Below, one piece after another: positions 1 to 38,618 of a stretch of DNA of 38,618 bases. Numbering within the stretch: the stretch's first letter is position 1; every line of letters starts with the position of its first letter. The notes below the pieces were generated by a model, which was not told the origin of the DNA, searched no databases, and was given only the letters and a program-made list of their open reading frames with translations. A program made the translations under genes and the position numbers. Origin of the DNA: Candidatus Pacearchaeota archaeon (GTDB lineage Archaea > Nanobdellota > Nanobdellia > UBA10117 > JAFCGI01); assembly GCA_017608235.1 (NCBI GenBank), contig JAFCGI010000007.1, positions 1-38,618 of the forward strand. Direction: 5' to 3'.

Positions 1-114
1 AACTTCTGAAATTATCCAAGAAACCATTAAAAGTGAATTGGATAAGGTTGAAGCACAAAAAGCTGAAGACTTAGTTGACAGCTTTATAGAGGAAATGTCT
101 AGTGATGAAAACGA
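1..114. repeat. Terminal redundancy, left copy
   Basis: Bases 1-114 are identical to 38505-38618. The reading frame of the scaffold-like gene continues across the join, so the two ends are the same place in a circular or terminally redundant genome. The overlap could be an assembly overlap or a real terminal repeat; sequence alone does not separate these. Confidence 0.95.
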
Positions 115-433
115 GCGTAAGCTTATAGAGTTTCATTACAAGAATACTATCAACAAAATCGGATTCTCTCGGAAACAAATTAAAGATGACTTAGTCAAAG
201 CTCAAGCCATTGCTAATCGTAAAAAGTTAGTAAAGGAATCAAAAGAGCTTAAAGTCGCTTTAAAGGAAAGCCAATCAATTTCTAATACAGGAGTTGGTGG
301 TAATCGTGATAAGTCAGTAGTTAAAATAGATGAACTTTCTGAAGCAGATAAAACTTTTCTTCGTTCTAGCTATCGTTCGCAAGGATTTAGCGATGAACAG
401 ATAGAAGAAAAGATCGCAAAAATTAAACCTTAA
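2..433 (+). CDS. Putative scaffolding protein, C-terminal part (gene wraps from 38194)
   Basis: This is the 3' part of a gene that starts at 38194. Joined across the 114-base overlap the protein is about 247 residues. The N-terminal half is very acidic and Ser/Pro/Glu-rich, the rest is Lys/Glu-rich and helical, and the end (SEADKTFLRSSYRSQGFSDE) is a compact helical segment. This charged, helical make-up and the place between portal and major capsid protein fit a phage scaffolding protein. No sequence motif proves it, and the role rests on composition and gene order. The stop is 9 bases before the decoration-protein start, so they share a transcript. Confidence 0.7.
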   Translation, partial: TSEIIQETIKSELDKVEAQKAEDLVDSFIEEMSSDENERKLIEFHYKNTINKIGFSRKQIKDDLVKAQAIANRKKLVKESKELKVALKESQSISNTGVGGNRDKSVVKIDELSEADKTFLRSSYRSQGFSDEQIEEKIAKIKP

Positions 434-442
434 TATATTATT

Positions 443-955
443 ATGGCAAAGAATGATGTAAAGATTTTAGAGATGAAGCAAGTTTCTACTAGGCAATATA
501 TTGTTGAAGATAGAACTACATCAGGTGCAACTGCCACTATTAAGCCAGGAGAACCTGTAAAGATGCGAAGTGGAGATGATAGTAACGATGTTATTATCCT
601 CGCTACTGGAGATCCTGAACAGGGTACTGACATAATGGTAGGTATTGCTGCATCTGAGAGTACTGAAACTTCTACCGAAGATGGAACTGTTGAAGTATAT
701 GTTCCTATCCCAGGTATTACTGTTATGAGGTGTAGAGCAACTACTCCTGCTAATGTTGACACAGTAGCTAAAAGATTAGCTATTATGGGAGATGTAGTTT
801 CATTTGATTTGACTGATACAACTTTCACTGTTGATGAAGATGAAGGAACTGATGATAATGTTCATGGTTTAGTTATTGTAGATGTTGATATTAATAATGG
901 AGATATTGACTTTGTACTTAAAGGTGCAGTCACTCCAGGCTTTAGTGCTTTATAA
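443..955 (+). CDS. Putative capsid decoration (cement) protein
   Basis: A 170-residue acidic, beta-rich protein directly upstream of the major capsid gene. It opens with a short helical lead-in and continues as Thr/Val/Asp-rich strands with segments such as TIKPGEPVKMRSGDD and MVGIAASESTETST, a pattern seen in small capsid cement proteins of the DUF2190 type, which sit on the outside of the head. The start ATG follows an A/T-only leader with no Shine-Dalgarno. Gene order (scaffold, decoration, major capsid) supports the call; the family assignment is by resemblance only. Confidence 0.6.
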   Translation: MAKNDVKILEMKQVSTRQYIVEDRTTSGATATIKPGEPVKMRSGDDSNDVIILATGDPEQGTDIMVGIAASESTETSTEDGTVEVYVPIPGITVMRCRATTPANVDTVAKRLAIMGDVVSFDLTDTTFTVDEDEGTDDNVHGLVIVDVDINNGDIDFVLKGAVTPGFSAL

Positions 956-966
956 CGCTGATAAAA
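952..966 (+). repeat. 15-base leader repeat before the capsid gene
   Basis: ATAACGCTGATAAAA at 952-966 sits 4 bases before the ATG of the major capsid gene. The identical 15 bases occur at 2247-2261, 2 bases before the ATG of the beta-helix virion gene. The shared leader may be a translation-enhancing element for abundant virion proteins. Confidence 0.6.
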
Positions 967-970
967 GATT

Positions 971-1903
971 ATGAGTTTTAGTTCAGGTTTAAATCCTAAT
1001 GTTGTTAAAACAAGACTTGATGATGTATTTTATCAAGAGTTTAATGGAGAGCAATTGCCTCAATTGGCTACTGCTCAAGATCCTAATGTTTTTCAACAAG
1101 AAACAACCGATCGTCAAGCTGAAATCCAAGAAGTGTTCAAAGGCTCAGGTTATTGGGAAGAGAGAGCTGAAGAACAAGATGTTTCTTCAGGAAACGCTAG
1201 AATCAATAACTTGATTACATTTACAGTAACTAATTTCGCAAAATCAGAAGACATACCTAAAAATATGTTTGACGATAACTTGCATAGTGCTGTGAATAAA
1301 ATGATTGGTGATTTTGGAAGAACTGCAAGAGTTACTCGTGATAAAAACGCTTTTGCTACTTATAGGAATAGTTTTACTACTGCATTGACTGCAGATGGTT
1401 CAACATTGTTTTCTGATTCTCATACTAACTTAAATGGCGACACTGTTGATAACAAGCTTACAGCTGTTTTAACAACCACCTCTTTAGAGGACGCTATTGT
1501 TAAGTTAGGAGAGCAATTAGCACAAGATGGAACTATTAGCGGACACATGCCAGCTACATTACTTGTTCCTATGAAGCTATTTAAGGAAGCCGTTGAATTA
1601 ACCGATTCTCAATTAACTCCAGATTCTGCTAACAACGCAGTTAACTGGATTAGTTCTAAATACGGAATCATGGTTAAGACTTCTCCTTTCTTAGGTGCAA
1701 CAGCAGGCGGTTCTGATACAGCTTGGTTCTTGTTAGCTAAAAATCACTCAATTAGTCGTTGGGTTAGACAAGCAGTTGAAACTACTTTAGTAGATTGGAA
1801 GATCCAAAGAAACAACAACTATATTTATAAGGGAGAATTCCGAGAAGTTGTCGGAGCTATTTCTTATGAAGGATCTGTTGGTTCTACTGGTGTTGGAGCA
1901 TAG
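971..1903 (+). CDS. Major capsid protein (HK97-fold, Mu gpT-like)
   Basis: A 310-residue protein in the expected place after scaffold and decoration genes. Features of Mu-gpT-type/HK97-fold capsid proteins are visible: a segment LFSDSHTNLNGD near residues 144-155, followed by a long alpha/beta P-domain-like stretch with LEDAIVKLGEQLAQDG and LLVPMKLFKEAVEL, and an ending rich in aromatic and basic strands (WKIQRNNNYIYKGEFREV). It would form the icosahedral shell. It starts at the first ATG after the 15-base leader repeat. A hairpin follows the stop codon and may set expression relative to downstream genes. Confidence 0.85.
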   Translation: MSFSSGLNPNVVKTRLDDVFYQEFNGEQLPQLATAQDPNVFQQETTDRQAEIQEVFKGSGYWEERAEEQDVSSGNARINNLITFTVTNFAKSEDIPKNMFDDNLHSAVNKMIGDFGRTARVTRDKNAFATYRNSFTTALTADGSTLFSDSHTNLNGDTVDNKLTAVLTTTSLEDAIVKLGEQLAQDGTISGHMPATLLVPMKLFKEAVELTDSQLTPDSANNAVNWISSKYGIMVKTSPFLGATAGGSDTAWFLLAKNHSISRWVRQAVETTLVDWKIQRNNNYIYKGEFREVVGAISYEGSVGSTGVGA

Positions 1904-1911
1904 CAATTTTT

Positions 1912-1952
1912 GTGGGTTTATGAGATAGCTACCTTGTTAGGCTAAAACCCAC
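1912..1952 (+). promoter_or_regulatory. Hairpin after the major capsid gene
   Basis: GTGGGTTT (1912-1919) pairs with AAACCCAC (1945-1952), with an inner TAGC (1926-1929) and GCTA (1941-1944) stem. There is no T-run after it, so it is more likely a partial terminator, processing site or mRNA-stabilising hairpin at the 3' end of the capsid message than a full terminator. The word CCTTGTTAG in its loop also occurs just before the hairpin at 3386-3414. Confidence 0.5.
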
Positions 1953-1997
1953 TCCAATATAGTTTATATCTTAGCTTCCAGAATAAACTTCAGGAAA

Positions 1998-2270
1998 ATG
2001 AAGCGTATATTTAAAAAACATTCCACTAAAGCTGAAAGGAGATTATATGAGATTCTTAAAGAATTACATATACCTTTCAAGCATAGATGGATAATAGGTG
2101 GTCGTGAGGTAGATTTCGTTATCGGAAAGTATTGTATTGAAATTGATGGACATTCTCAAGAAGGAGAAAAAAATGTTCAACTTGTGAAAGCAGGATATAT
2201 TCCAATACATCTTTCTAATAGTGAACTCTATGATAAGAAAAAAATAATAACGCTGATAAAAAAATGTTGA
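1998..2270 (+). CDS. DUF559-type (Vsr-like) endonuclease, probable free-standing homing enzyme
   Basis: A 90-residue PD-(D/E)XK nuclease. STKAERRLYEILKEL (residues 9-23) is the N-terminal helix typical of DUF559, and REVDFVIGKYCIEIDGHSQ (about 36-54) gives the catalytic core: D in VDF, E in IEIDG, then His. The family is related to very-short-patch-repair nucleases and often acts as a homing endonuclease. It is wedged between virion genes and its 3' end overlaps the start of the next gene by 7 bases, using the 15-base leader repeat as its last codons. An AGGA lies just before the ATG, unlike most neighbours. It may be an invader of the virion operon. Confidence 0.8.
   Translation: MKRIFKKHSTKAERRLYEILKELHIPFKHRWIIGGREVDFVIGKYCIEIDGHSQEGEKNVQLVKAGYIPIHLSNSELYDKKKIITLIKKC
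2247..2261 (+). repeat. 15-base leader repeat before the beta-helix gene
   Basis: This is the second copy of ATAACGCTGATAAAA (first copy 952-966). Here it encodes the end of the DUF559 protein and is also the leader of the gene starting at 2264. Confidence 0.6.
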
Positions 2271-3229
2271 CTAATTTTCCAAACGGAGCATCATCTTTCG
2301 GAATCCCTTTAATGGGAGGAGGCGGTATTCCCGCTATGTACGGAGATGTTTGGTTCGTAGATGCTCGTAATGGCTCTGATGACAATAACGGAAAGTCAAA
2401 AGATAGAGCTTTTGCGACATTAAGCAAAGCTGAAGATGTAGCTACTTCTAATAACAACGATGTCATTCTTATTGATGGTGATTCAACTATCTCTGAAGAT
2501 AGTATGATTACTTGGGATAAGAATCGTATTCATGTTGTTGGTCTTGGTGGTGGATTTATTACTGGTCAAAGAACTAAGATTCAACTTAATGCAACTGGTA
2601 TTGCTGCTGCTGTTGAAGCTACTATTAAATTAACAGGAGTAGGAAACACATTCAGTAATCTAAAGATTATGAATGCTGGAACTGATGCTGCAAGTGTTGC
2701 TGCCGTAATTGACGCTGGAGAAGCTAATGTATGGTACAACTGTTCTTTCATGAAGTTTAGTGATTTAGGAGAAACAGCTGTAGCTGACTTTATTTGTCGT
2801 TCAGATAGTACTTCTTACATTAACTGTGAATTCGGATTTGATACTTTGACTCAAACAGCTGCAAGACCTACATTCTGGATTAAGAATGATGGAGCTACAA
2901 GAGCAAAGCATATTTACATGAAAGATTGTCATTTTACATGTTCTAGTTCTGAGTCTACAAAGTCTTTTATTCTAATATCTGGTACAAGTGCATTAGCATT
3001 TAGTAATATGTTTGTGAATTGTACTTTCAGTAATGCTTTAGTTTCTAGTGCAAGTGCAGCTGCTTTAGATGATGCTGTGACTTCTGTATCTGGCTTAGTA
3101 GAAGGTAATTTATTATTCGTTAATCCTGCATCTGATACAACTGAATTTTGTTCAGCTGTAACTGATCAGGTTAAGACTTATGGGCCTGTAACATCAGCAC
3201 AAGCTGGTGAAGCTGGAACTCCATCATAA
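2264..3229 (+). CDS. Virion protein with predicted right-handed beta-helix
   Basis: 321 residues. The N-terminus is Gly/Pro-rich (FGIPLMGGGGIPAMYGD), followed by WFVDARNGSDDNNGKSKDRA, the sequence that commonly opens pectate-lyase-like beta-helix proteins (a DxxNGSDxNxG turn, then a FATLSKA helix). The rest is regular short strands with Asn/Gly/Thr turns and stacked Cys/Asn positions (WYNCSFMKF, SYINCEFGF, MKDCHFTC, FVNCTFSN), which fits ladder positions of a solenoid. It is probably a head or tail surface protein. Its location in the virion operon supports a structural role; exact position in the particle is unknown. Confidence 0.7.
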   Translation: MLTNFPNGASSFGIPLMGGGGIPAMYGDVWFVDARNGSDDNNGKSKDRAFATLSKAEDVATSNNNDVILIDGDSTISEDSMITWDKNRIHVVGLGGGFITGQRTKIQLNATGIAAAVEATIKLTGVGNTFSNLKIMNAGTDAASVAAVIDAGEANVWYNCSFMKFSDLGETAVADFICRSDSTSYINCEFGFDTLTQTAARPTFWIKNDGATRAKHIYMKDCHFTCSSSESTKSFILISGTSALAFSNMFVNCTFSNALVSSASAAALDDAVTSVSGLVEGNLLFVNPASDTTEFCSAVTDQVKTYGPVTSAQAGEAGTPS

Positions 3230-3233
3230 TCTT

Positions 3234-3368
3234 ATGACTAAGAAAATAGAAGAAGCCAAAATAGAGAAGAAATTAAAGAAAGAAACTGAATATCCAGTTG
3301 TTGATCAACCTATCACTAACTCTGATATGGTTGAAGCAGGATTTACTAGTTACAAAGAAGAAAAATAG
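3234..3368 (+). CDS. Small charged protein, unknown function
   Basis: A 44-residue open frame starting 4 bases after the upstream stop, with a Lys/Glu-rich helical N-terminus (MTKKIEEAKIEKKLKKETEY) and a more ordered second half (PVVDQPITNSDMVEAGFTSY). It lies in the tight virion operon and is followed by a hairpin. I do not recognise a family. Its coding status rests on position, spacing and sensible composition. Confidence 0.55.
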   Translation: MTKKIEEAKIEKKLKKETEYPVVDQPITNSDMVEAGFTSYKEEK

Positions 3369-3385
3369 ATTCCCTTGTTAGTCTG

Positions 3386-3414
3386 AGTGGAGGGTAATGT
3401 CCTTACTCTCCACT
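3386..3414 (+). promoter_or_regulatory. Strong 12-bp hairpin in the virion operon
   Basis: AGTGGAGGGTAA (3386-3397) pairs with TTACTCTCCACT (3403-3414), with one G-T wobble and a 5-base loop. No T-run follows. A smaller hairpin (GGTGA/TCACC) lies at about 3431-3445, just before the next ATG. The word CCTTGTTAG precedes it, as in the capsid hairpin loop. It could be an RNA-processing site or partial terminator tuning downstream expression. Confidence 0.5.
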
Positions 3415-3453
3415 ATAATATCAATTAATCGGTGATGTTCTCACCACAAAATT

Positions 3454-3873
3454 ATGCCAAGACAATTCGCACAATATACTATATTAAACGCAAAAGGAGA
3501 TACTGGAGTTGGAATAAACATTCCATGTAAAGACTTCAGACATGCGGTATTTTTTTATGCCACTGATGGTGGAAGTGATGCTGCTTTAACAGTAAAGTTT
3601 CAAGGTTCAATAGGAGCTGGGATAGGAGCTGAAATGGATACAGCACCAGATTTTAGTGCTACTCAATCAGTAACTAATATGTGGGATTTTATTGAAGTTA
3701 TTGATTTAGAAGACGGATCAGCAATAGACGGAGATACTGGAGTATCAGTCGCTACTGCTGATGATTATCGTATGTTAGAAGCTAACATTAACGGACTTAA
3801 CTTTATTAACGCTAGGGTTACAGCTCATACAGCAGGCGAAATTACTGTAATCGTGCAGTTATATAACGACTAA
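3454..3873 (+). CDS. Probable virion structural protein
   Basis: A 139-residue beta-rich, acidic protein (segments DFRHAVFFYATDGGSDAALTV, FIEVIDLEDGSAIDGDTGVS and ITVIVQLYND). The pattern of antiparallel strands with Gly/Asp turns and the place inside the virion operon suggest a small head, head-tail or fibre-associated protein. The start follows a small hairpin and lacks a Shine-Dalgarno. It ends one base before the next gene's ATG. No specific family could be named. Confidence 0.6.
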   Translation: MPRQFAQYTILNAKGDTGVGINIPCKDFRHAVFFYATDGGSDAALTVKFQGSIGAGIGAEMDTAPDFSATQSVTNMWDFIEVIDLEDGSAIDGDTGVSVATADDYRMLEANINGLNFINARVTAHTAGEITVIVQLYND

Positions 3874-3874
3874 T

Positions 3875-4750
3875 ATGGCTTTACGATCAATACAAAGAAA
3901 TAAAAAGATTCCTAAAAAAGAGAAACAAAAAGAATTTTCTGATGCTCTTATTCGTGAGGAGGATCAACTTAAAATAATGAAACAAGAAGAAAAAGATAGA
4001 GATGATGTATTATTAGGTCAACAAGAATGGCTTGAACAGAATGAAGATGAGTTAGAAGTATTGAATGAGTCTTTAATTAAAAGGGAAAAAGAATTAAATG
4101 AATTAGCAGAGCAAAAGAATGAATTAGCTAAAAAGATAGGTGGATTAGAAGAACAATATAAATTAGGTGTAAAAAATGTTGAATTTAATGTTAATAAGAT
4201 ACTTCAAGAAAAATATAAAGACATCAAAGAAAAAGAAGACAAAATAGATTCTTTAGAAAGAAGTAAAGAAGTAATTTTAGATACTGTTAATGTTTTAAAA
4301 GGAGATTTAGAAAAATTAGGAAAAGATGAATATGAGTTATCTGAATCTATCGCTGATAAAAGAAACTTGTTAGAAGGACTTAACTATGACATCAAAGGAA
4401 AACTTGAAGAAATTAAAAAATTAGAATCTAAGGGTGAAAAATTAAATGTCAAAGAAAGTGATTTAGATAAAATATATAATGAATTAAAAACGCTTGACAA
4501 TAAGAAAGTTCAAGTTTTAAAAACATTAGAAGAATCAAAGAAAGAAATTGAAAAATTAGATGCTATAAAAGAAAAGAAACTCGGAGAAGTAACTGAAAGA
4601 GAAGCTAAAATTGAAAAAGAACAGGAACGATTAGATAACAGAGAAAAGTTTTTAAAGGAAGAAGAAGAAAGAATTACTAAAATTGGTAAGACAATTCAAA
4701 AACATTCAGATAAACACAACTTGGGTATTAATATTAATTTTGATTTATGA
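3875..4750 (+). CDS. Long coiled-coil virion protein
   Basis: 291 residues that are almost entirely Lys/Glu/Leu heptads from about residue 30 to 275 (e.g. LNESLIKREKELNELAEQK, LEESKKEIEKLDAIKEKK), so a long rod. The ends are different: a basic N-terminus and a short C-terminal NLGININFDL. It may be a rod-like fibre, a spacer or a tail-assembly chaperone. It is too short and lacks hydrophobic segments for a typical tape-measure protein. It is expressed with its neighbours (gaps of 1 and 3 bases). Confidence 0.55.
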   Translation: MALRSIQRNKKIPKKEKQKEFSDALIREEDQLKIMKQEEKDRDDVLLGQQEWLEQNEDELEVLNESLIKREKELNELAEQKNELAKKIGGLEEQYKLGVKNVEFNVNKILQEKYKDIKEKEDKIDSLERSKEVILDTVNVLKGDLEKLGKDEYELSESIADKRNLLEGLNYDIKGKLEEIKKLESKGEKLNVKESDLDKIYNELKTLDNKKVQVLKTLEESKKEIEKLDAIKEKKLGEVTEREAKIEKEQERLDNREKFLKEEEERITKIGKTIQKHSDKHNLGININFDL

Positions 4751-4753
4751 AAA

Positions 4754-5029
4754 ATGGCAAGAACAGAAGCATCAAAAATAACTCAATCGTTAGAAGATGG
4801 AACATTTTTCGTAGATAAAGAAACTCCAGTTGGAGCTATAAATGGTGTAAATACGAGTTTTACTTTAGCAAACACGCCAAATCCTTCTATCTCATTAAGA
4901 GTAAAGGTTAATGGTGTTGACATGTTATTAACAACAGATTATTCAATAATAGGGGATACTTTAACCATGGTTGTAGCACCTCGTTCAGGTGAATCTATAC
5001 GAGTATGGTACAGAGTTGAACCAGTATAA
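4754..5029 (+). CDS. Small tail-fibre-like domain protein
   Basis: A 91-residue protein with VGAINGVNTSFTLANTPNP, then LRVKVNGVDMLLTTDYSI and SGESIRVWYRVEPV. This NGxNTxFTLxNTPxP...NGxxxxxxxDYxxxG...RxxYRV pattern is a recurrent small beta-sandwich unit of phage tail fibres and baseplates. It is likely a fibre or connector domain expressed as a separate chain. The next gene begins 4 bases after its stop. Confidence 0.6.
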   Translation: MARTEASKITQSLEDGTFFVDKETPVGAINGVNTSFTLANTPNPSISLRVKVNGVDMLLTTDYSIIGDTLTMVVAPRSGESIRVWYRVEPV

Positions 5030-5033
5030 ATAT

Positions 5034-5867
5034 ATGAAAGATAAATTATTTTTAATAATGATACTTTTAGTAATCGTTTTGACCATTGGAGGTATTTATT
5101 ATTCAATTCAAAGTTCAAAGACTGAACTAGAAGTAGACATTCCATTAAGTGGAAGAACTCATACTAGTAGTGATTTTGGAGATCAAAACATTACTACCAG
5201 TGGAACAATAACAGGTGGTACATTGACAGATGGAACAGCAACCATTGCTTCAGGAGTAGGAACTTTTACTGGTCTAGCTCTTACAACAGGAGATTTAGAC
5301 ATTAATGGCAACTTTTTGGCACTAGATGTTGATGGAAATACTCAGATAAGATCGTATGATGACAACATTATTAGTTTTGACATTGGAGAAACAGGAACAG
5401 GAGATTTCTTATTCTCTACAACGAAGCTTGATCTTAATGGCAATAATTTAGAAAGAGGAGGTAATCTTGAAGCAGATACTATTTCAGATACTACCCCTAT
5501 TTTATTGATGGGGTTAAGTTCTGCAAACATAACATTTTATAAGCCAATCGCATTTTCAGTAGATAGAGATACAATAGCTGATACAGGAGATGGATCTGTA
5601 GCTACCCATACATTAACTCCAACTACTAGTTATGTAGAACTTACTTGTAACGATGATGATGGTGCTTGTGAGATTACAATGGGAGAAACTAGTGTGCTTG
5701 AAGCTACTCATGTGACAATAACAAGTTTAACTGCTAATACATGTACTTTTGCTGATACTCCTAATGTGTCTGAATTAGCAGGAGGTTTTGTTATGGGTCA
5801 ATATGACACACTTGAATTAATATATACAGGAGATAGATGGGTAGAAGTAAGTAGGTCAAATAATTAA
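5034..5867 (+). CDS. Fibre-like protein with N-terminal membrane anchor
   Basis: 277 residues if started at ATG 5034, the start directly after the upstream stop; a longer frame open from 4989 overlaps the previous gene and is less likely. Residues 4-24 are a hydrophobic helix (LFLIMILLVIVLTIGGIYY), followed by a long Gly/Thr/Ser/Asp-rich region of short repeats (TTSGTITGGTLTDGTATI, then GDLDINGNFLALDVDGN) typical of trimeric fibre shafts. A TM or signal segment on a virion protein is odd. It pairs with the next gene, which also has a signal-like N-terminus. Together they may be exported or membrane-attached before assembly, or may not be virion parts at all. Confidence 0.6.
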   Translation: MKDKLFLIMILLVIVLTIGGIYYSIQSSKTELEVDIPLSGRTHTSSDFGDQNITTSGTITGGTLTDGTATIASGVGTFTGLALTTGDLDINGNFLALDVDGNTQIRSYDDNIISFDIGETGTGDFLFSTTKLDLNGNNLERGGNLEADTISDTTPILLMGLSSANITFYKPIAFSVDRDTIADTGDGSVATHTLTPTTSYVELTCNDDDGACEITMGETSVLEATHVTITSLTANTCTFADTPNVSELAGGFVMGQYDTLELIYTGDRWVEVSRSNN

Positions 5868-5868
5868 A

Positions 5869-7455
5869 ATGAAGAAAACAATAATAGCATCAATAATTGT
5901 ATTTTTACTAAGTTTTGGAATAGCTTGGGCTGTTGTTGTGTTTCCTTACCAAGGAGGAACTGGTGTTGGTACTGCCCCAACCACAGGACAAATGTTAGTA
6001 GGAACAGCAGATGGTGTATATGAAGTTGCTACTAATGTTGACATTCAAGCTGGTAATTTTACTACCACAGGAACACTTGGAGCAGGAGCAACCATAGTGA
6101 CTTCATTAGATGCAGGTTCAGGAGCCATTACCACAACAGGTACAGGAAGATTTGATGGTGGATTAGTTGATAATTTAGATACAAAAGTTATTGATATTGT
6201 AAGCAATAACCTGATTTATGCAACTGGAGACATTACTACGGTAGATTGGAGTACTTTATATTTAAACGATATAACTGAAGTTTTATCTGTTGACTGGGGG
6301 AGTAGACAACTAATAGCAAGTGATGGATCTACTCAATTAGATTGGGATACAGCAGGAACATTAGATTTTCAAGATAATAATCTCACTACCACAGGTACAT
6401 TTGAATCTGGTAATTTAACAATAGATGTTCCTTCTGGTGACCCTACATTATTTTACGAAATAAATAATGTAGAAAAAGCAAAAATATATCTTGATGACGA
6501 CGCTGATGATAGGATGATATTTGATGTCGGTGGAAATCCAATAATGCAATTACATCCTACTGGTAGAACTATGAGTATTAATACTGCTCTTACAAGAGGA
6601 AATCTGTATGTAAAGGCATCAACTAATTCAGATGGACTTGTTTCTATTCAAGGTGATGGTGGAACTTATAGTTCTATGTTGGTATTAGAAGAAGCTAATA
6701 ATTACGGAATGGCTTTTGAATATGACCATTCTAATATTGGTTATATAGGAATGATGAATGGAGTAGCACCTGATGGGGCTTGGACCAAACTGATTAAAAT
6801 GGCTCGGGCTGATACTTATGTAGAATTTCCTGCTGGTGATGTAAATGTAACTGGTGGAGATGTCAACATAACTGCTGGTGAATTAGAAATCACTTCTATT
6901 ACTGATCCTCAATTACGCCTTACTCATACAGATGGAGTAGACGAAGCTGATTTCTATGTTGATAGTGATGGAGATTTATTTACAACTTCAACAAGTGGTA
7001 ATCATTGGTTAGGAAATGGAGGAGATGTAGATTATACTCTTGGATTTTATGGCAACACCAAACAAGGTTATTTTAGTTGGATGGAAGATGAGGACTACTT
7101 TCAATTCGCAGACCATATCAATTTACCTAATAATATAGAATTAAAACTTGGGACGACAGTCACTGATTTTAGAATATGGGGAAGTGGAGGTGGTGTTGGC
7201 AATATAAAAGTAAATACAGAATTACATTTGGGTAATAGTATTACTAATTTTCTTAAGATTGGTAATGGTGGAAATGTAAGTTTTGTAGGTGGTGCTGGAT
7301 TTTATCCAAAAGTATCAGAACAAGATGCTCAACCCGCTCTAACTGTTGGAGAAATGCGTGTATGGGTAGATACCAATGACAGCAATAGAACCTATTTAAT
7401 GTATAGAAAATCAGTAGCAGCAGGGTCAGCTACAGTTAAAATAGAATTACAATGA
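5869..7455 (+). CDS. Large fibre-like protein with signal peptide
   Basis: 528 residues. A classic signal peptide (MKKTIIASIIVFLLSFGIAWA, cleavage likely after residue 21) is followed by FPYQGGTGVGTAPTTGQMLVG, a module I associate with fibre-like surface proteins of candidate-phyla bacteria and their phages. The body consists of shaft-like repeats (TTTGTLGAGATIV, LDIPSG-type turns, GGDVNVTGGDVNITAGELEI) and ends with a compact strand region (NRTYLMYRKSVAAGSATVKI). A remnant of another C-terminal domain follows in a different frame (7460-7594). It is probably a receptor-binding or adhesion protein. Confidence 0.6.
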   Translation: MKKTIIASIIVFLLSFGIAWAVVVFPYQGGTGVGTAPTTGQMLVGTADGVYEVATNVDIQAGNFTTTGTLGAGATIVTSLDAGSGAITTTGTGRFDGGLVDNLDTKVIDIVSNNLIYATGDITTVDWSTLYLNDITEVLSVDWGSRQLIASDGSTQLDWDTAGTLDFQDNNLTTTGTFESGNLTIDVPSGDPTLFYEINNVEKAKIYLDDDADDRMIFDVGGNPIMQLHPTGRTMSINTALTRGNLYVKASTNSDGLVSIQGDGGTYSSMLVLEEANNYGMAFEYDHSNIGYIGMMNGVAPDGAWTKLIKMARADTYVEFPAGDVNVTGGDVNITAGELEITSITDPQLRLTHTDGVDEADFYVDSDGDLFTTSTSGNHWLGNGGDVDYTLGFYGNTKQGYFSWMEDEDYFQFADHINLPNNIELKLGTTVTDFRIWGSGGGVGNIKVNTELHLGNSITNFLKIGNGGNVSFVGGAGFYPKVSEQDAQPALTVGEMRVWVDTNDSNRTYLMYRKSVAAGSATVKIELQ

Positions 7456-7459
7456 ATAC

Positions 7460-7594
7460 ACTTTATGCACAACAGCTTTATTAAATTTAACTGCAGGTCA
7501 AACAGTGGAATTAGCCATAAGGACAATAGATGCAGGAAATCCTACAATAATAGTTGACTGCGTTAACTTAAATATCACACATATAGGAGAATAA
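7460..7594 (+). pseudogene. Orphan C-terminal fragment of a fibre-like gene
   Basis: The stretch between two virion genes reads well in one frame: TLCTTALLNLTAGQTVELAI...VDCVNLNITHIGE, then stop. That is the usual ending of a C1q/TNF-like or lectin-like fibre head (a LxAGxxVELxI strand, then a final N-x-x-x-I-G). It has no start codon, and the frame is open upstream only to a TAG at 7442, +1 relative to the preceding gene. It is most likely left from a C-terminal domain swap or a frameshift of the upstream gene. Confidence 0.6.
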
Positions 7595-7606
7595 ACTAAT
7601 AATAAA

Positions 7607-8806
7607 ATGCCTACATATACAATAGAAAATTTAAAAGACGATTTATCAAGAAAATTACATGGAACATCGTTATCTAAAATACAAGGGCCTTTAGATTTGA
7701 TTTATGAAGCAGGTCGTAATGTTTTACAAGATTGCGATCCGATAGAAACAAAGCGTAAAGCTCAAATAGCTAATGCTCTTTACGATAATGTATATGATTA
7801 TACTTCTCCTACTGATTTAAAAGGAAATAAGATAATTGATATTAGACGACAAGTGAATAGATTACAATCAGATAACTTTTCTCAAAACTTTAATGAAAAC
7901 TTTGATTTAAAAAAAGAATTAACTAATAATAATTTCACTATTGAATCAAGAGATAGTACAAAGTTCTTTCGTATTGCTAAGAGTATAACTGTTGGAAAGA
8001 CTATACATGATATGAATTCTATTACTGGAAATGGAACATGGGCTGTTGGAGGTGATACTGAAAACTTAACTCAAGATACTTTGAATAAAGTTTCTGGTAG
8101 TGCTTCTCTTAACTTTGATTTAGATGGTTCTGGTACAACTGGATATATTGAAAACTCTGATTTTACAGATGTTGATTTATCTGATCATGAAGATAAAAGT
8201 GCTTTGTTCCTATGGCTATATATTCCAGACACAAGCATATTCACAAGTTGTGATTTGAGATGGGGTTCTTCTTCAAGTGCTTATTGGAATGTAATTGTTA
8301 CTTCTGGTCATGCGTCAGTATTTCAGAATGGTTGGAATCTTCTAAGGTTTGATTGGAATGGAGCTACTAAAACTGGAAGCCCTGATTCTTCAGCAATTAA
8401 CTATGCTAAAGTTACTTTAACTTATGATGGAACTGCTGATACAGACTTTAGAGTAGATAACATTATTTCAAACTTAGGAGATATATTTGATGTTCTTTAC
8501 TATTCTAAATACTTATTCCAAAATTCATCTGGCACTTATATTGAAAAACCAACTGCTGATACAGATTTAATAAATTTAGATACTGATAGTTATAATTTAT
8601 TACTTATTAAGACAGCAGAAAAAGCATCTCAACAGATACAAGGAGAAGATAATAACTTTGATTTTGAAGTGTTTAGAGATGAATATGAATCTGCTGTAAA
8701 AGATTATAATCAGAAATATCCTTCAGAAGCTATTAAAACACAGATTAGATATTATCGTTTTGGAACTGAAAGATATAGAGGTAGATATAATAATTTAAGA
8801 AGATGA
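7607..8806 (+). CDS. Adaptor-like tail protein with inserted carbohydrate-binding-like domain
   Basis: 399 residues in three parts. Residues 1-130 are mostly helical with an adaptor-like start (IENLKDDLSRKLHG...LIYEAGRNVLQDCDP). Residues ~140-290 look like a beta-sandwich lectin/CBM domain (WAVGGDTENLTQDTLNKVSG, FLWLYIPDTS, WNLLRFDWNGATK, FRVDNI). Residues 300-399 return to helix and a basic tail (FEVFRDEYESAVKDYNQKYP). The flanking parts are reminiscent of P22 gp4-type connectors, with the sugar-binding-like domain inserted. The call is inference from architecture and from the next gene. Its stop overlaps the next start by 4 bases. Confidence 0.5.
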   Translation: MPTYTIENLKDDLSRKLHGTSLSKIQGPLDLIYEAGRNVLQDCDPIETKRKAQIANALYDNVYDYTSPTDLKGNKIIDIRRQVNRLQSDNFSQNFNENFDLKKELTNNNFTIESRDSTKFFRIAKSITVGKTIHDMNSITGNGTWAVGGDTENLTQDTLNKVSGSASLNFDLDGSGTTGYIENSDFTDVDLSDHEDKSALFLWLYIPDTSIFTSCDLRWGSSSSAYWNVIVTSGHASVFQNGWNLLRFDWNGATKTGSPDSSAINYAKVTLTYDGTADTDFRVDNIISNLGDIFDVLYYSKYLFQNSSGTYIEKPTADTDLINLDTDSYNLLLIKTAEKASQQIQGEDNNFDFEVFRDEYESAVKDYNQKYPSEAIKTQIRYYRFGTERYRGRYNNLRR

Positions 8807-10596
8807 AAACATTTAGATTAATTAAAAAGTTTAGAGGATATAGAGAAAAGACAGAAGAAACTAATTTAGGGCCTGGATTTTTAGTAAAAGGTTCACAGAA
8901 TGTTTTGTTTAACGATGGAGAAAGAATACAAATAAGAAAAGGATTTACTTTAGATGGTGATGCAGATGCTTCATTAACACCAATAGAAAGTTCTTTTGAA
9001 TGGGCTACTCACAGAGGAGTAGAGATTCCTTTAAGAGCATTTGATGATAAAATTCAATTCAGAACTACTATCACTGGTAGTACAGTGTGGCAAGATTTAT
9101 TAGACGATGCGGCAGATGCTTTTACATCAGTAGCTTTTAACTTTACTACATTCTGGGATACAACTGAAGGACAAGATTTCTTACTTTTTGTCAATGGAAC
9201 TTCTGATCTATTTGATTGGTCGGGAGGTATTGCTACATTTGCTTCTGCTACTTCTAATACGATCACAAAGGAGGGAGATGATACTTGGGGTGAATTAGGA
9301 TTTCTATTAACAGGAACTCGTAGAATAATAATAGGTGGTATAGCTTATGCTTATACTGGAGGAGAAGGTACTACTACCTTAACAGGGGTAACACCAGACC
9401 CTACTGGAGGAGGACATAGTGCTGGAGATATAGCACATCAGCAAATGCGAACTAATGCTGATCAACCTTCATCAAGTTTCAATGCAGAGTTAATATCAGT
9501 TCTTAATAATCAAATATGGGTTGGTAATACTAAAAATCGTCAAGTATTTGTTTCTAAGAATACAGATTTCACAGATTATACTTTTAGTAGTCCTCGTCTT
9601 CCAGGAGAAGGAGCTTTACTTACATTAGACAATGCTCCGACAGGATTTCAACCTTTAGACGAAACAATGGTTATATCTGCTGGAAAAGATGATTACTATA
9701 ATAGTAGTTTTACTTTAAGTGATGATATGACTAAAGAAGTATTAGAGATTAAGAAAATGAAAACAGCTCCACAAGAAGCAGCTATATCACAAGGAGCAAT
9801 GGCTAAAATGAAAAATGCCGTAATTATGCTTACTAATGAGCCTACTTTAGATAGTTTAGGTAGAATAGAGAATATAGATAATAACCAATCAAAACCTTTA
9901 TCTGATCCAGTTAAAAGTTTGTTTGATAGACTTACTTTTACAAACGCACACATTCAATTCTTTGAGAATAATATATACATAGCAGTTCCAAGTGAAACAT
10001 TAGTACTTGTATATAATCTAGAACAAGGATTTTGGGAAGCACCTCAAGTATTGCCTGTTAGAAGATTTGCTATTATAAATGGTGAGCTATACGGACATTC
10101 TAGTACAGTACCAGAAACATATAAACTTTTTGATGGAAGAAATGATAATGGTAAAGCTATAAGTGCTAATGCTCGTTTCAGTTATCAAAACTTTGGTCGT
10201 AGAGCTTGGCAGAAATCATTTGATGAAATGTTCACTGAAGGATTTATTAGTTCTAATACTGAATTAACTTTAACGATTAAATATGATTATAAAGGAGCTA
10301 CTTCTATTCAAGAATATATAATAGATGGAGAAGATACTGATATAATAGTAAATACAGATGATTTAAGTTCACTAGGTAAAAATTCGTTAGGTAAAAAGGC
10401 ATTAGGAGGTTCATTTGATATTTTAACTGATGTAATACCTCCAAAGTTTAGAGTAATACATACTATGGATAAACAAGATTTTTATGAGTTTCAAGTTGAA
10501 TATAGTTCTAGTGATATTGATTTTAACTGGGAACTACTTGCTTTTGGACCAAATGTGAAATTAAGTAAGTCAGATAATATATCAATTAAAAAATAA
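8803..10596 (+). CDS. Large tail tube/plug protein (P22 gp10-like in layout)
   Basis: 597 residues, beta-rich, starting MKTFRLIKKFRGYREKTEET and LVKGSQNVLFNDGERIQIRKG. This opening (a note of 'source' variables followed by GxxLDG) recurs in podovirus tail proteins that form a beta-propeller-like hub. Later come blades such as NQIWVGNTKNRQVFVSKNTD, NIYIAVPSETLVLVYNLEQG and FWEAPQVLPVRRFAIINGEL. It likely closes the tail below the adaptor. It is translationally coupled to the upstream gene (ATGA overlap). Family assignment is by pattern, with no search available. Confidence 0.6.
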   Translation: MKTFRLIKKFRGYREKTEETNLGPGFLVKGSQNVLFNDGERIQIRKGFTLDGDADASLTPIESSFEWATHRGVEIPLRAFDDKIQFRTTITGSTVWQDLLDDAADAFTSVAFNFTTFWDTTEGQDFLLFVNGTSDLFDWSGGIATFASATSNTITKEGDDTWGELGFLLTGTRRIIIGGIAYAYTGGEGTTTLTGVTPDPTGGGHSAGDIAHQQMRTNADQPSSSFNAELISVLNNQIWVGNTKNRQVFVSKNTDFTDYTFSSPRLPGEGALLTLDNAPTGFQPLDETMVISAGKDDYYNSSFTLSDDMTKEVLEIKKMKTAPQEAAISQGAMAKMKNAVIMLTNEPTLDSLGRIENIDNNQSKPLSDPVKSLFDRLTFTNAHIQFFENNIYIAVPSETLVLVYNLEQGFWEAPQVLPVRRFAIINGELYGHSSTVPETYKLFDGRNDNGKAISANARFSYQNFGRRAWQKSFDEMFTEGFISSNTELTLTIKYDYKGATSIQEYIIDGEDTDIIVNTDDLSSLGKNSLGKKALGGSFDILTDVIPPKFRVIHTMDKQDFYEFQVEYSSSDIDFNWELLAFGPNVKLSKSDNISIKK

Positions 10597-10597
10597 T

Positions 10598-10816
10598 ATG
10601 GCTAAAAAACCACCAAAAGAAAAAAAAGAATATATATATGATGCTAAAGATTATAATCATCGCCACGAATTAGAAGAAAAAATTCGTTTTGATTTTAATG
10701 GTAATTTTGATGATAATAACAAAAAAGCAATAATTAAAGGTACTAAAAAACAATTAAAAAAACTACACTTATCTCAGTCTACTAATGTATATGGGATAAA
10801 TGTAGAAAAACAATAA
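10598..10816 (+). CDS. Small basic protein of the tail operon, unknown
   Basis: 72 residues, Lys-rich and probably partly disordered (MAKKPPKEKKEYIYDAKDYN), with a His/Glu/Asn-rich middle. It fits exactly between two virion genes, with gaps of 1 base on both sides, so it is surely translated. It may be a minor virion or assembly protein. I recognise no family. Confidence 0.6.
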   Translation: MAKKPPKEKKEYIYDAKDYNHRHELEEKIRFDFNGNFDDNNKKAIIKGTKKQLKKLHLSQSTNVYGINVEKQ

Positions 10817-10817
10817 C

Positions 10818-12404
10818 ATGGCTACATTTACACCAGTACAAGCACAAAAGATGACATTATCAGGTTCAGGAGCAACAGCAACTGCTACTTCTATTGTGCT
10901 TACAAGTATGAAACAAATTGATGGTTCTACTACTTTAACCATGGCAGACTTCGGTTCTATTGGTTATGGAGTATTAGAACCAGGAACTTCTCGTGAAGAA
11001 ACGATTTCTTTTACAGGAATAACTCAAAATGCGAGTGGAACAGCTACTCTTACTGGGGTAACTCGTGGATTAAAGTTTGTTTCAGATTATACACAAGATA
11101 CTGCTTTACGACAAGCTCATGCTGGAGGAACTATATTTATACTTACTAATCCATCTGTTTATTATAATGAGTTTGTAACAAAAAAGAATCAAGAGAATAT
11201 AGCTGGAGTTAAAACATTTACAACTATACCTAAAACTTCTGCTGGAGATCCAATAGCAGATGAAGATTTGGTTCGTAAAAAATATGTAGATGATAATGTA
11301 GCAGGAGGAACTGTGTCTCATAATAAAGTAGTAGTAGCTGGAACTGCTGGTGTAACAATAGCAGCAGGAGAGTTAATATATTTTGACGCTACTGATGATG
11401 AATGGAAATTATGTGATGCTGATTTAACAGCAACTGTTGATAGAGTTTTATTAGGAATAGCTCAAGGATCAGGAATTGATGGTGGAGCTATTACTGATGG
11501 AGTTTTACTATATGGAATAGATGATAATCAATCTGGTATGACAATAGGCGATACAATGTATGCTTCTAATACAGCAGGTGCTATCGCAAGTACTGCTGGA
11601 ACTATTGAGGTAGAAGTTGGTATAGCTAAATCTGCTACTGAACTTTACTTCTCTCCTCGTTACGCTTCTACACCTAAAGCCGATGAAATAGACGCTATGG
11701 CAGGAACTTCTGGTACTCCAAGTTCTACTAATAAATTTGTAACAGAAGATGATCCCGAATATGGAAAGTTTGAGAAATTCATTTTTGGAGAAACGATAGC
11801 TGTTGGAGAAGCGGTATATTTAAAAGCTTCAGATCAAAAAGTATATAAAACTGATGCTTCTTTTGATGATGAAAGAATACATAGTTTTGTAGGAATAGCC
11901 AAAGAAGCAGGAGATGCTGATGAAACTAAAAAAGTCGTTGTTTCTGGAATAATTACTGGATTAAGTGGACTAACTGCTGGTAGCCGATACTATTTATCTG
12001 ATACTGCTGGTGCTATTGCTACTACTCCTGGAACATATAAAAAACATGTTGGCATAGCAACATTAACAACAGCATTAATTGTACAAAATCAAGCTAACTT
12101 TTCAGATTTTGGAGCACCCGTAAGAGCTAAAGATACAGAATATCAAAATGGAAATAATTGGAGAATGATTATGGTTACAGTGAATTTATCATCTGGTGCT
12201 GCAGTGAATCAAGCATTATTAAAAATAGGAGTTGCAAGTCCTGCTGCTACAGTAATATCAAGAGTTTCATCTGATAGTAGTACGGTGTCAAATGATTTTT
12301 CTCAAATAGCTGTTATGATTCCACCAAAGTATTATTATAAACTAGTGACTGGATCAGGAACAATAGTTGTTGGTTATTGGTATGAAATAGATTTAAGATG
12401 GTAA
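10818..12404 (+). CDS. Tail fibre/spike protein
   Basis: 528 residues. The N-terminal part (ATFTPVQAQKMTLSGSGATA, then PGTSREETISFTGITQNASG and TLTGVTRGL) matches the common fibre start in which a beta domain ends with a SxEEIxFTG...TGVxRGL motif. A collar-like segment follows (FVTKKNQENIAGVKTFTTIP, the 'KKNQEtI.G.KTFt..P' unit found in many fibres). The middle has repeated GIAKEAGDADE/GIAQGSGIDGG-type units (three similar VGEAVYLKASDQKVY / GELIYFDATDDEWKL / GDTMYASNTAGAIAS segments), and the end is a beta-rich head. It is probably receptor-binding. Confidence 0.75.
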   Translation: MATFTPVQAQKMTLSGSGATATATSIVLTSMKQIDGSTTLTMADFGSIGYGVLEPGTSREETISFTGITQNASGTATLTGVTRGLKFVSDYTQDTALRQAHAGGTIFILTNPSVYYNEFVTKKNQENIAGVKTFTTIPKTSAGDPIADEDLVRKKYVDDNVAGGTVSHNKVVVAGTAGVTIAAGELIYFDATDDEWKLCDADLTATVDRVLLGIAQGSGIDGGAITDGVLLYGIDDNQSGMTIGDTMYASNTAGAIASTAGTIEVEVGIAKSATELYFSPRYASTPKADEIDAMAGTSGTPSSTNKFVTEDDPEYGKFEKFIFGETIAVGEAVYLKASDQKVYKTDASFDDERIHSFVGIAKEAGDADETKKVVVSGIITGLSGLTAGSRYYLSDTAGAIATTPGTYKKHVGIATLTTALIVQNQANFSDFGAPVRAKDTEYQNGNNWRMIMVTVNLSSGAAVNQALLKIGVASPAATVISRVSSDSSTVSNDFSQIAVMIPPKYYYKLVTGSGTIVVGYWYEIDLRW

Positions 12405-12413
12405 TATAAAATT

Positions 12414-13784
12414 ATGTCAAATAATAACCTATTCGTACAAGCAAGAACAGCAGGGCAAGAAGATATAGAAGCCCCTCAAATCCCTCCATCACAGGGAGGA
12501 CTTGGAGCTGAAGATGTAATCACTCCACAAGCCCCTAGAGGCACTCCTAGTGCCGTTGTTACTAGTGATATGGCTAGAACTACTACTTTAGGTAATCAGG
12601 CCGAATTAAACAAACTTAGAAAGCGATTAGAGGAAATAAGTAAAAGACTAGGAAAAGCAGGTGAAACAGCAGCTAAATTAAAAGCTAAAGAAGTTGCTAA
12701 AGAAGCTGCTAGGAAAGCTGAAACAACAGAACCTCTTGATCCGTTTCAACAACAATTACAAAATGCCATAGATTCATTAGATAATGAGTTGGCTTCAGCA
12801 ACAGATTTATTAGATGCTCAATCAGCTCGTTTTGATGCTGCTAATCAGTCTTTAATAACAAGCATTACGGCTTCTTTTGCTCGTAGAAAAGCTCAAATGG
12901 AATTGTTTAATAAGCAACTCTTAGGAGGAACTCGTGTGGCAGGTATTAGAGCTGGACGACAAAGATTCGCTCCAGAGATTCAGCAAAGTATATTATCAGC
13001 AGAAGAATCAGCAGGATTACAGCGTTTAGCTAATTTAGATGCTCAAGAGTTAGCTTTAATAGCAGAAGCTAATATGGCTAATGAAGATAAACAATTCGCT
13101 ATTCTTAATGCTAAAATGGAAGCAATTAAAGAAACCAGAAATACAAAGATTCAGATAATTAAGGATTTACATACTATTACTTTACAGCAAGAACAGGCAC
13201 AGAGGGAGAAGGTAAGGTTTGAAAGAGAAGAACAAGAAAGACAAGCAGAAGATATAGCTATTTCTATTTTAGATTTACTTACTGATGATCCTGAGGAAAA
13301 TACTGAGATTATAAAAAAATCAGCAGATGATGCCTTAATTCCATTTTCTACTTTATTTAGTAAAGTAGAACAATTTCAACAAGCGGAAAAGGAAGGAGAA
13401 TTAGATTTAGAAAAAAAGAAACTTGAAATTGAAAAAACACGAGCTCAAATAGAAAAACTTCGAAAAGGTAAAGACCCAAGTCAAACAGATATAGAGGTAT
13501 TTTTAAGTCCACAGGCAGATGAATATTTAAGATTAGTAATCGGAGAAGGCGGGTTTGTTGATATAAATGACTGGAGAGATGTTAGAAACTTATTTAGCAA
13601 AGAAGGTGGAAGAATTAATACATTTGACGATGCTTTTGCTAATTATCTTTCCCCAAGTGATCGCGCTAAGTTTGGAATAGGAAAAGCAGCGGGAATAAAA
13701 GCTATTCTTGAAGAAGATGAAGGACAAGACTTAGAAAAAGCTTTAGAAGAACTTAATAAACCTTGGTGGAAAAAGTTATTTTAA
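12414..13784 (+). CDS. Probable internal virion/ejection protein (coiled coil)
   Basis: 456 residues with a Pro/Gly-rich start (IPPSQGGLGAEDVITPQAP), then long Ala/Glu/Gln/Lys helices (residues ~65-350, e.g. LNKLRKRLEEISKRLGKAG and LEIEKTRAQIEKLRKG) and a compact C-terminal domain (EVFLSPQADEYLRLVIGEG to NKPWWKKLF). Placed after the fibre genes and before a 1.15-kilo-residue protein, this resembles podovirus ejection proteins stored in the head. No homology is claimed. Confidence 0.5.
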   Translation: MSNNNLFVQARTAGQEDIEAPQIPPSQGGLGAEDVITPQAPRGTPSAVVTSDMARTTTLGNQAELNKLRKRLEEISKRLGKAGETAAKLKAKEVAKEAARKAETTEPLDPFQQQLQNAIDSLDNELASATDLLDAQSARFDAANQSLITSITASFARRKAQMELFNKQLLGGTRVAGIRAGRQRFAPEIQQSILSAEESAGLQRLANLDAQELALIAEANMANEDKQFAILNAKMEAIKETRNTKIQIIKDLHTITLQQEQAQREKVRFEREEQERQAEDIAISILDLLTDDPEENTEIIKKSADDALIPFSTLFSKVEQFQQAEKEGELDLEKKKLEIEKTRAQIEKLRKGKDPSQTDIEVFLSPQADEYLRLVIGEGGFVDINDWRDVRNLFSKEGGRINTFDDAFANYLSPSDRAKFGIGKAAGIKAILEEDEGQDLEKALEELNKPWWKKLF

Positions 13785-13786
13785 TT

Positions 13787-16700
13787 ATGGCTAATATTTT
13801 TATATCAACCTTAGGAGAACCAGAACCAAAAAGACCTCCAATATCATTTGGTCAGTTTATGCGTGAAAGACAGATTAAAGCTCCAAGACGATTATCGCAG
13901 TCTAATATATTTATAAGCAGATTAAAAACTATTATAAGGGGGAAGAAAAAACCATTAAAATATGGTCCATTAGGATTTGGAGAAGTAGTTAAACAATTAC
14001 CAAGTGCTACATTAGAGGCATTTCCAAAAGTCGGTATAGGTATTAAGAACTTATTTATAGAAGCATTAAGAGCGACTCCAAGAACCGCCGCTTCTCTTGC
14101 TTTAGAAAGAGGAGAACAGAAACAACTTGTTCCAGAAACAAGAGCAGAAAAGTTTCTATTCGGAAAAGCACCAATAAAACCTTTATCAACACAGTTTGAA
14201 GAAGCTAAAAGAGCATTAGGCCCAGAGTTTGGTATAGTTCAAATTCCTATTGCTGGTGCTGCTGTATTTGGTGGAGCATTATTAGATTTAACTTTATTTG
14301 GAGGAGGCAAAAAACAATTAGTAGATAGTCTTGTAAAAGAAGGGACAGAAATTGGTATTAAAAAACTATTAACAAAAGCAAAAGTCCCAGTTAATTTAAT
14401 AGATGATTTTGCTCCTCAATTAGTTAAAGCTAAAACAACAAAAGAAGTTAGTAATTTGTTGAAAACTATTGAGAAGCCAATAAAAGGATTACCTGAATCA
14501 ATTTTTCCAACTAAAAAAATAGGACAAGAAGTTTTAGAAGCATCAGAAAAAGTTGGGAATATAGAGGTTCAAATTCAAAATCTTGAAGAAACATTAAAAG
14601 CAAATCCAGCCAGAGAGCTTGAAAAATATGCTAATAGAAAAACTGGAGAATTACCTGAAGTATTGGGGATAGGAGAGGGATTTAGAAAAAGAGGAGATGA
14701 TATAGCTGAAACACTTGGTTATCCTGATTCTGAAACAGCAAGAAGAGCATATGAAAAATATGTAGTCAATAGAGAAAGTTTAAAAGATTTAGTAGATCAA
14801 AAAAAGTTTTTAAAAAGTATTGAAAAAGGAACTCTTAAAAGAGAAAGAGGAATAAAAAATAATATTAAAAAAATAATAAATAAAATACAGCAAGAAAACA
14901 ATTTATCAGATAATGTATTAGTTCGTTTAAAAGAAAAGCATAAAATAAAAGAATGGAAAAACGCTACATCTGAACAATTATCTTTTGTTTTAGATGATAT
15001 TCAAAATCTTAGTAAGGGCGATCAAATGATTTCTAAGACTCAAGTTGAAAGCTTAAAAGAATTCGGTATTAAGAATTGGACTACAAAAAGAGAAGCTACA
15101 GAAATTATAGGAGATGTTACTGGTTGGAAAGATAGAAGCGCAAAGTTCTTTAATTTTTTTAAAACAATAGATCAGAAAATTGAAGCGGTAGCTGGAAAAG
15201 AATCAGAAAAACTTAAAAACATTCTTATAAGACCAAGAGAAAAAGCTGTGGGAAATATGTTTAAAGAAGAAATTACTTTAAAGAATGAAATGAGAGCGAT
15301 GTTAGATGATTTAAGGTTAAAAGGAAAAAAAGACAGGGCTTTAATTATGAGATATGGTGAAGGCAGAATAAAATTAGATGAATTAAAAAAAGCAATTCCT
15401 GATAAATGGGAAAACATTGTGAGAGCAGATAATTGGTTTAGAAAACAATACGATAATCTTCTTGAAACTACTAATAAAGAGTTATCAAGATTTTACAAAG
15501 ATGACAAGCTTATTCCTAAAAGAAAAGATTATTATACTCATGCTCAAGAAATGGGAAGTGTTTGGAATCAATTACGAAATAAAGGAGGAGATATAAACCC
15601 TGTATTAGAGCAGATTTCAGAGTTTACAAGACCTAATAGAAAATTTAACCCCTTTGCTTTAAGAAGAAAAGGCGGAGCAGAGTTTATAGAAGACGCTGGA
15701 AGAGCATTTGAGGCATATTTAAATCCTATTTTACACAATAAGCACATGACAGAAAGCATTGTAAGACATAGAGCGGTAGCTGATATTTTAGCTCATAATA
15801 CTTTAAAAACTAAAAATGTAAATCAGTTTATCTTTTCACTAAGAGATGCGGCAGATAGTTTAGCTGGAAAAACTAATCCATTTGACAGGGCTTTAATGAA
15901 TAGAGTGTTAGGCAGAAAACCAATTCAACTTATATCTCAAGCTTCTACTCGTTTAGCTAAAAATAGAATTATAGGAAATGTTGGTTCAGCTGTTATGCAG
16001 ATTTCTGGAGTGCCTAATTCTGTAATGAAAAATAACATTATCAGAACTTCTAAAGGACTTTTGACTCAAGCAGTTTCTCCTTTTTTAGGAAAAAATGATC
16101 CTCTTTTAAAATCTAAATTTCTTTTAAGAAGATATGGAGAAAAAGGATTACATCATGGAGAGTCTGTTTTTCCAACAATAATTAAAAGAGGCGAAAAGAT
16201 AGCTTCTATTCCATTTGAAGTAATAGAAAAAAATATAACTAAGGGATTATGGAGAGCATCTTTTAACAATGCTTATTCTCAAGGATATAGGGGATTGGAA
16301 CTTATACAAAAAACAGACGAAATTACAGCAAGTATTGTAGGGGCAAGATCAATAGGTGAAAAAGCATTGGCATTTGAAAGCGGAGTATTAAGTTTACCAT
16401 TACAATTTCAATTAGAAGTTAATACTCACGCGCAACTTTGGGCAGATGAAGTATTTAAAAAGATATTTAAAAATCCTGTAAAAGCCACAAGAGCGGCAAC
16501 TGAAACAGCTATAACATTGTTTTTATTCAATACTTTATTTAATAAAACAATGGGTAGAACTCCGCTTCCTGATCCAATAAGAGCGGCAGGAGAAGCAATG
16601 GAAGCAGATACATGGTCAGAAGGAATTGGCCGTATAGGCGGAGAAGCGTTATCATCAGTAGCTGGAGGACAATTTTTTGCTAATCTTGTTCCACATGACA

Positions 16701-17251
16701 TTAGAAAGAAATACTTTGGCAGAAGTGAGGTCGGTATTTATCCTGGCGGTATTCCAATAACATCAGCATTAGAAGGAGTTTTTAGAACTCCAACAAACTT
16801 TGTTTTTGATTTTGTATTACCTTATGGAGGTGGGCAATTAAAAAAGATATTTCAAGGAATTGAAGGTGTTGATAAAATGGGATCGTTTAATAAATCAGAT
16901 AAACTTCAATTTCCGATAAATCAAAATCAATGGCTCCAAGTTATACTATTTGGCAAATATTCCACCAAAGAAGCTCAAGAATATTTTGATAAACAAAGAA
17001 CTCCTTTAACAGAAAAACAGACAGTTGAATATTTTTTAAGAACTCAAGAAGGTGAAAATCCACAAAATGTGTATAAAGATATTGCTAAAGACAGAATAAG
17101 AAAAGAATATGAAAGAGAAATCGTTGATAAATTAATTAAAAGAATAAAAGCAAAACCAGATGAAGGTCTTGCTTTACTGCAATTATGGGTTAAAGAAAAA
17201 ATAGTTTCTGAAAAAATGGAAGAAGAGATACTGAAAAAATTATCTAAATAA
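13787..17251 (+). CDS. Very large internal virion protein (probable DNA-ejection protein)
   Basis: About 1154 residues from ATG 13787 (3 bases after the previous stop); the frame is open from 13763 but that start overlaps the upstream gene. It is Lys/Arg-rich and mainly helical, with one hydrophobic Gly/Ala stretch (IPIAGAAVFGGALLDLTLFG, about residue 150) and a second (AITLFLFNTLFNKTMG, about residue 910) that could enter a membrane. The long helical architecture with amphipathic patches fits podovirus ejection proteins that cross the cell envelope, or polyvalent internal proteins. No protease or transglycosylase motif was seen. It is the last gene of the virion operon. Confidence 0.6.
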   Translation: MANIFISTLGEPEPKRPPISFGQFMRERQIKAPRRLSQSNIFISRLKTIIRGKKKPLKYGPLGFGEVVKQLPSATLEAFPKVGIGIKNLFIEALRATPRTAASLALERGEQKQLVPETRAEKFLFGKAPIKPLSTQFEEAKRALGPEFGIVQIPIAGAAVFGGALLDLTLFGGGKKQLVDSLVKEGTEIGIKKLLTKAKVPVNLIDDFAPQLVKAKTTKEVSNLLKTIEKPIKGLPESIFPTKKIGQEVLEASEKVGNIEVQIQNLEETLKANPARELEKYANRKTGELPEVLGIGEGFRKRGDDIAETLGYPDSETARRAYEKYVVNRESLKDLVDQKKFLKSIEKGTLKRERGIKNNIKKIINKIQQENNLSDNVLVRLKEKHKIKEWKNATSEQLSFVLDDIQNLSKGDQMISKTQVESLKEFGIKNWTTKREATEIIGDVTGWKDRSAKFFNFFKTIDQKIEAVAGKESEKLKNILIRPREKAVGNMFKEEITLKNEMRAMLDDLRLKGKKDRALIMRYGEGRIKLDELKKAIPDKWENIVRADNWFRKQYDNLLETTNKELSRFYKDDKLIPKRKDYYTHAQEMGSVWNQLRNKGGDINPVLEQISEFTRPNRKFNPFALRRKGGAEFIEDAGRAFEAYLNPILHNKHMTESIVRHRAVADILAHNTLKTKNVNQFIFSLRDAADSLAGKTNPFDRALMNRVLGRKPIQLISQASTRLAKNRIIGNVGSAVMQISGVPNSVMKNNIIRTSKGLLTQAVSPFLGKNDPLLKSKFLLRRYGEKGLHHGESVFPTIIKRGEKIASIPFEVIEKNITKGLWRASFNNAYSQGYRGLELIQKTDEITASIVGARSIGEKALAFESGVLSLPLQFQLEVNTHAQLWADEVFKKIFKNPVKATRAATETAITLFLFNTLFNKTMGRTPLPDPIRAAGEAMEADTWSEGIGRIGGEALSSVAGGQFFANLVPHDIRKKYFGRSEVGIYPGGIPITSALEGVFRTPTNFVFDFVLPYGGGQLKKIFQGIEGVDKMGSFNKSDKLQFPINQNQWLQVILFGKYSTKEAQEYFDKQRTPLTEKQTVEYFLRTQEGENPQNVYKDIAKDRIRKEYEREIVDKLIKRIKAKPDEGLALLQLWVKEKIVSEKMEEEILKKLSK

Positions 17252-17377
17252 TAATATAATTAACAAAATAATGAAAGCCCAAAACATCATTTCAAAGTTC
17301 TCCCATGAAAAATATTTGTCTTCCCCTCCAGTAGGATTTATTTCATCTTGTAATTTATTACCTTTTCCAAAATGCAT
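17240..17377 (-). CDS. Minus-strand small membrane protein (moron-like)
   Basis: The complement encodes 45 residues: MHFGKGNKLQDEINPTGGED, then a hydrophobic C-terminal helix (MMFWAFIILLIILLF) and Arg. Codon use is like that of the rest of the genome. It overlaps the 3' end of the upstream plus gene by 12 bases and has its own strong minus-strand promoter (-35 at 17446-17441, -10 at 17423-17418). This is the only minus-strand gene I can support. A single-gene unit with its own promoter at an operon boundary is the usual form of a moron, e.g. a superinfection-exclusion membrane protein; that role is a guess. Confidence 0.55.
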   Translation of the reverse strand: MHFGKGNKLQDEINPTGGEDKYFSWENFEMMFWAFIILLIILLFR

Positions 17378-17417
17378 GATAAATTGAAAGAATAAATTAT
17401 ATGTTTTTCATTACTAA

Positions 17418-17446
17418 ATAATACCACAATCAAAAAACCATGTCAA
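17418..17446 (-). promoter_or_regulatory. Sigma70-like promoter, minus strand
   Basis: On the complement, TTGACA (17446-17441) is followed after 17 bases by TATTAT (17423-17418). It would start RNA near 17411, about 34 bases before the minus-strand ATG at 17377. The -35 box lies in the first codons of the plus-strand gene at 17440, so the two units interfere at this divergent junction. Confidence 0.65.
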
Positions 17447-17715
17447 CAAACAACAACGGAATTACATTAAAAAGATTAAGTTTAATGGTAGGAATCTATA
17501 CTGCTTTATTGGGTGGTTTTATATATTTTAATCAACCGAAAAATGATATAATAGAAATTAAGAAAGACATAAAAGAAATTAAAGAGAATCATTTAAAACA
17601 TTTAAAAGAAGACATCGTAAAAAATGAGACAGATATAGATGATGTTTCAGATGATATTAACCAAATTAAATTAGACATTAACACGATTAAAACATACTTA
17701 GAAATAGAAAAGTAG
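17440..17715 (+). CDS. Small TM plus coiled-coil protein of the lysis region
   Basis: 91 residues: a polar start, a hydrophobic segment at about residues 13-29 (MVGIYTALLGGFIYFNQ), then a long charged coiled coil (IIEIKKDIKEIKENHLKHL, VSDDINQIKLDINTIKTYL). This is the reverse layout of XhlA-type haemolysins (coiled coil then TM) but similar in size and parts. It precedes the endolysin candidate and may be a holin-like, spanin-like or envelope-tethering protein. Confidence 0.5.
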   Translation: MSTNNNGITLKRLSLMVGIYTALLGGFIYFNQPKNDIIEIKKDIKEIKENHLKHLKEDIVKNETDIDDVSDDINQIKLDINTIKTYLEIEK

Positions 17716-17736
17716 TTCTTTAGAAAGGAGCTTCCG

Positions 17737-17943
17737 ATGTTAGTTGGATTTTGCTCACGAACAGACAGAGAGATTCCACCCCGTAAGGTAGTATTCTATT
17801 GTATCGCCAAAAGGAATTGTCAATACTTGAGAATTGGTAATAGACGACTTCCTCGTAGGGATCGTCATCGCCATGAAAGAGAAAGGTTTACAGTTCCAGG
17901 GACAGGAGGATATAATGGTCAGCAAAGACATCGTAGGATATAG
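17737..17943 (+). CDS. Doubtful Arg/His-rich ORF with good Shine-Dalgarno
   Basis: A 68-codon frame starts 7 bases after AAAGGAG, one of the few canonical Shine-Dalgarno sequences in the genome. The product is very Arg-rich (NRRLPRRDRHRHERERF) with Cys/His and uses CGN codons that the phage otherwise avoids. This looks like an out-of-frame reading of the overlapping gene that ends at 18070, so I give it low weight. If real, it would be coupled to the ORF at 17915. Confidence 0.25.
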   Translation: MLVGFCSRTDREIPPRKVVFYCIAKRNCQYLRIGNRRLPRRDRHRHERERFTVPGTGGYNGQQRHRRI

Positions 17944-18070
17944 GATTGAAACCATGGTTGGTATACAGAAGCTAAGCGACAAGTTAGTTGCTTTGCTAAG
18001 ACAAGCAACGGAACAAGGAAAGGATCTGGTAGTTTATACCAGACTAAAATCTCCACGGAAAGGAGATTAA
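17834..18070 (+). CDS. Small protein, foreign-looking, start uncertain
   Basis: The frame is open from a TTG at 17834 (78 codons). ATGs lie at 17873 and 17915. The last is 5 bases after a perfect AGGAGG (17904-17909) and would give 51 residues (MVSKDIVGYRIETMVGIQKL...). The product is amphipathic with a hydrophobic start (DFLVGIVIAMKEKGLQF) and a helical middle (KLSDKLVALLRQATEQGKDL). Codons and G+C differ from neighbours (CTA, CTG, GTC, ATC, ACG common), and the Shine-Dalgarno use is also unlike the rest, suggesting acquisition from another source. A role in lysis or host takeover is only suggested by position. Confidence 0.5.
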   Translation: MVIDDFLVGIVIAMKEKGLQFQGQEDIMVSKDIVGYRIETMVGIQKLSDKLVALLRQATEQGKDLVVYTRLKSPRKGD

Positions 18071-18074
18071 CCAA

Positions 18075-18139
18075 AGGGCGAGAGCAGAACTAGCCTAAAC
18101 GGCTACACAAAGAAACATAAAGGTTTCTGCTCTCCCCCT
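18075..18139 (+). terminator. Branched hairpin, possible terminator
   Basis: GAGAGCAGAA (18080-18089) pairs with TTCTGCTCTC (18125-18134), extended by AGGG/CCCT (18075-18078 with 18136-18139). Inside, TAGCC/GGCTA (18091-18095 with 18101-18105) forms a second hairpin. A third, AGAAAC/GTTTCT (18111-18116 with 18123-18128), competes with the outer stem for the same bases. The structure is followed by CTCTTTATT. It may be a terminator or a switch before the endolysin gene. A direct repeat GTAGGACA (18149, 18161) follows. Confidence 0.5.
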
Positions 18140-18185
18140 CTTTATTATGTAGGACATTAAGTAGGACAAATAACTAAATAATAAT

Positions 18186-19145
18186 ATGTTTTTACTAGAT
18201 TTAATTAGAAAATGGTTTAAAAAAGAATACGGAACTGGACTTTTAGAAGATCCAATAGATTACAGGGACATATCAATGTCAGCAGTCAGTAAAAAGGAAT
18301 CCCCATTACCAGAGAGTTATACAATTCCTTATGTATTAGGAGTTAAAAAACAAGGTAGTGATCCAATATGTGTAGGTTGCTCAACATCTAGTTTAAAAGA
18401 AAACAAGGAACGAATAGAAGGAAACTTTATAGATTTTGATGCTTGGTGGTTGTATTCTGAATGTAAGAAGTCAGATGGTATGCCAGATTACCCAGGTACA
18501 TACTTTCGTAGTGGTCTTAAAGTCCTTCAGAAGATAGGTTGTAAGCCAGTAGACGGCGTTGTAAGCGATGAATATCGCATAGGTGGATATATCAGGGTCC
18601 CTTGTGATTACAAGAGCTTAAAACGGGCAATTTACGAATTTGGCGGAGTTCTTATAGGTTTTAAAGGAAGCAACAAAGGTTGGAAGTCAGCATATATACG
18701 ACCTCCTAAATCAGGGGAACATCAGTGGGGTCATGCTGTTTATGCTGTAGGATATGATAAAGAATATATAACTATACAAAATTCATGGGGCAAACATTGG
18801 GGTAAAAAAGGATACGGATATTTTAATGAAAAGTATTTACCTTTTTCGGCGTGGGCAATAGTTAATGATCTTCCTAATAATTGGAAAGAGCTACTTAAAA
18901 AACCAGAGAAACCAAAATATGAATTCATTAATAATCTTTACAAAGGATTACAGAATGAAGAAGTAAAGATTTTACAAGATTGTCTTAATTATCTTGGATG
19001 TATGAATTATAAAAGCACAGGATATTTTGGATCATTAACTTTTCAGGCTGTAAAAAACTTTCAAATAAGATATAATATATTTCCTCGTAGTGGTTTTGTC
19101 GGACCACTAACAAGGGAAAAATTAAATAATCAATTTAACAAATAA
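18186..19145 (+). CDS. Papain-type cysteine peptidase with peptidoglycan-binding domain (probable endolysin)
   Basis: 319 residues. A C1-family fold is visible: Gln of KKQG (about residue 56-59), catalytic Cys in PICVGCSTSSL (about 60-70), His in HQWGHAVYAVGYD (about 180-192) and Asn in IQNSWGKHWGKKGYGYF (about 196-212). The C-terminal ~65 residues are a PG_binding_1 domain (LQNEEVKILQDCLNYLGCM...GYFGSLTFQAVKNFQIRYN...GPLTREKLN). C1 peptidases are rarely phage lysins; attached to a wall-binding domain and followed by a holin-like gene, it is best read as the lysis enzyme cutting wall peptides, or as a surface-protein protease. It has no signal peptide. Confidence 0.75.
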   Translation: MFLLDLIRKWFKKEYGTGLLEDPIDYRDISMSAVSKKESPLPESYTIPYVLGVKKQGSDPICVGCSTSSLKENKERIEGNFIDFDAWWLYSECKKSDGMPDYPGTYFRSGLKVLQKIGCKPVDGVVSDEYRIGGYIRVPCDYKSLKRAIYEFGGVLIGFKGSNKGWKSAYIRPPKSGEHQWGHAVYAVGYDKEYITIQNSWGKHWGKKGYGYFNEKYLPFSAWAIVNDLPNNWKELLKKPEKPKYEFINNLYKGLQNEEVKILQDCLNYLGCMNYKSTGYFGSLTFQAVKNFQIRYNIFPRSGFVGPLTREKLNNQFNK

Positions 19146-19147
19146 AT

Positions 19148-19315
19148 ATGAAAAAAATATATTTGTCTAAAACAATTTGGGTTGGTACAATAGAAGTAGT
19201 AATAGGAATCTTAACTGCTATTCAGGCTGATTTAGTAAGTGGTGTTACCATCACTATCGCAGGTATTATAATGATAATATTAAGAGCAGTAACCAAGCAA
19301 GGAATCACATTATAA
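19148..19315 (+). CDS. Holin-like small membrane protein
   Basis: 55 residues with two hydrophobic stretches (TIEVVIGILTAIQ and VTITIAGIIMIILRAV), a basic start (MKKIYLSKTIW) and a basic C-terminus (TKQGITL). The sequence pattern 'MKxYLSKTxWV...TxxxGxxMxxLRxxTK' is common in short proteins next to phage endolysins. It begins 2 bases after the endolysin stop. It is probably a holin, possibly a pinholin, but could be any small bilayer protein. Confidence 0.6.
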   Translation: MKKIYLSKTIWVGTIEVVIGILTAIQADLVSGVTITIAGIIMIILRAVTKQGITL

Positions 19316-19349
19316 ATGGTCGGTTATTAACAATTAACTATATACTATT

Positions 19350-19502
19350 ATGATTGAAGAATTAAAAATGCAGGAAACTGCTGAAACACCAGAAGAGGAA
19401 ACTCCAGCTGAAGAGGAATCTTCTGAAGAATCCAATGAAAACGAAGAGAAGCCAGAAGGGGAAGAAGAGGGAACGGAAGAAAGCGAAAAGGAAACTGAAT
19501 AA
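19350..19502 (+). CDS. Glu-rich acidic protein
   Basis: 50 residues, mostly Glu with Thr, Ser and Pro (MIEELKMQETAETPEEETPA...). Its C-terminal style is echoed at the end of the HNH gene that follows (KTPETPEGEEEEAE), perhaps through recombination or slippage. It may be a DNA-mimic or simply disordered. An interleaved terminator follows the stop. The region 19314-19330 before it (AAATGGTCGGTTATTAA) recurs with one change at 23071-23087. Confidence 0.5.
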   Translation: MIEELKMQETAETPEEETPAEEESSEESNENEEKPEGEEEGTEESEKETE

Positions 19503-19525
19503 AAAATTGGATAAATAAACAATAT

Positions 19526-19582
19526 CAACACACACTAAATCCCGCCTTTTCTTTGTGTGTTGAGGCGGGATTTTGATTTTTT
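19526..19582 (+). terminator. Intrinsic terminator with interleaved second hairpin
   Basis: AAATCCCGCCT (19537-19547) pairs perfectly with AGGCGGGATTT (19563-19573) and is followed by TGATTTTTT, a good intrinsic terminator. A second perfect stem, CAACACACA (19526-19534) with TGTGTGTTG (19554-19562), is interleaved: its 3' arm lies inside the terminator loop and abuts the terminator's 3' arm with no gap. Both stems cannot easily form together, so this has the layout of a terminator/antiterminator switch. Confidence 0.75.
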
Positions 19583-19587
19583 AATTT

Positions 19588-20256
19588 ATGTATAAAAACA
19601 AAGAGAAAGAAAAACAGAACAAAAAAAAATGGTATCAAAAAAATAAAAAAAAGGTAAAAGAAAAAATTAAGAAATGGCGTTTAAAAAATAGAGAAAAACA
19701 TAATAAATATAATAGACAATGGTACCAAAAAAACAGAGAAAAAATACTTCAGAAACAGAGAAAATATCGTCAGGAAAATAAAGGAAAGATGAAGATATTT
19801 GATAGAAAACGATATCAAAAGAACAAAGAAAAAAAAATAAAGCAAGGAATAATATATGAAAAAAAACGAAGAGATACAGATCCGAAATATCGTTTAGATG
19901 ACAATGTTGGATCTTATATTCGTCATAGTTTAAAAGGTAAAAAAGCAGGTAAAAGGTGGAAAATTTTAGTAAATTTTACATTAGAAGATTTAATGAAACA
20001 TCTTGAAAGTCAATTTGATAAAAATATGTCTTGGGATAATTATGGTAATTATTGGGTGATTGATCACATAAAACCAAGAAGTTTATTTAATTATACAACC
20101 CCAGAAGATCAAGAATTTAAAGAGTGTTGGGCGTTGAATAATCTTCAGCCATTAGAAAAAATTGAGAATATTAAAAAATCTAATCATTTTGATGAGAAGG
20201 AAGAAGGCGAGAAAACGCCTGAAACTCCAGAGGGAGAAGAAGAAGAAGCTGAGTGA
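19588..20256 (+). CDS. HNH endonuclease with Lys-rich DNA-binding repeats
   Basis: 222 residues. Residues 1-95 are repeated basic helices (WYQKNKKKVKEKIKKW, WYQKNREKILQKQRKY, RYQKNKEKK), a known DNA-binding arrangement in phage HNH enzymes. The HNH core is at about 150-200 (YWVIDHIKPRSLFNY ... ECWALNNLQPLEKIENIKKS), giving the DH, N and K/H positions. The last ~18 residues are acidic, similar to the upstream Glu-rich protein. It is a likely free-standing homing endonuclease. A ~400-base structured RNA region begins right after its stop. Confidence 0.75.
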   Translation: MYKNKEKEKQNKKKWYQKNKKKVKEKIKKWRLKNREKHNKYNRQWYQKNREKILQKQRKYRQENKGKMKIFDRKRYQKNKEKKIKQGIIYEKKRRDTDPKYRLDDNVGSYIRHSLKGKKAGKRWKILVNFTLEDLMKHLESQFDKNMSWDNYGNYWVIDHIKPRSLFNYTTPEDQEFKECWALNNLQPLEKIENIKKSNHFDEKEEGEKTPETPEGEEEEAE

Positions 20257-20263
20257 GAAGACG

Positions 20264-20606
20264 ATTATGGATCAATAGGTAATCCAGACGATTGGAAAAG
20301 CTCTCTCGGCTGTTAGGAGAGCTTTCGGAGAATTGATTTCTCCGTTGTGGGCAAGTGCTCTATATTGCCTACAACAGAGGAATTAGTCTTCTGTTCTGAG
20401 AAGGTTGAGTGCCACCAATGAATGTGGCTTTGGATAAGAGGTCGGCTCTTTTATCCGAGATATAACAATGGTTGAGAGTCCTACTAGTATTATGACTATC
20501 CTGTGATATTCATATACAAGGAGTAAGGTTTAAATGGATTAGCCCCCTACCATCTCCAAAAACACCTTCTTGGAACAGAGGAATTGAGTTTCCTCTTCTT
20601 GCAGTT
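20264..20606 (+). ncRNA. Candidate large structured RNA, no ORF
   Basis: No reasonable frame exists here, the G+C is higher than in the genes, and hairpins are packed end to end: AAAGCTCTC/GAGAGCTTT (20297-305 with 317-325), CGGAGAA/TTCTCCG (326-332 with 338-344), TTGTGGGCAA/TTGCCTACAA (345-354 with 365-374) and CAGAGGA/TCTTCTG (375-381 with 387-393) abut without spacer bases. Further stems are GCCAC/GTGGC (411-415 with 424-428), GGATAAGAG with CTC..TTATCC (432-440 with 446-456) and AGAGGAA/TTCCTCT (577-583 with 590-596). ACAGAGGAATT is repeated (375-ish and 575-ish). Terminators follow. It is comparable in style to large phage RNAs such as ROOL or GOLLD, but I cannot assign it to either. Confidence 0.65.
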
Positions 20607-20675
20607 AAACAAAAGCCCTTAACGGGGTTTTTGTTTTAGAAAAGGTCAGCGGAATTTCCGCGGGGCTTTTTTATT
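20607..20675 (+). terminator. Double terminator between lysis and early regions
   Basis: AAAAGCCC (20611-20618) can pair locally with GGGGTTTT or with GGGCTTTT at 20663-20670; the second also encloses a GCGGA/TCCGC hairpin (20649-20653 with 20657-20661). Both ends run into T-rich tracts (TTTTTGTTTT and CTTTTTTATT). These isolate the RNA region from the early promoter at 20681. Confidence 0.75.
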
Positions 20676-20680
20676 AACAC

Positions 20681-20709
20681 TTGACAGGGTTTAACAGGTG
20701 TTATAAAAT
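20681..20709 (+). promoter_or_regulatory. Strong sigma70-like promoter of the early region
   Basis: TTGACA (20681-20686), 17-base spacer, TAAAAT (20704-20709). RNA would start near 20716-20717, at the very edge of the structured leader. The start of the box, TTGACAGGGT, is shared with the promoter at 22592. Being right after a double terminator and before the replication initiator, it is the best candidate for the main early promoter. Confidence 0.75.
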
Positions 20710-20718
20710 GAAGATACC

Positions 20719-20792
20719 AGTGAAGACATTTATCGTTATTATATAATTTAGGATCTTAAATTATGCCCCCATGTCTTCACTGATGAGGGGGC
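20719..20792 (+). promoter_or_regulatory. Structured, interleaved mRNA leader
   Basis: The leader begins with AGTGAAGACAT (20719-20729), which pairs with ATGTCTTCACT (20771-20781), enclosing an 8-bp hairpin (ATAATTTA 20743-20750 with TAAATTAT 20757-20764). GCCCCC (20765-20770) pairs with GGGGGC (20787-20792) across the 3' arm of the first stem, so the stems are interleaved (pseudoknot or switch). GTTTCATTTATT follows. The initiator gene begins 20 bases later. Confidence 0.65.
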
Positions 20793-20812
20793 GTTTCATT
20801 TATTATGATAAA

Positions 20813-21523
20813 ATGTCAAACCAAGGATATGTAAAACTTCATAGAAAACTACAAGATAACCCTCTTTATAAAAAATCAAGTTATCTACATATTTGGATAC
20901 ATTTATTATTATCTTGTAATCATAAAGAGAAAGAAATCATTTGGAATAAAGAACTAATAAAAATAAAGGGTGGGCAGTTTATTACATCAAGAATAAAGAT
21001 CGCTGAAAAAACTGGTGTTCCAGAAACAACAATAGAAGATATCCTTAATTTCTTTGAAAGCCAACAGCAAATCCGACAACAAAAAACTACCAAGTTTCGT
21101 GTAATTACCATTAAAAAATGGAGTGAATACCAAATAGAAGAAGATATTCCGACATCAAAACCGACAACAGAGCGACAACAGAGCGACAACAGAGCGACAC
21201 AAACAAGAATGAATAAGAATGAAAAGAATGATAAAGAAGAGAGTGTACTCTCCCCAAAAGAAACAATGATATTATTTTTAGAAAACGAAGATAACTTTTT
21301 AAAAGTAGTAGATCACATAGTAGAAAAGAAGAGCGTCCAAAAAGATATCGCTTTAAGAGAGCTTAAAAAGTTTAAAGCATACTGGTCAGAACCAAACGCT
21401 TCAGGAAAAAAACAACGCTGGGAGCTTCAGAAGACATTTGAATTAAGCCGAAGATTAACAACTTGGTTTAGTAAGGTAGATCAATTTAAAGGTCAAAAGA
21501 AAATTAAAGTAGGAATAATATAA
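20813..21523 (+). CDS. DnaD-like replication initiator
   Basis: 236 residues from ATG 20813 (MSNQGYVKLHRKLQDNPLYK); an upstream in-frame start at 20771 lies inside the leader stem and is unlikely. The N-terminal ~100 residues are the winged-helix of phage replisome organisers (YVKLHRKLQDNPLY, GQFITSRIKIAEKTGVPETT, ITIKKWSEYQ). A Gln/Arg/Thr-rich linker (~residues 117-140) is encoded by direct repeats. The C-terminal half is helical (ALRELKKFKAYWSEPNASGK, RRLTTWFSKVDQF), as in DnaD/DnaB-type initiators that load the host helicase. It probably binds its own gene's repeats as origin. Confidence 0.75.
   Translation: MSNQGYVKLHRKLQDNPLYKKSSYLHIWIHLLLSCNHKEKEIIWNKELIKIKGGQFITSRIKIAEKTGVPETTIEDILNFFESQQQIRQQKTTKFRVITIKKWSEYQIEEDIPTSKPTTERQQSDNRATQTRMNKNEKNDKEESVLSPKETMILFLENEDNFLKVVDHIVEKKSVQKDIALRELKKFKAYWSEPNASGKKQRWELQKTFELSRRLTTWFSKVDQFKGQKKIKVGII
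21163..21231 (+). repeat. Iterons inside the initiator gene, candidate origin
   Basis: GACAACAGAGC is repeated three times without gaps (21163-21173, 21174-21184, 21185-21195) and continues with GACAC. Next come three AAGAATGA copies (21205, 21215, 21224) in A-rich DNA. Iterons followed by an A+T-rich stretch inside the initiator gene is the layout of lambda-type origins. The encoded linker is low-complexity, so the DNA rather than the protein may be what is conserved. Confidence 0.6.
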
Positions 21524-21527
21524 TTAT

Positions 21528-21646
21528 GGACGAGTGGCGGAATAGGTAAAGCTGGGTTATTACTTATAAAAAGGATAGACACACATCATAAGTCGTTTCT
21601 TTTTTAGCCCATAGCAGTTCCAAGGTGCAAATCCTTGGCTCGTCCT
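21528..21646 (+). tRNA. tRNA-Leu-like element, abnormal length (118 nt)
   Basis: GGACGAG (21528-21534) pairs with CTCGTCC (21639-21645). The next bases, TGGCGGAATAGGTAAAGC, carry the D-arm signature of tRNA-Leu, with A14, G18G19 and A21 in place. The T-arm is CCAAGG, TGCAAAT, CCTTGG (U54, C56, A58 kept, 55 is G; stem one pair longer than usual). The middle is wrong for a tRNA: TGGGTT and AGCCCA form a stem with a ~47-base loop where a 7-base anticodon loop is expected, with an inner ACTTAT/ATAAGT stem. It could be a tRNA with a small insert, a decayed tRNA, or a tRNA mimic. Confidence 0.55.
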
Positions 21647-21660
21647 AAAAATAAAATAAT

Positions 21661-21921
21661 ATGTACAAAATCTTATTAAACAATACAAAAGAAACGATCC
21701 CTATTCTAAATAAGGATCAAGTAAAAAACATAATGGATAAAATAGTAGAGGGTAATAAAATAATAGTTTGCCCCCATGGGATATTTAATCCAAGCTATTT
21801 AGTGGCCATTTTAGAAGATAATCAAGGTAGGCCAGAAGAAGTTAAAGCAAGAAGGGAATATCTTGAAAGCAAAAAAAGTAATTTTGATTTTAAAGAGATC
21901 AAAAAACTTAAACAACCATGA
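21661..21921 (+). CDS. Hypothetical early protein
   Basis: 86 residues with IIVCPHGIFNPSYLVAILED in the middle and a charged C-terminus (ARREYLESKKSNFDFKEIKK). It looks like a small soluble alpha/beta protein. It is the first gene after the tRNA-like element. No family recognised. Confidence 0.6.
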   Translation: MYKILLNNTKETIPILNKDQVKNIMDKIVEGNKIIVCPHGIFNPSYLVAILEDNQGRPEEVKARREYLESKKSNFDFKEIKKLKQP

Positions 21922-21984
21922 AACAAGAAGATAAGCAGTTCTTAAATTAACCTATGTTAAATTATAAACTAACTAAATAAGATT

Positions 21985-22419
21985 ATGAAGAAAGAAATGA
22001 AATTAAAAGAAATAGAATTTAAATTTGAATATGATGATGACAAAGGAAGAAGAAGATTTGAAATACATAAAGTAAATGATTATTTTGGTGATGAATGGCT
22101 TATAAATTTTGTCAAAAAATATGTTGGAGAATTTGAAGATAGTTGTTTAAAATGGATAAAAATTGACGGAAAAAAACAATTAATGAATAATGTAAAAGTT
22201 CAAGGAATAAAAACGATAAATAATCTTTATTGTAAGACTGGCAAGATAAATGCTTATAGAAGAAGTTTTTTGGATGGAACGGGTGGAAGTCGTAAAGATG
22301 AAACTTGGAATAGAATTAAAAATTGTCATTCTTGTTGTAATAGTAAAGTTTATTGGAGGCATAAGATAAATTGTAAATCATTAAAAGGGAATAAAAAATG
22401 GCAAGATTTAGAATATTAA
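21985..22419 (+). CDS. Hypothetical protein with Cys cluster
   Basis: 144 residues. The first half is acidic and aromatic (EFKFEYDDDKGRRRFEIHKV, WLINFVKKYVGEFED), the second has a Cys-rich stretch (NCHSCCNSKVYWRHKINCKS) that could bind a metal. The start follows an A/T leader (AACTAAATAAGATT). I do not recognise a family; it is an early-region accessory gene. Confidence 0.55.
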   Translation: MKKEMKLKEIEFKFEYDDDKGRRRFEIHKVNDYFGDEWLINFVKKYVGEFEDSCLKWIKIDGKKQLMNNVKVQGIKTINNLYCKTGKINAYRRSFLDGTGGSRKDETWNRIKNCHSCCNSKVYWRHKINCKSLKGNKKWQDLEY

Positions 22420-22422
22420 ACA

Positions 22423-22590
22423 ATGATCATGAGAAAAAAACATCCCATTCCAACAGCTCCAACATGCCCTAATTGTGGCACTCCAGAGAAAATATATCAT
22501 TATGGGCAAATGAAGTTTTGGGCATGTCCTAATCGGGATAAGTGTGGATCACAACCTGTGGCTTATGTGGAGAAGAGGAAGAGTTATTAA
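22423..22590 (+). CDS. Small zinc-ribbon protein
   Basis: 55 residues from 22423 (or 53 from the second ATG at 22429). It carries CPNCGTPEKIYHYG and WACPNRDKCGSQPV, i.e. CxxC and CxxxxxC, the pattern of a small treble-clef or zinc-ribbon domain. It may be a nucleic-acid-binding or protein-binding accessory factor. The stop is 1 base before the TTGACA box of the next promoter. Confidence 0.7.
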   Translation: MIMRKKHPIPTAPTCPNCGTPEKIYHYGQMKFWACPNRDKCGSQPVAYVEKRKSY

Positions 22591-22591
22591 C

Positions 22592-22620
22592 TTGACAGGG
22601 TGTTAATGATTTGTTAATCT
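22592..22620 (+). promoter_or_regulatory. Sigma70-like promoter for the HTH gene
   Basis: TTGACA (22592-22597), 17-base spacer, TAATCT (22615-22620). The expected RNA start is about 18 bases before the ATG at 22645. Confidence 0.65.
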
Positions 22621-22636
22621 AAAAATAGAAGTTAAT
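22602..22636 (+). promoter_or_regulatory. GTTAAT repeats over the promoter, candidate operator
   Basis: GTTAAT occurs at 22602-22607, 22613-22618 and 22631-22636. The first two are 11 bases apart (one helical turn) and lie in the spacer and -10 box; the third is in the leader. The HTH protein encoded just downstream is a natural candidate to bind them and regulate itself. Confidence 0.45.
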
Positions 22637-22644
22637 AAACTATT

Positions 22645-22836
22645 ATGAGAAGAGAAAAAAAAGAAAGAAACAATTTAATAATTCAAAAGATAAATAGAGG
22701 TGAATATCAGATTGACATAGCAAGGGAGTTTAATATCTCCCCTGTTATGGTTACTAAAATTAAAAAGAGATATTTTGAACGGATTGAAAAGAGTAATCCA
22801 GGAATTAAAAAGGTCGTATTATCAACCAATAAATAA
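22645..22836 (+). CDS. Small helix-turn-helix regulator
   Basis: 63 residues. YQIDIAREFNISPVMVTKIKK (about residues 23-42) is a typical HTH with turn INxSxxxVxxIKK, resembling the sigma-region-4/resolvase-type HTH (cf. 'SxxeIArefgvSrxTVskIkk'). Flanks are strongly basic. It is probably a DNA-binding regulator, with repeated GTTAAT sites in its own promoter. Confidence 0.7.
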   Translation: MRREKKERNNLIIQKINRGEYQIDIAREFNISPVMVTKIKKRYFERIEKSNPGIKKVVLSTNK

Positions 22837-22842
22837 AAATCA

Positions 22843-22923
22843 ATGAAAGAATCAAATAAAACATTCATCGCATTCTTTATCCCAATGTTATTTGCTTTTG
22901 TTCTTTTTCTATTACTAATATGA
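22843..22923 (+). CDS. Tiny single-TM protein
   Basis: 26 residues: MKESNKTF then a hydrophobic helix (IAFFIPMLFAFVLFLLLI). It starts 7 bases after the HTH gene and its stop overlaps the next ATG (ATGA), so it is coupled in an operon. Function unknown. Confidence 0.55.
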   Translation: MKESNKTFIAFFIPMLFAFVLFLLLI

Positions 22924-23072
22924 AACCATCAATACACAAAAAATGGATCGCCGAGGGAAAAATGACTTCCGAAGAAAGCGAACGAGAAGTGAGAGAAGCT
23001 GAATACTATGGAAGAATAGGCTATCAAGCCAAAGTAGACGCTTTAGAGGAGTGTCAAAGAGTAGATAATTAA
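22920..23072 (+). CDS. Small charged protein
   Basis: 50 residues, basic start (MKPSIHKKWIAEGKM) and Glu/Arg-rich helix (EESEREVREAEYYGRIGYQA). It is translationally coupled to the upstream TM peptide by the ATGA overlap. No family recognised. Confidence 0.55.
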   Translation: MKPSIHKKWIAEGKMTSEESEREVREAEYYGRIGYQAKVDALEECQRVDN

Positions 23073-23102
23073 ATGGTCGTTTATTAATTTAAATAAAATT
23101 GA

Positions 23103-23180
23103 ATGGAATTACTTGAAATGGTCAATAATATAAAAGAATGTGCTAATTTCCTTGAAGTTCCTATTTCTTATTTAAAGTAG
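23103..23180 (+). CDS. Tiny protein, 25 residues
   Basis: MELLEMVNNIKECANFLEVP then ISYLK and stop. Its leader (AAATGGTCGTTTATTAA, 23071-23087) is shared with the Glu-rich gene at 19350. Coding status is uncertain because the ORF is so short. Confidence 0.35.
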   Translation: MELLEMVNNIKECANFLEVPISYLK

Positions 23181-23194
23181 TAAATTAAAACACG

Positions 23195-23242
23195 GTTGCA
23201 TTCGGGGGCAGGGTTATCGGCAACGGTGTCCTTTCCCCGAAT
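23195..23242 (+). promoter_or_regulatory. Pseudoknot-like element before the ATPase gene
   Basis: GTTGC (23195-23199) pairs with GCAAC (23220-23224), and ATTCGGGG (23200-23207) pairs with CCCCGAAT (23235-23242). The stems are interleaved, with 0 bases between the 5' arms and 10 bases between the 3' arms, so a true H-type pseudoknot is geometrically possible. It ends 15 bases before the ATG at 23258 and is much more G+C-rich than its surroundings. It may be a translational operator or a riboswitch-like element. Confidence 0.6.
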
Positions 23243-23257
23243 AAACTTAAAAAAAAC

Positions 23258-24076
23258 ATGAATATAATAAACACAAAAGATCCAGCTTTTCAACCTTCAG
23301 TCGTAATGATGGTTTATGGAGAAGGAGGAGTTGGAAAAACAACATTTGCCTCAACAGGCCCTGATGTATTATTAGCAGATTGTGAAAATGGATCAAAATA
23401 CTTTGGGTTAAGAGGAATAAAAGTAGATATAGCACAGATCAGAACTTGGTCTGATATGAAAGACTTTTTAGATGAGGTCAAAAAGGATAAGTATAAAACA
23501 ATAGTAATTGATCCAATTGGTGAGTTAATGGAAAAACTTAAGACTTTTATGATCGCCAAGGCCGATAGCAAATTAGTTCAAAGAGATGGAAGTCCAACAA
23601 TGGCTGGATGGGGATGGCTTAAAACTACTCTTAAAATGTATATCAAGGCATTAAGAGATACTGGAAAGCATATCATTTTAGTTGCTCATCTTACAGAAAA
23701 GGATGATGAAGGAAGGATGATTAAAAGACCAAAGATAGAAACTAAATTAGCTGATGATTTAGTAGCATTAGTTGATATAGTAGCTTACATGACAGTTGTT
23801 AAGACTGAAGCAGGAGATGATAAAAGAGTATTGATAGTTGATCCTACTAATGACAAATATACTGCTAAAGATAGAACTGGTCAATTAGGAAAACTCGTAG
23901 AGCCAGATTTTTCTAAAATCATTAATGCTTGTCAGGGAAATAAAACTTATCAATGGAGTAATACAGAACAGATAATGAAAGAAGAGATTAAGAAATCAGA
24001 CGAGAAAGACGAAAAAAAGGAAGCGGTAAAGGTTGCTAAAGATAAACTTAAAAAATCAAATGGAAAAAACAAATAA
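23258..24076 (+). CDS. Sak4-like RecA-fold ATPase (phage recombinase)
   Basis: 272 residues. Walker A is MVYGEGGVGKTTFA (about residues 22-35), followed by LLADCENGSKYF and Walker B-like KTIVIDPIGELME. Further conserved pieces are HIILVAHLTEKDDEG and the KLADDLVALVDIVAYM/DRTGQLG segment. This matches AAA_24/Sak4-type phage ATPases that act as single-strand annealing or pairing recombinases. It heads a recombination cluster with a nuclease, an SSB-tail protein and a NinB-like protein. The C-terminal Lys/Glu-rich tail overlaps the next start. Confidence 0.8.
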   Translation: MNIINTKDPAFQPSVVMMVYGEGGVGKTTFASTGPDVLLADCENGSKYFGLRGIKVDIAQIRTWSDMKDFLDEVKKDKYKTIVIDPIGELMEKLKTFMIAKADSKLVQRDGSPTMAGWGWLKTTLKMYIKALRDTGKHIILVAHLTEKDDEGRMIKRPKIETKLADDLVALVDIVAYMTVVKTEAGDDKRVLIVDPTNDKYTAKDRTGQLGKLVEPDFSKIINACQGNKTYQWSNTEQIMKEEIKKSDEKDEKKEAVKVAKDKLKKSNGKNK

Positions 24077-24854
24077 AGAAATAATCAAGAAATATAATGG
24101 TAAGGTAGAGATTACTTTTTATCCTAATTCTCATAGATATAAATTAGCAGGAAGGAAGAACTATTTAATATCAGTTACTGGTGCAACTGGAATGAAAGAT
24201 AAGAGTAGACATTTAATGATATGGGCTTCAAGATTATGTAAATCCTTTTTGTATGATTATTTAGAAAAGATAAAATCAGATAGTATTAGTATTAATGAGT
24301 TGTATCCAGTTATAGATGAAGCAGTAGTCCGATATGATGCTGAGAGAGATGAAGCAGCGACTTTTGGAGATATGGTTCATGATTGGATAGAAAGCTTTTC
24401 ACGAGCCAAGGTAGAGCGTAAAAAAGAGCCAGAAATACCAGATGACGCACCAATTGAAGTGATCAAAGGTATAACTGCGTTTCTTGATTGGTATAACAAG
24501 AATAAAGTTAAGTTTATTAAAAGTGAAGAATTGATCTATTCTATGGAGCATGAGTATGTTGGGAAATTAGATGCGATAGCAACTGTTAATGGAAAACATA
24601 CTTTATTGGATTATAAGACAGGCAAGGGAGTTTATACAGAGGCCTATTACCAAGAAGCAGGATACAAGAATGCTTATGAAGAAGAATACAAAGAGAAAAT
24701 AGATCAACAATTGATTATCCATATAGATAAAGAAACAGGGAAGTTTGAAGTAATTGAAAGAACTGAAAGTGATTATGAAAAAGATTTACCTGTATTTTTA
24801 GCTCTTCTGAAAGTCAAAAGAAGAGAAAAAGAATTAAATAAATGGAGTAAATAA
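24060..24854 (+). CDS. PD-(D/E)XK exonuclease (Cas4/RecB-like)
   Basis: 264 residues from ATG 24060 (17-base overlap with the ATPase gene); a frame from 24033 is also open. Motifs seen are FGDMVHDWIESF (His of motif I), EHEYVGKLDAIATV (Asp) and HTLLDYKTGKGVY (D-x-K), then YYQEAGYKNAYEEEY (Q/Y motif). This is the PDDEXK_1/Cas4-RecB family, which in phages degrades one strand so the Sak4-type recombinase can act. Confidence 0.8.
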   Translation: MEKTNKEIIKKYNGKVEITFYPNSHRYKLAGRKNYLISVTGATGMKDKSRHLMIWASRLCKSFLYDYLEKIKSDSISINELYPVIDEAVVRYDAERDEAATFGDMVHDWIESFSRAKVERKKEPEIPDDAPIEVIKGITAFLDWYNKNKVKFIKSEELIYSMEHEYVGKLDAIATVNGKHTLLDYKTGKGVYTEAYYQEAGYKNAYEEEYKEKIDQQLIIHIDKETGKFEVIERTESDYEKDLPVFLALLKVKRREKELNKWSK

Positions 24855-24855
24855 T

Positions 24856-25155
24856 ATGAAAAAACTTGGTGCATTATGGCTAAAGTCATCTGAAAAAGAA
24901 AAACAATACTTCTCAGGAGTATTAGAAGATATGCGAGGAGATATTCCAATAGTTGTATTTATTAATAAGAAAAAAGAAAAAGACAATCAACCAGATTACA
25001 TTGTTTATCTTTCTGAACTACAAGAAAAGAAAGAAGGAGGATATGCAACAGCTCCAGCCCCAGTGATCCAGAAACCTAATTCTCCATCAGGAGTAGTTCA
25101 AGAACCAATACAGGAAAAAAATGATGAGATTGATGTAGGTAATATCCCTTTCTAA
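24856..25155 (+). CDS. SSB-tail protein (DUF736-like)
   Basis: 99 residues. The N-terminal half (GALWLKSSEKEKQYFSGVLE, IPIVVFINKKKEKDNQPDY, IVYLSE) resembles DUF736-like small OB proteins. A Pro/Gln-rich linker leads to a C-terminal acidic tip, DEIDVGNIPF, similar to the DDDIPF tail by which bacterial SSB binds partner proteins. It may act as an accessory ssDNA-binding protein for the ATPase and nuclease. It starts 1 base after the nuclease stop. Confidence 0.65.
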   Translation: MKKLGALWLKSSEKEKQYFSGVLEDMRGDIPIVVFINKKKEKDNQPDYIVYLSELQEKKEGGYATAPAPVIQKPNSPSGVVQEPIQEKNDEIDVGNIPF

Positions 25156-25156
25156 T

Positions 25157-25519
25157 ATGATGTTCTTTTCTGAATTAGAGGATACTGAAAAGGTATTAAA
25201 AAGAATAGATGAGTATTTAAAATCATTGAAAAAAGGAAAAGTTCAGATAGAGATTAAGAAAGTTCGGGCCATTAGAAGTTTACAGCAGAACGCACTTTAT
25301 TGGTTATGGTTAAGTATAATATCAAATGAAACAGGATTTACGACTGATGAATTACACGTAACTTTCAGATCAATGTTTTTAACAGATCATAAACAAAGAA
25401 TACCAGTAGTTAGATCAACTACGGTATTAGATAAAATTCAGTTCTGTTTGTATCTTGATAAAATAGAAAGAGTAGCAGGAGAAATGGGTATAACACTTCC
25501 ATCTCCTGATCAATACTAA
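25157..25519 (+). CDS. NinB-like recombination protein
   Basis: 120 residues. RAIRSLQQNALYWLWLSIIS (about residues 35-54) with NETGFTTDELHVTFRSMF, then STTVLDKIQFCLYLDKIE is the NinB pattern (RSxxQNAlyW...h...L....F..y...I). In lambda NinB (Orf) helps RecFOR-type strand loading. It ends the recombination cluster and starts 1 base after the SSB-tail gene. Confidence 0.75.
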   Translation: MMFFSELEDTEKVLKRIDEYLKSLKKGKVQIEIKKVRAIRSLQQNALYWLWLSIISNETGFTTDELHVTFRSMFLTDHKQRIPVVRSTTVLDKIQFCLYLDKIERVAGEMGITLPSPDQY

Positions 25520-25520
25520 A

Positions 25521-25660
25521 TCTGAGTCGTTCCTTTCCTTAAGAGTATACTCAAGAGGTCATGGGCGACTCGGAGAGAACATAATAGGGCTTCCTTCACT
25601 TAACCTTTAGTTCTATGATTAAGCCCAGTGCCACGCCATAAGCAGAAGGCAAAGCGTGGC
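25521..25660 (+). ncRNA. Structured RNA leader, three hairpins
   Basis: Three consecutive stems: TCTGAGTCG (25521-25529) with CGACTCGGA (25566-25574), containing GAGTATACTC (25543-25552); GGGCTT (25587-25592) with AAGCCC (25621-25626); GCCACGC (25630-25636) with GCGTGGC (25654-25660). It is G+C-richer than its surroundings and begins right after the NinB-like gene. It could be a regulatory leader or small RNA. A GTG at 25628 lies inside it, but the likely start of the next gene is ATG 25670. Confidence 0.55.
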
Positions 25661-25669
25661 GATAATAAT

Positions 25670-25978
25670 ATGAATGAATATAATTTAAAAATAGAACAAT
25701 ACAAACAAAGGATTATAAATGCTTTTCAAAAAAACAATTTATTTATTAAAAGATTAAGGAAAGCGAGTGATGAAAAAGGTATTTTTATATATCATTCATT
25801 GGGAACAGAATACCAAAGAACATATAGAAAATTAGTAGAAAAATTAAGTGAAAGTGAATATCTTTATCAGAGAATTAAAAAGAATTATAATGTTGATTTT
25901 ATAGGGATTGAAAATGAAGAAGATTTTAAAGATTCGCTTGATAGAATTATTATAGAAGCAAAAAACAGAATTAAATGA
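25670..25978 (+). CDS. Hypothetical helical protein
   Basis: 102 residues from ATG 25670; the open frame extends to a GTG at 25628 that falls in the RNA leader. The protein is Lys/Tyr-rich and helical (YNLKIEQYKQRIINAFQKNN, YRKLVEKLSESEYLYQRIKK). Function unknown. Its end overlaps the next start. Confidence 0.6.
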   Translation: MNEYNLKIEQYKQRIINAFQKNNLFIKRLRKASDEKGIFIYHSLGTEYQRTYRKLVEKLSESEYLYQRIKKNYNVDFIGIENEEDFKDSLDRIIIEAKNRIK

Positions 25979-26082
25979 AAATAATAGTTAAAAATAATAA
26001 ATTAGACAAAATACTCATTGAAATAGCAAAGCTTTTGATCGGTATGTTAGTCGGAGTCATTTTGTTTAGTAGCATATTATAA
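25975..26082 (+). CDS. Small single-TM protein
   Basis: 35 residues, basic start (MKIIVKNNKLDKILIEIAKL) and a hydrophobic C-terminal helix (LIGMLVGVILFSSIL). ATGA overlap with the upstream gene indicates coupled translation. Function unknown; the phage has several such tiny membrane proteins. Confidence 0.55.
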   Translation: MKIIVKNNKLDKILIEIAKLLIGMLVGVILFSSIL

Positions 26083-26101
26083 ATATCTAATATAAAATAA
26101 C

Positions 26102-26872
26102 ATGAAAACATACACAATCAAAAAACCAAAAGACCTAGAAAAGTTCAAAGATGATTATGGATATAATGTAGATGGCAATCTTGAATTAGAATGTGGCATT
26201 GATATTGAGGGTAGATTAAGGGCAGATGGATATATATTGAGTAAAGCTGGATACTCTATTGAAGCTGGAGACTTCATTGAAGCTGGAGACTTCATTAAAG
26301 CTGAAGACTTCATTAAAGCTGGAGGCTCTATTGAAGCTGGAGGCTTCATTAAAGCTGGAGGCTCTATTGAAGCTGGAGACTTCATTGAAGCTGGATACTC
26401 TATTAAAGCTGGAGGCTCTATTAAAGCTGGAGGCTCTATTAAAGCTGGAGGCTCTATTGAAGCTGGAGGCTCTATTGAAGCTGGAGGCTCTATTGAAGCT
26501 GGAGACTTCATTAAAGCTGGATGCTCTATTGAAGCTGGAGACTCTATTAAAGCTGGAGACTTCATTGAAGCTGAAGGCTCTATTGAAGCTGGAGGCTCTA
26601 TTGAAGCTGGAGACTCCTGTGGAATATCAGCAGGACTATCAATTATTTGTAAAACAACTTTATCATTTGGTTTAAACGCATATGCTGGAATAAAAACTTG
26701 GGGAGAAGCAACAGATGAAGACAAAACAATAACTTGCGGAAAACTATTAAAAGGGAATATAGAATATGGTATTTTAAGAGAAACAGGATTATCAGATGAA
26801 CCAGAAACAGGCAAAAAAGTAAAGATTAAGCTAGATAATAATCAAGTCGTAGAGGGAATAATAATAAAATAA
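26102..26872 (+). CDS. Hexapeptide-repeat solenoid protein
   Basis: 256 residues. After a short lead-in (YTIKKPKDLEKFKDDYGYNV), residues ~55-170 are about 20 tandem 6-residue units of the form [S/F]I[E/K]AG[G/D], e.g. GGSIEAGGSIEAGD. Six-residue left/right-handed beta-solenoid units of this kind are related to hexapeptide and bactofilin-like folds. The last ~80 residues are a non-repeat domain ending in KKVKIKLDNNQVVEGIIIK. It could be a binding scaffold or a DNA-mimic-like solenoid. It is one of two solenoid proteins in this region. Confidence 0.7.
   Translation: MKTYTIKKPKDLEKFKDDYGYNVDGNLELECGIDIEGRLRADGYILSKAGYSIEAGDFIEAGDFIKAEDFIKAGGSIEAGGFIKAGGSIEAGDFIEAGYSIKAGGSIKAGGSIKAGGSIEAGGSIEAGGSIEAGDFIKAGCSIEAGDSIKAGDFIEAEGSIEAGGSIEAGDSCGISAGLSIICKTTLSFGLNAYAGIKTWGEATDEDKTITCGKLLKGNIEYGILRETGLSDEPETGKKVKIKLDNNQVVEGIIIK
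26252..26614 (+). repeat. 18-bp tandem coding repeats
   Basis: The DNA consists of near-perfect 18-base units (GGCTCTATTGAAGCTGGA type, with TTC/ATT and GAA/AAA variants) encoding the solenoid. The exact third bases suggest recent expansion and contraction by slippage or recombination. It produces long open frames in other frames that are not genes. Confidence 0.85.
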
Positions 26873-26873
26873 C

Positions 26874-27356
26874 ATGAAACAACTACCAGAGAAAATACAA
26901 CCAATAGATGAAGAACAACATTATTCAGCATTGGAAGAAATAAAAGAAAACCGAGCAACTATAAATAAACCAATAGACTATCTTAAAAGCAAGGAAGAAG
27001 TGAAAAAAGAATGTGAACATGAATGGGAAGCAGGAACAACAATGTTTACTTGTAAAAAATGTGGAGCGATAGAACCACCAAGCAACCAAAAGAAAAAGGA
27101 ATGTGAACATGTATGGATAAAAGAAGGGAGGCTTATCGGTTGTTGGAAATGTAGGGCATTAAAACTCCAACAACCAAAGAAATGGAAGCCAGAAAGAAAT
27201 TATTATTATATTAGTAGTAAGGGAGCAATAGGAGTAAAAGAATTTCAAGATAGTAATAGAGATAAAGCAAGAGCAGAGTTTGGTAATATGTTTAAAACAA
27301 AACAAGAAGCCGAGAATATGAGAGATAAAATCAAATCATTACTTAACAACGATTAA
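26874..27356 (+). CDS. Tandem zinc-ribbon-like protein
   Basis: 160 residues with two similar metal sites: CEHEWEAGTTMFTCKKC (about 48-64) and CEHVWIKEGRLIGCWKC (about 78-94), each C-x-H...C-x-x-C. The C-terminal region is a small alpha/beta domain (NYYYISSKGAIGVKEFQDS). It is likely nucleic-acid or protein binding. It starts 1 base after the solenoid gene. Confidence 0.65.
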   Translation: MKQLPEKIQPIDEEQHYSALEEIKENRATINKPIDYLKSKEEVKKECEHEWEAGTTMFTCKKCGAIEPPSNQKKKECEHVWIKEGRLIGCWKCRALKLQQPKKWKPERNYYYISSKGAIGVKEFQDSNRDKARAEFGNMFKTKQEAENMRDKIKSLLNND

Positions 27357-27395
27357 CCACCTTAAACGTAATTAACTAATATCTTAACTACTCCA

Positions 27396-27761
27396 ATGAA
27401 TAACAAACCCATGACACCAACAGAACAAGTAATATCATTAAAATATGCCAAAGAGCTTAAAGAGTTAGGTTTTGAGAAAGAGAGTTTGTTTTATTGGATC
27501 AATCCTTTTAAAAGACAAGGTTGGAAAATAGTATGTGAAAATGAATATGATTTTAATAAACATCATGAGTATTATCCTGCTTATACAGTAGCAGAGTTAG
27601 GAGAGTTTTTGCCGAATTTTCATTATAGTTATAAATCTGAAAATTGGAAAACATACTATAAAGGTGTTAGTGATATATTAGATAATTTTCCATTAATAGA
27701 AGCCAAAACAGAAGCAGATGTAAGAGTAAAAATGTTAATCTATTTAATTAAAAAAAACTAA
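27396..27761 (+). CDS. Conserved phage-type hypothetical protein
   Basis: 121 residues. The pattern MTPTEQVISLKYAKELKELG, FYWINPFKRQGWKIVCEN, YPAYTVAELGEFLPNFHY and TEADVRVKMLIYLIK resembles a family of unknown function common in phages and mobile elements (ELGFEKESLFYW...AYTVAELGEML). No biochemical role is known to me. Confidence 0.65.
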   Translation: MNNKPMTPTEQVISLKYAKELKELGFEKESLFYWINPFKRQGWKIVCENEYDFNKHHEYYPAYTVAELGEFLPNFHYSYKSENWKTYYKGVSDILDNFPLIEAKTEADVRVKMLIYLIKKN

Positions 27762-27762
27762 T

Positions 27763-28011
27763 ATGACACCAGAACAAAGATTTGATAAGAAGTTTGTAAA
27801 TCAAATAATTCACGGAGGGTTTGATAGCAATGAGATAAAACAATTCATCTTATCAGAAATAACCCTCGCAAGAAAAGAAGTATTAAAAGAAGTTAAATCA
27901 ATCTTCTTATCGGAAGCATTAGGAAGCAAGAGTAAATCTTGGGAACAAATAGAATCATCAATAAAGAGTAAGTATAATAAACTAACTAAAAATTATGTCA
28001 AAACAAATTGA
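27763..28011 (+). CDS. Hypothetical helical protein
   Basis: 82 residues, charged and helical (MTPEQRFDKKFVNQIIHGGF, LARKEVLKEVKSIFLSEALG). It starts 1 base after the upstream stop and overlaps the next start by 17 bases. Unknown function. Confidence 0.6.
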   Translation: MTPEQRFDKKFVNQIIHGGFDSNEIKQFILSEITLARKEVLKEVKSIFLSEALGSKSKSWEQIESSIKSKYNKLTKNYVKTN

Positions 28012-28477
28012 GGTTTCTGATGAAACTTGGGAAAAAATCAAAGATGTTGTTCAAAAAGAGGGCGACAAAGAAAAAAAGAAAGCTAAAATAGAAATAAAAA
28101 CAATAGGAGGTTCTTTATTGTGGGAAAGTGAAAAAGAAACTCTAAAAGAAGCAGTAGAAGAAGCTGTTAGTAAAGATGCTAATTTGAGAGGTGCTAATTT
28201 GAGAGGTGCTAATTTGAGAGGTACCAATTTGGGAGATGCTAATTTGGAAGGTGCTTATTTGGGAGATGTTAATTTGGAAGGTGCTAATTTGAGAGGTGCT
28301 AATTTGAGAGGTGCTAATTTGAGAGATGCTGATTTGGGAGGTACCAATTTGAGAGATGCTTATTTGGAAGGTGCTGATTTCTATCATACAAAGTTATACG
28401 GAAAAGGCGGAACAACAAAAATAACAAAAAAACAAATACCAGATTTCTTAATAGCATTAGGAGTAATAGTAGAATAG
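27995..28477 (+). CDS. Pentapeptide-repeat protein
   Basis: 160 residues. The first ~60 residues are polar and helical (ISVSDETWEKIKDVV type). About residues 60-130 are 5-residue units of A(N/D)LRG type (ANLRGANLRGANLRGTNLGD...). The end is a separate domain (YHTKLYGKGGTTKITKKQIP...GVIVE). Pentapeptide solenoids can mimic DNA and inhibit gyrase (MfpA, Qnr), but many have other roles. It is the second solenoid protein within 2 kb and the DNA is repetitive in 15-base units. Confidence 0.75.
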   Translation: MSKQIEVSDETWEKIKDVVQKEGDKEKKKAKIEIKTIGGSLLWESEKETLKEAVEEAVSKDANLRGANLRGANLRGTNLGDANLEGAYLGDVNLEGANLRGANLRGANLRDADLGGTNLRDAYLEGADFYHTKLYGKGGTTKITKKQIPDFLIALGVIVE

Positions 28478-28491
28478 TAAGTATAAATAAT

Positions 28492-28653
28492 ATGAAGAAA
28501 GAAGCAACAATAAGGGAGTTGGAAAAAGATTATGGAGTAGATTTCGGGGTAAAAAGAGATATGAAGTTGACTACTTGGTTAAAAAAAAACGGATATAATA
28601 ATATAGCAAAAACATTGGAGAGAATAGAAAAAGATTTAAAAGCCAACAAATAA
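28492..28653 (+). CDS. Small charged protein
   Basis: 53 residues, mostly Lys/Glu with aromatic residues (MKKEATIRELEKDYGVDFGV...TWLKKNGYNNIAKTLERIEK). Likely helical. Unknown function. Confidence 0.55.
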   Translation: MKKEATIRELEKDYGVDFGVKRDMKLTTWLKKNGYNNIAKTLERIEKDLKANK

Positions 28654-28686
28654 AACATCTTTAAAAAGATATAACACATAATAACT

Positions 28687-28926
28687 ATGAAAAACGCAAT
28701 TATAATAATCATATTAATAATAGTTATATTCACGGCAGTTGTTATTGTGCCAATAGTTAGTATTAAAGAAAGAGGAGGGGTTAAAGAACAGAAGAAAATG
28801 ATAAGCAATGATTGCCAAAGAGCTTGTGAAACATTAAAATCTGACTACATAAAAAGAAAAGTATATAATTTTAAAGGAGAAGAGTGTTTTTGTGCGAAAG
28901 ATAATGAAGTATTCCAAGCATATTAA
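28687..28926 (+). CDS. Membrane-anchored Cys protein
   Basis: 79 residues: a strongly hydrophobic N-terminal anchor (MKNAIIIIILIIVIFTAVVI...), then a charged domain with four Cys (NDCQRACETLKSDYIKRKV...GEECFCAKDN) that could form two disulphides outside the cell. This is the look of a phage envelope protein such as a superinfection-immunity factor. Function is not proven. Confidence 0.55.
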   Translation: MKNAIIIIILIIVIFTAVVIVPIVSIKERGGVKEQKKMISNDCQRACETLKSDYIKRKVYNFKGEECFCAKDNEVFQAY

Positions 28927-28940
28927 AACATAATAACATT

Positions 28941-29076
28941 GTAGGTTTCTGGGGGAAGCGTAACGACGCAGGGCGAACTTGCAAGAGAGATAACATCAAA
29001 CTGCAGAGTACATAAATGACGGTGATTACATCAAAGGTCCGTTGTGGGTGAAAATCCCATTTCCCCAAAAGCCCAC
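28941..29076 (+). ncRNA. Structured RNA with long closing helix
   Basis: Bases 28941-28957 pair with 29060-29076: 15 of 17 positions match (two mismatches at 28943 and 28949, two G-U). Inside the closing helix lie GCGT/ACGC (28958-28961 with 28966-28969) and TGGG/CCCA (about 29044-29059, loop TGAAAA). GATNACATCAAA occurs twice in the centre. G+C is much higher than in adjacent genes and no ORF fits. The right end looks like a tRNA T-arm, but the length, long helix and lack of an anticodon arm argue against a tRNA. It is probably a riboswitch-like element or small RNA. Confidence 0.6.
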
Positions 29077-29105
29077 AATAATAAACTAAATAACACACAA
29101 TCAAT

Positions 29106-29276
29106 ATGAATAAAAAGAAACCAAAAATAATAAGAATGACTGAAAAAGAAGTTAAAGAGATGCAGAATCATTATTTTGATAATGGAAGAAGGTATGAAAA
29201 AAGACAATTACGAAGAGATTTGGCAGAAGTTCTTGGATTGTATGACATTTTTGAAACTTTAAAAGAAGATTGCTAA
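29106..29276 (+). CDS. Small basic protein
   Basis: 56 residues, basic and helical (MNKKKPKIIRMTEKEVKEMQ, RRYEKRQLRRDLAEVLGLYD). It lies downstream of the structured RNA, with a CCCACAATAATAAACTAAAT-type leader shared with neighbours. Unknown function. Confidence 0.55.
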   Translation: MNKKKPKIIRMTEKEVKEMQNHYFDNGRRYEKRQLRRDLAEVLGLYDIFETLKEDC

Positions 29277-29280
29277 TAAA

Positions 29281-29312
29281 CCCACAACAATAAATTAAAT
29301 AATAACTATGGA
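29281..29312 (+). repeat. 32-base leader repeat, copy 1
   Basis: CCCACAACAATAAATTAAATAATAACTATGGA-type sequence (32 bases) running through the start codon of the gene at 29308. It is identical to 29566-29597. A diverged form (CCCACAATAATAAACTAAAT) lies at 29071-29090. Confidence 0.75.
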
Positions 29313-29583
29313 GATTAAAACAAAATACAATATAGGAGAAACATTGTTCTGGCTTGATAAGAGAGATGGGATTTATAAAATAAAATATGATTCAATTAAA
29401 TCAATAAATTTTGGTGGAAAATCCTTTAAAAGATATGAAATTGGTTATACAACGAGAGCAGAAAGAGATATTTTTGAAATTTTTGAAGATGCTAAAAAGG
29501 AAGCAATAAGATTACAAAAAGAATGGAATAAAAAAACTCTTGAGATTATTGAAGAAACAAAACTGCCCACAACAATAAATTAA
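29308..29583 (+). CDS. Hypothetical soluble protein
   Basis: 91 residues. The start MEIKTKYNIGETLFWLDKRDG is a common opening of short phage proteins of unknown function; the middle is beta-rich (YKIKYDSIKSINFGGKSFKR) and the end is a charged helix (EIFEDAKKEAIRLQKEWNKK). The last codons (LPTTIN) are part of the second 32-base repeat, which also serves as the leader of the next gene. Confidence 0.65.
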   Translation: MEIKTKYNIGETLFWLDKRDGIYKIKYDSIKSINFGGKSFKRYEIGYTTRAERDIFEIFEDAKKEAIRLQKEWNKKTLEIIEETKLPTTIN

Positions 29584-29597
29584 ATAATAACTATGGA
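29566..29597 (+). repeat. 32-base leader repeat, copy 2
   Basis: Identical to 29281-29312. It encodes the end of the upstream protein and the leader and start codon of the next gene. Confidence 0.75.
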
Positions 29598-29760
29598 AGA
29601 ACAATTATTAACAATAAGAGATACAATGGATATAGTTCAGATACTTGTTTTAAGTTTATTAGCTGTTTTTTATCTTAAAGAAGGAATAGCAAGCAAACAA
29701 AACATTTATATTGTAATGGGAGGAATTCTCATGGCTTTAGCAATCATATGGAGAATATAA
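29593..29760 (+). CDS. Small two-TM membrane protein
   Basis: 55 residues: two hydrophobic segments (IVQILVLSLLAVFYLKEG and IYIVMGGILMALAIIWRI) joined by a charged loop (GIASKQN). Its start is in the 32-base repeat. Function unknown; similar in size to a holin but far from the lysis region. Confidence 0.6.
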   Translation: MEEQLLTIRDTMDIVQILVLSLLAVFYLKEGIASKQNIYIVMGGILMALAIIWRI

Positions 29761-29763
29761 CTA

Positions 29764-29985
29764 ATGAGATCTACTAACGGAAATCAATTATTAGAAGAAG
29801 AGAAGTATATTCTTTTAAAGCCATATAATTTAACTAAAGAATTCTTTAATACAGATAAGTTCAATGTTATAATAACTTTAGATGAAGAAACTAATGAAAA
29901 AGTAGTAATCATTAGAGAGCGAAAGTCTAAAAGAAAAGTGTTAAGAGGTAAAAAAGATGAATTAGTTTTAGAAGATGAGAAATAA
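29764..29985 (+). CDS. Hypothetical small protein
   Basis: 73 residues. It is charged, with a strand-rich middle (KYILLKPYNLTKEFFNTDKF, VIITLDEETNEKVVII) and a very basic then acidic end (RERKSKRKVLRGKKDELVLE). It overlaps the start of the NinG-like remnant by 11 bases, as expected for an originally coupled gene pair. Unknown function. Confidence 0.6.
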   Translation: MRSTNGNQLLEEEKYILLKPYNLTKEFFNTDKFNVIITLDEETNEKVVIIRERKSKRKVLRGKKDELVLEDEK

Positions 29986-30067
29986 AGTCTGGTCAACAAA
30001 AATAGCAGATAAGTATTTCAGTCAGTTTATAGTACAAAGAGATAAGAAATGCTTACGCTGTGGATAA
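29975..30067 (+). pseudogene. Truncated N-terminus of a NinG-like gene
   Basis: 30 codons: MRNKVWSTKIADKYFSQFIV...CLRCG then stop. This is clearly homologous to the start of the full-length gene at 30602 (about 15 of 27 residues identical, including the paired Cys), but the reading stops before the HNH core. A homing endonuclease cassette follows directly. It looks like the old gene cut by insertion, with an intact divergent copy restored downstream. The overlap with the upstream gene shows it was once a normal operon member. Confidence 0.7.
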
Positions 30068-30071
30068 AAGA

Positions 30072-30101
30072 TTTACAATAAGAACACTTTTATGATATAA
30101 T
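30072..30101 (+). promoter_or_regulatory. Promoter of the HNH homing endonuclease
   Basis: TTTACA (30072-30077), 18-base spacer, TATAAT (30096-30101). The expected start of RNA coincides with the ATG at 30108, i.e. a nearly leaderless message. Confidence 0.6.
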
Positions 30102-30107
30102 TAAAGA

Positions 30108-30605
30108 ATGGAAATAAAATTAAACAAAAAAAATAATAGATATTATATTATAGAATATGTAAAAAATCATTATAGATATAGAGCTAAAGGAATGCCAAGG
30201 GATTATTACAGGAAAGTATATGGAATAGTTAAGGGTTGTAAAAATTGTAATAAAAGTTTTTTTTCAAGAGATGGAAAATCAAACTATTGTAATAATGCTT
30301 GTTCAAAAATAAAAGAATTGAATCCACAATGGAAAGGTGGAATTAAGTATTCAGGTGGATATGTTTCGATAAAATCTCCTAATCATCCATTTAAGACAAT
30401 AACAGGATATGTCTTAGAACATAGATTAGTGATGGAAAAACATTTGAAAAGATATTTAAAACCATATGAGATAATACATCATAAGAATGCAGTAAAAGAT
30501 GATAATAGAATTGAGAATTTAGAAATAATACTTCAATCTAAAAAAGGTTTTCATCGAGGTTGTCTTAAATGTCCAAATTGTAATTATAGATTTTTTGTAA
30601 AATGA
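30108..30605 (+). CDS. HNH_3-type homing endonuclease
   Basis: 165 residues. There is an N-terminal zinc-binding segment (CKNCNKSFFSRDGKSNYCNNAC, about residues 43-64). The HNH core (about 100-140) includes YVLEHRLVMEKHLKRYLKPY, EIIHHKNAVKDDNRIENLEI, matching the common 'H-R-x-V-M-E...G-R...E-x-V-H-H-x-N-x-x-x-x-D-N-R-x-E-N-L' pattern. A second CxxC pair (CLKCPNC) ends the protein. It has its own promoter and sits between a truncated and a full NinG-like gene, so it probably homed into that gene. Its last codons overlap the next ATG. Confidence 0.8.
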   Translation: MEIKLNKKNNRYYIIEYVKNHYRYRAKGMPRDYYRKVYGIVKGCKNCNKSFFSRDGKSNYCNNACSKIKELNPQWKGGIKYSGGYVSIKSPNHPFKTITGYVLEHRLVMEKHLKRYLKPYEIIHHKNAVKDDNRIENLEIILQSKKGFHRGCLKCPNCNYRFFVK

Positions 30606-30988
30606 AAAAAAAGATAAAAAGAGTTTGGTCTACACAAGTTGCTGATAGAAAATTTAGTGAATTTATCAGAAATAGAGATGGAATGTGTATGAGATGCCAT
30701 AAAGAATCAGGTCTTCAATGTTCTCATTTTTGGGGTAGAGGATTTTCAGCAACAAGATATGATCCAGAGAATTGTATTACTCTATGTTATCCATGTCATT
30801 ATGGAAACTCTAAGGGCTGGGAATACGAGAAGCAAGGAGAGTATAGAGAGTTTATGATTAACTGGCTCGGTAAAGATAAGTACAATGATTTAGAAGAATG
30901 GCACAGAGAGATAATTCCATTAAGAAAAGCCAAGCAAGAATGTATGGAATGGCTTAAACCTTTAAGGAAAAATGAAAATAACAAATAA
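30602..30988 (+). CDS. NinG-like HNH recombination protein
   Basis: 128 residues. RVWSTQVADRKFSEFIRNRD leads into CMRCHKESGLQCSHFWGRGFSATRYDPENCITLCYPCHYG, an HNH/zinc core with CxxC...H...CxxC as in NinG/Rap-type Holliday-junction endonucleases. The rest is helical (ELEEWHREIIPLRKAKQEC-type). It is the complete counterpart of the 30-residue remnant at 29975. Confidence 0.7.
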   Translation: MKKKIKRVWSTQVADRKFSEFIRNRDGMCMRCHKESGLQCSHFWGRGFSATRYDPENCITLCYPCHYGNSKGWEYEKQGEYREFMINWLGKDKYNDLEEWHREIIPLRKAKQECMEWLKPLRKNENNK

Positions 30989-31227
30989 ACACTTTGAATT
31001 ATTCAAAAAAGAATGTCTTTATTGGCAAGACAGAGTTTTTTTCAAGAGATTGGAGTAATCACGACAAAATATCGGATAATGATATTAAAGAAGTGGCAAA
31101 ACATGAGATGATACATCTTTTACTAGAAAGATTAAATTCAACAGGAGAAGCAAGATTTATCAATAGAGATGAAATAACTGAAGCGAATGAAGAGCTTGTT
31201 AGAAAATTAGAATATATTATTAAATAG
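30972..31227 (+). pseudogene. Frameshifted SprT-like metallopeptidase gene
   Basis: Two frames together give one protein. ATG 30972 reads MKITNKHFELFKKECLYWQD then stops at 31058. After the T7 tract (about 31035-31041) the +1 frame reads FFSRDWSNHDKISDNDIKEV, then AKHEMIHLLLERL (HExxH zinc motif) up to 31227 (IINRDEITEANEELVRKLEY-like). Intact relatives have both parts joined, with roughly 40 more residues between. So there is a frameshift and probably an internal deletion, unless the T-run is a sequencing error. The second part could still be translated from TTG/ATG starts near 30994. Confidence 0.6.
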
Positions 31228-31247
31228 TTTTCCACAGCTTATCCTAT

Positions 31248-31276
31248 TTGACAACACTTCTTGAAAATAGGATAAT
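31248..31276 (+). promoter_or_regulatory. Sigma70-like promoter of the packaging operon
   Basis: TTGACA (31248-31253), 17-base spacer, GATAAT (31271-31276). RNA would start near 31283, two bases before a small ORF. The terminator at 31331-31351 lies between it and the packaging genes, so read-through or antitermination would be needed for late expression. Confidence 0.65.
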
Positions 31277-31284
31277 TAAAGTAT

Positions 31285-31329
31285 ATGACAATGTTAAATC
31301 AACACAATTTAACAAAAGTTTTAAGTTAA
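31285..31329 (+). CDS. Possible 14-residue leader peptide
   Basis: MTMLNQHNLTKVLS then stop, between the promoter and the terminator. The DNA also forms GTTAAAT/ATTTAAC (7 bp). A short ORF at the very start of an RNA that ends in a terminator is the layout of a transcription attenuator. Too short to be sure of translation. Confidence 0.35.
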   Translation: MTMLNQHNLTKVLS

Positions 31330-31330
31330 T

Positions 31331-31351
31331 ACCCGTTTTTCGGGTTTTTTT
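31331..31351 (+). terminator. Intrinsic terminator
   Basis: ACCCG (31331-31335) pairs with CGGGT (31341-31345) over a 5-T loop and is followed by TTTTTT. It separates the promoter at 31248 from the packaging genes. Confidence 0.8.
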
Positions 31352-31354
31352 ATT

Positions 31355-31660
31355 ATGTTTTTTAAAAAAGAAATCGGTAAATTATCAAAGAAGTTCTTTC
31401 TATTAAACGAATATAATAAATGTTTAGAAGGAATAGTCAAGTTAGAAATATCAATAGACTTTTTAGCTGAAATGAATGCCTTTGATGTAATCCAAGAGAA
31501 TGGAACTACTAAAAAGGATAAAGATGGTAAAATAGTCCCTTGTGATCTATTAGTAGGGCAAGTAATAAAAGATAATCAAAAGGAGTTAGATAAAGGTAGA
31601 ACTAAATTAAACTCTATCGAGGCATTAATAAAAGCTGAAGATAAAAAATGGCTAAATTAA
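31355..31660 (+). CDS. Hypothetical helical protein
   Basis: 101 residues, helical, Lys-rich (KKEIGKLSKKFFLLNEYNKC...EALIKAEDKKWLN) with a Gly/Asp turn (NGTTKKDKDGKIVPCD). It begins 4 bases after the terminator tail and overlaps the next ATG by 13 bases. It heads the packaging operon. Unknown function. Confidence 0.6.
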   Translation: MFFKKEIGKLSKKFFLLNEYNKCLEGIVKLEISIDFLAEMNAFDVIQENGTTKKDKDGKIVPCDLLVGQVIKDNQKELDKGRTKLNSIEALIKAEDKKWLN

Positions 31661-31773
31661 CCAAATCTAAAGCTAAATTGATCCTTAAAGACGGAAAAAT
31701 ACGAGGAAAGAAGATCACAGCTAAGCAAAGACGCTTCTTTGGAGCTATTATTAGTGGTAAAAGGAAAAAATGA
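31648..31773 (+). CDS. Small basic protein with TAKQRRFFG motif
   Basis: 41 residues: MAKLTKSKAKLILKDGKIRG, then ITAKQRRFFGAIISGKRKK. The 'S/T-x-K-Q-R-R-F-F-G' end is a known short motif in tiny phage proteins of packaging regions (DUF3008-like). Stop and next start overlap (ATGA). Possibly a head-completion or DNA-binding minigene. Confidence 0.6.
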   Translation: MAKLTKSKAKLILKDGKIRGKKITAKQRRFFGAIISGKRKK

Positions 31774-31922
31774 TAAAATATATTTGTAATAATTGTGGAA
31801 AAGACGAACCAATTAAAGGATATGAAGATGAATTGGGGCAAGGTGATGTATTGTGTGAAAAATGTTGGAAAGAGTATCAAAAAAGAATAAAAAGTTTAAA
31901 AAGAGAATTTAAGATTAAATAA
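31770..31922 (+). CDS. Small zinc-ribbon protein
   Basis: 50 residues with CNNCGKDEPIKGYEDELGQG and LCEKCWKEYQKR: two CxxC pairs, so a zinc ribbon, and a basic tail (KSLKREFKIK). Coupled to both neighbours by overlaps. Possibly a DNA- or partner-binding factor. Confidence 0.6.
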   Translation: MIKYICNNCGKDEPIKGYEDELGQGDVLCEKCWKEYQKRIKSLKREFKIK

Positions 31923-31924
31923 TC

Positions 31925-32002
31925 ATGCCTATTAAACCATCATCAGGTGTTAGAAGATTAAAGTCTGCTAAAAGGCAGAGGAAAAAGAAGAGAAAATTAT
32001 GA
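31925..32002 (+). CDS. Tiny highly basic peptide
   Basis: 25 residues, MPIKPSSGVRRLKSAKRQRK and KKRKL. It starts 2 bases after the previous stop and its stop overlaps the next ATG (ATGA). Such small basic peptides occur just before TerS in some phages, but its role is unknown. Confidence 0.45.
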   Translation: MPIKPSSGVRRLKSAKRQRKKKRKL

Positions 32003-32040
32003 AAGATCAAATAACATTATTAGATGGTATGTGGGATTAA
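31999..32040 (+). CDS. Possible 13-residue peptide with clamp-like motif
   Basis: MKDQITLLDGMWD. It overlaps the previous ORF by 4 bases (ATGA) and the stop falls just before the TerS-like ATG. The QITLL part resembles the beta-clamp-binding motif QL[SD]LF. It may be only a coupling ORF. Confidence 0.3.
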   Translation: MKDQITLLDGMWD

Positions 32041-32042
32041 AT

Positions 32043-32528
32043 ATGTCAGAAGAAACTACACAAGAAAAAGAGAATGATGTCAACGATAAAGCAGGGAGCA
32101 ATCAGGGAGAATATAAGGTAGGAGATAAAAAGCCACCTAAAGAACATCGGTTTAAAAAGGGTCAATCAGGAAACCCAAAAGGAAAGCCGAAAGGAACATT
32201 ATCAGTTGTAGCAGCACTTAAAAAGAAATTACAGGAAATACCAGACGATCCAAGTAATAAAGAAAGACGATCATATTTAGATATTCTTATTTTAAAGATA
32301 ATAAAGAAAGCAATAACTGGTGAAGATGTGGCAATGATAAAAGATATAATAGATAGAGTAGATGGAAAACCAAAGCAACCAATAGAAGCAGATATAAGTT
32401 TAACATCTCAGGCAAAAGAAGGCGCAGAAAAATTAAATGATTTAATAAATGACCTTACAGGAGAAACAAAAGAAACTAGCAAAGAATCTACTAAAGTTAT
32501 TCCAGATAGACGGGAAACCAGCAAATGA
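32043..32528 (+). CDS. TerS-like protein (DUF5681)
   Basis: 161 residues from ATG 32043 (a GTG 12 bases upstream is also in frame). PPKEHRFKKGQSGNPKGKPK (about 30-50) is the DUF5681 motif 'FKKGQSGNPKGRPKG' of many phage small-terminase-like proteins. A helical region follows (LDILILKIIKKAITGEDVAM, IKDIIDRVDGKPKQPIEADI). Its 3' end overlaps TerL by 80 bases. It likely recognises phage DNA for packaging. Confidence 0.75.
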   Translation: MSEETTQEKENDVNDKAGSNQGEYKVGDKKPPKEHRFKKGQSGNPKGKPKGTLSVVAALKKKLQEIPDDPSNKERRSYLDILILKIIKKAITGEDVAMIKDIIDRVDGKPKQPIEADISLTSQAKEGAEKLNDLINDLTGETKETSKESTKVIPDRRETSK

Positions 32529-34830
32529 AGCAATAACAGAAGGTCAGTTAGATATATTTAGTTCATTGATATTTAGAAACAAGAATAGAGTTCAGATTAT
32601 AACTTCTACTCAATATGGAAAGCTAATAGCTAATGATGTTCCAGTTTGGACTAATAAAGGATGGAAAAAACATGGAGAATTAAAAGTAGGAGATTATGTT
32701 TTTAACCATTTAGGAAAAAGAGTCAAAATAATAGTAATAGGAGAAAAGCAGTTTGCTAATAAAGAAGTAATTTTTACAAATGGAGAAAAGATAAAATGTC
32801 ATGAAAATCATGAATGGATTGTTTGGAATGAAAATTGGGATGAATATAAAGTGATTCAAACCAATGAGATAGAAAAATATAAAATAATAATGTCAATTCC
32901 TAAGGTTAAACCCTTAGAAGGAAAAGGAGAATTAGACATTGATCCATATTTTTTAGGAGCTTGGTTGGGAGATGGAACATCAAAAAAGCCATCAATAACA
33001 ATACATCCAAATGATAAAGACATTATTGATAGAATACCATATAAATTATCAGCAGTTCATATTCATAAAATAACAGGAATAAAAACATTTGAATTTTACA
33101 AAAATGGATTATTAGACAGATTAAGAGAGAATAATTTATATAATAATAAGCACATTCCATTAAAATATAAGTTAGCTTCGTTGAAAGATAGATTGGAATT
33201 ATTAGCTGGTTTAATAGATACTGATGGATCGGTTAATAAGGATTATAGAGAAAAAGGATGGAAAAATGGTAGAGTATATATAATAAATACTAATAAAATT
33301 TTAATTGATGATGTTAGAGATATAATTCACGGACTGGGGATAAGAACAAGCATAACAAAAGTTAAAGCGTGTAAATCATCAAGTGGAATACAAGGAAAAA
33401 AGGATGTATATTATTTAGGATTTCAACCCAACATAAATATACCAACAGTTCTTTTAAGAAAAAAAGTAAATTATAGAGAAAGTAAACGAAGTATTAGAAT
33501 TAAAGAAATAATAGACATAGAGTCAGAGAGTGGTAATTGTATTCAGGTTGAAGGGGGAATATATCTTGTAGGTAAGACAATGATTCCTACTCATAATTCT
33601 TTAATAACAGCATTAGCTTGTTTAGTAATCAGTTGTATTCAGAAAGAGTTAGTAGCAGTAGTAGCTCCTAACAAAGAAAAAGCAAAGATAATAATGCGAT
33701 ACTATATTGAGCATTTATCAGATAATCCTGTATTTTGGTCACAGCTTGAAAAGAATACAAAGCTTGAAAGATTAAGACAAGAGGAGAGCAAAGAGCGTAT
33801 TATACTAAACAACGAAGGAGGTATATTCGTTGTATCAGCTCAAGCAGGAAACGCTGTAAAAGGAGTAGAATCTGCTATGGGAGAAGGTGCTAAAATAGTT
33901 ATTCAAGATGAGAGTTGTTTAATCCCCGATCAGACAGAGTCTTCAATTTATCGTATGATTGCTGGATACAAAGATGGATTCTATTGTAAGATCGGAAACC
34001 CTTTTTATAGAAATCACTTTTTAAAGAGTTGGAGAAGTGAAAAGTATCAAAAGATATTTATTGATTATTTCCAAGGTTTAAAAGAAGGTAGATATACACA
34101 AGAGTTTATTGAAGAAGCAAAAAAGAAACCGAACTTTGATATATTATTTGGTTGTAAGTTCCCTGACGCAGATATGATAGATCAGAAAGGATATTCTGTA
34201 TTGTTAGCAGAAAGTGATATTAAACAAGGTGAAGTTAATCCTTTTGGAGAAATACGAATGGGAGTTGATGTAGCAGAAGGAGGAGGAAATTATAATGTAA
34301 TCGTTTTAAGATGGGATAATACAGCTAAAGTAGTTCTTAAATATCAATCAGAGAATACAATGGATTTAGTTGGTAGAATTATTCAGATCGGAAATGAATA
34401 CGATATTTTGCCAGATAACATTTTTGTAGATTCAATAGGAGTAGGAAAAGGAGTTTGTGATCGTTTAGAAGAAAATTATAATAAAAAAGTAAGAACAATT
34501 AACGGAGTTAAAGTATCAGAAAAAGCTCAAGATTCAAAGCTTTACTTTAATAAAAGAGCAGAGAATTACTGGAGATTAAGACAATGGATTAAACAAGGAG
34601 CGATATTAGAACCCAATAATGACTGGAATCAATTAGAAGACATTAAGTATAAAGTAAAAGATAGTTCAGGACAATTATTGATAATGCCCAAAGATGAAAT
34701 GAGGAAAGAAGGTTATGAGAGTCCTGATATTGCTGACGCTTTAATGCTTACATTTTCAAGAATAGACTTTTCAGGAGGTAAAGTAGTAACAAATAGAGTA
34801 AAACCTCCTTCAACTTATAAAAAACGCTGA
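32449..34830 (+). CDS. Terminase large subunit, interrupted by an intein
   Basis: 793 residues as written; 468 once the intein (residues 59-383) is removed. The N-terminal ATPase has a P-loop split as STQYGK|SLITALA, then VAVVAPNKEKAKIIMRYYIE and Walker B KIVIQDESCLIPD. The C-terminal RNase-H-like nuclease has the expected Asp residues: MGVDVAEGGGNYNVIVLRWD, IFVDSIGVGKGVCDRL and SPDIADALMLTF. The start overlaps TerS by 80 bases. The intein must be removed for the P-loop to form, so packaging depends on splicing. Confidence 0.9.
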   Translation: MTLQEKQKKLAKNLLKLFQIDGKPANEAITEGQLDIFSSLIFRNKNRVQIITSTQYGKLIANDVPVWTNKGWKKHGELKVGDYVFNHLGKRVKIIVIGEKQFANKEVIFTNGEKIKCHENHEWIVWNENWDEYKVIQTNEIEKYKIIMSIPKVKPLEGKGELDIDPYFLGAWLGDGTSKKPSITIHPNDKDIIDRIPYKLSAVHIHKITGIKTFEFYKNGLLDRLRENNLYNNKHIPLKYKLASLKDRLELLAGLIDTDGSVNKDYREKGWKNGRVYIINTNKILIDDVRDIIHGLGIRTSITKVKACKSSSGIQGKKDVYYLGFQPNINIPTVLLRKKVNYRESKRSIRIKEIIDIESESGNCIQVEGGIYLVGKTMIPTHNSLITALACLVISCIQKELVAVVAPNKEKAKIIMRYYIEHLSDNPVFWSQLEKNTKLERLRQEESKERIILNNEGGIFVVSAQAGNAVKGVESAMGEGAKIVIQDESCLIPDQTESSIYRMIAGYKDGFYCKIGNPFYRNHFLKSWRSEKYQKIFIDYFQGLKEGRYTQEFIEEAKKKPNFDILFGCKFPDADMIDQKGYSVLLAESDIKQGEVNPFGEIRMGVDVAEGGGNYNVIVLRWDNTAKVVLKYQSENTMDLVGRIIQIGNEYDILPDNIFVDSIGVGKGVCDRLEENYNKKVRTINGVKVSEKAQDSKLYFNKRAENYWRLRQWIKQGAILEPNNDWNQLEDIKYKVKDSSGQLLIMPKDEMRKEGYESPDIADALMLTFSRIDFSGGKVVTNRVKPPSTYKKR
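32623..33597 (+). mobile_element. Class 3 intein with LAGLIDADG endonuclease
   Basis: 325 residues (protein 59-383), inserted between Lys and Ser of the TerL P-loop. Residue 1 is Leu, not Cys/Ser (LIANDVPVWTNKGWKKHGEL). Block B reads CHENHEW, so Trp65 is at B:12. Block F reads SGNCIQVEGGIYLVG, so Cys306 is at F:4. Block G ends PTHN then Ser, so Thr323 is at G:5, with penultimate His and terminal Asn. This is the W-C-T set of class 3 inteins, which use the block F Cys as first nucleophile. A homing domain sits between the splicing blocks with FLGAWLGDG (110-118) and LLAGLIDTDG (193-202). Confidence 0.85.
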
Positions 34831-34837
34831 AACATGA

Positions 34838-36781
34838 ATGATAATCAATTTAGAATTACAAAAAGATAAAAAAGGTAATGTTGTTTCAGAACCTTCAAAT
34901 TATAATCCTTCAAAAGAGGTAAAAAAGATTACGGCACAAGTAATGAAAGACTTTGATGCGTCTGATAAGATAATGAGTCAGCCATACAGAGAGTTTAATG
35001 ATATTAGTTTAAGAGATAGACAATCAAGAGATCAGATGGCTTTTAATAACTTTGAGCCATTCTCAAGTAGTAATCCAGATGAAGAATGGAGATCAACAGC
35101 TATCAGACCTATTACTCGTAATAAGATAATTAGTATAGCTGCTCATGTAACGGGAAACTTAATCTTTCCAAAGATATTCGCACAGAATGATCAAGATCAA
35201 GAAGATAGAGATGCTGCTTCAGTAATGAGGACTTTAATGGAATGGGTAGGAGATATATCAGATTACGAAAGAACCTTTTTATACGCAGTAATAGCTGCTT
35301 TAGTAAATCCTGCTACGATTATACACACAGAGTTTACTAAAGTAATGCGTAAAGTTAAGACTAAGAATGCTAACGGAGAAATTTCAGAACCTAAAGAAGT
35401 CTTAGATGAAGAGCTTTCAGGATTTCACGATACATTAGTTCCTATTGATGAGTTATGGATAGAGAATATCTATGAGAATAAGATCCAAAGACAAGGACAT
35501 TTAATCTGGAGAAAGGTAATTGATTATAGTTTGGCTCAAGTAAAGTATGGTAATAATAAAAACTTTAAAGAGTTTGTAAAACCAGGACTTCAAATATTAC
35601 TAGGAGATAATAAGGATACCTTTTACGAGCAATATGACGAAGATTTACAAGATCGTTTAGTAGAAGAAATTATATATTATAATCGTCAGTTAGACTTACA
35701 GTTAGTATATGTCAATGGAATACTACTTACTGAACCAGATGAACCAAACCCAAGACTAGACAAGAAATACCCGTTTGCTAAAAGTGGATATGAGTTAATT
35801 GATGAAGGAAAGTTCTTTTATTATAAGTCGTCTGCGTTTAAAACAGCTCCTGACGCAGATGTAGTAGATGTTTTATATAGAATGATTATAGATGGAACAT
35901 ATCTTCAATTAATGCCTCCAGTAGCAGCAATTGGTAATGAAGAGGTAGATTCTTCAATATTAATGCCTGGAACAATAACCACTATTAAAGATAAAGAAAC
36001 CAGAATAGAAAAAATAGACCTAGGAAATGATCTAGTAGCAGGATTTAATGCTCTTGAAAAAGTAGAATCAAGTGTAAGTGAGAGTTCCCAAGATCCACAG
36101 CAATCTGGTATTCCATCACCACAACAGCAAACAGCGTTTGAAATATCTAGATTAGAACAGAATGCTCGTATTCAGTTAGGTTTATTCGGTAAGATGATAG
36201 GTTTTCTTATTAAGGATTTCGGAGAGTTAAGAATATCTGATATTATACAACATCTAACAATAGGAGAGCTTAAAGGAATAACTGGAGATACTGATACTTT
36301 AAAGTTTAGAAGTTTCTTGATCCCTGAAAAAGAAGGATTGGATTCTAAGAGAGTAACAATGACTACTGAAGTTTCAGATGAACTACTTTCTCCAGAAGAG
36401 CAGTTAGATGAAAGTTTTAAAGTAATGGAAGAAGAAGGAGGATTAGAAAGCAAAGACAGGATATTTAAAGTTAATCCTTCATTATTCAGAGAGTTAAAGT
36501 TTTTAGTAAGGATTTCTCCAGATATAGTATTTCCACCATCAGAGAATGTTAAGAAAGCATTAATGTTAGAGCAGTATGATAGAGCTGTTAATAATCCTTT
36601 AGCAGATCAAGAGAACATATTTAAAGAGTTGTTACTAGGAGCATATTCAACCACTAGAGATAATCCAGACAAGTTTGTGGCTAAACAAGCCACAGGTACT
36701 TTAGAAGGAGGTCAGAAAGGAGTATTAAGTCGTATAACAGGGGCAGAGCGTCCCGAAACATCAGAAGTATTAACTAAATAA
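34838..36781 (+). CDS. Portal protein
   Basis: 647 residues directly after TerL. The N-terminus (SDKIMSQPYREFNDISLRDR...) leads to a helical wing and then to HDTLVPIDELWIENIYENKI QRQGH-type segments, as in portal proteins (PxDEL...N.Y......HxxxR). Later come a long acidic helical stem region and an amphipathic part (NVKKALMLEQYDRAVNNPLA). It forms the twelve-fold ring at the packaging vertex. The size and position between TerL and scaffold support the call. Confidence 0.8.
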   Translation: MIINLELQKDKKGNVVSEPSNYNPSKEVKKITAQVMKDFDASDKIMSQPYREFNDISLRDRQSRDQMAFNNFEPFSSSNPDEEWRSTAIRPITRNKIISIAAHVTGNLIFPKIFAQNDQDQEDRDAASVMRTLMEWVGDISDYERTFLYAVIAALVNPATIIHTEFTKVMRKVKTKNANGEISEPKEVLDEELSGFHDTLVPIDELWIENIYENKIQRQGHLIWRKVIDYSLAQVKYGNNKNFKEFVKPGLQILLGDNKDTFYEQYDEDLQDRLVEEIIYYNRQLDLQLVYVNGILLTEPDEPNPRLDKKYPFAKSGYELIDEGKFFYYKSSAFKTAPDADVVDVLYRMIIDGTYLQLMPPVAAIGNEEVDSSILMPGTITTIKDKETRIEKIDLGNDLVAGFNALEKVESSVSESSQDPQQSGIPSPQQQTAFEISRLEQNARIQLGLFGKMIGFLIKDFGELRISDIIQHLTIGELKGITGDTDTLKFRSFLIPEKEGLDSKRVTMTTEVSDELLSPEEQLDESFKVMEEEGGLESKDRIFKVNPSLFRELKFLVRISPDIVFPPSENVKKALMLEQYDRAVNNPLADQENIFKELLLGAYSTTRDNPDKFVAKQATGTLEGGQKGVLSRITGAERPETSEVLTK

Positions 36782-36782
36782 C

Positions 36783-37316
36783 ATGAAATACAAAGTAGTA
36801 ACTTATCCACCATGGTATCTGTCTTTATGGAAAAAGAAGTTCCCATTTGCTGATTTTGAGAAAGGAGTAATAATGGTTTGGGGTAAAAAGATATATATTA
36901 ATAGGCCTGATTTGTTAACTATCCCATTAATAAGACACGAAGAAGTACATCTTAGACAACAAAAGAATTCCTATTTATTCGGATTAATATGGTTGATTAG
37001 ATATGTGTTCTCTGTAAAGTTCAGATTTAATCAAGAAATTGAAGCACACAGAGCAGAGTATTTAGCAGATAAAAAGAACTTGTATCATGTAGCAAAGAGA
37101 TTATCTTCTTCACTTTATGGGAATATCGTTAGTTATAAAGAAGCGATTGATTTAATAAAGTTTGAAGAGATTAAGTCTAAGCCTAAAAGCAAATCAAAAT
37201 ACGAAATTTATAATATAATTAAAACAACTTCAGGAGGATTTCATTCTTGGCTTAATACAAGCATTGGAAAGATAAGAAAGCCAAATAGTGAAGTTCCTAA
37301 TGAATTATTCAAATGA
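36783..37316 (+). CDS. Zincin-like metallopeptidase protein
   Basis: 177 residues. IRHEEVHLRQQKNSYLFGLI (about residues 52-71) has the HExxH-like core (H-E-E-V-H) and EIEAHRAEYLADKKNL (about 90-105) supplies a likely third ligand E. The N-terminal half (PPWYLSLWKKKFPFADFEKG, ITINRPDLL-like) fits small phage metallopeptidase-like proteins. A role in head maturation is plausible because it lies between portal and scaffold, but unproven. Starts 1 base after the portal. Confidence 0.6.
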   Translation: MKYKVVTYPPWYLSLWKKKFPFADFEKGVIMVWGKKIYINRPDLLTIPLIRHEEVHLRQQKNSYLFGLIWLIRYVFSVKFRFNQEIEAHRAEYLADKKNLYHVAKRLSSSLYGNIVSYKEAIDLIKFEEIKSKPKSKSKYEIYNIIKTTSGGFHSWLNTSIGKIRKPNSEVPNELFK

Positions 37317-37678
37317 AACAATATATTACACAAGAGCAATACAATGTTCTCCGTTGGGAGCAAAAGTTAAAAATCCAAAAGTTATTTAAGATAAATCCAT
37401 CTGCTCAAAGAGAAATGGTTAATAATGAAGTCAAGTTTGATGGAGTAGTAGCTTACGATTTAGAAGTTATTAACATAGGTAATATGATAGAAGCTTTAGG
37501 AGATACTTGGGATAGTTATATTAAAAGCTACAAAGTAGATAATCTATGTGATCAGTTATGGGACGCTATTATTGAGATAACTTCTGAAGAAGTTAATACA
37601 ACAAAAGATGTAAAGATACCAGAAGAACCATTGCCAGAATCAGTAGAATTAGTAAAAACTAATGAAAGCAAAAAATGA
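37313..37678 (+). CDS. Hypothetical protein of the head operon
   Basis: 121 residues: a start MKQYITQEQYNVLRWEQKLK, an acidic middle (VAYDLEVINIGNMIEALGDT) and a charged C-terminus (EEVNTTKDVKIPEEPLPESV). Overlaps both neighbours by 4 bases (ATGA type), so strictly coupled. It could be a head-tail connector or assembly chaperone; unknown. Confidence 0.6.
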   Translation: MKQYITQEQYNVLRWEQKLKIQKLFKINPSAQREMVNNEVKFDGVVAYDLEVINIGNMIEALGDTWDSYIKSYKVDNLCDQLWDAIIEITSEEVNTTKDVKIPEEPLPESVELVKTNESKK

Positions 37679-38025
37679 AAAAGCTGAAAATTAAACTATT
37701 AAATTATATTATTAGACATCTGTTTAATGGTATAACGGAAAATGATGTATTAAGGAATTACAAGGGAAAGTTCTTTATCGGAAGACATGAAGTACCAGAA
37801 GTCAGAATTAAAGCAATGATAGCAGAAGCTAAAGCTATGCAGAAAACAGAGTTATGGGGCTTATTAATAAAAGACATGAAGTTATTGTCAAATCAGAAGA
37901 TGTATGAGCGTTCACAGACCGTAGATGACATGATATTCGGTAAAGCAATGTTGTTTATTACAGAGATATTAGACAAGAAAGTCAAGAACATATCAAATAT
38001 ACAAGATAAAGATTTAAAATACTAG
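37675..38025 (+). CDS. Hypothetical protein of the head operon
   Basis: 116 residues, basic and helical (KLKIKLLNYIIRHLFNGITE, VRIKAMIAEAKAMQKTELWG). Coupled to the upstream gene by an ATGA overlap and followed by the large interleaved hairpin. The 'NDVLR...G.F..GRHEVPEV..KAMIAEAK...TELW..L.KDM...A...M' pattern is found in small phage head-operon proteins. Function unknown. Confidence 0.6.
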   Translation: MKKLKIKLLNYIIRHLFNGITENDVLRNYKGKFFIGRHEVPEVRIKAMIAEAKAMQKTELWGLLIKDMKLLSNQKMYERSQTVDDMIFGKAMLFITEILDKKVKNISNIQDKDLKY

Positions 38026-38051
38026 AATAAAATTAACAATTATGTTATAAA

Positions 38052-38135
38052 GTTAAGTCGCTGACCATGGGTGGTTGAATGTTGCCCCTGGTACTTACAA
38101 AGTTTTCAGCGACTTAACAGTACCAGGTGCGACAT
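38052..38135 (+). promoter_or_regulatory. Interleaved double hairpin before the scaffold gene
   Basis: GTTAAGTCGCTGA (38052-38064) pairs perfectly with TCAGCGACTTAAC (38106-38118). ATGTTGCCCCTGGTACT (38079-38095), inside that loop, pairs with AGTACCAGGTGCGACAT (38119-38135): 16 of 17 positions pair, with one mismatch and one G-U. The 3' arms abut with no spacer. The two stems cannot both form fully, so this looks like a two-state switch feeding into the terminator at 38138. Confidence 0.75.
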
Positions 38136-38137
38136 TG

Positions 38138-38160
38138 AGTCACTTATAGTGGCTTTTTTT
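38138..38160 (+). terminator. Intrinsic terminator before the scaffold gene
   Basis: AGTCACT (38138-38144) pairs with AGTGGCT (38148-38154, one U-G) over a 3-base loop and is followed by a run of seven T. With the upstream switch it could set how much of the portal-operon RNA continues into scaffold and capsid genes. Confidence 0.8.
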
Positions 38161-38193
38161 AATGTCTGTGCGGACTTTAAACGCATTAATCTT

Positions 38194-38618
38194 ATGGCTG
38201 AAATACAAGATAAGGGGTCTTTAAAAGACGCAGACGAAACTGCTACTTCTCCAGCCCCAGAGGAGGAAACAAACAAAGATGATTCAAAGCTCGGTAAGGA
38301 CGAGTCTAAACTAACAGAATCATCTCAAAACGCTGATGATGCTGGAAGTTCAGAAGCACCAGATGATCCAGTCGTACCATCTGATGATATTGACTACGAG
38401 GCAGAGTACGAAGACGAAAAACAAAAGAGAATAAAAGCTGAAAAGGCTATTGTTAAGCTTAAAAAGCTAAACAAGTCTGACGGTGACGATGAAGATAGTC
38501 CTTTAACTTCTGAAATTATCCAAGAAACCATTAAAAGTGAATTGGATAAGGTTGAAGCACAAAAAGCTGAAGACTTAGTTGACAGCTTTATAGAGGAAAT
38601 GTCTAGTGATGAAAACGA
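38194..38618 (+). CDS. Putative scaffolding protein, N-terminal part (continues at position 2)
   Basis: ATG 38194 opens MAEIQDKGSLKDADETATSP, followed by an acidic Ser/Glu/Pro-rich region and, after about residue 70, a Lys/Glu helix (YEAEYEDEKQKRIKAEKAIV). The frame runs off the window end and continues in frame in the first 433 bases, giving about 247 residues in total. See the entry at 2-433 for the role. Confidence 0.75.
   Translation, partial: MAEIQDKGSLKDADETATSPAPEEETNKDDSKLGKDESKLTESSQNADDAGSSEAPDDPVVPSDDIDYEAEYEDEKQKRIKAEKAIVKLKKLNKSDGDDEDSPLTSEIIQETIKSELDKVEAQKAEDLVDSFIEEMSSDEN
38505..38618. repeat. Terminal redundancy, right copy
   Basis: Identical to bases 1-114; see that entry. 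It shows the window is one full genome unit. Confidence 0.95.

Follow-up and report, generated by a model that had tools for sequence, protein, structure and literature searches.

The DNA analysed here (the window, 38,618 bases in full) is flanked by an exact direct repeat of 114 bp, one copy at each end, and corresponds to IMG/VR record IMGVR_UViG_3300033148_002826; it is therefore very probably a complete phage genome. The same sequence is contig 22 of a 1.2-Mb, 93% complete bacterial bin. Genomes of the bin's class measure 0.3-2.1 Mb, which suggests a host of the patescibacterial type, although finding a phage contig in a bin does not prove which host it infects. The larger genes are all encoded on the + strand (Table 1). 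At 514 nt, the gap between the HNH gene and the helicase loader gene (20257-20770) is longer than any other non-coding gap of the genome, and it holds no ORF of at least 60 aa on either strand.

Table 1 Features at and around the structured gap (p as given by the folding calculation).
Feature	Coordinates	Strand	Sequence or description	Measure
Capsid, tail, lysis genes	to about 19.1 kb	+		
HNH-type endonuclease gene	19588-20256	+	free-standing, 222 aa, motif W-D-N-Y-G-N-Y-W-V-I-D-H ... N-N-L-Q-P-L	
Closing stem, 5' strand	20253-20258	+	GUGAGA, extendable to 20261	MFE and centroid
H1	20262-20294	+	imperfect hairpin, CGAUU-A-UGGAU(CAAUAGGUA)AUCCA-GAC-GAUUG	
H2	20297-20325	+	9-bp hairpin, AAAGCUCUC/GAGAGCUUU	-12.1 kcal/mol
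H3	20326-20344	+	perfect 7-bp hairpin, CGGAGAA/UUCUCCG	-9.0 kcal/mol
H4	20344-20375	+	11-bp hairpin, GUUGUGGGCAA/UUGCCUACAAC	-14.9 kcal/mol; p 0.98
H5	20373-20395	+	9-bp palindromic hairpin, AACAGAGGA/UCUUCUGUU; alternative partners H3 or H8	-8.9 kcal/mol
P1, 5' strand	20399-20405	+	AGAAGGU, inverted repeat, pairs with 20564-20570	p 0.97
H6	20411-20428	+	hairpin, GCCAC/GUGGC	p 0.99
H7	20429-20459	+	13-bp hairpin with GU pairs, UUUGGAUAAGAGG/CUCUUUUAUCCGA	
H9	20491-20514	+	hairpin, UAUGA.UAUC/GAUA.UCAUA	p 0.86
P1, 3' strand	20564-20570	+	ACCUUCU	
H8	20577-20596	+	palindromic hairpin, AGAGGAA/UUUCCUCU; repeats AACAGAGGAAUU of H5	
Closing stem, 3' strand	20597-20602	+	UCUUGC	MFE and centroid
Terminator 1	20607-20636	+	13-bp stem, GC core, U-rich 3' arm	-15.1 kcal/mol
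Terminator 2	20637-20673	+	GCGGAAUUUCCGC core, then U6	-16.1 kcal/mol
Sigma-70-like promoter	20681-20709	+	TTGACA-17-TAAAAT (11/12); starts the next transcription unit (replication side)	
DnaD-like helicase loader gene	20771-21523	+	first gene after the RNA	PHROG 2514, E 8e-31
DnaD-like helicase loader, Sak4-like annealing protein, exonuclease, NinB-like protein	from 20.8 kb	+		
Terminase (32.4-34.8 kb) and portal-like genes	32.4-36.8 kb	+		

The gene preceding the gap is best read as a free-standing phage endonuclease gene. Its product shows no Pfam domain at E<0.001, no recognised RuvC domain and a weak PHROG match, and its relatives (30-43% identity) occur in ten IMG/VR viral contigs, where the flanks are mostly open frames on one or both sides. 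A small acidic ORF (19352-19501) and the tail of the HNH protein (20196-20253) have similar Glu/Pro-rich sequences, perhaps a trace of HNH gene insertion. On the other side of the gap, the true start codon of the helicase loader is probably 20814 rather than 20771. In its leader (20720-20795), CAGTGAAGACAT pairs exactly with ATGTCTTCACTG; an alternative pairing, GCCCCC/GGGGGC followed by a T-rich tract, is attenuator-like. The sequence CTTGACAGGGT is found in exactly two copies (20680 and 22591), each ahead of early-side genes, and the pair may represent an early promoter family of the phage.

Folding of the complete gap gives -174.8 kcal/mol with a z-score of -8.37, the lowest among all gaps of the genome. 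When the terminators are excluded, the folding energy of the RNA proper (20253-20602) is -123.0 kcal/mol, compared with -92.0 +/- 5.2 for dinucleotide shuffles (z -6.0), and none of 100 shuffles folds as well. G+C content reaches 42% over the feature (300-nt windows) compared with the 32% average. The + strand folds better against its shuffles (z -7.6) than the - strand (z -5.6), and its fold includes GU pairs; the better + strand fold makes RNA a likelier folding molecule than DNA. This bears on a DNA-level reading, in which the inverted repeats would serve as a replication origin or as a recombination or packaging site near the replication genes. Although the DnaD-like helicase loader gene follows immediately and hairpins of the region could extrude in single strands, the region contains no iterons, the GC skew keeps its sign across it, the scanned proteins include no integrase and the terminase is distant, and we consider a DNA-level role improbable.

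The RNA unit is delimited by pairing of its two ends (up to 9 bp), with its start inside the HNH stop codon. Hairpins H2-H5 abut and each beats essentially all shuffles; the other hairpins, too, individually outperform nearly all of theirs. H2-H5 are followed in order by H6, H7, H9, H8 and the two terminators, with P1 closing a 3' domain that comprises H6, H7, H9 and a weakly structured core. An earlier sequence-only reading had described about 340 G+C-rich bases without an ORF, four abutting hairpins at 20297-20393, at least three more hairpins and a double terminator, and all of these are borne out, with the four hairpins now placed at 20297-20395. The span it proposed, 20264-20606, is itself significantly folded (z -5.4, 0 of 200 shuffles as good); its start shifts about 10 bases upstream, to the closing stem. 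A tRNA-like interpretation of the ends, built on the closing stem and the AAUAGGUA loop of H1, was dropped as the T-arm is absent.

The palindromes H3, H5 and H8 are related and able to pair with one another, AACAGAGGAAUU being common to H5 and H8, and the fold therefore has competing states. With limited-span folding of 20257-20606 the hairpins are separate (-96.5 kcal/mol). A span of up to 60 nt partially fuses H3, H4 and H5 (-98.9 kcal/mol), a span of up to 200 nt joins the three into one long hairpin (-115.7 kcal/mol), and with unlimited span H5 pairs with H8 (-120.8 kcal/mol). Over the full sequence the pair probability of the H5-H8 segment pairing is 0.99 versus 0.00 for local H5; the local hairpins H5 and H8 are not the minimum-energy state. 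These predicted states are too close for prediction to choose between them, and co-transcriptional rearrangement would be their natural, if unproven, reading.

Both terminators are of the rho-independent type and stand in tandem, and the palindrome of terminator 2 resembles H3, H5 and H8 in sequence. The promoter-like site of the next unit begins 8 nt past terminator 2. Upstream of the RNA no promoter better than chance was found, and a further terminator is seen at about 19538-19585, between the lysis genes and the RNA region.

Strong structure occurs elsewhere in this genome. A whole-window fold scan ranks the region among the top few, alongside a pseudoknot-like piece at 38.03 kb and a leader at 25.5 kb, and several further gaps in the phage genome are structured too, which may mean that intergenic DNA in this phage tends to be structured in general. 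The pseudoknot-like RNA (38054-38160) lies upstream of a scaffold-like acidic ORF and has the best fold z (-7.2) in a 150-nt window scan; its helices UAAGUCGCUGA/UCAGCGACUUA (11-12 bp) interlock with AAUGUUGCCCCUGGUACU (38079-38096)/AGUACCAGGUGCGACAUU (38120-38137; 17/18 pairs), a terminator follows, and the piece has no Rfam match. The leader (25520-25670, fold z about -3.9 to -5.6) has the NinB-like gene on one side and a small ORF on the other, and forms three hairpins, GAGUCG.../...CGACUC, GGGCUU/AAGCCC and GCCACGC/GCGUGGC. At 26102-26872 an ORF with many tandem short repeats (roughly I-E/K-A-G-G/D-x-I, beta-helix-like) coincides with a strong minus-strand fold signal, which is probably a by-product of the repeat.

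Rfam 15 gave no family match at the gathering threshold for the whole window, and permissive thresholds (up to E 10 for 20250-20690) gave only scores at chance level (eukaryotic miRNA, PyrR, FasX-like). Against phage and plasmid records, blastn returned either no match or scattered 35-39 nt pieces confined to the terminator part. It found no relative in 56 near genomes, in 378 from the window's class or in 371 from its phylum; across the genomes of the order, class and phylum, the one match (30 nt) lies antisense inside an alanyl-tRNA synthetase gene and was rejected as chance. Scans for exact patterns, taken from four places in the RNA for IMG/VR and from one for GTDB genomes, also retrieved no relative: the non-self matches either lay within coding sequence, as far as they were checked, or gave no extension under covariance models. 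Single-sequence covariance models of the 5' hairpins (R1) and the 3' domain (R2), run over 359 and 93 genomes and phage loci, yielded no credible second member. Near copies are thereby excluded over a wide range, structural relatives only within the genomes sampled. Among IMG/VR records the helicase loader has no relatives and the terminase one, weak. Sak4 relatives were found on six contigs that have only replication/recombination genes in common with the phage (Sak4, exonuclease and, in one, the NinB-like gene), and the RNA is absent from all six within the stretches examined.

ARAGORN at default settings detected no tRNA or tmRNA in the window. Matches to intron-containing tRNAs appeared only at relaxed thresholds that returned at least 66 candidates, and no tmRNA was among them. 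Three tRNA-like pieces with a long middle insert were observed, two in this phage (21528-21646 and 28946-29072) and one in a Sak4-related phage (contig L016, 10165-10375). They have a terminal 7-bp stem, a D-arm-like GsGGAAnnGTAA and a T-arm-like GGTGnAARTCC (T55 -> G), are missed by default ARAGORN and by Rfam, and, for the two searched, have no DNA match in the phage collection. Judged by these motifs, they are possibly a new class of tRNA-like RNA.

GOLLD and ROOL are large ornate RNAs that are often carried by phages or prophages (PMC12286853). The candidate RNA resembles them in being phage-borne and non-coding, with many helices, a long-range closing stem and an end near a terminator, but differs in having no Rfam match at any reported threshold and no known relatives. 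At about 350 nt it is presumably also shorter than these families. No GOLLD, ROOL or OLE covariance model of Rfam 15 matched the window (gathering threshold) or 20250-20690 (to E 10). The sequence-only reading had likewise been unable to match the RNA to ROOL or GOLLD, and HEARO and other families are equally absent from the Rfam results. Its proposal of a new large structured RNA stands as regards structure, given the fold z, the + strand preference, the GU pairs and the tandem terminators; a new family does not follow, no homolog having been found. The adjacency to an HNH gene that it had noted is real, but the link is weak: within the stretches examined, the RNA is missing beside all ten phage HNH relatives. 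Adjacency weighs little because this is an ordinary free-standing HNH gene whose relatives lack such an RNA, and it may be incidental even though the HNH stop codon overlaps the closing stem.

The region is a real, strongly structured, non-coding and so far orphan element. We tentatively favour, at somewhat less than even confidence, a structured, non-coding phage RNA (20253-20602, about 350 nt) that would form the 3' end of the rightward lysis/HNH transcript. For a stand-alone RNA count the fold z-scores, the + strand preference, the G+C enrichment, the individual hairpins, the closing stem, and the terminators and downstream promoter that delimit the 3' end. Against it count the lack of a homolog and of an own promoter, the terminator at 19538-19585 and the other structured gaps.

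The same anatomy fits a cis-acting 3'-UTR or insulator, in which the hairpins would keep exonucleases off the 3' end of the HNH/late mRNA and join the terminators in blocking late transcription into the replication module. Ordinary 3'-UTR hairpin/terminator clusters of phages also sit between gene modules and end in tandem intrinsic terminators. The position between late and early modules, the strong promoter just downstream and the closing stem that starts at the HNH stop codon agree with such a role. However, two terminators are enough for termination, a 3' block does not require the long-range helices P1 and the terminal stem, and the candidate, with its long-range pairing, is much longer and more structured than such a cluster would need to be. 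The roughly ten helices that precede the terminators in 350 nt would appear to exceed what termination needs. We lean slightly to the stand-alone RNA because its helices far exceed terminator needs and its two ends are paired. The 3'-UTR or insulator role, a reasonable possibility that we rate short of probable, is nearly as likely since no better-than-chance promoter precedes the RNA and other gaps are structured.

That the RNA belongs to, or is left over from, an HNH-linked mobile element that came in together with the HNH gene, such as an intron or a HEARO/omega-RNA-like guide, is quite unlikely. The RNA directly adjoins the HNH gene, whose stop codon it shares in the closing stem, and HEARO/omega RNAs of IscB-type HNH nucleases are likewise structured RNAs beside an HNH gene. 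Those, however, lie upstream of an IscB-like RuvC+HNH gene, whereas the candidate lies downstream of a 222-aa HNH protein in which no RuvC part is recognised; group I and group II introns and HEARO are missing among Rfam matches even up to E 10, and the ten HNH relatives lack the RNA. Equally unlikely is a functionless untranslated stretch grown by local inverted duplications, a reading in line with the lack of relatives and with the similar palindromes in H3, H5, H8 and terminator 2 but opposed by fold z-scores beyond all shuffles and by the rarity with which compact phage genomes retain 500 idle bases.

If the element is a stand-alone RNA, its transcription would occur by read-through from the late/HNH side, as suggested by the absence of a strong promoter in front of it. 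Folding would be co-transcriptional, with H2-H5 forming first as local hairpins, after which the structure would rearrange: the H5 segment would switch its pairing to H8, and the 3' domain would be closed by P1. The two tandem intrinsic terminators would release the RNA, and RNase III may cut the long near-perfect helix, freeing a stable product. Most likely the RNA would act in trans while the phage infects its host, serving as a structured binding platform or a decoy; any trans function is a finely balanced proposition that tips slightly towards doubt. More doubtful still is the wider proposal of a new family of bistable phage structured RNAs of about 350 nt, in which the H5 segment would switch between H3, itself and H8, possibly belonging to phages of small-genome (patescibacterial-type) hosts and acting in trans.

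As a new phage RNA the element is a credible candidate, plausible but unproven; with a single sequence behind it at present, it amounts to a good lead and falls short of a discovery. To our knowledge, large structured phage RNAs such as GOLLD and ROOL are few and their roles open. The candidate offers a compact object for probing, and the class would grow broader with a further, unrelated RNA from a phage whose contig was binned with a 1.2-Mb small-genome bacterium.
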